This document shows, one piece after another, positions 1 to 44,355 of a DNA stretch of 44,355 bases (positions are counted from its first letter, which is position 1; every line of letters starts with the position of its first letter). Position numbers and translations under genes: made by a program. The DNA lies in assembly GCA_013388855.1 (NCBI GenBank), contig JACAEM010000015.1, positions 1 to 44,355 of the forward strand. The letters are read 5' to 3'. This DNA is from Chloroflexota bacterium. GTDB taxonomy: Bacteria > Chloroflexota > Anaerolineae > Anaerolineales > Villigracilaceae. The notes beneath the pieces are model-generated. The model saw only the letters and a list, made by a program, of their open reading frames with translations, had not been told where the DNA came from and made no database searches.

Positions 1-340
<340 letters not shown>

Positions 341-635
341 AAATTTTTCACTCTTGCGAGTGGTTGTTTACGGATTTTTTACTGGATCGACAGAGTTGTT
401 GCTTCCTATCACTGTTCAGTTGTTAAAGTTCGGGTAACAAAGCGGACGGATTTTACTCGCCTCACTTTGGCCTGTCAAGACATCAACAGACGAAAACACC
501 GATGTCATGTGTCTTGCGACATCGGCTCGTCAGACTGCAAAACCAACAGGCTTGTGTCTCTGACTAGAGACTGCTTACTCAGTTTTCAATGATCTGTCAG
601 GGGGACGAGATCTGTATAACTACTGGCGAGTGATG
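341..635 (-). other. rRNA operon leader with processing/antitermination-like elements
   Basis: This is the transcribed leader between the rRNA promoter and 16S; it encodes no convincing protein. Visible structures are a hairpin with 8-bp arms at 499-506 and 518-525, and a 6-bp stem with a 4-nt loop at 556-571. Two short segments resemble each other and boxA-type antitermination sites: read on the minus strand, ATTGAAAACTGAG (about 579-593) and CTTTAACAACTGAACAG (about 412-429). The boxA assignment is inference from resemblance to TTTGAAAACT-type boxA sequences. The hairpins could be RNase III or antitermination structures. Confidence 0.5.
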
Positions 636-663
636 ATTATATGCTTTTCGCCGACTTTGTCAA
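636..663 (-). promoter_or_regulatory. rRNA operon promoter
   Basis: On the minus strand a perfect -35 hexamer TTGACA (658-663) and a perfect -10 hexamer TATAAT (636-641) are separated by 16 bp. This is the strongest housekeeping-sigma promoter in the window. It points at the 16S gene, with predicted initiation near 629. Confidence 0.85.
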
Positions 664-678
664 TAGGTCATCAGACAA

Positions 679-1947
679 TTAAACCTTAAAAAATCGCCGG
701 GGTTTCCAGGTGGATGTATACGTCTCAATCAGTGTCACAGCGTTTCCCACCCCATCTTCGCTTCGTATTTTTTGACTGACGATCTCGGCATGCATACGAA
801 GCGCGTCGGACTCCGTTTCACGGATTGCGCGGCTTAGCCTATTCACTGAAAGGTCTTTCACAAGAATGGGTTTGGGTCCCGCACCGACCGCGTGAACTCT
901 TCCTCCCCAAAATGGTTGATCCGCGGTAAACGGTACAACAATATTCGGTATTCCGGCCCGCAACCCCGCGGATGTTGTCCCTGCTCCACCATGGTGGACG
1001 ATCAGGCAGCAACGCGGCAACAGCCAGTCATGAGGCACCGCATCAAGATAAAGTAAGTCGTTTGATGGTGAGTATTTTACATTCCCCCACCCGGAAAGGA
1101 TGATCCCGCGTTGACCAGTCTGTTCCAAGGCTTCACGTACAATGTGATCGATCTTCTCTGCTTCCCGATGGACCATGCTTCCAAATGAAATACAAATGGG
1201 AGGTTTGCCTGATTCGAGGAAGTCTTGTAATTCGACGGGAGGTCGATACAGAGTATCCATGTCAAAAAGGAAATATCCTGTCACATGGACATTCAACATC
1301 CAGTCGCTCGAGGGGGGCAAAACGGTTGGGCTCCACGCGCACAGAATCGGGGTTAATGGGCGAAGCGGATCGTTGTCAAATGGGAAATACAATTTGCGCT
1401 TGGGGAGTCCCGCACGGCGACGGACTTGTTCATATCCAAACACTGAAGTCCACCACGTTATCTTTTGCGACATCTGATGAGTTAAGCGATTAAGTGATGG
1501 TATCTTCAAATCAGGCAGGGCAATATTGGGATAATCTCCCGTCGGCGTGAACATGGGAAAGGTTTGAATGTGAATATCCGGGATATTCATTTCACGCGCA
1601 AGCGTATGTGCACCAACCACATGTGAAAAGGTATGTATGATGAGATCGGCATCACTGCACGCTTCCTCGGTTTGACGCGCGATATCCGCGCCAATCTCGA
1701 TGGCATGGGTCATCAGTCCGCGCACGATTTTGAGAAAATTGTATCCGGCATCGTTCAAGCGTCGACTCAGGTCTTCAGGGTCGCCGGCCAAAGGGATAAA
1801 TCGAATCCCATACCCCTCGACAAACTCCTTGAAACGCGACGGAGCCGCCAATTTAACGGAATGTCCTTTTGCCATCAGTCCAAGCGAAAGCGGAAGGAAG
1901 GGTTGTACGTCGCCGCGCGAGCCGTAGGTGAGGATGGTGATATTCAT
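679..1947 (-). CDS. GT1-family glycosyltransferase (sterol/macrolide UGT-like)
   Basis: This 422-residue protein has the architecture of GT1 glycosyltransferases that move a sugar from a nucleotide sugar to a small lipophilic acceptor. The N-terminus MNITILTYGSRGDVQPF is the classical acceptor-domain start of sterol/MGT-type enzymes. Near the C-terminus HHGGAGTTSAGLRAGIP, followed by PFTADQPFW, is the nucleotide-sugar-binding signature. I chose the ATG at 1947 because the eight residues upstream (from 1971) are not family-like. The acceptor cannot be told from sequence; glycolipid or carotenoid glycosylation are possibilities only. It follows recR on the same strand after a palindromic gap, and the rRNA promoter lies just downstream. 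Confidence 0.88.
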   Translation of the reverse strand: MNITILTYGSRGDVQPFLPLSLGLMAKGHSVKLAAPSRFKEFVEGYGIRFIPLAGDPEDLSRRLNDAGYNFLKIVRGLMTHAIEIGADIARQTEEACSDADLIIHTFSHVVGAHTLAREMNIPDIHIQTFPMFTPTGDYPNIALPDLKIPSLNRLTHQMSQKITWWTSVFGYEQVRRRAGLPKRKLYFPFDNDPLRPLTPILCAWSPTVLPPSSDWMLNVHVTGYFLFDMDTLYRPPVELQDFLESGKPPICISFGSMVHREAEKIDHIVREALEQTGQRGIILSGWGNVKYSPSNDLLYLDAVPHDWLLPRCCLIVHHGGAGTTSAGLRAGIPNIVVPFTADQPFWGGRVHAVGAGPKPILVKDLSVNRLSRAIRETESDALRMHAEIVSQKIRSEDGVGNAVTLIETYTSTWKPRRFFKV

Positions 1948-1954
1948 AAAAAAG

Positions 1955-1984
1955 ACCTGACAGGCTTTCAAAGGACTGCCAGGT
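1955..1984 (-). repeat. Small palindromic intergenic repeat (ACCTG...CAGGT type)
   Basis: Arms ACCTGACAG (1955-1963) and CTGCCAGGT (1976-1984) are inverted repeats with one mismatch. The element fills the 46-bp gap between recR and the glycosyltransferase. It shares the CAGGTTTSGAA core with the elements at 2609 and 12724, so it may be a third member of that family. Confidence 0.55.
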
Positions 1985-1993
1985 TTCGAATCC

Positions 1994-2599
1994 TTAACGC
2001 ATCTCTTGTCTTCCCGATAATGCCTTCAACAGTGTATTCTGGTCCGCATATTCGAGATCGCCGCCCATCGGAAGTCCCCGGGCAAGACGCGTAACATGTA
2101 CGCCAAATGGTTTCAACTGATTTTGCAGATATAACGCCGTCGCATCACCTTCCATGCTGGGGTTGGTCGCAATGATGACTTCCTTCAATTCTCCACTTGC
2201 CACGCGCGCAATCAATTGCTTGATTTTCAAATCGTCGGGGCCGATGCCTTCGATGGGGGATAACACGCCTTGCAAAACGTGATATTTGCCTTGAAACCCT
2301 CCTGTGCGTTCCAAAGCCAGCACATCCAGCGCTTCTTCAACCACACAAATGATACTGCCATCCCGCCGCGTGGATTCACAAATCTCACAACGTTCGCGTC
2401 CTGCATCCGTGATATTGAAACATTCCTGACAAAATGCTGTATTCTTTTTGAGGTTCGCCAAGGCAAGTGCCAAGTCGTCCGAGACATCATCAGTGGCGCG
2501 CAAGAGATAAAACGCCAGCCGCGAAGCAGACTTGGGACCGATGCCCGGCAGGCGCTCGAGGGCGTTGATCAATGACTGAATAGACTCGGGTAATAACAT
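1994..2599 (-). CDS. recR: Recombination mediator protein RecR
   Basis: RecR (201 residues, the normal family length) works with RecF/RecO to load RecA on gapped DNA. All family modules are visible in order: the helix-hairpin-helix with LPGIGPKSASRLAFYLL near the N-terminus, a four-cysteine zinc finger (CQECF...CEIC) around residues 55-75, and a Toprim domain beginning ICVVEEALDVLALE. The start at ATG 2599 gives the canonical MLLPESIQSLI beginning; a longer reading from 2674 would run through the palindromic repeat at 2609-2652 and into ybaB. The order dnaX-ybaB-recR is one of the most conserved bacterial gene strings. Confidence 0.97.
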   Translation of the reverse strand: MLLPESIQSLINALERLPGIGPKSASRLAFYLLRATDDVSDDLALALANLKKNTAFCQECFNITDAGRERCEICESTRRDGSIICVVEEALDVLALERTGGFQGKYHVLQGVLSPIEGIGPDDLKIKQLIARVASGELKEVIIATNPSMEGDATALYLQNQLKPFGVHVTRLARGLPMGGDLEYADQNTLLKALSGRQEMR

Positions 2600-2608
2600 A
2601 AGTTTCGA

Positions 2609-2652
2609 AAGTTGGCAGGTTTGAACGTTCAGACGTTTCAACCTGTAAACTT
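2609..2652 (-). repeat. Nested palindromic intergenic repeat, recR-proximal copy
   Basis: The arms nest symmetrically: AAGTT (2609-2613) with AACTT (2648-2652), CAGGTT (2616-2621) with AACCTG (2640-2645), and an inner TGAACGT/ACGTTTCA pair. The sequence shares GTTGGCAGGTTYGAA and ACTTGYAAACTA with the element at 12724-12783. It lies 9 bp upstream of the recR start codon. It may act as an RNA hairpin between ybaB and recR or be a mobile palindromic element. Confidence 0.75.
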
Positions 2653-2657
2653 GTAAA

Positions 2658-2981
2658 CTAGAAGGGAAGCCCACCCGCCAGCGGACCCATCAACTTTTGT
2701 TGAAGTTCGCGCGATTGATCGAGCGCCATATTCACTGCGGATAAAACCATATCCTGCAACATTTCAGCATCGGCATCTTTCATGAAATCCGGCGAGATTT
2801 CAACCGATTTACACTTCTGATCGCCCGTCATCACAACCTTGATCGCGCCGCCGCCCGCTGTAGCAGTGACGGTCTCCTCGGCGAGTTTCGCCTGCGCCTC
2901 TTCCATTTGTTTTTGCAGGCGCTGCAACTGTTGCATCATCCCCCCGCCCATTTGTGGTCCTTTGTTGAATCCTTTAGCCAT
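2658..2981 (-). CDS. YbaB/EbfC family nucleoid-associated protein
   Basis: This 107-residue protein matches the small YbaB/EbfC DNA-binding family. It has a Gly/Met-rich N-terminus, then the amphipathic helix MQQLQRLQKQMEEAQAKLAEE, then the β-hairpin core with GGGAIKVVMTGDQKCKSVEI and a C-terminal helix ending in the usual LMGPLAGGLPF-like tail. Members form dimeric tweezers that bind DNA non-specifically. The start at 2981 has an AGGAGT ribosome-binding site 7 nt upstream. It sits between dnaX and recR, the standard location. Confidence 0.95.
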   Translation of the reverse strand: MAKGFNKGPQMGGGMMQQLQRLQKQMEEAQAKLAEETVTATAGGGAIKVVMTGDQKCKSVEISPDFMKDADAEMLQDMVLSAVNMALDQSRELQQKLMGPLAGGLPF

Positions 2982-3003
2982 TTGATACTCCTAATTACAT
3001 TCC

Positions 3004-3088
3004 GTTATTGCGAGGAACGCTTTTTGCGATGAAGCAATCTTCAACAAATAAGGGGATTGCTTCGCTCCTTACAGTCGCTCGCAATGAC
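3004..3088. repeat. GTCATT-type palindromic repeat (terminal inverted repeats)
   Basis: The ends GTTATTGCGAG (about 3004-3014) and CTCGCAATGAC (about 3078-3088) form imperfect terminal inverted repeats (10 of 11). An inner pair GAAGCAATC (3031-3039) and GATTGCTTC (about 3055-3063) is also inverted. The layout matches the 87-bp element at 29746-29832 (GTCATTCTGAG ends with inner GAAGAAT/ATTCTTC), so both look like variants of one non-autonomous palindromic repeat family. It occupies almost all of the dnaX-ybaB gap. Confidence 0.75.
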
Positions 3089-3097
3089 ATGTAAAAA

Positions 3098-4678
3098 CTA
3101 ATCTTGCATATCCACAATCTCGCCGCCGTGCTGAATGGCAGTTGCCACCATACCGTCCTGCGCTACGTTCGACGGGATCCTGCCTTTGGCACTCGTCACG
3201 ACACATCGGATGTTCACATCCACGCCGAATTGGTCCTTGATCAACTTCCGGATCGTTTCAATCTGGTCGGGCTTGTCGATCTTTGAGACCAGCACGTCGC
3301 TTGCCAAACCCAAAATCAACGTGTCGCCTTGTACATCGATCATTTTGACCGAGTTCATCAACGCCGAAAGATTTGCCTGCGACTTTGGCAAGGTGGTGGA
3401 CATCGGTTTCCATGCCTTGATGACATCGCCCGCATTGAGGACATTCTTCTCGACAGGAAGCGGCGCTTCAAATTCCGCCTTGGGCTTGGATTCCGTTTGT
3501 GGAACGGAAACAGGCTTGCCCTGAGCGGAGCCGAGGGGCTGAGGTTTGGGCCGAACCGGCGCCCCCCGCGGGGATGATACGGTGATAGGCTGTGATTCGG
3601 CCGGGGCATCGAGCACTTCCGCCAAGGCAAGTTCCAGACTCAAAGAGGGCTGCCAGCCGCCGCGCAAATCCGTCGCAGCGTTGTTAAAAGCTTTCATCAT
3701 CCGCAAAACATCGCTCGTGGTGAAGGACTTGGCGTGCGCCTGCATCTGTTTTTTGACATCCGCCGTGGCTTCGACCTGATTGATGTTGCCCATTTGAATG
3801 AGCATCAACCCGCGCAGATATTCGACGATTTGACGCGCCAGCGAGCGCGGATCGGCTCCGGCGTCAAGCGCCTTGTGAATGGACTCGAGACCATGTGCGG
3901 GGTCGTGATCGTTGATTGCGTCGAGTACATCAAGCACCGATTGACTCGTGGCTGTGCCAAGAACCGTTTGAGCAAGGGCAAGCGTAATGCGATCGCCGGT
4001 GGACGAAAGCTGGTCGAGCAAAGATTGCGCATCGCGCATCCCGCCTGCAGATTGGCGCGCGATCTGGATGAGCGCATCGTCATCCGCCTGAATGTTCTCG
4101 GCTTTGACGATCTTCTTCAGGTTGTTGACAATTTCGTCCACGGGCACGCGGCGGAACTCATGTCGTTGACAACGCGAGAGGACGGTGGCGGGAATCTTGT
4201 GAATCTCGGTGGTAGCAAGAACGAAGATGGCATGCGGCGGCGGTTCTTCGAGTGTTTTGAGCAGGGCGTTGAACGCCGCCGTTGAAAGCATGTGGACTTC
4301 GTCAATGATGTATATTTTGTACCTACCCTGCGAGGGCGAGAAGTTAATTTTGTCGCGCAGGTCACGGACATCATCCACGCTGGTGTTGGATGCGGCGTCA
4401 ATTTCGATGAGGTCGAGGAAGCGGTTTTCGTTGACGGCTTTGCAGTGTTCGCACTCGTTGCAGGGACGTTTCGTCGGGTTGGGGTTCGTGCAATTGACCG
4501 CCTTCGCCAAGAGACGCGCCAGCGTGGTTTTGCCCGTCCCGCGCGAACCGGCGAAGAGGTATGCATGGGCAACGCGATCCGCCGCGATAGCGTTCTTAAG
4601 CGTCGTAACGACATGATCCTGTCCCACGACAGCGTCCCATGATTGAGGTCGATATTTTCGGTAGAGGGCTTGGGTCAT
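3098..4678 (-). CDS. dnaX: DNA polymerase III subunit gamma/tau
   Basis: DnaX (526 residues) is the clamp-loader ATPase that opens the β clamp and links polymerase cores. Visible are Walker A GSRGTGKT (44-51), the structural zinc cysteines C63, C73, C76, C79, Walker B IDEVHM (125-130), LEEPP, and sensor 1 ATTEIHKIP with the arginine-finger SRC motif. After about residue 365 there is a Pro-rich linker and a tau-like C-terminal domain. The linker contains PLGSAQGK, encoded by a stretch resembling a dispersed repeat (see findings). No obvious slippery A-run for gamma frameshifting was noticed. The start at ATG 4678 gives the canonical MTQALYRKYRP. Confidence 0.97.
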   Translation of the reverse strand: MTQALYRKYRPQSWDAVVGQDHVVTTLKNAIAADRVAHAYLFAGSRGTGKTTLARLLAKAVNCTNPNPTKRPCNECEHCKAVNENRFLDLIEIDAASNTSVDDVRDLRDKINFSPSQGRYKIYIIDEVHMLSTAAFNALLKTLEEPPPHAIFVLATTEIHKIPATVLSRCQRHEFRRVPVDEIVNNLKKIVKAENIQADDDALIQIARQSAGGMRDAQSLLDQLSSTGDRITLALAQTVLGTATSQSVLDVLDAINDHDPAHGLESIHKALDAGADPRSLARQIVEYLRGLMLIQMGNINQVEATADVKKQMQAHAKSFTTSDVLRMMKAFNNAATDLRGGWQPSLSLELALAEVLDAPAESQPITVSSPRGAPVRPKPQPLGSAQGKPVSVPQTESKPKAEFEAPLPVEKNVLNAGDVIKAWKPMSTTLPKSQANLSALMNSVKMIDVQGDTLILGLASDVLVSKIDKPDQIETIRKLIKDQFGVDVNIRCVVTSAKGRIPSNVAQDGMVATAIQHGGEIVDMQD

Positions 4679-4699
4679 GTTGGTAATTGGTAATTGGAA

Positions 4700-5197
4700 T
4701 CACGGAACACGATACACCGCACGGACATTTCCGCTCGGGTCAAGCAGTTGCGCTTCTTCGCCTGATTGCCAGACCGGGTCGGTTTCGCCCCAGTATAGGT
4801 CAATGACGGTGTTCATCCCGGCAATGGTATGGATTTGCACCGCGCCGCTGCTGTTGAGCGTCAGATTTGGGAAGGTGAATCGATTTCCATCCGCGTCCTT
4901 CAACTGCCAGCCTGCCAGATTCAACGGTTCCGTCCCGGCATTGCGGACAACCACCCACTCGGCGTTCAACGTTCCGGCGCCAATCACACTCACAATCTCC
5001 ACCGGGATGTCGATATTCGGGTTGAACGTCGCGACCGGTACACCGCTTCCCTGGGAGTTGACCGGCGCAACAGACTGAACAGCGGACTGGCTCACCGAGC
5101 GATAATTCCGGTCATACCAGAACAGGATCGCGCCTGTCACACAGGCTGAAACAAAAACGTTGAGAAGCAGGTAAAAGACGAGCCTTCGGCGATCCAT
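4700..5197 (-). CDS. Membrane-anchored lamin-tail domain (LTD) protein
   Basis: The ATG at 5197 gives a 165-residue protein: a short basic N-terminus (MDRRR), one membrane segment (LVFYLLLNVFVSACVTGAIL), a linker, then an Ig-like lamin-tail fold. The LTD signature is seen in ISVIGAGTLNAEWVVVRNAG, followed by LAGWQLKDADGNRFTFP. Bacterial LTDs are usually extracellular and attached to surface enzymes; here the domain stands alone, outside the membrane. A -10-like TATGAT (5207-5212) lies 9 nt before the start, so the leader may be very short. Its specific role is unknown. Confidence 0.8.
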   Translation of the reverse strand: MDRRRLVFYLLLNVFVSACVTGAILFWYDRNYRSVSQSAVQSVAPVNSQGSGVPVATFNPNIDIPVEIVSVIGAGTLNAEWVVVRNAGTEPLNLAGWQLKDADGNRFTFPNLTLNSSGAVQIHTIAGMNTVIDLYWGETDPVWQSGEEAQLLDPSGNVRAVYRVP

Positions 5198-5237
5198 TGT
5201 GGTCGAATCATAGCACAGAATTTCGCCAATTGAAATC

Positions 5238-5266
5238 AAAATCCCGCGCTCTTTCGAACGCGGGAT
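5238..5266 (-). terminator. Rho-independent terminator of the 5283 lipoprotein gene
   Basis: An 8-bp perfect stem ATCCCGCG (5241-5248) / CGCGGGAT (5259-5266) with a 10-nt loop is followed on the minus strand by TTTGATTT. It lies 16 nt past the stop codon of the lipoprotein gene and upstream of the LTD gene. Confidence 0.75.
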
Positions 5267-5282
5267 CTGTAATTTAAGCAAC

Positions 5283-5939
5283 CTACTGTTGAAGTTTAGT
5301 CACCACGAAATCATCGAAGGTCACATTGGCGGAGGAAACCTCTTCGCCGCTCCACGTCAGCAGCCCAACACTGCCAGCCGTGTAAGAGGTATCAGACACG
5401 GACGCGATCTGCTGTCCATCCACGTACAAAGTCAGGGTCCCTGTACCGCAATCCGCGCCGACACGATACGAAGCCGCGTTCTGGGCAATCAGGTCTGAAG
5501 CCGCCCACTGGTCATCGTTGGTGAGAAAAACGTCGGATTGAGCCAGCGCCGCCTTTGCAATGGCATACTCGCCGGCGGGAGTCACCGCGAGATAATAAAA
5601 AGAATCGCTCACCGTCTGTTGATGACAAAGGATGCCAAAGGCGGTCGTGGGATGAGTGTCATTATTCTTTACCGTCACCTCGATGTGGATGTTCTCATAA
5701 CTTTCAGTGTTGGGCGTACTCCAGACAAAATAATTATCGGTGAAGATCTGCATCTGCAACCCCCCATCGGCATACTCGATGGAACTGCTGGTGTCCGTAC
5801 CCGTCCCCCAAGTGCTGCCGCCCTCGAAATCGTCCTCCAACACCGGGCCGTTTCCCGGCAGGACAGACAGGGCGCTGCATCCCAGGGATGCAATTGCCAA
5901 TGCCATGATCGCGAATAAAAAATTGTACCTGACTCTCAT
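5283..5939 (-). CDS. Secreted lipoprotein with LamG/DUF1080-like β-sandwich
   Basis: The ATG at 5939 follows an AGGAG site and gives 218 residues. The N-terminus MRVRYNFLFAIMALAIASLGC is a lipoprotein signal with lipidated Cys21. The rest has the rhythm of a concanavalin-like β-sandwich of the kind seen in DUF1080 and family-16-type carbohydrate-binding proteins: DDFEGGSTWGTG, the FYYLAVTPAGEY strand pair, LTLYVDGQQIASVSD, and the terminal VTFDDFVVTKL. These domains commonly bind polysaccharide, but no ligand can be assigned. It is monocistronic, with its own promoter (5974-6001) and terminator (5238-5266). Confidence 0.8.
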   Translation of the reverse strand: MRVRYNFLFAIMALAIASLGCSALSVLPGNGPVLEDDFEGGSTWGTGTDTSSSIEYADGGLQMQIFTDNYFVWSTPNTESYENIHIEVTVKNNDTHPTTAFGILCHQQTVSDSFYYLAVTPAGEYAIAKAALAQSDVFLTNDDQWAASDLIAQNAASYRVGADCGTGTLTLYVDGQQIASVSDTSYTAGSVGLLTWSGEEVSSANVTFDDFVVTKLQQ

Positions 5940-5973
5940 CTCCACTTCTCCTTTATCGAATTGATAGATGGGA

Positions 5974-6001
5974 ATTTTATTCTCAATCAGTAAAAATACA
6001 A
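5974..6001 (-). promoter_or_regulatory. Promoter of the 5283 lipoprotein gene
   Basis: On the minus strand TTGTAT (5996-6001) and TAAAAT (5974-5979) are separated by 16 bp, 34 bp upstream of the ATG at 5939. This is a plausible housekeeping-sigma promoter in the gap after prmA. Confidence 0.5.
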
Positions 6002-6036
6002 TCGAACTTACGGGTCACTTGGGCGACTCTGCGGCG

Positions 6037-6984
6037 TCAGCGACTCATCGTCAGCGCAACCCAGTCCCCCATCTGCCTGCGCTTGCTCATGCTGAGACCC
6101 TTAGCCTGTCCCGCTTCGATGACATTTTGTTCCTGCTCTTGCAGAATCCCGCTCAAGATGAGCGCGCCATTCTCCTCGATGAGGTCCGCGAGTCCCGCGT
6201 CAAACAGGCGGACGATCACCGGCGCCAGGATGTTTGCAACCACCAGCGGCGCTTTGCGAAACGGGAATTTACCGTCGCGAATCTCCTGCACCGATCCCAG
6301 CCCCAAGATCAGTTCATCCCCTATTCCATTCGCATTTGCGTTTTCACGCGAATTCTTCACGGATTCGGCATCGATGTCCACGCCAAGGACGACTCTGGCT
6401 CCCAGTTTGAGCGCGGCAATGGAGAGGATGCCGGAGCCACAGCCGACATCAATACAGGAAAGAGGAAAGAGGAAAGAAGGAGGGTCTTCTTTCCTCTTTC
6501 CTCTTTCTTCGATGACCTCCTCAATCAACTCAAGGCAGAGTTGCGTCGTCGGGTGCGTACCCGTTCCAAACGCCATGCCCGGGTCGATACGGATGGCTAT
6601 TCGTTCTGGCTGGGGAGATTCCATCCAGGCGGGGAGGATGAGAAGCCGCTGTCCGATGAGGATTGGCTTGTAGTATTGCTTCCAGGCTTCCATCCAGTTT
6701 TGATCCGCAATCTGCTTGTAAACGGGAGACGGCAGAGGTCGAATCATCCCCAAATAGTACAGCGACTCTTCGAGTTTTTGCCGCGTCTCTTCGATCTGGG
6801 CATTCATCTCCAGATATGCACGGACCGTGATCGGTCCAGTCGGGGTGCCGGCGTCCTCGGCGTCGTTGTATTTCACGCCCTGTTCGGTCATCACCCCGTT
6901 GGGCGCAAAACGTGCGAACACGTCGGCGACCGATTCAGCCAGTTCGCCGTCGACAGTCAGGGAAACTTCAAGCCAGTTCGTCAT
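6037..6984 (-). CDS. prmA: Ribosomal protein L11 methyltransferase PrmA
   Basis: PrmA (315 residues) trimethylates ribosomal protein L11 using S-adenosylmethionine. It has the N-terminal L11-recognition domain, then the class I methyltransferase fold with GMAFGTGTHPTT (136-147), motif I DVGCGSGILSIAA (179-191) and VVANILAPVI. Residues 160-176 (ERGKRKEDPP... to FLFP) are extra compared with the usual spacing before motif I and are encoded by a perfect 22-bp inverted repeat, so they look like an insertion tolerated in a surface loop. The start overlaps the end of the Nudix gene by 17 bp, implying translational coupling. Confidence 0.93.
   Translation of the reverse strand: MTNWLEVSLTVDGELAESVADVFARFAPNGVMTEQGVKYNDAEDAGTPTGPITVRAYLEMNAQIEETRQKLEESLYYLGMIRPLPSPVYKQIADQNWMEAWKQYYKPILIGQRLLILPAWMESPQPERIAIRIDPGMAFGTGTHPTTQLCLELIEEVIEERGKRKEDPPSFLFPLSCIDVGCGSGILSIAALKLGARVVLGVDIDAESVKNSRENANANGIGDELILGLGSVQEIRDGKFPFRKAPLVVANILAPVIVRLFDAGLADLIEENGALILSGILQEQEQNVIEAGQAKGLSMSKRRQMGDWVALTMSR
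6458..6507. repeat. Perfect 22-bp inverted repeat inside prmA
   Basis: The arms at 6458-6479 and 6486-6507 are perfect reverse complements with a 6-nt loop (6480-6485). Each arm is a purine-rich heptamer series, GAAAGAG-GAAAGAG-GAAAGAAG. The element is translated in frame as residues 160-176 of PrmA. Repeats of this kind are normally intergenic. Confidence 0.9.
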
Positions 6985-7438
6985 GGGACACCACTTCGTA
7001 AATTTGTTGTATCAAGCCGACATCCAACGGACGGACATCCGGTAAATTATCCCTCGAAAAATAGCCGTATTCAGACACCTCATCGCTCGGCTGGAATTCG
7101 CCTTCTTTGATTCTGCACAAATAGTACAAGCCGACCCGGTCGGGAGTCCAGGTTTTGGCAAACAGGAATTTTTCGATCTCGATTCTGATCCCTGTTTCCT
7201 CGAACATTTCGCGCACCACTGCATCTTCGGGTCGTTCATTGTAATCGAGGCTGCCGCCCGGCAATCCCCAGGGATGAAAGCGTTGGTAAGTCAATTTGAC
7301 AAGCAGGATTTGCCCGCGCTCGTTAAAGATCACTGCCGCAGAGAATACCTGGAACAATGGACGAATGATGCGGGATGCAGCATTTTGGAGCCATGCAGGA
7401 AACAGTCGCCATATTTTCAACAGAATGGTCTTGGTCAT
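6968..7438 (-). CDS. Nudix hydrolase
   Basis: This 156-residue protein carries a complete Nudix box: GGSLDYNERPEDAVVREMFEETGI fits Gx5Ex7REUxEExGU, with the Mg-binding glutamates present. The family cleaves nucleoside diphosphates linked to another moiety; the substrate here is unknown. The N-terminal 30 residues (WRLFPAWLQNAASRIIRPLF) are hydrophobic/amphipathic and may touch the membrane. The gene starts 9 bp after the DUF190 gene and overlaps prmA by 17 bp, so it belongs to the arsR-CDF-crcB-DUF190-nudix-prmA unit. Confidence 0.93.
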   Translation of the reverse strand: MTKTILLKIWRLFPAWLQNAASRIIRPLFQVFSAAVIFNERGQILLVKLTYQRFHPWGLPGGSLDYNERPEDAVVREMFEETGIRIEIEKFLFAKTWTPDRVGLYYLCRIKEGEFQPSDEVSEYGYFSRDNLPDVRPLDVGLIQQIYEVVSHDELA

Positions 7439-7447
7439 GAAGAACGG

Positions 7448-7786
7448 TTACGGCTCAAAACGATACATCTTGACCTGGGCCTTTTCGATGGTCACCAGTC
7501 CCGCTTTGATATGCGGCTCGATCAATTCGAGGAAATGATCCAGTTTATCCTGCGTGTCCACGATCTCGACGATGATTGGCAGGTCTTCGGAGAGCGTGTC
7601 GAATTTGAAGGTCTGGATCTTTCTGGTGTTGGCGCCGAACCCCATCATGCCCCGCAGGACGGTCGCGCCCGCCATGCCCTGTTCGCGCGCCTGCAAGACG
7701 ATCCATTCGTAGAGCGGTTTGCCCTGGTGTTTATCCGCCTCGCCGATGAAAATACGGAGCAGGGTCCCATCTTTTGGCAGTTGCAT
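7448..7786 (-). CDS. DUF190 family protein (PII-like fold), CrcB partner
   Basis: This 112-residue protein matches DUF190, small ferredoxin-like/PII-like proteins usually encoded beside or fused to the fluoride channel CrcB. Recognisable segments are LRIFIGEADKHQGKPLYEWIV, AGATVLRGMMGFGA and LPIIVEIVDTQDKLDHFL. The start has a strong GGAGGT site, and only 3 bp separate it from crcB. By family context it probably regulates or assists the channel; the mechanism is not established. Confidence 0.93.
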   Translation of the reverse strand: MQLPKDGTLLRIFIGEADKHQGKPLYEWIVLQAREQGMAGATVLRGMMGFGANTRKIQTFKFDTLSEDLPIIVEIVDTQDKLDHFLELIEPHIKAGLVTIEKAQVKMYRFEP

Positions 7787-7789
7787 GGT

Positions 7790-8182
7790 TTACCTCCAGA
7801 TCCAATATGCCGCGGTCCGCCCCAGCCAGACCAGTGCCAACCCGAATATAACATTCGCTCCGATATTTGCCAACGCGGTGATGGTCTCGCCATCGCGGAG
7901 CAGATTCATGGTATCGTTGCCAAAGGAGGAAAAGGTGGTGAAACCGCCGAGGATCCCAATAAAAACAAACGAGCGCATTTCAGGCGTGAAGATGCCGCGC
8001 GCTTCGGCAAGTTGAGTGAGAAAACCAATCACAAAACATCCGATCAGGTTGACAGTCAGTGTACCGTAGGGAAAGTCGATGCTTTTGCTGATGGATTGGG
8101 TCCATATTCCGAGGAGATAACGGGAAACGGAACCCAGCGCACCGCCCAAGGCGACATACATGACGGAAAGAAGCGAAGGCAT
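7790..8182 (-). CDS. crcB: Fluoride efflux channel CrcB/FluC
   Basis: This 130-residue protein is a four-helix Fluc-type channel that exports fluoride as a dual-topology dimer. Signatures are GGALGSVSRY near the N-terminus, the pore-lining GTLTVNLIGCFVIGF, and GFTTFSSFGNDTM with the conserved Phe-box and Na-site Thr/Ser residues. The start at 8182 gives MPSLLSVMYVALGG; the ATG at 8161 is an alternative. Only 25 bp separate it from the cation exporter upstream, leaving no room for a fluoride riboswitch, so expression likely depends on the upstream promoter. Confidence 0.95.
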   Translation of the reverse strand: MPSLLSVMYVALGGALGSVSRYLLGIWTQSISKSIDFPYGTLTVNLIGCFVIGFLTQLAEARGIFTPEMRSFVFIGILGGFTTFSSFGNDTMNLLRDGETITALANIGANVIFGLALVWLGRTAAYWIWR

Positions 8183-8207
8183 GGAAAATTTTATGTATCG
8201 GAATCAG

Positions 8208-9170
8208 CTACCCGCTTGAGATCGAAGCGGTCTCTTCCTCCGCTGAAGAAGAACTACATACAACACAATACAGCGAATCGGGGTAGCAATCCACACATTC
8301 AAGCTGAAGTGTGGCGTGGGTGATGTTATAGCGGTGATGGACAATTTCGTTGATCTGTCGCTGAATATCGGCGCCCGCGCTGATGGAAAGGTCATCTGTG
8401 AGAATGTGCGCGGACATTGTGCGAAGATTCTCAGTGAGGCTCCACACATGCAGATCGTGAACGCCAAGCACACCCTTGATCTGCATCACGTCTTGGACCA
8501 GTTTGTCCGCATCCACATCGCGCGGCGTGGATTCGAGCAGGATATCCACCGCGTCGTGCAGGATGCCCCAGGCATTGTACAGGATGAGGAAACCGATCAA
8601 CACACTGACAAGCGGATCGAGCCAATTGGCTTCGGTGAAATAGATGATGACACCCGCAATGACCGCTCCCACTGTGGACAGCACATCACCCATCAGATGC
8701 AGGAATGCCGCGCGGACGTTGAGATCGTGTTCGCTTCCTTTCCTGACAAGCAGGGCTGTCACCAGGTTAATGACGACTGCCACCACCCCGACGCCGATCA
8801 AGATGCCCGACTCCACTTCGGGAGGATTCACGAAACGGCGCCAGGCTTCGTAAAAAATTCCCAGCGAAATGAGGACAAGCGTGGTTGAGTTGAGAAGCGC
8901 AACAAGAATCCCCGCGCGGTGGTAACCGTAGGTTTTACGCCCATCGGCAGGCTGGGATGTAAGACGGATGGCGTACCAGCTCAAACCAAGCGCGATGACA
9001 TCGGTCAGGTTGTGCACAGCGTCGGTGAGCAACGCAAGGCTGTTGCCGACGATACCGGCAATGGCTTCAATGAAGACGAAACCCAGAGTAAGGACAAGCG
9101 ACAACCCAAGTCGGGATGTGGTTCGTCTGGCAGCTTCTCCAAAGTGAGTGTGATTGTGGGAATGTGCCAT
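8208..9170 (-). CDS. Cation diffusion facilitator (Zn/Co/Cd exporter, CzcD/ZitB-like)
   Basis: This 320-residue protein is a CDF antiporter that exports divalent metal in exchange for protons. The N-terminal HSHNHTH histidines, the TM2 metal site LTDAVHNLTD (HxxxD type) and the TM5 site HLMGDVLSTVG are all present, followed by the cytoplasmic ferredoxin-like dimerisation domain (LLESTPRDVDADKLVQDVMQ...HDLHVWSLTENLRTMSAHIL). The C-terminus has a Cys cluster (CVDCYPDSLYCVVC) that could bind metal. The zinc-type ArsR repressor lies upstream and crcB-DUF190-nudix-prmA downstream. The helix 2 and 5 residues fit zinc transport. Confidence 0.95.
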   Translation of the reverse strand: MAHSHNHTHFGEAARRTTSRLGLSLVLTLGFVFIEAIAGIVGNSLALLTDAVHNLTDVIALGLSWYAIRLTSQPADGRKTYGYHRAGILVALLNSTTLVLISLGIFYEAWRRFVNPPEVESGILIGVGVVAVVINLVTALLVRKGSEHDLNVRAAFLHLMGDVLSTVGAVIAGVIIYFTEANWLDPLVSVLIGFLILYNAWGILHDAVDILLESTPRDVDADKLVQDVMQIKGVLGVHDLHVWSLTENLRTMSAHILTDDLSISAGADIQRQINEIVHHRYNITHATLQLECVDCYPDSLYCVVCSSSSAEEETASISSG

Positions 9171-9180
9171 TATCTAAAGA

Positions 9181-9248
9181 CCGCGAAAACATAAAAGGGC
9201 GCAAAGAAAAACGAGGGGTTTCCTTTGTGTGCTTAGTGTCCTTTGCGG
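9181..9248. repeat. Imperfect palindrome in the arsR-CDF gap (CCGCAAAG type)
   Basis: The ends CCGCGAAAAC (9181-9190) and GTCCTTTGCGG (about 9238-9248) are imperfect inverted repeats, and inner GCGCAAAGAAA and TTTCCTTTGTG pair partly. The repeat is built from short AAAGG/CAAAG units of about seven to eight bases. It fills most of the 91-bp gap between arsR and the CDF gene. It has no clear terminator features, so read-through is likely. Confidence 0.5.
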
Positions 9249-9261
9249 TTTAGAAATCCTT

Positions 9262-9555
9262 TCATCCATGCTCCACGTGTTCAAGACCCATACGGTAGAG
9301 TTTCGTTACATGATCATCGTCGAGTGCATAGTACACCTGCCGCCCATCCTTGCGGGCGCGGACCAATTTCATCTGACGCAATCCACGCAGTTGATGCGAA
9401 ACCGCCGATTCGGTCATTTCAAGCCGCGCGGCGATTTCGCCGACGTTCATCTCCCCTTCGAGCAAAACGGAAATGATGCGCAGACGCGTCGGGTCGCTGA
9501 GGGCGCTGAACAAATCAGCCAGGTGGGTGGAGGTGGGTTCCTTGAGGAGCATCAT
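9262..9555 (-). CDS. ArsR/SmtB-family zinc-responsive repressor
   Basis: This 97-residue winged-helix regulator has the ArsR core: LADLFSALSDPTRLRIISVLL, the recognition helix TESAVSHQLRGLRQMKLVRARKDGRQVYYAL, and a C-terminal α5 helix DDHVTKLYRMGLEHVEHG. The α5 residues match the SmtB/CzrA zinc site exactly in spacing: D-x-H, eleven residues to the next His, then HxxH. By that established rule it should release DNA on binding zinc. A 22-bp palindrome lies 7 bp before the start and overlaps the promoter region (9563-9615). The gene heads the unit carrying the CDF exporter. Confidence 0.95.
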   Translation of the reverse strand: MMLLKEPTSTHLADLFSALSDPTRLRIISVLLEGEMNVGEIAARLEMTESAVSHQLRGLRQMKLVRARKDGRQVYYALDDDHVTKLYRMGLEHVEHG

Positions 9556-9562
9556 AAATATA

Positions 9563-9615
9563 TGAATAATTGTTCAAGTATTCATTATTATACAGCAAAA
9601 AAGGAGAACCGTCAA
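9563..9615 (-). promoter_or_regulatory. arsR promoter with ArsR/SmtB-type operator
   Basis: On the minus strand TTGACG (9610-9615) and TATAAT (9587-9592) are 17 bp apart, a near-consensus promoter. Just downstream, at 9563-9584, lies a palindrome with outer arms TGAATA/TATTCA and inner TTG/CAA, covering the expected start site. This matches the AT-rich TGAA...TTCA operators bound by SmtB/CzrA proteins. The -35 hexamer lies inside the stem of the dnaJ terminator. Confidence 0.8.
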
Positions 9616-9628
9616 ATGACGATTCTCC
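9597..9628 (-). terminator. Rho-independent terminator of dnaJ / hsp operon
   Basis: GGAGAACC-GTCA (9603-9614) pairs with TGAC-GATTCTCC (about 9617-9628), with one mismatched step. On the minus strand it is followed directly by six T residues (9597-9602). It lies 31 nt past the dnaJ stop and overlaps the -35 box of the arsR promoter. Confidence 0.8.
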
Positions 9629-9658
9629 TGTAACTTCGCTGATTCCCTTCGGTGAACG

Positions 9659-10774
9659 CTATCCTCCGAGCGCCTCATTCAACCAATCCAAGAATCCCTT
9701 TTCCTGCGGCTTGACCGTCGTTCCCAACGACGCCGCCAGCTTCTCGAACAACTCGCGCTGCTCCTTGGTCAGTTTGGTCGGGATGGCAACGTTAACGATG
9801 ACCAGCTGGTTGCCGCGATCCTTCCGCCGTAGATAGGGCACACCCTTGCCGCGCATGGTAAAGACCTTGCCCGGTTGGGTCCCGGCGGGAATCTTCAACT
9901 TCTCATCGCCATCCAGGGTCGGGACATCGATCTCCGCGCCGAGCGCAGCCTGCGCCACATTGATATCGAGATTCAGGATGATGTCATTCTCGCGGCGTTT
10001 AAAGAACCTATGAGGCTGAACATCCAAAGCAAGGAATAGGCTTCCATTTGGACCGCCAAGCGTACCGGGTCCGCCTTCCCCTGCTAGACGGATTTGCGTA
10101 CCGTTGTCCACACCTGCAGGAATCTGCACTTTCTTCCTGATGGTTTTGCGTTCCAACCCACCGCCGCGGCACGTCTTGCACGGTGACGCAATCGTCTCAC
10201 CGCGGCCGCCGCAAGTTGGGCAGGGAGCCGTTTGCACCATCTGACCGAGAAAGGTCTGACGAACCTGGCGCACTTCGCCCTGTCCGTTACAGGTAGCGCA
10301 GCGCAATGGAGTTGTCCCCGGCTCGGCGCCACTCCCATTACAACGGGAACAGGTCTCCTCGCGCTGGAATTCGATCTCTTTTTCCACACCGAAGACCGCT
10401 TCCTCGAACGTGAGCGTGACCTGCATCTGCAAATCGCGACCGCGTCGCGGCGAACGACGCGAGCTCCGTCCGGTCGAAAAGCCAAAACTGCCGAACAACT
10501 CTTCGAAGATATCGCCAAAGTCCGCGGTGTAATCGTGGAATCCGCCCATATTGCCAAGACCTTCCCTGCCAAAGCGGTCATAGCGGGCGCGTTTTTCTTT
10601 ATCCGAAAGCACTCCGTAGGCTTCGTTGATCTCCTTGAATTTTTCCTCGGCGTCGGGTTCCTTGTTTACATCGGGGTGATACTGACGCGCGAGTTTACGA
10701 AACGCGGCTTTGATCTCATCGTCGCTCGCGTTCCGTCCAACGCCGAGGATGTCGTAATAATCGCGGTTACTCAT
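9659..10774 (-). CDS. dnaJ: Chaperone protein DnaJ
   Basis: This is a full-length type I DnaJ (371 residues), the Hsp40 co-chaperone that stimulates DnaK ATPase and delivers substrates. The J domain carries YHPDV (HPD at 33-35), followed by a Gly/Phe-rich stretch ([12 protein letters not shown]). Four zinc-binding repeats follow: [32 protein letters not shown]. The C-terminal substrate-binding domain is complete. It is the last gene of the hrcA-grpE-dnaK-dnaJ operon and is followed by a terminator at 9597-9628. Confidence 0.98.
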
Positions 10775-10782
10775 AATTTACG

Positions 10783-10823
10783 AGAAACTGGGGATTGGAG
10801 ACTTCCACCAATCTCAAGTTTCT
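10783..10823. repeat. Palindromic repeat in the dnaK-dnaJ gap
   Basis: The outer arms AGAAACT (10783-10789) and AGTTTCT (10817-10823) and the inner arms ATTGG (10794-10798) and CCAAT (10808-10812) are inverted. The unit CTGGGGATTGGAGACT has the heptamer-like look of short tandemly repeated sequences known from other bacteria. The right arm overlaps the dnaK stop codon, so the element ends the gene. Confidence 0.65.
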
Positions 10824-12702
10824 ACTCTTTGACTTCTCCATCGACCACATCGGGACCGGCGCCGGATGAACCGCCCGGTTCATTCCCACCCGGAGCCTGA
10901 TTCTGCTGGTAAACGCTGGCTCCAATCTTCTGAATCGCCTCTCCCAATTTCTGAATGGCGGCGCTGATTGCCTGTACGTCCTCCGTTTGAGCGACCTTTT
11001 TTACCTCCGCCGCCTTCGCTTCGATATCCGCTTTGACATCGGCAGGAACCTTGTCGCCGAATTCACGCAACGCCTTTTCCGACGCGTACACCGTGTTATC
11101 GGCATTATTGCGGACCTCGATCAGTTCCTTCTTCTTGCGATCTTCCTCGGCGTGTGCCTCAGCATCCTTGCGCATCTTTTCCACTTCCGCGTCGGAAAGC
11201 CCGGAGGAAGCGGTGATCGTAATGTGTTGGGAACGTCCCGTCGCCTTGTCCTGCGCGCTGACCTTCAAAATGCCGTTTGCGTCCACATCGAAAGTCACTT
11301 CGATCTGGGGAACGCCACGCGGCGCGGGCGGAATGCCATCAAGGATGAACCTGCCCAGCGATTTGTTATCCGCCGCCATCGGGCGCTCGCCCTGCAAAAC
11401 GTGGATCTCCACCTGGGTCTGGCTGTCGCTTGCCGTAGAAAAGATCTGGCTCTTGCGGGTCGGGATGGTTGTATTGCGCTCGATCTGCGGTGTGGCGACA
11501 CCGCCAAGGGTCTCGATGGAAAGGGTAAGCGGGGTCACATCGAGAAGCAAAATGTCCTTGACTTCACCGCCGAGCACACCGGCTTGAATCGCCGCGCCAA
11601 TGGCGACCACTTCATCGGGGTTGACGCCCTTGTGCGGTTCCTTGCCGAAGAAGGCGCGGACACGGTCCTGCACGGCGGGCATACGCGTCATGCCTCCGAC
11701 CATGACCACTTCGTTGATGTCACCGGCGGTCAAACCGGCATCGGCCAGCGCTTGTTTAACGGGAGCAATCGATCGGTCGATCAGATCCGCCGTCAGTTGT
11801 TCGAGTTTGGCGCGGGTGAGGGTCATCACCAGGTGCTTGGGTCCACTGGCATCCGCCGTCAGATAGGGCAGGTTGATCTCGGTCTGCATCGTGGTCGAGA
11901 GTTCGATCTTTGCCTTTTCGGCGGCTTCCTTCAAACGCTGCAACGCCTGACGGTCGTTGTGCAGGTCGATACCATTATCCTTCTTGAATTGCTCGATGAG
12001 GTAATCCATGATGCGCAGATCGAAGTCGTCGCCGCCGAGGAAGGTGTCGCCGCTTGTGGCGCGGACTTGGAACACGCCGTCGCCCACATCGAGGATGGAA
12101 ATATCGAACGTGCCGCCGCCGAGGTCATACACGGCGATGATTTCATTCTTCTTCTTATCGAGACCGTATGCGAGAGAGGAAGCGGTCGGCTCATTGATAA
12201 TGCGCAGGACTTCGAGACCGGCAATCTTGCCCGCGTCTTTGGTGGCATTGCGCTGGGCATCATTGAAATAAGCCGGAACAGTGATGACCGCCTGCGTGAT
12301 CGGCTCGCCGAGATACGCTTCGGCATCCCGCTTGATTTTGGCGAGAATCATCGCCGAGACTTCCGGCGCGCTGTATTCCTTCTCATCAAGGGTCACGCGC
12401 ACATCCCCGTTCGGCGCGGCGCTGACCGCATAAGGCACGCGCTTTTTGGTGCGCTCGACCTCAGGATCATCTGCCTTGCGCCCCATGAAACGCTTGACTG
12501 AGAAAATGGTATTTTGCGGGTTGGTGATCGCCTGATTACGCGCCACGCGCCCGACCAGACGCTCGTGATTTTTGTTCACCGCCACCACAGATGGAACGAG
12601 TCGTTCACCCTCTGCAGAGGGAATCACAATCGGTTCGCCGCCCTGCATCACCGCCGCGACGGAGTTTGTCGTACCCAGATCAATGCCAATGATTTTTGCC
12701 AT
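10822..12702 (-). CDS. dnaK: Molecular chaperone DnaK (Hsp70)
   Basis: The ATG at 12702 follows a GAGGAAA site and gives 626 residues starting [18 protein letters not shown], the Hsp70 phosphate-1 motif. Other landmarks are [20 protein letters not shown], the phosphate-2 motif [28 protein letters not shown], the linker region [19 protein letters not shown], and the substrate-binding β domain. The C-terminal tail is Gly/Pro-rich and ends [11 protein letters not shown], the usual EEVD-like acidic end of bacterial DnaK. An in-frame extension to 12786 would run through a palindromic repeat and is rejected. Confidence 0.98.
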
Positions 12703-12723
12703 AATTTCCTCGTTTAAAATTTT

Positions 12724-12783
12724 CAAGTTGGCAGGTTCGAAAGTCACAGGTTCAAGATGAAAACCTGTCAACCTTCCAACTTG
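12724..12783 (-). repeat. Nested palindromic intergenic repeat, dnaK-proximal copy
   Basis: The outer arms CAAGTTGG (12724-12731) and CCAACTTG (12776-12783) are perfect, as are the inner arms ACAGGTT (12746-12752) and AACCTGT (12762-12768). Read as heptamers, the element is a series of CAGGTTC/GAAAGTC/ACAGGTT units and their complements. It is clearly related to 2609-2652. It lies between grpE and dnaK, about 20 bp upstream of the dnaK ATG, and would fold as a long hairpin in the operon mRNA. Confidence 0.8.
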
Positions 12784-12787
12784 CAAA

Positions 12788-13357
12788 CTACTGCGCCACT
12801 CTCACCAATGCCGGTCGTATCACACGTTCCCCGAGCATGTATCCATTTTGCACAACCGCGATCACATGCCCGCTGGCGACACTTTCATTCGGTTCGTGCG
12901 AGATCGCCTCGTGAAAGTTCGGGTTGAACTCCAGTCCTTCGGCTTCGATCCTCTTCACGCCCTCCGCGTCCAAAATATTCTGAAGTTTTCGGACGATGAG
13001 TTCGATGCCGCTCGCCCATCCGTTATCTTCGGGGCGATTCTGCAAAGCGCGCTCCAGGTCATCGAGCACGGGCAACACCTTCTTGATAATGTCACCCTTC
13101 ATCGTGACGTAGGTCAACTCGTTGTCGCGGTCAAGCCGCTTCTTGTAATTTTGGAATTCAGCCTGAGACCTCAGCCAGCTATCCTTGTATTCGGATACCT
13201 GAGCCTGCGCCTCCTCGAGCTGCTTTTTCAACGCGTCCATCTCTGCCGCAAGCTGTTCGCCGCTTTCAGGCATTGCCACCGCCTCGACGGGAGCCTGTCC
13301 CTCGGCGGTTTCTTCCTCGGGTTTATGTTCCTTATGATGATGCTTCTTCTCGGTCAT
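12788..13357 (-). CDS. grpE: Nucleotide exchange factor GrpE
   Basis: This 189-residue GrpE releases ADP from DnaK. It has a His/Lys/Glu-rich disordered start ([16 protein letters not shown]), a long coiled coil ([28 protein letters not shown]), then the conserved [13 protein letters not shown] segment and the β-domain with [21 protein letters not shown] and the C-terminal [17 protein letters not shown] signature. It lies between hrcA and dnaK in the heat-shock operon; the 130-bp gap to hrcA holds a degenerate repeat. Confidence 0.97.
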
Positions 13358-13418
13358 ATCTTCACTCTCAAATTTGTCCTCGCGAATTAATTATTGTGAG
13401 CCGCTTATTGACGGACCA

Positions 13419-13480
13419 ATCTTCAGACACAGGAGATTACTCCGCCATGGCAACGTGCGTCGCTTTTCGCAATGACGAGA
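13419..13480. repeat. Degenerate GTCATTGCGA-type repeat remnant
   Basis: In the hrcA-grpE gap the minus strand reads CGTCATTGCGAAAAGCGACG, then a GGAGTAATCTCC palindrome and CTGAAGATTGG. These blocks resemble one end and the centre of the element at 3004-3088, but a matching second terminus is not visible. It is best read as a decayed copy. Confidence 0.4.
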
Positions 13481-13487
13481 TTATTTT

Positions 13488-14525
13488 TTATTCACCAGCA
13501 ATGGTGTCATTTACAAGATCACTCAACAGCCCGGCGACATACCGTACGGTGGGGATGGTTCGCGCATAGGACATGCGCATTGGGCCCAGCACGCCCAGCG
13601 TCCCTGTGGCAATGCCGGGGACACCGTAGCGCGCCAGCACGATTGAACACTGACGCAGTTCCTCCCACTCGCCTTCGCCGCCAATCAGCACCTGCAATGC
13701 ACCGACATTGCTGTTGATGGTGGTACGCGCCAGCAATTCCTGCAATGTGGATCGTTCTTCAAATAGCTTCAAGGCGCGGCGCGCTTCGTCCGATTCTACA
13801 AATTCGGGTTCGGAAAGCACATTGGTCAAGCCATCGGTGTAAATTTCGCCGGAACCGCGATCTTCGGCGCGGCGAATATCCTGAATAATGAGGGTCAGGA
13901 TGTCCTGATCGAGGGCGTCGGACCGCGCTGGGAGCGCCGCAATGGCATCCACAGGGAGACCAGACAAAAGGGCATTGAGACGCGCCGCAGTTTGGCTGAG
14001 TCGCTCCTGCGAGACGGGTTCCGCCAGCGTCAGGATTTGCTGACTCACCTCTCCTCCCGCCATGACCAGCACCATTAGTACCTGTCGTCCCTGTGTGGAG
14101 ATTAACTCCACATGTTTGTATTTTGCCTTTTGCGCGTGCGGCGCTGTGACCATCGATACGCCTTGCGACTGATGCGCTAGAATCGAAGCCGCCAGCGTCA
14201 TCCACTGGTCCACGTCCGGGCGGGATTGGTGAAACTGATGTGAGATCGTGCGCTGCACCGATTCAGGCAGCACCGCTTGGTTCATCATCTGGCTGACGAA
14301 ATAACGGTAACCTTCCTCGGTTGGAACGCGCCCCGCAGAGGTGTGCGGCTGGCGCAGGTACCCCATTTCGGTCAGCATCGCCATTTCGTTGCGGATGGTG
14401 GCTGATGATAAGTTGAGGTGGTAATGCTCCATAAGCCGCTTCGAGCCAACCGGCTGGGCGGATTCAATGTAATCACGGATAATCAAGAGGAGCAGGGTTT
14501 TCTGACGTTCGGTAAGTTCGTGCAT
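13488..14525 (-). CDS. hrcA: Heat-inducible transcription repressor HrcA
   Basis: HrcA (345 residues from ATG 14525) represses class I heat-shock genes by binding CIRCE. The N-terminal winged helix is typical: LTERQKTLLLLIIRDYIESAQPVGSKRL, SSATIRNEMAMLTEMGYLRQPHTSAGRVPTEEGYRYFV. The GAF-like middle and the C-terminal GVPGIATGTLGVLGPMRMSYARTIPTVRYV match the family. A GTG at 14534 could add three residues, but the ATG gives the usual MHELTERQ start. The CIRCE operator 14 bp upstream shows autoregulation, and hrcA heads the grpE-dnaK-dnaJ operon. Confidence 0.97.
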   Translation of the reverse strand: MHELTERQKTLLLLIIRDYIESAQPVGSKRLMEHYHLNLSSATIRNEMAMLTEMGYLRQPHTSAGRVPTEEGYRYFVSQMMNQAVLPESVQRTISHQFHQSRPDVDQWMTLAASILAHQSQGVSMVTAPHAQKAKYKHVELISTQGRQVLMVLVMAGGEVSQQILTLAEPVSQERLSQTAARLNALLSGLPVDAIAALPARSDALDQDILTLIIQDIRRAEDRGSGEIYTDGLTNVLSEPEFVESDEARRALKLFEERSTLQELLARTTINSNVGALQVLIGGEGEWEELRQCSIVLARYGVPGIATGTLGVLGPMRMSYARTIPTVRYVAGLLSDLVNDTIAGE

Positions 14526-14538
14526 GGCTCTCACACAG

Positions 14539-14565
14539 TTAGCACTCTCGATACGAGAGTGCTAC
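14539..14565 (-). promoter_or_regulatory. CIRCE operator (HrcA binding site)
   Basis: TTAGCACTC, nine bases, then GAGTGCTAC matches the CIRCE consensus TTAGCACTC-N9-GAGTGCTAA at 17 of 18 arm positions. It lies between the promoter at 14579-14608 and the hrcA start codon, the classical position for HrcA control. Confidence 0.97.
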
Positions 14566-14578
14566 CCGTCCGGGAATA

Positions 14579-14608
14579 ATCATATCATGTGCAAAAGAGG
14601 GAAGTCAA
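14579..14608 (-). promoter_or_regulatory. Promoter of the hrcA-grpE-dnaK-dnaJ operon
   Basis: On the minus strand TTGACT (14603-14608) and TATGAT (14579-14584) are 18 bp apart, with CIRCE starting 13 bp downstream of the -10 box. This is the expected vegetative-sigma promoter controlled by HrcA. Confidence 0.8.
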
Positions 14609-14621
14609 TAAGAGGAGTGTA

Positions 14622-14656
14622 AGAAAAAGCCCATCACTCTTGCAAGCGGTGGGCTT
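14622..14656 (-). terminator. Rho-independent terminator of the Ser/Thr kinase gene
   Basis: AAGCCCA (14627-14633) pairs with TGGGCTT (14650-14656), with additional pairing inward around CTCTTGCAAG. On the minus strand a run of T residues (14622-14628) follows. It lies 21 nt past the kinase stop and just upstream of the hrcA promoter. Confidence 0.8.
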
Positions 14657-14677
14657 TGTTTCAATTCACGGGACTGG

Positions 14678-16870
14678 TCACGGAACCGGCCGCCACGCCG
14701 GGTCAAAGTCAGCTTTTGGATCGTTAGTGAGACGGGTGCGGTCGCCGCCGGTGATGGTCATGAAGTAAATATCGCGATTCGTGGTCTCATCCTGACCTTC
14801 GAAGACGATCCATAATCCATCCGGTGAGAATTGAACATTTTCGATCGGCTTCGGGAGGTCGAGCTTGGTCGGGTCCTGTGTTTCGCGGTCTTCAAAACGG
14901 ATGGACATCAGCCACGGAAGAGATGGCCCGAGGTTCCGCTGGTTGAAGAGGATCGTTTCGCCATCGGGCATCCACACAGGAGCGAAGTCCCACAATTGTT
15001 GTCCGCTGCGGACGACCTGCACGTTGCCCTGCCCTGTATCTGTCATCGACCAGATTTGATAGGCGCCTACGCGCCGGACGGTGTACACGATCTGATTGCC
15101 AAGCGGCGACCAGGAGGGTTGTGAATTTTCGATATCCCCGGTGGAATTCGTCAGACGCGTCACCGCGCCGGTGGCGACGGTAAGCACATAGATCTCCTTG
15201 CGCCCATCGCGCAGAGAGGCGAAAGCGATGCGTTTTCCATCCGGCGACCAGGCGGTATCGAAGTCCGAGCCGGGGATGGTGGTCAGCGCCTCACGACCGG
15301 ATCCGTCTGCGTTGATGAGATACAGGCTGGAGTCTTTGTAGGCATTGTCGTAAAAGTCGCCGCGCGCACGACAGGGAGAGATATACACGAGTTGCATGCC
15401 GTCTGGCGACCAGGCTGGCTGACAGGCGCCATTTTCCTCGTTTGTGAGCGCTTGCAAGCCCGTACCATCCACATTGATGATGTAAATCTGTGGGATGCCG
15501 GAACGGGAGGATGCAAAGGCGATCTGACCACCTCCGCCCAACGGAGTCGGTCCTGTGGCGGGAATGTTTTCAGGGGTGGGAGTAAATTCCCTCGTGGGTT
15601 GTTTTGTGGCAGTCGGCGCGAGGGTTGGAGTGCTCGTCGCGGGAGGCAATGTCGCGTTCACGGTGACAGGCAGGGTCGCTGTCGGGAACAGGGTTTCGGT
15701 CGCCAAAGGAGGCGGGGTTGGTGAATTCGCTCCGGGAAGGAACGGAATCGGGATGGCGTTGATGGGGCTGAGAATGTCCATCAACACAGGCGGGACCAGC
15801 GTCGGCAGAAAACGCACGAATCCTACCGTTCCCAGCGCAAGGATGAGCAACAGCCAGAGCAAAGTTGAGACGAGCCTGCGTCCCTTGCGTTTCTTTTTGG
15901 GAGGCTTGAAAACAGGCGCCTCCTCGGAATACTGGGAATTCTTTCCGTTCGACGCTTTAAGACTGGAAACCGGCTGGGATTCCCGTTCGATGGAATTTTG
16001 TTTCAGTTCATCCGCGTCAGGCGGAGGCTGGATCACGTACTCGCCGGGCAGTCGCTGTGTTTTCGACTTGGAACCCAGCAAAGCGCGCTTGAATTCATCC
16101 GCGTTCTGGAAACGGTCGGCAGGATCGATGCCCATCGCCTTTTCGATGGCGGCAGCGAGACGACGTGAGACCTTCGCGTTGCGCTTGCGCAATGGCGTAA
16201 GCTGGGTGTTATCCATCGCCCGCGCAAGACCATCCTCAGGGATGATGCCGCTTAATGCCGCATACAGGGTCGCGCCCAAAGAATAAATATCCGTGCGCGG
16301 GTCTGTGCGCGCCGTGCCGTATTGCTCCGGCGGCGAATAACCGGGCGTCATGGCGCGTGCGCCGGTCGTGGTCGCCTGACTGCCGTGCAACACTTTGGCA
16401 AGACCGAAGTCCACCAGAAAGATGTGACCATCGGGCGTAATCTTCACATTGCCGGGTTTGATATCGCGATGAAGGATCGGCGGCTTGCGCGTATGAAGGT
16501 AGGTCAACGCGTCGCAGATCGCCGCGCCAAGCAGGATGGCTTCATCCTCCATGATGTTGCCCACGCGCTCCATGCGCTGACGCAGGTCCTCCCCCTCGAT
16601 GTAATCCATGACAAGATACTGTCCCTGATCGCCGATTACAAAATGGTCCGTCACACGCGGCAGGTTGGGGTGACGCAGGTTCGCAAGAATGACCGCTTCA
16701 AGGCGGAACTGACGCGCATATTCATCGGTGGTGAACAGGTTCTCCTTCACCGCCACATCCACGCCGAGGTTTTCGTCCACTGCTCGGTAAACCGAACCCA
16801 TGCCGCCCTGACCAAGGATCTCCACTATTCGATATCGTTTGTGCAATAAAGCGCCGCGTTCGAGGGTCAT
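14678..16870 (-). CDS. Membrane Ser/Thr protein kinase with extracellular PD40 β-propeller
   Basis: This 730-residue protein starts with a Hanks-type kinase domain: GQGGMGSVY (20-28), Lys42 in VAVKE, the catalytic loop LHRDIKPGN (Asp136), DFG at 154-156 and a PPEQYG activation segment, so it should be active. A juxtamembrane region ends in KKKRKGRR before one membrane span (LVSTLLWLLLILALGTVGFV). Outside is a Thr/Pro linker and about six TolB-like PD40 blades with repeated AWSPDG and IYVL/IYFM strands. It is probably a receptor kinase whose sensor is the propeller; the ligand is unknown. It has its own terminator. A TATAAT at 16912-16917 may be its -10 box. Confidence 0.92.
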   Translation of the reverse strand: MTLERGALLHKRYRIVEILGQGGMGSVYRAVDENLGVDVAVKENLFTTDEYARQFRLEAVILANLRHPNLPRVTDHFVIGDQGQYLVMDYIEGEDLRQRMERVGNIMEDEAILLGAAICDALTYLHTRKPPILHRDIKPGNVKITPDGHIFLVDFGLAKVLHGSQATTTGARAMTPGYSPPEQYGTARTDPRTDIYSLGATLYAALSGIIPEDGLARAMDNTQLTPLRKRNAKVSRRLAAAIEKAMGIDPADRFQNADEFKRALLGSKSKTQRLPGEYVIQPPPDADELKQNSIERESQPVSSLKASNGKNSQYSEEAPVFKPPKKKRKGRRLVSTLLWLLLILALGTVGFVRFLPTLVPPVLMDILSPINAIPIPFLPGANSPTPPPLATETLFPTATLPVTVNATLPPATSTPTLAPTATKQPTREFTPTPENIPATGPTPLGGGGQIAFASSRSGIPQIYIINVDGTGLQALTNEENGACQPAWSPDGMQLVYISPCRARGDFYDNAYKDSSLYLINADGSGREALTTIPGSDFDTAWSPDGKRIAFASLRDGRKEIYVLTVATGAVTRLTNSTGDIENSQPSWSPLGNQIVYTVRRVGAYQIWSMTDTGQGNVQVVRSGQQLWDFAPVWMPDGETILFNQRNLGPSLPWLMSIRFEDRETQDPTKLDLPKPIENVQFSPDGLWIVFEGQDETTNRDIYFMTITGGDRTRLTNDPKADFDPAWRPVP

Positions 16871-16930
16871 CTGTGAGTCAATACTCCCGGAAATTTTGCC
16901 GTAGACTTGGGATTATATCAGAACGAAGAC

Positions 16931-17914
16931 CTACATCTTGGGCTGCCTTGCTAATTTGAAATGAAAAAACAAGAATGGCGCGCCGGCGGAAATCCAGAAA
17001 CCGACAACCCCATACCGCACATAACGGAAGAAAAAGCCGACGAAGTCCTCCCCGGCTGGGAAGATCACATCCAGCCCGCGCAGAAAGAGGATGACGCCAA
17101 TCAAGCCGACGACATAGCGAAGGGCACGCTTCACCACCGAACCCTCAGTTTGATACCCGCCTCGAGAAGCGAGCCACCCCACCCCAACCGTAAGCCCGAA
17201 AAGGGTTCCGGCGGAGGAGACGAATCCCTCCATCGAAACAGGATCAGGCAAAGGTCCGGCACGAAGCGCATTCTCCCTCCATTCGGCAGGGAACGTGTAT
17301 CCTTCCAGCGGCAAAACGCTCAACCATCCCAGCCCGACCAGAACGAGGGAGGCGATGAACGCAAGCAAAATCTGGCTCCTGAAATTTTGCCCCTTGAACC
17401 ATGCCACGACCGCGTCCGAAAAACGGATGAACAACCACAAAACGATAATGCCAATCACCCACCCCAAAACGCCGTCGTGTACGAAGTGCATGCCCAGATA
17501 CCAGCGAGAAAAACCGACAAAAAGGATGATGACCACTGCCATGACCCACGCCCAGGGTTTGCGAATGGAGGACGCAATGATGCCCCACACACTGACCGCG
17601 TTCTGCGCGTGCCCGGATGGCACTCCGAACGAATTTTCCGCGGAAAACGGGATCACCTTGTCGCTGACCCAATAGGGGCGCGGGTCGGCAAACCAAAGCT
17701 TGATCACGGAGTTTAATGTGGCGCTGGTGACAAGAATGAAACCGACCCGCAACCCAAGGGCAGAATCGATGCTCCAGTAGATGAGAGGAAGGACCAGATA
17801 GAAAAAATTCTCGGAACCAAGGAAGGTGAAGAACTGCATGGGCGCCTCAAGCCAGCCGCCCAAAGATTGCAGTGAAATGATCCAGCCAATTCCGATTTGA
17901 ATGAGAGTTTCCAT
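16931..17914 (-). CDS. PAP2-family membrane phosphatase
   Basis: This 327-residue integral membrane protein carries the three PAP2 phosphatase motifs: KLWFADPRP (KX6RP), PSGHAQ (PSGH) and SRWYLGMHFVHD (SRX5HX3D). The motifs form a vanadium-haloperoxidase-like active site on lipid phosphate or pyrophosphate substrates. About eight hydrophobic segments are present, with the C-terminal half forming extra helices beyond the minimal domain. The start has a strong AGGAGG site. The exact substrate (undecaprenyl pyrophosphate, phosphatidate or other) cannot be told. It is divergent from the transglutaminase gene. Confidence 0.92.
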   Translation of the reverse strand: METLIQIGIGWIISLQSLGGWLEAPMQFFTFLGSENFFYLVLPLIYWSIDSALGLRVGFILVTSATLNSVIKLWFADPRPYWVSDKVIPFSAENSFGVPSGHAQNAVSVWGIIASSIRKPWAWVMAVVIILFVGFSRWYLGMHFVHDGVLGWVIGIIVLWLFIRFSDAVVAWFKGQNFRSQILLAFIASLVLVGLGWLSVLPLEGYTFPAEWRENALRAGPLPDPVSMEGFVSSAGTLFGLTVGVGWLASRGGYQTEGSVVKRALRYVVGLIGVILFLRGLDVIFPAGEDFVGFFFRYVRYGVVGFWISAGAPFLFFHFKLARQPKM

Positions 17915-18008
17915 GCCAGCCTCCTGTTTGGTATCGAAGGATCGTTCCCGAGCTACGCCAAAAAGATCGATGTGTCCTGCCGCCCGTCAAAAAACCCCTC
18001 TGCAGTAT

Positions 18009-18038
18009 TTGACGATACACTCCATTTGATTGTACACT
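18009..18038 (+). promoter_or_regulatory. Promoter of the transglutaminase-like gene, probably leaderless
   Basis: TTGACG (18009-18014) and TACACT (18033-18038) are 18 bp apart. The ATG at 18045 follows after only 6 nt, so the transcript would begin at or next to the start codon. There is no Shine-Dalgarno sequence. Confidence 0.6.
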
Positions 18039-18044
18039 CAGGTT

Positions 18045-20408
18045 ATGAAAAAGTCACCTGCCACTACTCACTGGTGGGATTGGTCTGCCATTGCCCTGCT
18101 GTTCATATTACTTGAAACCCTGGCGACACGTCTGGTAAGCACATCGTGGACGCCTTTTTTGTACCTGATCCAAATGTTTACCAGTCTCGGTTTTACCATC
18201 GGGACGATCCTCGGATACAGCCGGCTCAAGCGCGGAACCGCCCGCTGGCTATCCCTGTTGTACATGCTCATCTTTCTCCCCCTGCAATGGACCCTGATCA
18301 TCGACCAGCGCGTCTCACTCGAGGAGCAGCTTGGGAGCGTATGGGGGAGGCTGGTCTTTTCTGTCGGGGAATTGGTCGCGCGGCGTCCGGTGGACGACCC
18401 GTTCTTCTTTGTGGCAGTCATGTCCATATCGTTCTGGATCGTCAGCGCATCGGCGGGATTCTCGCTTACGCGTTATCAAAATTACTTGAGGGCGGTTGTC
18501 CCTTCCGCCGTCGGCATCCTCGTCATTCAACACTACGACAATGCCGTTCCAGGGCGCGTGTGGATTCTGGCTTTCTTTACCTTCGTTGCGCTTCTCCTTT
18601 TGGGCAGGATGTATTTCTTACAGAATCAAGCCTCCTGGAGTTCGCGGCGCGTGTTCATCTCGGCGGAAAACAGATTCGACCTGACGGGCGGGATGGCGGT
18701 TCTGGCTGGTTTGATCATTTTCGCTTCCTTCGCCATACCGACGTCGCGTGCCGGTTTTGAAGGCGCCATCAGGACGTGGAACCGCGTCACGCGCCCCTGG
18801 AATGAATTCACGGAAAAATTGGAGAATGCCGTCAGCGCGCTCGATTCGCCCAGCGGTGGCAGACCCGGTGAATTCTACGGAACCGAACTGTCGCTCGGAC
18901 GCGGTTTCCCGCTGTCGGAGGCAATCATGTTCACCGTGGAGGTGTCCGGCATCCCCGGCGAGGATGCGCCGCCGCGTTATTACTGGCGCGGGCGCACCTA
19001 CGACCATTATCTCGGAGGAAAATGGTACACAACCGGCACCACCCGCGAGGAATTTTCGCCTGTGGGGAATAACCCATCCTTACCGGATACGGCAGACGGT
19101 ATTCCTTATTCATTCAAGATCGGCGTCGGCGAGACAAGATTCTCCCTGCTCTACGCGCCCGCGCAACCGGTCTGGTTCAGTCGTCCCGGTTCCTTTCTGG
19201 CATCGCCCGCAGGACCAGACAAGGACGTCGTTTCGTGGAACGCCACCCCCTCCCTTCTGCCGGGTGAAACCTACGAGATCCGGGCAGTGCTGAACAACCC
19301 AAACACCAAAGAACTGCGCGAGACAGGCACGAATTACCCCGAATGGATCGCGGCAAAATATCTGCAAATCCCCGAGAATTTTTCACCGCGCATCGTGGAA
19401 TTGGCGGAGGAGATCACTGCCGACGCCGACAACCCATATGACAAGGCGGTGGCGATCACCCGCTACCTGCGCGAAACGGTCAAGTATGCGCCGACCCTCC
19501 CGCCTCCACCCCGCAACAGGGATATCCTCGAATGGATCCTGTTCGAACATCAGGAAGCCTATTGCGTCTACTACGCAACCGCGGAAGTCATGATGTTGCG
19601 CTCGCTGGGCATCCCTGCACGCGTTGCAGTTGGTTTCTCGCAAGGCGACGCCACGACCACACAATACAATAACGAAACAATACTCACCACGTACACGGTT
19701 CGCAAGAGAAACGCACACGCCTGGCCCGAGGTCTACTTCCCCGGCATCGGATGGATCGAGTTCGAGCCGACGGGAAATCAGGCAACGCTCGATCGCCCGC
19801 TTTCCCCCCCCGACCCGACGGCGGAGTCCACCTCCAATGGCAGTCCTGCCGCCACTCCTCTGTTGGAAGATGATGTCATTTTTGGAGGACGGGAACAAGA
19901 ATTGGAAGAAGGGCTGACTCCCGTCCCCCAGCCTGAAGAGACGGTCTTTCCACGCCTGATCCTGATCGCGTTATTGACCGTGTTCGCGGCGTCGACGGTC
20001 TTCCTCAGCCGCCGGTATCAACTCCCGGTGCGCGTCCCGATATTCATCCGCACCACCATGGAACGCAACGGTGGAACGGCTCCAAATTGGGTGATCCGCT
20101 GGGAACGATGGACCATGCTCTCTCCCATCGAAAAGGCATTCGAAAGCATCAACTTCGGCCTGCGCCAATTGAAACAGCCCACCCCAATCCACTCCACGCC
20201 TTCAGAACGCGCCAAAGCCCTTTCGGACATCCTCCCTCAACTGGCAGAGCCCGTTAAAATTCTTCTGGACGAACACCAGACATCCCTTTATACTTTCAGA
20301 ATCGCAAATGTCTCCCAGGCCCGACGCGCCGCACGGGCCATCCGTCTGCAGATCGTCCTGGCCCGGGTTCGTCGCTTTTTTATCGGCACCTACGCCATCC
20401 ATTCATAG
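18045..20408 (+). CDS. Membrane transglutaminase-like protein (TgpA-like)
   Basis: From the ATG at 18045 this is 787 residues. The N-terminal quarter has about six membrane segments (for example WSAIALLFILLETLATRLV and WILAFFTFVALLLLGRM). A large extracytoplasmic part holds a transglutaminase core: the Cys of EAYCVYYATAEVMML, GIPARVAVGF, the His of RNAHAWPEVYF and WIEFEPTGNQ. A last membrane helix (LILIALLTVFAASTVFL) leads into a cytoplasmic DUF4129-like tail. TgpA-type proteins are putative cell-surface protein crosslinkers or proteases, and their chemistry is poorly known. The upstream ATG at 18030 overlaps the promoter and is rejected. The cyclase follows 45 bp downstream. Confidence 0.9.
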   Translation: MKKSPATTHWWDWSAIALLFILLETLATRLVSTSWTPFLYLIQMFTSLGFTIGTILGYSRLKRGTARWLSLLYMLIFLPLQWTLIIDQRVSLEEQLGSVWGRLVFSVGELVARRPVDDPFFFVAVMSISFWIVSASAGFSLTRYQNYLRAVVPSAVGILVIQHYDNAVPGRVWILAFFTFVALLLLGRMYFLQNQASWSSRRVFISAENRFDLTGGMAVLAGLIIFASFAIPTSRAGFEGAIRTWNRVTRPWNEFTEKLENAVSALDSPSGGRPGEFYGTELSLGRGFPLSEAIMFTVEVSGIPGEDAPPRYYWRGRTYDHYLGGKWYTTGTTREEFSPVGNNPSLPDTADGIPYSFKIGVGETRFSLLYAPAQPVWFSRPGSFLASPAGPDKDVVSWNATPSLLPGETYEIRAVLNNPNTKELRETGTNYPEWIAAKYLQIPENFSPRIVELAEEITADADNPYDKAVAITRYLRETVKYAPTLPPPPRNRDILEWILFEHQEAYCVYYATAEVMMLRSLGIPARVAVGFSQGDATTTQYNNETILTTYTVRKRNAHAWPEVYFPGIGWIEFEPTGNQATLDRPLSPPDPTAESTSNGSPAATPLLEDDVIFGGREQELEEGLTPVPQPEETVFPRLILIALLTVFAASTVFLSRRYQLPVRVPIFIRTTMERNGGTAPNWVIRWERWTMLSPIEKAFESINFGLRQLKQPTPIHSTPSERAKALSDILPQLAEPVKILLDEHQTSLYTFRIANVSQARRAARAIRLQIVLARVRRFFIGTYAIHS

Positions 20409-20453
20409 ACCGCTCTTTCAATGCAAAGCCATTGTCAGAGCAAAGGAAGCACA

Positions 20454-22130
20454 ATGGCCACCGCAAAGACAAAGCGCATCTCCATCAATGATCAAGTTGT
20501 CGCGATCACCCAGCAATGCTCCAGGCTGAGAAAATCGCTGGATGAAAACGTTGCCCGCGAGGCAGTAGAGGGGTTGAAGGTACTGGAAAGCTCGCTCGTG
20601 CGCGTGAGCGAAACATTGGTCCCCTTCGAACAACAATTCGGTCATCTGCAAGCCCTGGCAAATATCGGGCAGGTGGTCAATTCCACGCTCGAGGTGGACG
20701 AGGTGCTGCAGATCGTGATGGATACCATCGTCAGGCTGACCGAGGCTGAACGCGGATTCCTCATGCTTCGCGATGAACGCGGCGAGATGACCATTCGCAT
20801 CGCCCGCAACTGGGAACAGGAATCCATCAACCAAAGCGAGTCGTTCATCAGCCGCACGGTGGTGCAGCGAGTCATCAACGAAGGCGAAGCGGTGCTCACT
20901 ACCAATGCCCGCGAAGACCCGCGTTTCGGCGGGCAGGAAAGTATCATTGCCTTCAACCTGCGCTCCATCCTCTGCGTTCCCCTGATGGTCAAGACAGAAC
21001 TGATCGGCGTCATCTATACCGATAACCGCATCCGTACGGGGATTTTCTCTGAATCGGAGCGCGATCTGCTGATCGCCTTCGCGAATCAGGCTGCAGTCGC
21101 CATCGAGAACGCGCGTTTGTTCACCTCCCTCAAGCGGACTCTCGCAGAAGTGACCGAGCTCAAAAATCTGATGGATGATGTCTTTGCCTCCATCGTATCG
21201 GGGGTGATCACAGCCGATGTGCAGGATCAGATTACCCTGTGTAATCGAGCCGCCGCGTCCATTTTGGGGCATACCTCCGCAGAGATCGTCGGTCGAAAGA
21301 TCGGGGAGATCATCCCCACGTTTGCGGAGGACATCATGCCGCATCTGGAGACGGTCCGCAAAAGCGAACAGCCTGTGGTGGGTCTCGAATTGAGCCACCG
21401 GCTTCCTGAGCGCGGTAATGTGGACTGGCGCTTGAATCTCTCCCCGTTGAAGGATGCCGGACAAAAAACACAGGGCGTCGCCATTGTGCTCGACGACCTG
21501 ACCGAACGCAAGAAGCTGGAGGCGCAACGCGGGCTGTTGCAGCGAATGGTATCTCCCGCGGTGCTCGACCAGATCGACCCGAATAGTTTGCAGATCGGCG
21601 GCAAGAAAGTGGACATTACCGTTCTGTTTGCGGACGTGCGGGGCTTCACGGCATACAGCGAGAAACACACACCGGAAGAACTGGTGGCGGTATTGAACCG
21701 GTATCTCGCCGCCGCGGCAGAAGCCGTGCTTGCCAATGAAGGCACCGTGGACAAATTTCTTGGAGATGCAGTCATGGCATGGTTCAACGCCCCCCTGCCC
21801 CAGCCCGACCACACCCTGCGCGCGGTGAAGACTGCGCTGGGTATTCGCGACGCCGTGGCAAAACTCCATGCCGAGATGCCGAAGGAAACACATCTCGATT
21901 TCGGCGTGGGCATCCACTATGGCGACGCGGTCCTTGGCTGGATTGGCACGGAGCGGCGGCTTGAGTACACCGCCATCGGCGACAGCGTCAACACATCAAA
22001 ACGGATTCAGGAAAATTCCGCCAAGAATCAGATTCTCATGAGCAGGGATGCATACGAACGTGTGAAGGATCAGGTGGATGTGAGTCCCTTCGCCCCCATT
22101 GCGGCAAAAGGAAAGACTCAGCCGGTGTAA
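20454..22130 (+). CDS. GAF-PAS class III adenylate/guanylate cyclase
   Basis: The ATG at 20454 has an AAGGAAG site and gives 558 residues. Domains in order are an N-terminal coiled segment, GAF (about 55-205, with LANIGQVVNSTLEVDEVLQ to AVAIENARLFTSL), PAS (about 225-345, ITLCNRAAASILGHTSAEIVG) and a class III cyclase domain. Metal-binding Asp residues are in LFADVRGFT and DKFLGDAVMAWF; the transition-state Asn/Arg are in AIGDSVNTSKRI. No membrane segment is seen, so it is a soluble sensor making cAMP or cGMP. The ORF stops at TAA 22128-22130, yet the next in-frame codons read VYEVLGLK before TAG, matching the family's usual C-terminal tail (see findings). Confidence 0.92.
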   Translation: MATAKTKRISINDQVVAITQQCSRLRKSLDENVAREAVEGLKVLESSLVRVSETLVPFEQQFGHLQALANIGQVVNSTLEVDEVLQIVMDTIVRLTEAERGFLMLRDERGEMTIRIARNWEQESINQSESFISRTVVQRVINEGEAVLTTNAREDPRFGGQESIIAFNLRSILCVPLMVKTELIGVIYTDNRIRTGIFSESERDLLIAFANQAAVAIENARLFTSLKRTLAEVTELKNLMDDVFASIVSGVITADVQDQITLCNRAAASILGHTSAEIVGRKIGEIIPTFAEDIMPHLETVRKSEQPVVGLELSHRLPERGNVDWRLNLSPLKDAGQKTQGVAIVLDDLTERKKLEAQRGLLQRMVSPAVLDQIDPNSLQIGGKKVDITVLFADVRGFTAYSEKHTPEELVAVLNRYLAAAAEAVLANEGTVDKFLGDAVMAWFNAPLPQPDHTLRAVKTALGIRDAVAKLHAEMPKETHLDFGVGIHYGDAVLGWIGTERRLEYTAIGDSVNTSKRIQENSAKNQILMSRDAYERVKDQVDVSPFAPIAAKGKTQPV

Positions 22131-22160
22131 GTGTATGAGGTGTTGGGGTTAAAATAGTCG

Positions 22161-22190
22161 AGAGGTCAACGATTTTTGTTGACCTCTTTT
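22161..22190 (+). terminator. Rho-independent terminator after the cyclase
   Basis: Perfect 10-bp arms AGAGGTCAAC (22161-22170) and GTTGACCTCT (22178-22187) with a 7-nt loop are followed by further T residues. It lies between convergent genes: the cyclase (plus) and the M20 peptidase (minus). It is much more T-rich on the plus-strand side. Confidence 0.85.
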
Positions 22191-22192
22191 GT

Positions 22193-23326
22193 CTATCGCT
22201 CCCTATTTTTCCATGCCCCCGCTACAAAACTGACCAACTGCTCCATACCCGGTCTCACTGGCGCGGTGTGGATGAATTCCTGTACAGTATGCGCATTCCC
22301 TCCTGTGGACACGCCCAGCACCAGCGCGGGATAGCCTTTACTCAAGGGGATATTCGCATCCGTCGAGCCGGCGGTCAATACCGCATCCAAGCCTTGTTCA
22401 TGAAGGCAATCCTGCGCAAGTTGAATCAGCGGGTGATCGGCATCCACTTCCCCGGCGGGACGTTGACCGATGACCTCCGTTTCAAAACTCACCCCGGATC
22501 TGCCTGCATTCTTCAGCGTGTTCGCACGGCGAATCAGTTTTTCCACGGCTGAGACCAATTCCGCTAGAGATTCCCGCCCCTCTGAGCGCAAATCCAGATC
22601 AAACGAAGCTTCCGCCGCGATGACGTTCACCGAGGTTCCGCCGGAAATTTTCCCCACGTTGATTGTCGTGCGCGGTTCCTTGGGCAAATCCAGCGATGTC
22701 AACTGGACGACCAGTTTTGCCAATTCATGCACCGCCGACGGTTGACCGTAATCTGACCATGAGTGCCCGCCCTTCGTCCGCGCGGTGACGCGGTAACGTC
22801 TGACCCCCACCGCTCGATGATAGACATGCCCAAGCGCAAGTCCCTCCAGCACCAGATAGGCAAGCGCATCTGCGCCAAAACGATCTACGACCGCCTTCAT
22901 GCCGCACAGGTCGCCAAGTCCCTCCTCGCCGACATTGGCGACGAGCCACACATCGCCCCCCAATTCGATCTTTCGCTCGCGTATCGACCAGACCAACCCG
23001 AACAATGCGGCAACGCCGAGGGAATTATCGCCAAGCCCTGGACCATATATTTTTTCATCGTCGCGCTTTACTGCCAGATCAGTTCCTCTGGGAAAGACCG
23101 TATCCAAATGAGCCGAAACAACCAACGGCTTGACCTTCGACCTTCCACCATCAACTTCCAGACACCCATATACATTCCCCGCGTTATCCATCGAAACATG
23201 CTTCAATTCCTCCTCGATAAACGACCTCCGCACGAACTCCGCCCGTTGCGCTTCTTCAAACGTCGGTGCAGGGATCTGCTGGATCTCGACCGCTCTCTCA
23301 ATGACGCGTTCCACAACGTTACTCAT
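22193..23326 (-). CDS. M20-family metallopeptidase
   Basis: This 377-residue protein has the M20 di-zinc site in order: SAHLDTVFP (His and catalytic Asp), GLGDNSLG (bridging Asp), GEEGLG (general-base Glu-Glu), a Glu in VLEGLALG and the late His in GNAHTVQEF. A dimerisation/lid domain interrupts the catalytic domain near GGHSWSDYGQPSA. Members hydrolyse peptides or N-acyl amino acids; peptidase T/carboxypeptidase-like is the best guess. It follows the PfkB gene by 26 bp on the same strand, so the two are probably co-transcribed. Confidence 0.92.
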   Translation of the reverse strand: MSNVVERVIERAVEIQQIPAPTFEEAQRAEFVRRSFIEEELKHVSMDNAGNVYGCLEVDGGRSKVKPLVVSAHLDTVFPRGTDLAVKRDDEKIYGPGLGDNSLGVAALFGLVWSIRERKIELGGDVWLVANVGEEGLGDLCGMKAVVDRFGADALAYLVLEGLALGHVYHRAVGVRRYRVTARTKGGHSWSDYGQPSAVHELAKLVVQLTSLDLPKEPRTTINVGKISGGTSVNVIAAEASFDLDLRSEGRESLAELVSAVEKLIRRANTLKNAGRSGVSFETEVIGQRPAGEVDADHPLIQLAQDCLHEQGLDAVLTAGSTDANIPLSKGYPALVLGVSTGGNAHTVQEFIHTAPVRPGMEQLVSFVAGAWKNRER

Positions 23327-23352
23327 CCTTCATCCTTCCATTTTCATCTTTG

Positions 23353-24345
23353 TCACACTTCCCTCACCATGCTGCGCAACGCGCTCAAACGCGCCTCTGC
23401 CAGGCCGGGCAACACATCCAGCGGATAATACGCGCCGCTTCCCTCCACCTTCAATGAAGCGGAGACATTCCCGTACAACACGCCTTCCAGCGGGTCGTAG
23501 TTCTTGCAGTAACCCGCCATGAAACCGCCACAAAAGGCATCGCCCGCGCCGGTAGGATCCACCACGCGCGCGGGATACGCGGGGACCTCCCATTTACGCT
23601 TTGTCTCGGAGTCATAGAGCAATTGTCCGCGTGCACCACATTTAACAACCACATATTCGCAGCCATACAACGAGACCATCTCTGCCATTTTCCACGGGTC
23701 ATACGTTTCCCCCCAAAAGAGATTCCCCAATTCCTCCATGGAGGGAGCAAATACTGTCACACCATTGAGCAATGCCGGAAGTTCGCGGCGTGCGGTCGGG
23801 GTCATGGAGTCCGGCGCAGGGTCCAGGATGAACGTGTGGACATTTCCGCGTTTCATTCCCGCGATCAATTGCGTCTGTGTGACCAGGTCCATCGGGCAGA
23901 TGTGCGCCGCGCGCGCAGCGAGATAATCAGAGGGAATATCGGTCACGACGATGGCGCGTGCCTCTTCTTGTTTTTTCTCGGTGGGGGGCTGGTATCCGAG
24001 CAGGGACTTGGGAAAGGTCATCCCACGGCGCGCAAAATGTGATACGGGGTTGACACGGTTGGGCTCGAATGATTCGTTATACGCCAGGAAGTCACGCACG
24101 TCCAAATGCTGCGGCAGGATGCGGATGCCGCCTGTATCGAAACCGCGTGACTTGCACTCGTTCAACCACGCGCGCGGATAATCATCGCCCACGCGCCCGA
24201 CCAAGCCGATGCTTGATTCCCAGACCCTCAGCCCCGCCGCCGCGTACAGCAGGCTTCCGCCCGCCACATCCAGCCGCGGCTGACCGCTCGGAGGCAGCAG
24301 ATACTCACGCGTCAATTGACCGAAGATAAGGAAGCTAGGGACCAT
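23353..24345 (-). CDS. PfkB-family carbohydrate/nucleoside kinase
   Basis: From ATG 24345 the protein has 330 residues beginning MVPSFLIFGQLTREYLLP, then the PfkB N-terminal signature region DVAGGSLLYAAAGLRVWESSIGLVGRVGDD and the C-terminal active-site motif VDPTGAGDAFCGGFMAGY with the catalytic Asp. The long reading from 24504 adds 53 non-family residues and overlaps the histidine kinase gene, so it is rejected. A TATAAT (24356-24361) lies 10 nt before this ATG, suggesting a very short leader. The sugar or nucleoside substrate is not clear. It precedes the M20 peptidase. Confidence 0.9.
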   Translation of the reverse strand: MVPSFLIFGQLTREYLLPPSGQPRLDVAGGSLLYAAAGLRVWESSIGLVGRVGDDYPRAWLNECKSRGFDTGGIRILPQHLDVRDFLAYNESFEPNRVNPVSHFARRGMTFPKSLLGYQPPTEKKQEEARAIVVTDIPSDYLAARAAHICPMDLVTQTQLIAGMKRGNVHTFILDPAPDSMTPTARRELPALLNGVTVFAPSMEELGNLFWGETYDPWKMAEMVSLYGCEYVVVKCGARGQLLYDSETKRKWEVPAYPARVVDPTGAGDAFCGGFMAGYCKNYDPLEGVLYGNVSASLKVEGSGAYYPLDVLPGLAEARLSALRSMVREV

Positions 24346-24398
24346 CTGCGATGCAATTATAAAGGAGAGGGTAACAAAATCCGCCGGACGGCGGATAA

Positions 24399-25667
24399 TC
24401 ATTCGATGAACGGACCGATTTTCGAGGGGGATGATGGGTGGCTCTGGCTGGTCGGCAGGAGGAATGTAAATGTGCTTCCTTTTCCTTCCTTGCTTTCCGC
24501 CCAAATGCGCCCACCGTGTAATTCGATCATGGCTTTTGCCACGGAAAGCCCCAATCCCATGCCATTATGCCGGCGCGTCAGGTGCGTCTCCACCTGGAAG
24601 AAACGCTCGAAGACGCGCGGCAAATCCCGCACCGGGATGCCGATTCCGTCGTCCGAGACGGAGACTTTCAAATATCCTGAATCCTCCCCCACCCTCACCG
24701 TCACATGCCCGCCTTGGTCGGTGAACTGGATGGCGTTCTTCACAAGGTTGCTGAGGGCAATACTGATTTTGACGCCGTCCGCCTCCACAAAGAATGGCTC
24801 ACCGCTTGATTCAAGTTTGAGCGTAATGTTTCTGGAAGCAGCCTCGTCCTGAAACGATAGGATGGTGTCCTCCGCGATCTTCGCCAGCGAGATTTTGTGA
24901 CTCCGCACCTGCGCCGCGCCACTCTGGATGTTATCCACGTTAGAGAGGTTCTCGACAATTTCCTTGAGGCGGGTGGCATTGCGAATGATGGTATCGAGTT
25001 GCTCGGTATATTCCCCGCCGATCAGTTCGCGCAGGAAGGTGGCGTGACCGAGAATCAGGCCGAGGGGAGTCCGAAGTTCGTGCGAGGTGACCGCGATAAA
25101 GTCGGTTTTGAGGCGTTCGAGTTCCGCCAGTTCGATGCTGGCAATCTTGACTTTCCGCTGGAGATAGACGTTTTGCATCGCCTGCGCCGCCAACGCGCCA
25201 AGCGTAGCCAGAATGGTCAGGTCTTCTTCGGTATAATGAGCGTTGTCCTTTTTGTTGAGGGTTTCGAGCACACCGATTACTTCGCCTCGCACAATCAAAG
25301 GCACAGCCGCGAGCGAGTGCGTTTCGTGCCGGGTGACGCGGTCGATCACTTTGAAGTGACGTTGGTCCGCTTTGGCATCCTGGATGATGAGCGGCTGTCC
25401 TCGTTTGAAGACCCAGCCCGCAGCGCTCCCCTCCAGCGGCACACCCAGCGGACGAAGCATGTCGCGCTGGAACCATTGCATGGCAAGGAAGCGCAGTTCC
25501 TCGGCAGTTTCATCATATTCAAGGATGGAGGCAAGTTCGCTGTCGGTCATCTCGCTCGCCTCGGTGATGACAGTTTGCAGGAAAGCTTCGATATCGGGTG
25601 CCGTGGTCAATCCCCGCACCACTTCAAGCAGGCGCTCAAGGTGGTCAATCCGCTCGTTGTTGATCAT
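24399..25667 (-). CDS. Soluble GAF-domain sensor histidine kinase
   Basis: The ATG at 25667 gives 422 residues. A GAF domain covers about 20-165 (ending [11 protein letters not shown]). HisKA follows with the phosphoacceptor His196 in [10 protein letters not shown], then HATPase_c with the N-box [13 protein letters not shown], the G1 box DDGIGIP, the F-box RVFERFF and the G2 box [12 protein letters not shown]. No membrane segment is present, so it is cytoplasmic and senses an intracellular signal via GAF. No response regulator is encoded next to it. The promoter at 25675-25702 places the -10 box 7 nt from the ATG. Confidence 0.93.
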
Positions 25668-25674
25668 TGCCCAA

Positions 25675-25702
25675 ATTATACAACACCGAGGCTGTAACAC
25701 AA
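25675..25702 (-). promoter_or_regulatory. Promoter of the histidine kinase gene, probably leaderless
   Basis: On the minus strand TTGTGT (25697-25702) and a perfect TATAAT (25675-25680) are 16 bp apart. Only 7 nt separate the -10 box from the ATG at 25667, so the mRNA should start at or within a base or two of the codon. No ribosome-binding site is seen. Confidence 0.65.
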
Positions 25703-25761
25703 ATAGGCAGTTCCTTCTGGAACGAACTAAAAATCAAAGCCACACAAGGAGAAACCATTTC

Positions 25762-26847
<1,086 letters not shown>

Positions 26848-26853
26848 TCCTGC

Positions 26854-26880
26854 AGGGGCGGCCGTTGGTCGCCCCTCATT
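26854..26880 (+). terminator. Rho-independent terminator of the inositol-1-phosphate synthase gene
   Basis: AGGGGCG (26854-26860) pairs with CGCCCCT (26870-26876), followed by CATTATTT. The T-tract is short, so strength is uncertain. The loop contains TTGGTC, which is also the best -35 candidate for the next gene. Confidence 0.65.
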
Positions 26881-26894
26881 ATTTCGGATACAAT
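26865..26894 (+). promoter_or_regulatory. Promoter of the CE4-like lipoprotein gene, probably leaderless
   Basis: TTGGTC (26865-26870) and TACAAT (26889-26894) are 18 bp apart. The ATG at 26902 follows the -10 box by 7 nt. The -35 box lies in the loop of the preceding terminator. Confidence 0.5.
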
Positions 26895-26901
26895 CAGCCC
26901 T

Positions 26902-28086
26902 ATGCAAAAATCGACCCGCTTCCCTTCAAGCTTCATCTCTTCGGTCTTACTTAGGGCAAGCCTGCTCGCCGGTATCCTGACCGCCTGCTCCTCCTCGGCC
27001 ACATCCGCCCCTACGACCGATGTGGGCATTGCACTGACCCAAGCCTACGAAACCGTCGTCGCGCAGATGCAGCCCACGCAAACTCCCCTGCCAACCGAAA
27101 CGCCCATTCCCACCGCCACCGTCCCGCGGACACCGCCCGCGCTCCCGGGAGTTTTCAGCACGAGTCAATTAAATCCACTCGACACACCGCACACCTACAT
27201 CCAGGATACCTGTCAATACCTGTACGACAAATGGAACTCCAACAACGCCGCGCCCGGGACAGTCGTCATGGTCATCATGCTGCATGGCATCAAAAAAGAA
27301 GCGGCGGACGTCACCGCCAACGACATCACCGTACAGGATTTCCGCCAGATGATGAACGACCTGAAAGAGCAGGGCTTCGAAGCCATCACCGCCAACCAAA
27401 TGGCGGACTTCATGGACCACAACGCGAAGATCCCCCAGCGTTCCGTCCTCATCATCCAGGATGACCGCCGCACCGGAGAAAACTTCAACGACCACTTCCG
27501 TCCCTTCTACGAGAAATGGGGCTGGCCTGTGGTCAACGCGTGGATCAGCGCGGAGGACGGTCCTCGCGCCCTGAGTTTGCAGGACAACATCGCCCTCGAA
27601 GCCGAAGGCTGGGTGGACCATCAATCCCACGGCTACATCCACAACATCAACATGACCGACTCAGCCACCGATGAATTCATCCGCACCGAATTCGAAAAAT
27701 CGAAAGCCGACCTCGAGCAAAACTTCCATAAAACGCCGGTCGCCATCATCTGGCCCGGCGGCGGATTCGGCGTTCGCCCGGTGCAGATCGCCCGCGAATA
27801 CGGCTACCGCCTCGGCTTCACCGTCAACCCGCGCGGACCTGTCATGTTCAACTGGGTCCCGCTCGCAGACCAGGCCGACCCCGCTCGCCCGGCATATCTC
27901 GCCGAAGGCTACGTCAACGATCCGCGCATGGTACTCCCGCGCTACTGGCCCTATCAAGTGCAGGCTAACCTCGACATAGTCCGCAATATCGGCAATCAAG
28001 CCACAGAATACGCCAGACAGAACAAAGCCATCGAACTCGAATATTACGACATCATGTGCGCGCCCACTTTGGGGCCAATACCGTAG
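26902..28086 (+). CDS. Polysaccharide deacetylase-like (CE4/NodB) lipoprotein
   Basis: This 394-residue protein has a lipoprotein signal ending in LTAC, then a Thr/Pro linker. The domain has the order of a NodB fold: HGIKKEAADVTANDITVQDFRQMM, a motif 1 equivalent LIIQDDRRTG (for TFDDG), motif 2 HQSHGYIHN (metal His residues) and motif 3 IWPGGGFG. The motifs depart from the CE4 consensus but keep the Asp-Asp and the two His. Such enzymes deacetylate cell-wall glycans or exopolysaccharide; activity here is inference. The protein should be anchored outside the membrane. Confidence 0.82.
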   Translation: MQKSTRFPSSFISSVLLRASLLAGILTACSSSATSAPTTDVGIALTQAYETVVAQMQPTQTPLPTETPIPTATVPRTPPALPGVFSTSQLNPLDTPHTYIQDTCQYLYDKWNSNNAAPGTVVMVIMLHGIKKEAADVTANDITVQDFRQMMNDLKEQGFEAITANQMADFMDHNAKIPQRSVLIIQDDRRTGENFNDHFRPFYEKWGWPVVNAWISAEDGPRALSLQDNIALEAEGWVDHQSHGYIHNINMTDSATDEFIRTEFEKSKADLEQNFHKTPVAIIWPGGGFGVRPVQIAREYGYRLGFTVNPRGPVMFNWVPLADQADPARPAYLAEGYVNDPRMVLPRYWPYQVQANLDIVRNIGNQATEYARQNKAIELEYYDIMCAPTLGPIP

Positions 28087-28161
28087 AACGAGATAATCCT
28101 CCGACAACTTCAGGACAAATATCTCGTCCGGCAATTCAGGGGGATGTATACTTAACACAAG

Positions 28162-30450
28162 ATGGATCACCAATCCTACATCCCAGGATTGAGCCCCGCG
28201 GACCCGGGTCCGCTTTCGAGATTTACCCCGCCATTGGAGGAAGGGGTCGTTTCTGCCTGGCTGCCGCGTCACGCCTCCGCCGGAAGTTGGCTCCTCGACC
28301 CGTTCGGATTCTCCCCGCGGCTGATTCTCGAAGCCGCGCGCGCAGGATACCGCGTGCTGGTGACGGTGAACAACCCCATCACGCGTTTCCTGCTGGAAAT
28401 GTCTGCCAATCCCCCATCCGAAGCGGATTTCAAAGCCGCGCTGGCAGATTTGGCCGTCGTCAAAAAAGGGGAGGAACGCCTGCAGGGTCATCTTCAATCG
28501 TTGTATCTCACCCGTTGCGAAAAATGCGAACAGGAAATCCCGGCGCAGTCCTTCCTCTGGCGCAAAGGAGAGGATACGCCGTATACACGGGTCTATAAAT
28601 GTTCGCATTGTCAGGATGAGGGCGAACGCCCCGCCACCCAGCAGGATATTGACTGGGCAAGGAGAATCGCAGCAACAGATACCCTTCACCGTTCGCGCGC
28701 TTTTGAGCGGGTCGCCAAACTCGACGACGAAGACCGTGTCTATGCCGAGGAAGCCATCGAACATTACCTGCCGCGCCCGCTGTATTTTTTGACCACCGTC
28801 ATCAACCGCCTGGATGGCTTGAACCTCACCCCCGAACGCAGGCGCGCGTTGAGCGCGTTGATCCTGGTCGCCTGCGACGCGGGCAACACGTTGTGGGGTC
28901 ATCCCTCCGAGCGTCCGAGACCCAAGCAACTCAACATCCCGAATCAATTCCGCGAGCACAATCTGTGGATGATGCTCGAGCATGGACTCGAACTCTGGTC
29001 AGAGACAGCCTCCGGGGTGGTCTGCGAGGCGTGGCCCCGCAAACTCCCGGAGAGCGGCGGGATCTGCATCTACGAAGGTCGTCTCAAAGATCTGGCGCAC
29101 GAAGTCAAGAAAGAAATTCCCATCGCGGCGGTGATCGGTTCGATTCCGCGGCCGAATCAGGCGTTCTGGACGCTCTCCGCGCTGTGGGCAGGCTGGCTAT
29201 GGGGGCGCGACGCCGTGGAGCCGTACAAGGTCGCGCTGCGGCGCAGGCGGTATGACTGGGCTTGGAATGCAACCGCGTTGAACGCGGCGTTTGCACATCT
29301 GTTTGAACTGCTGCCGCTCGGCACGCCGTTCTTCGGACTGCTGCCAGAGCCGGAGCCACCATTTCTCACCTCCGCCCTGACCGCCGCAAGCGCGGCAGGG
29401 TTCGACCTGCAATCGCTTGCCCTGCGGACGGAACATGACCCCGTACAACTCCTGTGGAAGCGCGGCGAACATTTGAAACGCGAGACCAATGAGCCGGACG
29501 TGGACGAGGTGCGGGAGGCGATTTTCACACATCTGATCGAGCGCGGCGAACCGGCGAGTTATCTGCATGTTCACGCCGCAGGTTTGATCGCACTGACCAC
29601 ATCCCACGCGCTCAAACAAAAGGGACAAGAGTTCGATGAAGCCTTGCGCGCGACACAGTCGGTGATGCAGAAGGCGCTGGATGATCCGCGTTTTGTCCAT
29701 CACTCCTCAGGCGAAAGCGTGGAAACAGGGTCATGGGGATTGAGCCATGTCATTCTGAGAGAGACCCTTCAGGGCGGCCGAAGAATTTCCGACTCATCGG
29801 GAGAGATTCTTCGCTCCGCTCAGAATGACATGCACGAATCACTTTCCGACCGAGTGGAAGTTGCCATCGTCACGTTCCTGCAAAAGAACCCAAACAGCAT
29901 TTATCTTGAGATCGAGGACGACCTGTATCCGCGTTTCCCGGGGCTGTTTACACCGTCGAAGGCGATGATCTATTCCGTGCTGTATTCCTACGCCGAAAAG
30001 GATGGCGGGGTATGGAAATTGCGTCCAGAGGATGTCGCTTCGGCGCGGCGCAATGAAATGAACACCATCGCGGCAATGATCGAAATCGTCGGCAGGCGTT
30101 TGAACTACTCCACGCGCAAGGAGGGCAAGAATTATCTTTGGGAGGAGAATGGGCGGGTCCGTTACGCGTTTTATGTGTTGGCGTCCGCATTGATCGGGCG
30201 CGCCATCGCTGAAACGCCGTATCCACCCGGGCAGAGTATCATCGTCATCCCGGGCGGTCGCGCCGCGCTCGCCGCGTACAAGGCGCAGCGCGACCCTGCG
30301 CTGGCGGCGCGCATGAAAGACTATCCGCTGGTGAAATATCGTTTATTGCGGGCGCTGGTTGAGGTCCCGGTATTGACGCGTGAGACATTCGAAGAACAGA
30401 TCGCCAGCGATCCGCTCGAAAAATCCAAGTCGCAAATGATGATGTTTTGA
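28162..30450 (+). CDS. DNA-methyltransferase-like protein with zinc ribbon, probably inactive (DUF1156/COG1743-like)
   Basis: This 762-residue soluble protein resembles the large adenine-specific DNA methylases of the DUF1156/COG1743 type. Residues 45-80 (LLDPFGFSPRLILEAARAG, then VTVNNPI) sit where DPFAGSGTTLLEA...DLNPI is expected. A zinc ribbon follows (C119, C122, C147, C150). The segment AVIGSIPRPNQAFWTLSALW (323-342) aligns by position with the catalytic VVTDPPY motif, but DPPY is replaced by SIPR, so catalysis is doubtful. Residues 529-557 are encoded by an inserted palindromic element. The C-terminal 200 residues are unrecognised. A TATACT (28147-28152) lies 9 nt upstream. Function unknown. 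Confidence 0.7.
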   Translation: MDHQSYIPGLSPADPGPLSRFTPPLEEGVVSAWLPRHASAGSWLLDPFGFSPRLILEAARAGYRVLVTVNNPITRFLLEMSANPPSEADFKAALADLAVVKKGEERLQGHLQSLYLTRCEKCEQEIPAQSFLWRKGEDTPYTRVYKCSHCQDEGERPATQQDIDWARRIAATDTLHRSRAFERVAKLDDEDRVYAEEAIEHYLPRPLYFLTTVINRLDGLNLTPERRRALSALILVACDAGNTLWGHPSERPRPKQLNIPNQFREHNLWMMLEHGLELWSETASGVVCEAWPRKLPESGGICIYEGRLKDLAHEVKKEIPIAAVIGSIPRPNQAFWTLSALWAGWLWGRDAVEPYKVALRRRRYDWAWNATALNAAFAHLFELLPLGTPFFGLLPEPEPPFLTSALTAASAAGFDLQSLALRTEHDPVQLLWKRGEHLKRETNEPDVDEVREAIFTHLIERGEPASYLHVHAAGLIALTTSHALKQKGQEFDEALRATQSVMQKALDDPRFVHHSSGESVETGSWGLSHVILRETLQGGRRISDSSGEILRSAQNDMHESLSDRVEVAIVTFLQKNPNSIYLEIEDDLYPRFPGLFTPSKAMIYSVLYSYAEKDGGVWKLRPEDVASARRNEMNTIAAMIEIVGRRLNYSTRKEGKNYLWEENGRVRYAFYVLASALIGRAIAETPYPPGQSIIVIPGGRAALAAYKAQRDPALAARMKDYPLVKYRLLRALVEVPVLTRETFEEQIASDPLEKSKSQMMMF
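29746..29832. repeat. 87-bp palindromic element inserted in frame in a coding sequence
   Basis: Perfect 14-bp terminal inverted repeats CATGTCATTCTGAG (29746-29759) and CTCAGAATGACATG (29819-29832) enclose an inner inverted pair GAAGAAT (29780-29786) / ATTCTTC (29806-29812). The element is exactly 29 codons and starts exactly at a codon boundary (codon 529). All 29 codons are open, giving HVILRETLQGGRR...ILRSAQNDM. The related intergenic element is at 3004-3088. Confidence 0.92.
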
Positions 30451-30512
30451 AATAAAATACAGAGGGAACGAATGACAGGGGCAAGCCGTTTAATGAGCAA
30501 TGGAGGTTCAGA

Positions 30513-31607
30513 ATGATCAAGAGATGGATCGTCGTCACAGCAATCACCGTCCTGCTCCTTTCCGCCTGCGGCGGGCAGGGACAGGCTCCCACTGCAACAC
30601 TCGCGCCCACAAACACAGAATCTCCGGCGCCGGTCGTCACCGAGCCCCCTGTTGCCGTTACGGAAGCGACCGTCCTCCCCCCCACCGAGGCGGTTGCCAC
30701 GATTTCCGCCACAGCCGAGATTCCAAGACCCACCAATGACCCCAACTGCACCAACAGCGCCTCCTTCGTCGCTGATGTGACCATCCCGGACAATACGGAA
30801 ATCGCGGGTGGCACCACCTTTGTGAAAACCTGGCGCATCGTCAACACTGGAACCTGCATCTGGGGACCTGACTACACGCTTACCCATTATTCGCAGGAGC
30901 GCATGGGCGCCCCGGCCTCGGTGCCGCTGGGCGTCACCTTCCCCGGTCAGACCCTGGACATTTCCCTATCCCTGACCGCCCCCAACGCCGTGGGAAAGTA
31001 TCAGGGCAACTTTGTCATCAAAAATCCCAAGGGGCTGATCATGAAAATCAACGATGACTCACGCCTGTGGCTCATCATCCAGGTGACAAGCCCCGCCGCC
31101 CCGACCGCTGCTCCGACATCCGCCGCAACGGTTCAGGCCACAAACACCAGTGCCGGGACCGGTTCGAGCGGCACCGGCTTTGCCAATGCCACCTGCAGTT
31201 TCAGCATCGACCAGGCAAAACTCTCGCAGGTGATCAACGGCGTCAATGCCTATCGCGCACAAAACGGGTTGCCCGCCTACACAGTCAACGCACAACTTGC
31301 CAAAGCCGCGCAAGCGCACGCAGCCGACATGGCATGCAACAACCTGACCGGGCACACCGGCTCTGACAAATCCACGGTGGAATCGCGGGTGGCGGCAAGC
31401 GGGTACGTGGCTGCGTTCGAGTCCGAAAACGTGTACTATGCTAACCCGCCGGGCACTGGGCAGGATGCCGTCAACTGGTGGATCAACGACCAATCCGAAA
31501 CAAGACATCGGCTCAATCTGATCAGCGATACCTACATCCACATCGGCGTGGGATACGCTTTCTTCAACAACACCGGCTACTACGTCATTGTATTCGCAAC
31601 GCCATAA
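30513..31607 (+). CDS. Lipoprotein with NBR1-type Ig domain and CAP/SCP domain (copy 1)
   Basis: This 364-residue protein has a lipoprotein signal (IKRWIVVTAITVLLLSAC, Cys19), a long Thr/Pro/Ala linker, then an NBR1-like Ig domain (about 75-190: FVADVTIPDNTEIAGGTTFVKTWRIVNTGTCIWG through the LSLTAPNAVGKYQGNF strands). A CAP/SCP domain follows (about 230-364: LSQVINGVNAYRAQNGLPAYTVN, AKAAQAHAADMACNN, and HIGVGYAFFNNTGYYVIVFA). CAP domains in bacteria are secreted and of mostly unknown activity. The start has a GGAGG site. The next gene has the same architecture. Confidence 0.93.
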   Translation: MIKRWIVVTAITVLLLSACGGQGQAPTATLAPTNTESPAPVVTEPPVAVTEATVLPPTEAVATISATAEIPRPTNDPNCTNSASFVADVTIPDNTEIAGGTTFVKTWRIVNTGTCIWGPDYTLTHYSQERMGAPASVPLGVTFPGQTLDISLSLTAPNAVGKYQGNFVIKNPKGLIMKINDDSRLWLIIQVTSPAAPTAAPTSAATVQATNTSAGTGSSGTGFANATCSFSIDQAKLSQVINGVNAYRAQNGLPAYTVNAQLAKAAQAHAADMACNNLTGHTGSDKSTVESRVAASGYVAAFESENVYYANPPGTGQDAVNWWINDQSETRHRLNLISDTYIHIGVGYAFFNNTGYYVIVFATP

Positions 31608-31622
31608 CTTTTTCCACAAAGC

Positions 31623-31659
31623 GAAAGCCGGTGCCTGCAATGCACCGGCTTTCTTGTTT
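31623..31659 (+). terminator. Rho-independent terminator between the two CAP lipoprotein genes
   Basis: Perfect 12-bp arms GAAAGCCGGTGC (31623-31634) and GCACCGGCTTTC (31642-31653) with a 7-nt loop are followed by TTGTTT. The -10-like TAGAAT of the next gene (31664-31669) begins 10 bp after the stem. Confidence 0.88.
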
Positions 31660-31675
31660 CAAGTAGAATCAAACC

Positions 31676-32704
31676 ATGAAAAAATTCTGGATTCTCAGCC
31701 TGCTGGCTGTTTTCATTCTGACATCCTGCGTCACTATTTCGGAGGAGACCACGCCGGATACGCCGCCTCTCTTCGTGACCTCCACCCTGCCTCCGACAAA
31801 ACAGGGACTTACCCTGCCGACAGAGGTCCCGCCAACCGCCTCCCCCACGCTCGACCCGTTGACCCCAGCCGCGACCTCCACCTCCGCCGCCTCCTGCCGG
31901 GATAGCGCCATCCTCGTCGAGGATGTCACCATCCCCGACAACACCAGCGTCCCCCGCGGGCAGAAATTCACCAAAACGTGGAAGTTCCAAAATATGGGAC
32001 GCTGCACATGGACGGGGTACACCATTGCCTTCCTCTCCGGGGATCGAATGAGTTCCCCCGATTCCGCCCCCGTGCCGGAGACCGAAGCCCGCGCCACGGT
32101 GGATGTATCCGTCGACCTGATTGCCCCGCCCAACGACGGCGCGTTTACGGGAATCTTCGAATTGCGGAACGCGTCGGGCGAGGTGGTCCCCATTGGCACG
32201 GAAAAGTCGTTTTGGGTAAAGATCATCGTCGGAAGCGGAGCCAGCCCCACATCCGGTTCGGGAGGCGTGGTCGTTACCTCGCCGCCATCCGACATTTCGC
32301 AGTGTAAATACAGTGAAAATGCAGGCTATGTCCAAGAATTGTTCTCGCTCATGAATCAAGCGCGTGCGGACGCCAATCTCCCTGCTTTGACGTTAAACGC
32401 GCAACTGTCGGCTGCTGCGCGGGCGCACAGCCTGGACATGGCGTGCAACAATTTCCTCAGTCACACCGGTTCCGATGGCTCGTGGATCCGCGACCGTCTG
32501 CTCGCGGCGGGCTATGACACCTACAGCTACCAAGAGATCATCGCCATCGGCACGCCGCAGGATGCGATGACCCAGTGGCGAAACGACCAGCCGCACTGGG
32601 ATATTGTGCTTAACCCTTATGCAAGCGATGTCGGCGTGGGATATGTCTACAACGCCGACAGTCAGTTCGGCGGGTATTTCACCGTCGATTTTGCCAGCCC
32701 ATAG
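31676..32704 (+). CDS. Lipoprotein with NBR1-type Ig domain and CAP/SCP domain (copy 2)
   Basis: This 342-residue paralogue of the preceding gene has a lipoprotein signal (MKKFWILSLLAVFILTSC, Cys18), a Thr/Pro linker, an NBR1-like Ig domain (LVEDVTIPDNTSVPRGQKFTK, TWKFQNMGRCTWTGYTIAF) and a CAP domain (LFSLMNQARADANLPALTLN, ARAHSLDMACNNFLSHTGSDGS, VGVGYVYNADSQFGGYFTVDFA). The two proteins have clearly diverged, so the duplication is not recent. TAGAAT (31664-31669) ends 6 nt before the ATG, which has no Shine-Dalgarno, so a leaderless transcript is likely. Confidence 0.93.
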   Translation: MKKFWILSLLAVFILTSCVTISEETTPDTPPLFVTSTLPPTKQGLTLPTEVPPTASPTLDPLTPAATSTSAASCRDSAILVEDVTIPDNTSVPRGQKFTKTWKFQNMGRCTWTGYTIAFLSGDRMSSPDSAPVPETEARATVDVSVDLIAPPNDGAFTGIFELRNASGEVVPIGTEKSFWVKIIVGSGASPTSGSGGVVVTSPPSDISQCKYSENAGYVQELFSLMNQARADANLPALTLNAQLSAAARAHSLDMACNNFLSHTGSDGSWIRDRLLAAGYDTYSYQEIIAIGTPQDAMTQWRNDQPHWDIVLNPYASDVGVGYVYNADSQFGGYFTVDFASP

Positions 32705-32743
32705 AGAATTCGACCCATACTGCCAGAAGCGATAGCCGAGGAA

Positions 32744-33952
32744 CTATAAAATCACATTTGGCATCTTTGGCTGATACTCAGGAAAAATTTCATTTGTAGC
32801 AGGATTATTCAAACGCTTCATCAAAATCTCTGAGAGCACATCACGATAATCGGTCGTGACCGCCAGGTCGCCGGGTCCCATGAGTTGACCTTCTCCCAGC
32901 CCGGGCCACTCCCCATGCACCTTGCCGCCATCCACATTCCCGCCCATCACCATCATCATGCTGCCATGACCATGATCCGTGCCGAGGCTGCCATTCTCCG
33001 AAGCGCGCCGCCCAAACTCGGACATGGTGACGACCGTCAGATTCTTCATCTGTCCGTGCATGTCGGCATGAAAGGCGGCGAGACCGTCGGCGAGGTCTTT
33101 CATCAAAGTGGGCATCAAGCCGGTGACTGAACCTTGTGCAAAGTGTGTATCCCAACCGCCCACATCGATGGCAGAAACTTCGAGCCCCACCTCCGCTTTG
33201 ATGAGCATGGCAGTCTGTTTGAGGGCAAGGCCGAACTCGGAATCGGGATAATTAAGTGGAGATTGGTAACCAGTCGGGTCAAGTTCTTGAAGTGTATCCA
33301 TAATGGATAGCGTTTCCTGCCCCATCACGTCATTCTGATAGACCGTGCTTAATGCGGCGCGCATTTGCTGCAAAGCCCGCGGGTCGCCGCCAAGGTGGAA
33401 ATCCGCGATGGAACGCAACGCCGAAACGGGAACAGATCCGCTCAGACTGCGCTGTGGACGCGTCCCCATTCCCACCGCCCGCAAAGGCGATGAATTACCC
33501 GTGTTCAATGTGGCGAGGTGACGACCAATCCACCCCGAGGCGGGACCGCGCTCGTCATCCACGCCGCGCTCCATCAACTCCATGGCTTTGAAATGACTGC
33601 GCGACTCATCCGGCGCTCCACAGGCATGGATGACGGCTAGTTGTTTCTCCTGCCAGGCATCAACAAGACTGTGCATGACAGGATGAAAACCGAAGAAACC
33701 ATCCAGATCGATGACTCTATCCTCCTTCTTCTTTCTTCCATCATCCGGCCTTGGAATGCCCAGCGATGGTCGCAAACGATAATAGGACTCTTCACCGTGC
33801 GGCACGACCATGTTGAGAACATCCGCGGCGCCGCGCAGGAAGATGACAACTAACGTATCACCGCGCGGGGCGGTATTTTGCGGTGCGAAGGCAAGGCGAG
33901 GCATCCAGGTTGGGAGGGTCTGGGTGAGGGTGGTTACCATTATTTTCTCCAT
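32744..33952 (-). CDS. DUF1501 domain protein
   Basis: This 402-residue protein matches the DUF1501 family, alkaline-phosphatase-superfamily-like proteins usually encoded beside DUF1800. Signature parts are GDTLVVIFLRGAADVLNMVVP, HPVMHSLVDAWQEKQLAVIHACG, DVGGWDTHFAQGS, VVTMSEFGRRASENGSLGTDHGHG and VMGGNVDGGKVHGEWPGL. The GWDTH and DHGHG segments carry the likely metal-binding residues. No classic signal peptide is visible at the start chosen (ATG 33952; ATG 33940 is an alternative); the N-terminal part may instead be exported with its Tat-type partner. It follows DUF1800 by 1 bp, so they are coupled. Confidence 0.9.
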   Translation of the reverse strand: MEKIMVTTLTQTLPTWMPRLAFAPQNTAPRGDTLVVIFLRGAADVLNMVVPHGEESYYRLRPSLGIPRPDDGRKKKEDRVIDLDGFFGFHPVMHSLVDAWQEKQLAVIHACGAPDESRSHFKAMELMERGVDDERGPASGWIGRHLATLNTGNSSPLRAVGMGTRPQRSLSGSVPVSALRSIADFHLGGDPRALQQMRAALSTVYQNDVMGQETLSIMDTLQELDPTGYQSPLNYPDSEFGLALKQTAMLIKAEVGLEVSAIDVGGWDTHFAQGSVTGLMPTLMKDLADGLAAFHADMHGQMKNLTVVTMSEFGRRASENGSLGTDHGHGSMMMVMGGNVDGGKVHGEWPGLGEGQLMGPGDLAVTTDYRDVLSEILMKRLNNPATNEIFPEYQPKMPNVIL

Positions 33953-33953
33953 T

Positions 33954-35432
33954 TCATCTCCACTGAAACGCAGGTGACGCGATGAGACTCGCTGTGATGA
34001 TTTGCAAAGCCTCCTCTTCGGCGACTCCGGCCAAGGTAACGGAGTCGATCAACTCGTCGCGGGTGATGCGTTCGAGAGGGGCACCTAAAAGCAATGAGGC
34101 GAGAGCATCCACATCATCGTGTAAAACGCCAGTCGATGAGGCATCCAACAAATCTCTGAGATTGTGTTTCGTTCCTTTGATCTCGTTCCGAATTAATTCA
34201 AAGGCGAATTGCCAGCGCGGCATGAGGTTGCCCTGCCAGGCCTCATTGTGATCAGGATAACCGTCGGGCGTGGGCCAGTTGAAATAGGCCTGCCCCATGC
34301 GAAGGAGATGCTCGTGCACTGCCGCACCGTTGGTCTCGGCATTCAACATGCGCAGGGCAGACAGGACAAAATTTGCGGGGCGCTTGTATTTTGGTCTGGC
34401 AAGGGGAAGTCCATCCAGCAGTATGACGCGTAACACAGACTTGATATCGCCGTTCGTTTGGAGAAAAGTTTGCGCGGCTTTTGCGACAAGTTCTGGAGGA
34501 GGGTCATCCGCGATGAATCGGCGGGCAAGCTTTGTCGTGATGAACCGTGCCGTACTGGGATGCTCCACCAAGCGCTCGATGACCTGCTCCGCTTCTTTCT
34601 GCCCTGACGGCTGGATCGTCAGCCCCAAAACATTTTTCACCCCTGTATCGTGGAGGTCTTCCTTGAAGACGAAATCGCCCAGCCAGAAATGCTCCTTGAC
34701 ATTCCAACCCGTGAGACAACGCGCCAGTTCCATCACATCCTGTTGGGTGTAGCCGCCGTACACACCGAGGGTATGGAGTTCCATCAGTTCACGGGCATAA
34801 TTTTCATTGGGGTGACTCTTCTCGTTTGCCTGATTGTCGAGGTAGATCAGCATCGCGGGCGAATGTGCGGACGCCCAGACCAGGTCACGGAAAGAACCCA
34901 TCGCATTCCTGCGAATCACTTCGCGGTCATCAACCGTTTTGAGGTAAAAGCAACTGCCTTTTTCCACGAAGATATTGAAGTGGTCACTCCAAAACTCGAC
35001 CATTAACTCGTAGAGTTGCCGTTTGCTGTAGAGTTGCCGCAGGATTGTAGCTTGACGCAGTTCGTTCGGCACTTTCTCCCGGTCGTAATTTTCGAAGAGT
35101 TGGTTGCTGATGGCTTCCAGTTCGTTGGCTGCCATATCGAGAGTGTTGAAGGTCGAAAGTTGCAGATTGCAGGAGAAATCATCAATGGAATCGAAGGCGA
35201 GCTGTTCCTCGATATAAGCTTGCAGACCGATTTCAGCGAAGCGGGCGCGTTCCTCCACGCGTGGACCGAAGGTGAGACGGTTCAAGGCAAGGAAGTCGTT
35301 TGCGTTGAGCGGTGTCCACGGGATAGTGGGAAGGTTACCTGCCAATCTGCGATATACAGGGGCACAAGAGGAGAGGGCCGCACTGGCGGTGATCACTGTA
35401 AAAAGTTTGAGGAAGTCACGGCGAGAAAGCAT
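33954..35432 (-). CDS. DUF1800 domain protein with Tat/lipoprotein signal
   Basis: This 492-residue protein matches DUF1800. The N-terminus MLSRRDFLKLFTVITASAALSSC combines a twin-arginine motif (SRRDFLK) with a lipobox (LSSC), so it should be exported folded and lipid-anchored. Family segments include LALNRLTFGPRVEERARFAEIGLQAYIEEQL, ELMVEFWSDHFNIFVEKGS, NENYARELMELHTLGVYGGYTQQDVMELARCLTGW, and ARRFIADDPPPELVAKAAQTF. The biochemical role of DUF1800/DUF1501 pairs is not established. A heptamer-periodic AGTAAAC/AGTAAGC/GGTAGAT stretch lies just upstream of the start (35433-35473). Confidence 0.92.
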   Translation of the reverse strand: MLSRRDFLKLFTVITASAALSSCAPVYRRLAGNLPTIPWTPLNANDFLALNRLTFGPRVEERARFAEIGLQAYIEEQLAFDSIDDFSCNLQLSTFNTLDMAANELEAISNQLFENYDREKVPNELRQATILRQLYSKRQLYELMVEFWSDHFNIFVEKGSCFYLKTVDDREVIRRNAMGSFRDLVWASAHSPAMLIYLDNQANEKSHPNENYARELMELHTLGVYGGYTQQDVMELARCLTGWNVKEHFWLGDFVFKEDLHDTGVKNVLGLTIQPSGQKEAEQVIERLVEHPSTARFITTKLARRFIADDPPPELVAKAAQTFLQTNGDIKSVLRVILLDGLPLARPKYKRPANFVLSALRMLNAETNGAAVHEHLLRMGQAYFNWPTPDGYPDHNEAWQGNLMPRWQFAFELIRNEIKGTKHNLRDLLDASSTGVLHDDVDALASLLLGAPLERITRDELIDSVTLAGVAEEEALQIITASLIASPAFQWR

Positions 35433-35473
35433 AGTAAACAGTAAGCGGTAGATAGTGAGGTAGAGAGTAGAGA
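35433..35473. repeat. Heptamer-periodic low-complexity stretch
   Basis: The plus strand reads as successive seven-base units AGTAAAC, AGTAAGC, GGTAGAT, AGTGAGG, TAGAGAG, TAGAGAA. It occupies the gap between the 35496 membrane-protein gene and the DUF1800 gene. No inverted partner is obvious, unlike the nested palindromes elsewhere. Confidence 0.5.
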
Positions 35474-35495
35474 AGGATGTGTGCGGTGAAAGAGG

Positions 35496-36020
35496 TTAAG
35501 CGCGGGAGGGTGAAGTTGTTGCGGAAGAAACCGGTGTCTTCTCACGCGGTGTCCAATTGAGAAGGGCAAAACCGGTAGCGCCGAAAGCCGTGATAAGCGC
35601 CAGCGGCCAGAGGAAGAACCATCCCAGCACGGGGAAGAAAGCAGCAAGTTCCAGAACGACCGTTCCGCGCAGGAAGGCACTGAGATGGGAATAATTGCTG
35701 CCAGTCTGTTTCATCTGTTCACCAAGATGGGCGGCGATCCCTGCCGAACCGATAGAGGATAGCGCCAACGAGGCGGCAAGCAACACCCAACCGAGGAATT
35801 TGGCGGGGCCGAAGGGAAGGGCCAATAGGATGACAATGGGAATCGTCAGGGCAACAACGATGACCAATCCCAGCCAGAAGGTGCGGGCAAGAGTCTTTTC
35901 GACGCGAATCTGGGCACGCGCTACAACAGCCGGGAACAACAGCCACCAGGCGGTCAGCATGGACGGGAAGGCAATGGAAATGATGAGCAGAATGAAAAAG
36001 ATGGCGGAAATGTCAGCCAT
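35496..36020 (-). CDS. Small multi-pass membrane protein (paralogue A), ECF-sigma regulated
   Basis: The ATG at 36020 follows an AAAGGA site and gives 174 residues; the longer frame to 36134 runs through the promoter and is rejected. I do not recognise the family. Four hydrophobic segments are visible: ISAIFFILLIISIAFP, FWLGLVIVVALTIPIVILLALPF, FLGWVLLAASLALSSIGSAGIAA and AAFFPVLGWFFLWPLALITAF. It is clearly related to the next gene upstream on this strand (36180-36671), sharing LxRxFWxGLV, AxxLGE and FPVLGWF-type segments. An ECF-type promoter at 36053-36081 is identical in its -35 block and spacing to that of the sigma gene. Confidence 0.8.
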   Translation of the reverse strand: MADISAIFFILLIISIAFPSMLTAWWLLFPAVVARAQIRVEKTLARTFWLGLVIVVALTIPIVILLALPFGPAKFLGWVLLAASLALSSIGSAGIAAHLGEQMKQTGSNYSHLSAFLRGTVVLELAAFFPVLGWFFLWPLALITAFGATGFALLNWTPREKTPVSSATTSPSRA

Positions 36021-36052
36021 GGGGAATATCCTTTCTTTTGGTTGATACAAGG

Positions 36053-36081
36053 GATACAGGAGAGAATGGGAAAAAGTTGCA
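36053..36081 (-). promoter_or_regulatory. ECF-sigma-type promoter of membrane protein A
   Basis: On the minus strand the -35 block TGCAACTTTTTC (36070-36081) is followed by exactly 11 bp and TGTATC (36053-36058). The 12-nt block and the 11-bp spacer are identical to those before the sigma gene (37786-37814). The spacer sequences differ, so the match is not a recent copy. Confidence 0.8.
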
Positions 36082-36179
36082 GTAGAGAATCCTCCAACCT
36101 GCGCTGATTCATGCGAATAAAAAAAGACGCGCAACCGGCGCGTCTTTGTAAAAGGAAAGAAGCCCTGCGACCTTTGCGA

Positions 36180-36671
36180 TTAACTGGTTTCGCGCTGGAA
36201 GAAACTCAGGATGACGGCGCCAAAGCCAGTGAGTCCGGCATATGGCAACAGAAGGAACCATCCAACAAATGGGAGGGCGCAAGCGAAGGCGAGGGATACT
36301 GTCCCCCACAACGTCTTTTTCCATGCAGGGTGATCAGGGAAGATTCGCTCGCCGAGAAGATTGACCATACCCGCGAGCCCAAAGCTTAGCATGATGGATA
36401 GTGATGCGGCAATAATGAGGGCGGGAGTCATCAGGATGACCCTGAACACACTTCCGACATTTTCCGCAACCGAGAAGAGCAACAGGGCGATAACACCGAA
36501 GAACAGGAAATTCACCAATCCCACCCAGAAGGAACGCCCCAATGCCTGGCGGAGGGCGCGTTGGGTTTTACCCACCCTGTTGGAGAAGAACGCCCCCCAA
36601 ACGAGAAAGTACGCGGCGAATGCGATGGTAAGCAAAATGACGATGAAAAAGAATCGAAGGATGTCAGTCAT
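36180..36671 (-). CDS. Small multi-pass membrane protein (paralogue B)
   Basis: This 163-residue protein of unknown function has about four hydrophobic segments: FFFIVILLTIAFAAYFLVWGAF, FWVGLVNFLFFGVIALLLF, VILMTPALIIAASLSIMLSFGLAG and FACALPFVGWFLLLPYAGLTG. It resembles the 35496 protein along its length, particularly ALGRSFWVGLV against TLARTFWLGLV and LPFVGWFLLLPYAGLTGFGA against FPVLGWFFLWPLALITAFGA. It starts 45 bp after the anti-sigma gene, with no ECF-like promoter in the gap, so it is probably in the sigma operon. Confidence 0.78.
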   Translation of the reverse strand: MTDILRFFFIVILLTIAFAAYFLVWGAFFSNRVGKTQRALRQALGRSFWVGLVNFLFFGVIALLLFSVAENVGSVFRVILMTPALIIAASLSIMLSFGLAGMVNLLGERIFPDHPAWKKTLWGTVSLAFACALPFVGWFLLLPYAGLTGFGAVILSFFQRETS

Positions 36672-36716
36672 GGATGGTCTCCTGGTAGGATGGCGGAGAT
36701 GGGCGTTGTTCCGTCC

Positions 36717-37250
36717 CTACGCTTGTTTCCTCAATAACAATCCATTCCCCACCAGCCAGAGAATGGATACGCCAGCAAGCATAATCATTAACATGAGGCT
36801 GGAAATTTCCAGGGGCGGGAGTTGCGGCATGGCTGGAAAGCGGAAAGTGGATAACATATCAAGCCATGTCGTCCATTGGGATTGGAACTGGACGACGATC
36901 TCGGTCAAGGAAGGCATTTGAACGGTAACAAGGTAAGGCGAAACAAGGTCCACTGCGAAGGGTGCCGCGGCGATGATGGCGATCACAACGAGGGCGGCTT
37001 GCAGTGTCGCTGTCAGTGTGAGCCAGCGCGGAAGCGCGGCAGGCAGGCTCGGACGTGGAGTGATCCGTGCGGCGAGGTCGCGGGATAGAGCTTCTTCCGG
37101 GAGAGAATCCAGTTCGGCAAATAGGGCTTGTAGCGCGGCAAGACGCGCCGCACAGTCCGCACAGACAGCCAGATGCGTTTCAGCAGACGCGCGGTCGGCG
37201 AGTTCATGGTCCAAGTATTCGTTCAGGGTTTCGTCGGTCAGATGGTTCAT
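36717..37250 (-). CDS. Membrane anti-sigma factor with ZAS-like zinc motif
   Basis: This 177-residue protein has an N-terminal zinc-binding anti-sigma domain: TDETLNEYLDHELADRASAETHLAVCADCAARL contains HxxxCxxC. Two hydrophobic segments follow (LQAALVVIAIIAAAPFAVDL and SSLMLMIMLAGVSILWLVGNGLLL), with an extracytoplasmic loop between them. It should hold the upstream ECF sigma at the membrane until a signal. The start codon overlaps the sigma stop codon (ATGA), giving translational coupling, which is the usual sigma/anti-sigma arrangement. Confidence 0.92.
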   Translation of the reverse strand: MNHLTDETLNEYLDHELADRASAETHLAVCADCAARLAALQALFAELDSLPEEALSRDLAARITPRPSLPAALPRWLTLTATLQAALVVIAIIAAAPFAVDLVSPYLVTVQMPSLTEIVVQFQSQWTTWLDMLSTFRFPAMPQLPPLEISSLMLMIMLAGVSILWLVGNGLLLRKQA

Positions 37251-37774
37251 TTGAGTTTCTCCGCCAGCAGTTTGCGGGCGCGGAAGAGATGACTCTTCAC
37301 GTCGCTCAGGGGGATGTGGAGTTCGCCCGCGATCTCGTCGTAGGACAGGTCTTGATAATGACGGAGTTCGACCACGGCTCGATAATGCGCGGGCAGGGAC
37401 GCCAGCGCGACGCGGATCTGTTCGCTTCGTTCGCGGACTTCGACAACTGATTCCGGCTGTGAGCTTTCACCGGCATCCCGGTCATCGTCCAGTTCGGCAG
37501 TGATCTTCTGCGACTCGAGGTGGTTGAGACACAGGTTCGCCGCCGCCCGCCGTACCCAGGGACCGAACTCACGTTCGAGGTCGAAGGTGTCGAGCCGGGA
37601 ATAGATCCGCAGGAAGGTCTCCTGCGTCAGGTCTTCGGCTTCGCGGCGCTCGTTCGTCATGCGATAACAGACGTTGAATACGCTCTTTTGGTAGCGCGTG
37701 ACGAGTTCGCCGAACGCCTCACCGTCTCCGCGGCGGGCACGCAGGATGAGGTCGCGGTCGGTCGGCGCGGTCAT
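37247..37774 (-). CDS. ECF-family RNA polymerase sigma factor
   Basis: This 175-residue protein has the two ECF regions. Sigma2 runs from DLILRARRGDGEAFGELVTRYQKSVFNVCYRM, with DLTQETFLRIYSRLDTFD as the core-binding/-10 region. Sigma4 contains LPAHYRAVVELRHYQDLSYDEIAGELHIPLSDVKSHLFRARKLL, the -35-binding helix-turn-helix. The gene has an ECF-like promoter only 11 bp before the start codon (37786-37814), the same as that of the 35496 gene, so it is probably autoregulated. The next gene is its anti-sigma factor. Confidence 0.95.
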   Translation of the reverse strand: MTAPTDRDLILRARRGDGEAFGELVTRYQKSVFNVCYRMTNERREAEDLTQETFLRIYSRLDTFDLEREFGPWVRRAAANLCLNHLESQKITAELDDDRDAGESSQPESVVEVRERSEQIRVALASLPAHYRAVVELRHYQDLSYDEIAGELHIPLSDVKSHLFRARKLLAEKLK

Positions 37775-37785
37775 GGCTACAGTGT

Positions 37786-37814
37786 AATACAGGTCTCAGG
37801 GCGAAAAAGTTGCA
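37786..37814 (-). promoter_or_regulatory. ECF-sigma-type promoter of the sigma/anti-sigma operon
   Basis: On the minus strand TGCAACTTTTTC (37803-37814), an 11-bp spacer and TGTATT (37786-37791) precede the sigma ATG (37774). ECF promoters commonly have an AAC-containing -35 element. The matching copy is at 36053-36081. Confidence 0.8.
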
Positions 37815-37821
37815 ATGATAC

Positions 37822-37848
37822 AAAAAAGAGCAACCTTTTGAGTCGCTC
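37822..37848 (-). terminator. Rho-independent terminator of the SIS isomerase gene
   Basis: GAGCAAC (37828-37834) pairs with GTCGCTC (37842-37848), including one G-T wobble, with a 7-nt loop. On the minus strand six T residues follow (37822-37827). It ends 7 bp from the ECF promoter of the sigma gene. Confidence 0.75.
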
Positions 37849-37871
37849 CTTTTCGTTTTGCATTCTTCCGC

Positions 37872-38936
37872 TCATCTTGTGTCTGCCATCGCCTGCTTGA
37901 AGGCGATCAATGCCTGGATCGGGGTGGGATCCACGCCATACGCCATCGCCAGATAGTACGCCATGTAATCGCCGAACAGGATCAACGTCCACATGTGGGC
38001 GAGAGGGGTGTCGCCGCGCGCATCGACATAATCCGTGTTCATGCCTTCGAGCATGAAGGCTTGTCGGGTCAGATCTGAACGCAGGCGGTTGCGCGGATGG
38101 TCGGAGGGGGCGCGCAGGAAGAGGGTCATTGTATGCGGGTTCAGCACCTCCTCGGGGTTTATCGTCCCGGCAAGGGTATTGTGATTCGCCTCCGGCAGGA
38201 ATTCGAAATTCGCACCGGCTTTTGCCACTTCGTTGAGCTGACCCTTCCAACGGCGAGCAACCGTGGTGAGCAACCCCGAGCCCATGATCGTCACCCACCT
38301 GCCCATCAATTGACCGGCGTACCGTTTGGCGGGGTTGTTCACGGCAGGCACCTCAGCTTTGAGGTGTTCCTGCGAACGTTTCATGGATGCCAGCGCGTCC
38401 TCCACCGACGAGGTTTGGTCCGGGATGAATCCCAGCCGCTGAAACATCGCCAGCAGCAGCCCGAAGGAAAACCCCACGGCGGCGCGCGGTTGACCGGCAT
38501 GATCGAACTTCCAGACCGGGATGTGATTCTCCCCGGCGCGTTTTGCCAGTTCGCCGCCCGTGCACACGGCGATGATCCGGCAATTGGCTTTGCGCGCGGC
38601 TTCGAAGGCGTCGAGGGTCTCCTCGGTATTGCCGGAGTGCGAAGAGCAGATGACCAGCGTGTCTGCACCGCGCGCAAAGAGGGGTAGTCCATAATCGCGA
38701 TGAACGGAAACAGGCAGCGGGGAGAGGGAGGCGCAGTAGGAGGCGAGCAGGTCCGCGCCGATGGCAGACCCCCCCATCCCTGCGATTACCACCTGTCTGA
38801 AATCCTTCCACTCGGGCAGGGGATGTTTCAACCCCAGTTGGAAGGCAAATCCGAATTGGTCAGGGAGGTTGTCAATCTCGCCGAGCATGTTCTGGGGGTC
38901 AAGTTGTTTGAAGCGGTTGAGGTCGTCTAAATTCAT
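37872..38936 (-). CDS. SIS-domain phosphoglucose/phosphomannose isomerase
   Basis: The ATG at 38936 has a GGAG site and gives 354 residues of the bifunctional phosphoglucose/phosphomannose isomerase type, which interconverts glucose-6-P or mannose-6-P with fructose-6-P. Two SIS domains are visible: VVIAGMGGSAIGADLLASY and ICSSHSGNTEETLDAFEAARKA in the first, and FEFLPEANHNTLAG (conserved Glu and His) in the C-terminal domain. The family is common in archaea and Chloroflexota. The gene ends in a terminator, and the giant secreted protein gene is divergent from it. Confidence 0.9.
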   Translation of the reverse strand: MNLDDLNRFKQLDPQNMLGEIDNLPDQFGFAFQLGLKHPLPEWKDFRQVVIAGMGGSAIGADLLASYCASLSPLPVSVHRDYGLPLFARGADTLVICSSHSGNTEETLDAFEAARKANCRIIAVCTGGELAKRAGENHIPVWKFDHAGQPRAAVGFSFGLLLAMFQRLGFIPDQTSSVEDALASMKRSQEHLKAEVPAVNNPAKRYAGQLMGRWVTIMGSGLLTTVARRWKGQLNEVAKAGANFEFLPEANHNTLAGTINPEEVLNPHTMTLFLRAPSDHPRNRLRSDLTRQAFMLEGMNTDYVDARGDTPLAHMWTLILFGDYMAYYLAMAYGVDPTPIQALIAFKQAMADTR

Positions 38937-39000
38937 GGGCACTCCATCAAGACAGGATGATTGATTTTACAACAATTTTTTGCCGGGTTTTGCATCGATA

Positions 39001-39029
39001 TTGTCAGGTTGGACGAAGGTATTTTTAAT
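39001..39029 (+). promoter_or_regulatory. Promoter of the giant secreted protein gene
   Basis: TTGTCA (39001-39006) and TTTAAT (39024-39029) are 17 bp apart. Initiation near 39036 makes the in-frame upstream starts at 38980 and 39028 unlikely and leaves a leader of about 75 nt before the GTG at 39112. Confidence 0.5.
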
Positions 39030-39100
39030 GTCCGGGGCCGGGTTTGGCGCGATGATTAAACAGGATGACCCAAGCCGGGAGAATGTTGTGCGGCTTGATC

Positions 39101-39107
39101 AAGGAGG
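39101..39107 (+). promoter_or_regulatory. Ribosome-binding site that fixes the GTG start at 39112
   Basis: A perfect AAGGAGG lies 4 nt before the in-frame GTG at 39112. Starting there gives a clean signal peptide, (M)FGRKLLGIVLLAGLLLIQS ending in ASA-Q. Other in-frame starts (38980, 39052) lack a ribosome-binding site and would bury the signal peptide. Confidence 0.7.
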
Positions 39108-39111
39108 CAGT

Positions 39112-42100
39112 GTGTTCGGACGAAAGCTTCTTGGCATAGTTTTGTTGGCGGGGTTATTGTTAATTCAGTCGATTCCGCAGGCATCTGCACAGACCTTTTG
39201 TGACCATGTCCAATTCGTGGCGGATGTGACCGTTCCAGACGGCTCGGTATTCGCACGGGGGGCAACATTCACCAAAACCTGGCGCCTGCGGAATGCCGGC
39301 ACCTGCACTTGGACGACAGCCTACAGTCTGGTGTATGCAGGCGGCGACCAAATGGGCGGACCCGCTTCCGCAGCGCTGCCGGGTGAGGTATTGCCCGGTC
39401 AAACGGTGGATGTCTCGGTCAGCCTGACCGCCCCGGCTGCAGCCGGGCAGTACAAGGGGTTGTGGAAAATTGCCAACGCGTCGGGCGTCCAGTTCGGCGT
39501 TGGCAGTTCCGCCGGGAACCCGTTCTGGGTGGTCATCAATGTGACGCAGGACAATGCAGTACAGAACAACTCCGTGATCGCCGCCGCGCCCGTGAGTTGG
39601 GTGGCTTTCGATTTCCTTGAGTACGCGATCTCCTCCCAGTGGAGAAGCGGCGCGGGCATTTTGAGTTTTCCCGGCGTCACAGGCGACAGCCGCGGCTTCG
39701 CCAATTTTGTGGATCAACCTCATCTGGAGGATGGAACGTTCGACACATCCAAAGGCTTGTTGATGGCGCCGCAAAATAAATATGACGGCTACATCCAGAT
39801 GACTTCGCCCAACATCCTGATCTCCCAGGGCGACAAATTGGAAACGCTCGTCAGTTGTGAATTCGATGCAAAGAATTGCTACGTCACCTTCCGCATCGAC
39901 TATCTGAAAGCCAACGGAGCACAGCTAAAATTCTGGTCATGGAAGGAGGCGTTCGACGGGCGCTACTATCGCGCCAGCATCGACCTGAGTCCACTGGCAG
40001 GGCAAGCCGTCCGGTTCGTCTTCATGACCCTCGCCACCGGATACGCGAGCGGCGACCGCGCACTGTGGGTTGCGCCGCGCATCATCCGCACGACCGGAGG
40101 AGAGACTCCGGCTCCTCCCACGCCCACTCCTGGTACGCCTCCGACACAGCCTCCCGCCACTGGAGGCGTAATCGCGGCGCCCTACATCCGTCAGTTGTAC
40201 ATGAAGGACGCGTTCAACGGCTGGGCAATCGGCGACTCCTATCTGTTGCGGACCACGAACGGCGGTTCCACCTGGATGAATGTCTCCCCGCCAAATGCGG
40301 TTTTCACCAATGGCGCGACAGGTTTCTTCTCCAGTTCCAGCACAGGCTGGTTATTGACCGGCGAGAACAAACTCTATCGCACCACTAACGGCGGAAGCAC
40401 ATGGACGGCGTACAGCGTTCCATTTGGAAACGGGTATATCCAATTCACAGACAGTTATCACGGTTTCGTGTTATCGGGCGAGGGCTCGGGGATGAACAAG
40501 CAAGCCGTCGCCCTCTACAAGACCAACGACGGCGGCGCAACCTGGGTCAAAAATTACGACAACACGCCCACGCTCCCCAATCCGGGCACCAGCCTGCCCT
40601 TCAGCGGACACAAGAGCGGGATGACTTTCCGCGACTCCCTGACCGGCTGGGTCAGCGGCGATATTCCCATGGACGGCTTTGCCTATTTCTACCGCACCAG
40701 CGATGCGGGAAAAAATTGGATACAACAGCCATTGGCTCTGCCAGCAGGGTACGAATCCGCCTTTGTTTCCACCGCCTCTCCCAGTTTCTTCGGCATCTAC
40801 AACGCTGTTCTTCCGGTGTGGCTGGGCAAGATGGAGGGCAGAGACCTGTTCATCTACTCGACCACCAACGGCGGGATTTCATGGAGCCGTTCCAGCGGAT
40901 ATTCTCGAGGCGCTGATTTCGTTGATTTTGTCACGTCGAAGAACGGTTTCGCCTGGGATCATTCCGGCGTCTTCCACGTCACCGCCAACGCCGGAGGAAC
41001 GTGGACTCAAGTCAGCCCGAACGTCAACTTCGGCAATGACTTCCGCGGCATGGATTTCGTCTCGACGACGACCGGCTGGGTCATTCAGCGGCATGTCGAT
41101 AATTCGACCTCTTTGTATAAAACAACAGACGGCGCCGCCACCTGGACATTGCTTTCCACCAATAAACCCGGCGGGACCCCGACGGACACGCCTGTCCCCT
41201 CCGCCTGCGACAAGGCGACCTTTGTCTCCGATGTCACAGTGCTGGATGGGACCCTCTTCGCGCCGGGGACACCCTTCACCAAGACCTGGCGTCTGAAAAA
41301 TTCCGGTTCGTGCACGTGGACGACTTCCTACAAGCTGATCTTCCAAAGCGGCGACCAGATGGGCGCGCCCGCCTCGATCAATCTGCCCGTGAATGTCGCG
41401 CCGGAACAAACTATCGACGTCTCGGTGCCGATGACCGCCCCCAACAATGCCGGGAAATATCGTGGTTATTGGATGTTGAGCAACGCCAGCGGCGCGCTCT
41501 TCGGGCTTGGTGAAAACGCAAACTCTCCCTTCTGGGTGGAAATCAACGTTTCGGGCACAACTGTCGACACAGGCTATGATTTCACCGCCAACGTCTGCTC
41601 GGCGCAATGGAAGAGCGGCGGAGGCATCCTCCCCTGCCCGGGCACCGATGGCGCCTACAACGGCTTCGTTCTCAAACTCGATGCGCCCGTCATGGAGGAC
41701 GGTTCGGTCGCCGCGCCGGGATTACTGACCTCCCCGCAGCGAAAATACGACGGCTACATCCAGGGCTTCTACCCCGAGTTCACCGTCCAAGCAGGCGACC
41801 GCTTCCAGGCAAAGGTCGGTTGCCAGCAAGGCTACAACTGTTACCTGACCTACCGCCTCAATTACATGACCGCGAACGGTTGGATTGGCACCTTTTGGCA
41901 ATGGCGTGAATCGAACGACGGCAAATACTACACCGCCGACATCGACCTGACCCCATTGGCTGGAAAGACAGTGCGCTTCATCCTGACGACCCTCGCCACC
42001 GGATATGCAACCGATGACCGCGCCGTCTGGAGCGCCCCGCGCATCGTCCGCGCAGGAAGCGCACCGGTGACGGCTACGCCTCCCCCTCCGCCGACAACTA

Positions 42101-44061
42101 CGCCCACGCCGCCAGCCGATTCCTGGCTGACGTTCACCAGCCCGCAGTACGGATTCCAGTTCCAGTATCCGCCGGGTTCCGTGGTTTTCAATCAGGTGGC
42201 AAACAGCGCGGTTGTGAACCTGCCCATCGTACCGGGCACGAACCTGGTCGAAAAATATCTCGACCTGCGCATGCTGGAGAACGTACAGACCTGTGCCGCC
42301 CCAATGGTGGGCGCCTCACCCACCCGCGAAACCGTGACCATCAACGGCATCACCTTCCTCAAAGATGTCGGCGAGGAGGATGGCGCGGGACAGATCCGCA
42401 AGTGGGTGGCGTACAATACGACGCGCAACAATTTATGCGTCAGTTTCCTGTTCGTATTGCATTCGGGCAATCCAGGCAACTACGATCCACCCAGACCTGT
42501 CTATGACGAGGCAGCGGAATCGGCAGTCTTCCAGCAAATGATGCAAACCTTTGCATGGCTGACACCGGCCCCGACCACGCCGACGCCATCTTCCCAACTC
42601 CTGCCAGACCTGACCATCCTGAACATGCGCATCGAACTGATGAACACAAGTTGTCTCAGCCCGGGCGATTCTCTTGGCGTGCGCATCTGGGTCACCAACA
42701 ACGGACAGGCAAACGCGGGTGATTTCCTGGTCACCGTGAACAACGCACAGCAACCCGTGAACGGGCTGGCCGTCGGCGAAATAAAAGCCCTGTTCTTCCC
42801 CGGCTATACCAATCCGGTATTGGCAATGGTCGATTCGACCTCTGCCATCGCCGAAAGCAACGAGGCGAACAATTCACGCTCCGAGATGGTGGCGGTTCCC
42901 ACCGCGCCCCTGCCATGCGCCAACCCGACCCCTACCCCGCAGGATTTTGCAACGTTCGGACAGAACCTTGTCACAGTGTTGAACAGCAAAAGCTTCGACC
43001 TCGCCAAAAGCATGATGGACCAGTCCTTTGGCTTTGCCTTCTGGGGTTCACAGGGATTCCCTGCTACCCCGGATCAAGCCGTCGAGCAGCTACAGATAAA
43101 CTATCTTGGCTCGACACCTCTCACCGCCAACCCCTACAAGGACTTGAACCTCTTACTGGACGGTTTGAATCCCTATGTCATCATGAACCTTGATCCAGCC
43201 AGATCGCAGGCATTGTTCGTTTCAGGCTGGGGTTTGGATGGCAAGGGAGAAGCCCTTCTATATATGACCCGCCGTCTGGATGGCAGTATTTACTGGCATA
43301 GTGTTCTGATTGCACCAACGGGATTCCAGCCCGTCACGCTGACGGGACCCTATGCGGTGGTGAATGTGGCAGAGAATGATTCCTTGAACATTCGGGCGGG
43401 GGCGGGTGTCAGTCAACCGATCATCGGGTATCTTTCTCCGGACGCGATAGATGTCATGCGCACGGGACCAAGTACGAGCGTGGATGGAGCCGTGTGGGTA
43501 GAAATCCGCAGGAATGACGGACTGACAGGCTGGGTTAATTCGTATTATTTGACAGAATATGTCACGCAAGCGGTATTTTGCGCAGACAGCCGCGTTACGG
43601 CGCTTATTGAGCAGTTGAAGCAAAGCATGCAGCAATCCGATGGAAATTTGCTCGCGCCGATTGTAAGCCCGATCCATGGCGTAAACATGCATCTGTGGGC
43701 ATATGGACCCGGTATCAACTTCCCGCAAAGCAGTGTGGCAAATATTTACACAGATACCACCATCTACAATTGGGGAGGCGGTCCAAGTGGTCAACCGGAT
43801 ACAGGCACATTCAATGTTACGGTAAAACCAAAATATCTGGAGGTCTTCAACGCCGCGAATCGCGAAGTGTATTGCGACACTCTGACCAAAGTCTTCCCCC
43901 TTTCGAGACCCTGGCCTTACCGGAATATCCGTTACTACAACCTATACAAGCCCGCCACACCGGACGTATTCTTTGATTTCCGCACCCTGTTGATCGGCAT
44001 CGAGTACATCAATGGACAGCCATATTTGTACAGCATGGTTACGGTGATTTGGGAGCCATGA
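39112..44061 (+). CDS. Large secreted multidomain protein: 2x (NBR1-Ig + unknown domain), YCF48-like propeller, CARDB, SH3b
   Basis: From GTG 39112 the protein has 1649 residues and a signal peptide (cleavage after ASA). Domains in order are NBR1-type Ig (about 28-144), an unrecognised domain (164-330, containing KYDGYIQM), a Pro/Thr linker, a YCF48/BNR-like propeller with repeated LYRTTNGGSTW (353-685), a second NBR1 Ig (700-815), a second copy of the unrecognised domain (821-981, KYDGYIQG), a PsbP-like domain (YGFQFQYPPGS, 1004-1150), CARDB (1163-1263), an unassigned part, SH3b (DSLNIRAGAGVSQPIIGYL, 1410-1483) and a conserved-looking C-terminus. It is extracellular and probably binds carbohydrate or cell wall. 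No catalytic motif is seen. Confidence 0.88.
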   Translation: MFGRKLLGIVLLAGLLLIQSIPQASAQTFCDHVQFVADVTVPDGSVFARGATFTKTWRLRNAGTCTWTTAYSLVYAGGDQMGGPASAALPGEVLPGQTVDVSVSLTAPAAAGQYKGLWKIANASGVQFGVGSSAGNPFWVVINVTQDNAVQNNSVIAAAPVSWVAFDFLEYAISSQWRSGAGILSFPGVTGDSRGFANFVDQPHLEDGTFDTSKGLLMAPQNKYDGYIQMTSPNILISQGDKLETLVSCEFDAKNCYVTFRIDYLKANGAQLKFWSWKEAFDGRYYRASIDLSPLAGQAVRFVFMTLATGYASGDRALWVAPRIIRTTGGETPAPPTPTPGTPPTQPPATGGVIAAPYIRQLYMKDAFNGWAIGDSYLLRTTNGGSTWMNVSPPNAVFTNGATGFFSSSSTGWLLTGENKLYRTTNGGSTWTAYSVPFGNGYIQFTDSYHGFVLSGEGSGMNKQAVALYKTNDGGATWVKNYDNTPTLPNPGTSLPFSGHKSGMTFRDSLTGWVSGDIPMDGFAYFYRTSDAGKNWIQQPLALPAGYESAFVSTASPSFFGIYNAVLPVWLGKMEGRDLFIYSTTNGGISWSRSSGYSRGADFVDFVTSKNGFAWDHSGVFHVTANAGGTWTQVSPNVNFGNDFRGMDFVSTTTGWVIQRHVDNSTSLYKTTDGAATWTLLSTNKPGGTPTDTPVPSACDKATFVSDVTVLDGTLFAPGTPFTKTWRLKNSGSCTWTTSYKLIFQSGDQMGAPASINLPVNVAPEQTIDVSVPMTAPNNAGKYRGYWMLSNASGALFGLGENANSPFWVEINVSGTTVDTGYDFTANVCSAQWKSGGGILPCPGTDGAYNGFVLKLDAPVMEDGSVAAPGLLTSPQRKYDGYIQGFYPEFTVQAGDRFQAKVGCQQGYNCYLTYRLNYMTANGWIGTFWQWRESNDGKYYTADIDLTPLAGKTVRFILTTLATGYATDDRAVWSAPRIVRAGSAPVTATPPPPPTTTPTPPADSWLTFTSPQYGFQFQYPPGSVVFNQVANSAVVNLPIVPGTNLVEKYLDLRMLENVQTCAAPMVGASPTRETVTINGITFLKDVGEEDGAGQIRKWVAYNTTRNNLCVSFLFVLHSGNPGNYDPPRPVYDEAAESAVFQQMMQTFAWLTPAPTTPTPSSQLLPDLTILNMRIELMNTSCLSPGDSLGVRIWVTNNGQANAGDFLVTVNNAQQPVNGLAVGEIKALFFPGYTNPVLAMVDSTSAIAESNEANNSRSEMVAVPTAPLPCANPTPTPQDFATFGQNLVTVLNSKSFDLAKSMMDQSFGFAFWGSQGFPATPDQAVEQLQINYLGSTPLTANPYKDLNLLLDGLNPYVIMNLDPARSQALFVSGWGLDGKGEALLYMTRRLDGSIYWHSVLIAPTGFQPVTLTGPYAVVNVAENDSLNIRAGAGVSQPIIGYLSPDAIDVMRTGPSTSVDGAVWVEIRRNDGLTGWVNSYYLTEYVTQAVFCADSRVTALIEQLKQSMQQSDGNLLAPIVSPIHGVNMHLWAYGPGINFPQSSVANIYTDTTIYNWGGGPSGQPDTGTFNVTVKPKYLEVFNAANREVYCDTLTKVFPLSRPWPYRNIRYYNLYKPATPDVFFDFRTLLIGIEYINGQPYLYSMVTVIWEP

Positions 44062-44074
44062 CTTGGGAGCAGAC

Positions 44075-44108
44075 AAAAAGAGGAGCGAAATCTATCGCTC
44101 CTCTTTTT
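44075..44108. terminator. Bidirectional rho-independent terminator
   Basis: A perfect 14-bp stem AAAAAGAGGAGCGA (44075-44088) / TCGCTCCTCTTTTT (44095-44108) with a 6-nt loop carries a T-run on each strand. It lies between the convergent giant gene (stop 44061) and the 44145 gene, so it can end both. Confidence 0.92.
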
Positions 44109-44144
44109 GTTATCCTGAATCGTAAGGTGACTATGGCTTCGCCA

Positions 44145-44355
44145 TTATGGGCATTCGACCGAGTAGGTTAGCGTATCGAAACCGATGTAGGGATCGTATC
44201 CTGCGCCGAAGGACAAGACGATCTTCGTGATCCCATTGCCGGAAACGGTCCATGTCCAGTTGCCGGGCTGCTGAGGACTGGCGGAAGCCGCATCTCCGCT
44301 GAACCGCAGGTCGCCATACTCCGTCGAACTGCGAGGATAGGTCGTCGCCGCAGAA
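44145..44355 (-). CDS. C-terminus of a probable secreted/surface protein (partial)
   Basis: Reading the minus strand from the window edge, one frame is open for 69 codons to a TAA at 44145-44147. The protein reads ATTYPRSSTEYGDLRFSG, then NWTWTVSGNGITKIVLSFG, and ends YDPYIGFDTLTYSVECP. Its ending, with β-strand rhythm and a final GFDTLTYS-type strand, resembles the carbohydrate-binding or discoidin-like ends of secreted proteins. There is no start codon in the window. It converges on the bidirectional terminator at 44075-44108. Confidence 0.75.
   Translation of the reverse strand, partial: SAATTYPRSSTEYGDLRFSGDAASASPQQPGNWTWTVSGNGITKIVLSFGAGYDPYIGFDTLTYSVECP

Follow-up and report, generated by a model that had tools for sequence, protein, structure and literature searches.

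We analyzed a stretch of 44,355 nucleotides (the window) from a genome of the order Anaerolineales that comprises 4,034,133 bases in 46 contigs and is 99% complete. On the minus strand, we found, in this order, the genes for an ECF sigma factor (SIG), an anti-sigma factor (ASF), and a small membrane protein (MP1), then a terminator-like hairpin, the promoter-like sequence P2, and the genes for a second membrane protein (MP2), a DUF1800 protein, and a DUF1501 protein. SIG (175 amino acids [aa]; 37247 to 37774, minus strand) matches the models for sigma region 2 (Sigma70_r2, 2e-17) and region 4 (Sigma70_r4_2, 6e-18) as well as an ECF-wide model, and the region 3 model is absent among its six matches. 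Its best NCBIfam match is SigW, below the cutoff (136.5 versus 209 bits). ECF sigma factors have been sorted into 156 ECF groups, as described in PMC7406223.

The ASF gene (177 aa; 36717 to 37250, minus strand) overlaps SIG by 4 bases. ASF contains an Hx3Cx2C motif (HLAVCADC) and two hydrophobic segments, the latter judged by eye, and the motif is present in the ASF of the window and in 25/25 named orthologues. Hx3Cx2C is described as the motif that distinguishes zinc-binding class I anti-sigma factors (PMC7406223). With its position beside an ECF gene, its hydrophobic segments, and this motif, ASF fits class I (ASDI). A Pfam search of ASF gave no match to an anti-sigma family, and NCBIfam gave weak matches below the cutoff, to an anti-sigma model (E, 7.9e-06) and to ChrR (E, 8.7e-04).

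MP1 (36180 to 36671, minus strand) is a small multihelix membrane protein and is both paralogue and neighbor of MP2 (174 aa; 35496 to 36020, minus strand), whose ATG at 36020 is preceded by the SD-like letters AAAGGA. Neither protein had a match in a Pfam search. The structural model of MP2 was confident (pLDDT, 87.6), yet its best PDB match had an E value of 0.73. Between MP1 and P2 lies a hairpin with a 10-pair stem and a T run (36123 to 36147, minus strand), which perhaps ends a SIG-ASF-MP1 transcript. Terminator-like hairpins are as common in this region as in shuffled sequence (6 found, 6.4 expected), and the folding of this one is unexceptional (z, −0.84); the terminator is therefore just suggestive.

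Downstream of MP2 are the genes for the DUF1800 protein (33954 to 35432, minus strand), which carries a twin-arginine signal, and, after a 1-base gap, the DUF1501 protein (32744 to 33952, minus strand). DUF1800 comes after MP2 in 32/32 loci. We concluded from this arrangement that MP2-DUF1800-DUF1501 is probably a second transcription unit, with both DUF genes probably under P2. According to PMC5122149, DUF1800 and DUF1501 occur next to bacterial chitin synthases as a pair of unknown function that is predicted to form an operon. Just past DUF1501, on the plus strand, two tandem genes (30513 to 31607 and 31676 to 32704) each encode a protein that combines a CAP domain with an Ig-like domain of the NBR1 type. 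Elsewhere in the window, we noted a gene for a 1,693-aa protein (38980 to 44061) in which two NBR1-type Ig-like stretches are accompanied by CARDB, a bacterial SH3 domain, and a sortilin-type match, and the 5′ part of a 16S rRNA gene (1 to 340, minus strand), truncated at the contig end.

A first, sequence-only reading of the window had placed two ECF-type promoters with an identical −35 block and spacer at this locus. We confirmed both sites. TGCAACTTTTTC-N11-TGTATY has two matches in the window, one at 36053 to 36081 (TGCAACTTTTTCCCATTCTCTCCTGTATC) and one at 37786 to 37814 (TGCAACTTTTTCGCCCTGAGACCTGTATT), both on the minus strand and with a common −35 block, and it had 0 matches in 100 shuffled windows. 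The spacer is identical in length; its sequence differs between the two sites. The second site contains P1, the ECF-type promoter of the sigma operon (37788 to 37814, minus strand; TGCAAC at 37809 to 37814, N16, CTGTA at 37788 to 37792), and ends 11 bases before the SIG ATG at 37774 (13 bases from CTGTA). The first contains P2, the ECF-type promoter of the second unit (36055 to 36081, minus strand; TGCAAC at 36076 to 36081, N16, CTGTA at 36055 to 36059), and ends 32 bases before the MP2 ATG (34 from CTGTA).

The same reading had suggested a search of the whole genome, in which a frequent and randomly placed motif would count against it. We found the opposite: TGCAACTTTTTC-N11-TGTAT occurs exactly twice in the 4.03 Mb, at the two window sites, and its reversed control has 0 matches across the whole genome. 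With up to 3 mismatches, we found 14 places, and the reversed control had 9; most loose matches are therefore noise, and only close matches are meaningful. At one mismatch, there were three more sites, on contigs C46, C4, and C13, versus 2 for the reversed control. Directly downstream of the sites on C4 (L076) and C13 (L077), a comparable gene start is lacking, and we treated these sites as noise.

We compared the locus across 61 genomes (our own and 60 relatives) and assigned sigma orthologues by tree. Orthologues were present in 24 relatives, and the named species genome search yielded further ones in metagenome-assembled genomes (MAGs) named Anaerolineales, Anaerolineae, or Chloroflexi. In a tree of 91 sigma proteins, the SIG orthologues group together in a single clade (46 rows; support, 100/96), and an ECF factor encoded on contig C39 of our own genome falls into its sister clade (13 rows). 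From 62 sigma rows, we dropped 12 that had no intact start or fewer than 44 bases upstream, which left 50, and then L134 to L136, which the tree places in the sister clade, which left 47 usable rows. One of the 31 MP2 rows was dropped because of a contig end (G004), which left 30, and an MP2 gene on another contig in G040 (L195) fell below the identity cut and was excluded from scoring.

We found P1 ahead of SIG orthologues in 42/47 rows (at least 11 of the 13 fixed letters of TGCAACNTT-N13-CTGTA) and P2 ahead of MP2 orthologues in 27/30 rows (12 or 13 letters matched); the rows share descent, so these counts are not independent events, and p values overstate independence. Among the five missed sigma rows are two with 10-of-13 sites and one whose one-mismatch site is 95 bases upstream. 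When we trained a matrix on the P1 sites alone, it scored 27 of 30 MP2 upstream regions at 17.8 to 37.3 bits. Applied to the regions upstream of ASF, MP1, DUF1800, and DUF1501 (42, 25, 33, and 23 rows), it reached a maximum of 2.5. Among 6,000 shuffled MP2 upstream regions, the 99.9th percentile was 11.6 and the maximum was 20.7, which exceeds the lowest of the 27 MP2 scores (17.8).

The geometry is constant. At the observed gap between the blocks, 43 sigma rows and 27 MP2 rows match; at a gap one base shorter, one base longer, or two bases shorter, 0 rows of either kind match. Matches at a gap two bases longer (2 sigma rows and 1 MP2 row) proved to be shifted readings of the same sites, which score better at the normal gap. 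Information is concentrated in the ten-base −35 (1.7 bits per base) and in CCTGTA (1.7 to 1.9 bits), versus 0.31 to 0.43 bits per base in the spacer and 0.13 to 0.16 upstream.

In principle, the repeat could have arisen by chance or, since MP1 and MP2 are adjacent paralogues, as a side effect of a recent duplication of their region. Chance is rejected by the shuffled windows, by the two sites in the genome, and by the 40 perfect sites versus 2 control sites in the 61 genomes (see below). Against duplication, the spacers and flanks of P1 and P2 are unrelated, and P1 precedes SIG rather than MP1. Several families of the order also retain both sites. The MP2 operon and the sigma gene are on different contigs in seven genomes, which in drafts is not always proof of real separation. 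Six of these could be scored, and 5/6 retain a site with at most one mismatch (perfect in G022 and G039; one mismatch in G019, G026, and G036; none in G054), which argues against conservation through mere neighborhood. We consider an origin by chance or duplication to be practically negligible.

We then counted perfect matches to TGCAACNTT-N13-CTGTA and found 40 in the 61 genomes versus 2 for the reversed control. By our assignment, 17 lie before SIG, 13 before MP2, and 3 before LIP, a lipoprotein gene discussed below; 4 lie before one other membrane gene, and 3 lie elsewhere, including one within an open reading frame in G027 (L095), which we treated as noise. The motif is present in 22/25 sigma-bearing genomes versus 2/36 genomes without the sigma factor (Fisher p, 2.5e-11, in which kinship makes independence overstated). 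The MP family showed a similar distribution (25/25 sigma genomes versus 2/36 others). Absence of the sigma factor in the 36 genomes was established by tree in 8 and, in 28, by a best match with an E value of 2e-34 or weaker or by no match at all. The motif tracks the SIG clade, and prediction of the regulon from sequence, as claimed by the sequence-only reading, has exceptions. These are G015 and G024, in which we found a perfect site (before the membrane gene and before LIP, respectively) and no SIG-clade sigma factor. In G015, another reader or a lost sigma factor is possible.

The other membrane gene encodes a 313-aa protein (L086, 1501 to 2477; also L088, L106, L085, and L243) without a match in a Pfam search. 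It has a perfect CTGTA-type site 8 to 9 bases before its ATG in G009, G012, G013, and G015 and is close to LIP in G009 and G013. In G031, a similar gene lies two genes downstream of another perfect site.

The ECF gene on contig C39, from the sister clade, bears on specificity. We found TGCAACTTTTCC-N10-CGTATA before its own start (83115 to 83142; L237), with one perfect match in the genome; this is a putative autoregulatory promoter of the sister gene. The distance between its blocks equals that at P1 and P2, and its −10 is CGTA versus CTGTA. The sequence-only reading had taken twelve identical bases plus identical spacing as strong evidence that the sigma factor controls both genes. The twelve-base −35 block is indeed common to both sites, but because the sister gene has TGCAACTTTTCC, it is not SIG specific, and the −10 makes the difference. 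In Bacillus, the T tract and single changes in the −10 affect ECF specificity, according to work cited in PMC6767563. The comparison within our genome suggests that the two sister ECF circuits are kept apart by the −10 rather than by the more prominent −35.

A −35 common to the sister ECF factor makes cross-reading possible, and we asked how probable it is that another ECF factor, such as the C39 sister, reads the sites wholly or partly, with the neighboring SIG as one of several readers. The genome has 11 matches to the SIG protein, overlapping ECF specificities are known from Bacillus and Streptomyces (PMC6767563), and the perfect sites of G015 and G024 occur without the SIG clade. However, sister-clade genes are found in G007, G015, G024, G034, G043, and G051, and only G015 and G024 among these have a perfect site; the motif follows the SIG clade instead, and the sister's own promoter carries CGTA rather than CTGTA. 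We regard a reader other than SIG, or several readers, as unlikely.

The distance from P1 to its gene is short and nearly fixed. CTGTA lies 13 bases before the SIG ATG in 35/42 P1 rows and 11 to 14 bases before it in 42/42. A purine follows 10 bases past CTGTA in 42/42 rows (A in 35) and is likely the transcript start, and SD-like letters occur in 2/42 P1 leaders versus 27/27 MP2 genes with a site. From these features, we expect that the message of SIG-clade sigma factors should be nearly leaderless.

These observations also bear on whether the repeat is an RNA element or is bound by a transcription factor of its own, rather than being a sigma promoter. A conserved upstream element by itself is no proof of a promoter, but we found nothing that favors a factor or an RNA. 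At P1, the 11 to 14 bases before the ATG fit a transcript start and leave hardly any room for an activator site together with another promoter, and a sigma-70-like promoter was predicted at neither P1 nor P2. The motif is nonpalindromic and has the two-block geometry of ECF promoters at a single spacing. When we scanned 25 loci on both strands, all sites with at most one mismatch at these genes were oriented toward the gene. We therefore think it very improbable that the repeat is a factor site or an RNA element.

Within P1, we also found the box TACACT (37781 to 37786, minus strand), a TANNNT sequence whose first T is 12 bases before the SIG ATG. TANNNT occurs at +2 to +7 in 32/42 P1 rows and in 0/27 P2 rows. 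PMC3160421 gives this position of the first T, 12 bases ahead of the start codon, for bacterial leaderless genes. SIG fits the sequence criteria of such TA-led genes, with TANNNT about 12 bases before the start and SD letters mostly absent in the clade, and TACACT is a possible leaderless housekeeping −10. The TANNNT bases would either be part of the start region of the ECF promoter or let P1 act in addition as a leaderless housekeeping promoter, which would maintain the sensor at a basal level. Tentatively, and with more doubt than confidence, we propose that P1 is a double promoter in which an ECF promoter (CTGTA) and a leaderless housekeeping promoter (TANNNT) are fused, and that the P2 effectors would place DUF1800-DUF1501 in envelope stress defense. 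If P1 is fused in this way, two transcripts would come from some 40 bases: one without a leader, made constantly at a basal level, that installs the sigma/anti-sigma sensor, and one that is autoinduced and whose leader has about four bases. P2 would be the ECF part alone with an ordinary SD.

The sequence-only reading had described a local regulon. Both neighboring units do carry the promoter, but the regulon does not seem to be just local. On contig C46, we found a one-mismatch site, CGCAACTTTTCC-N10-CTGTA, 10 bases before the first ATG of LIP, which encodes a 395-aa lipoprotein; since most LIP homologues begin at a point further along the protein, the actual start of LIP may be downstream of this ATG. 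LIP on C46 is probably a third target of SIG in this genome. In five other genera (G019, G021, G022, G023, and G026), LIP is part of the sigma operon, where it follows ASF, and there we found no site of its own at up to two mismatches. In L110 and L116, LIP lies within the MP2 operon, between MP2 and DUF1800. Of the 9 standalone LIP genes in sigma-bearing genomes, 5 have a site with one mismatch or none (G000, G009, G012, G013, and G046); in G009, G012, and G013, this site lies 144 to 178 bases upstream of the gene. The remaining cases have two mismatches (G011, G025, and G040, the last doubtful) or three (G031). In genomes without SIG, LIP has a close site in 1/7 (G024). A weak LIP match in G032 (E, 2.5e-28) was excluded from these counts.

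Glycoside hydrolases of clan A are TIM barrels in which glutamates follow strands 4 and 7. In LIP, the glutamates of SEIN and AEGG are invariant, 6/23 members match GH53 weakly (best, 0.0023), and a low-confidence model of LIP (pLDDT, 59.9) has mostly glycosidase barrels as its best PDB matches. Because of these three features, LIP is likely glycosidase-like in function. Pfam searches of LIP and its neighbor gave no matches, and a search of the PDB by sequence gave none, either with the single protein or with a 23-row profile. In our own genome, a 344-aa membrane protein gene (L078, 1588 to 2622) precedes LIP, and in other genera (L062 to L064, L066, and L069) it precedes the sigma gene; the LIP and sigma loci thus seem to share an old neighborhood.

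The same bipartite promoter lies before the sigma operon and its targets, as in an autoregulated regulon. Conservation of the sites before both genes, their constant spacing, their co-occurrence with the sigma factor in the 61 genomes, and the MP2 sites on separate contigs support the proposal of the sequence-only reading that SIG controls both. P1 and P2 are very probably promoters of one ECF sigma factor, SIG, which we infer to bind at both. According to this model, ASF, anchored in the membrane and of the class I Hx3Cx2C type, would hold SIG in resting cells, and an envelope signal would free it. Free SIG would then transcribe SIG-ASF-MP1 from P1, with positive feedback and fresh anti-sigma factor as the result, and MP2-DUF1800-DUF1501 from P2. 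In our own genome, SIG would probably also drive LIP on C46. Since the products resemble membrane or exported proteins, a response to envelope damage or to cell wall or glycan stress is most likely.

This type of circuit, an autoregulated ECF sigma factor with a class I anti-sigma factor, is already known. SigW-RsiW of Bacillus subtilis consists of a two-domain ECF sigma factor and an adjacent membrane anti-sigma factor and controls an envelope regulon, and the SigW operon is preceded by an AAC-type −35 with a T tract. SIG shares the two domains, the adjacent membrane ASF with Hx3Cx2C, the AAC-type −35 with a T tract, and envelope-type targets. In contrast to that system, the SIG promoters have CTGTA as the −10, and the sigma transcript is predicted to be almost leaderless. 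To our knowledge, MP1/MP2, DUF1800-DUF1501, and LIP are not among the SigW targets. RsiW itself carries the zinc motif Hx3Cx2C (PMC7406223). The regulon of sigma-E in Streptomyces coelicolor is likewise an ECF regulon of envelope genes, and PMC6767563 lists two targets with a TGCAAC −35; sigma-E has many targets, with mostly a CGTC-type −10 in rows of the table there, whereas SIG has two to three sites with CTGTA. The TANNNT of P1 resembles that of the TA-led leaderless genes in PMC3160421 in that its first T is 12 bases ahead of the start codon, but the boxes described there are of the housekeeping type, and that of P1 would be fused to an ECF promoter.

None of the titles listed in our searches of the open-licence literature dealt with this ECF system. 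The analysis provides a testable regulon, derived from sequence alone, for an ECF sigma factor whose clade belongs to uncultured Anaerolineales; the promoter signature is constant and can be used to search further MAGs. A lipoprotein family and the orphan pair DUF1800-DUF1501 are linked to a single regulator of the envelope type, which offers some genes of unknown function a first testable regulator. Beyond the known circuit type, the possible fusion at P1 and the DUF1800-DUF1501 pair are the points of specialist interest.
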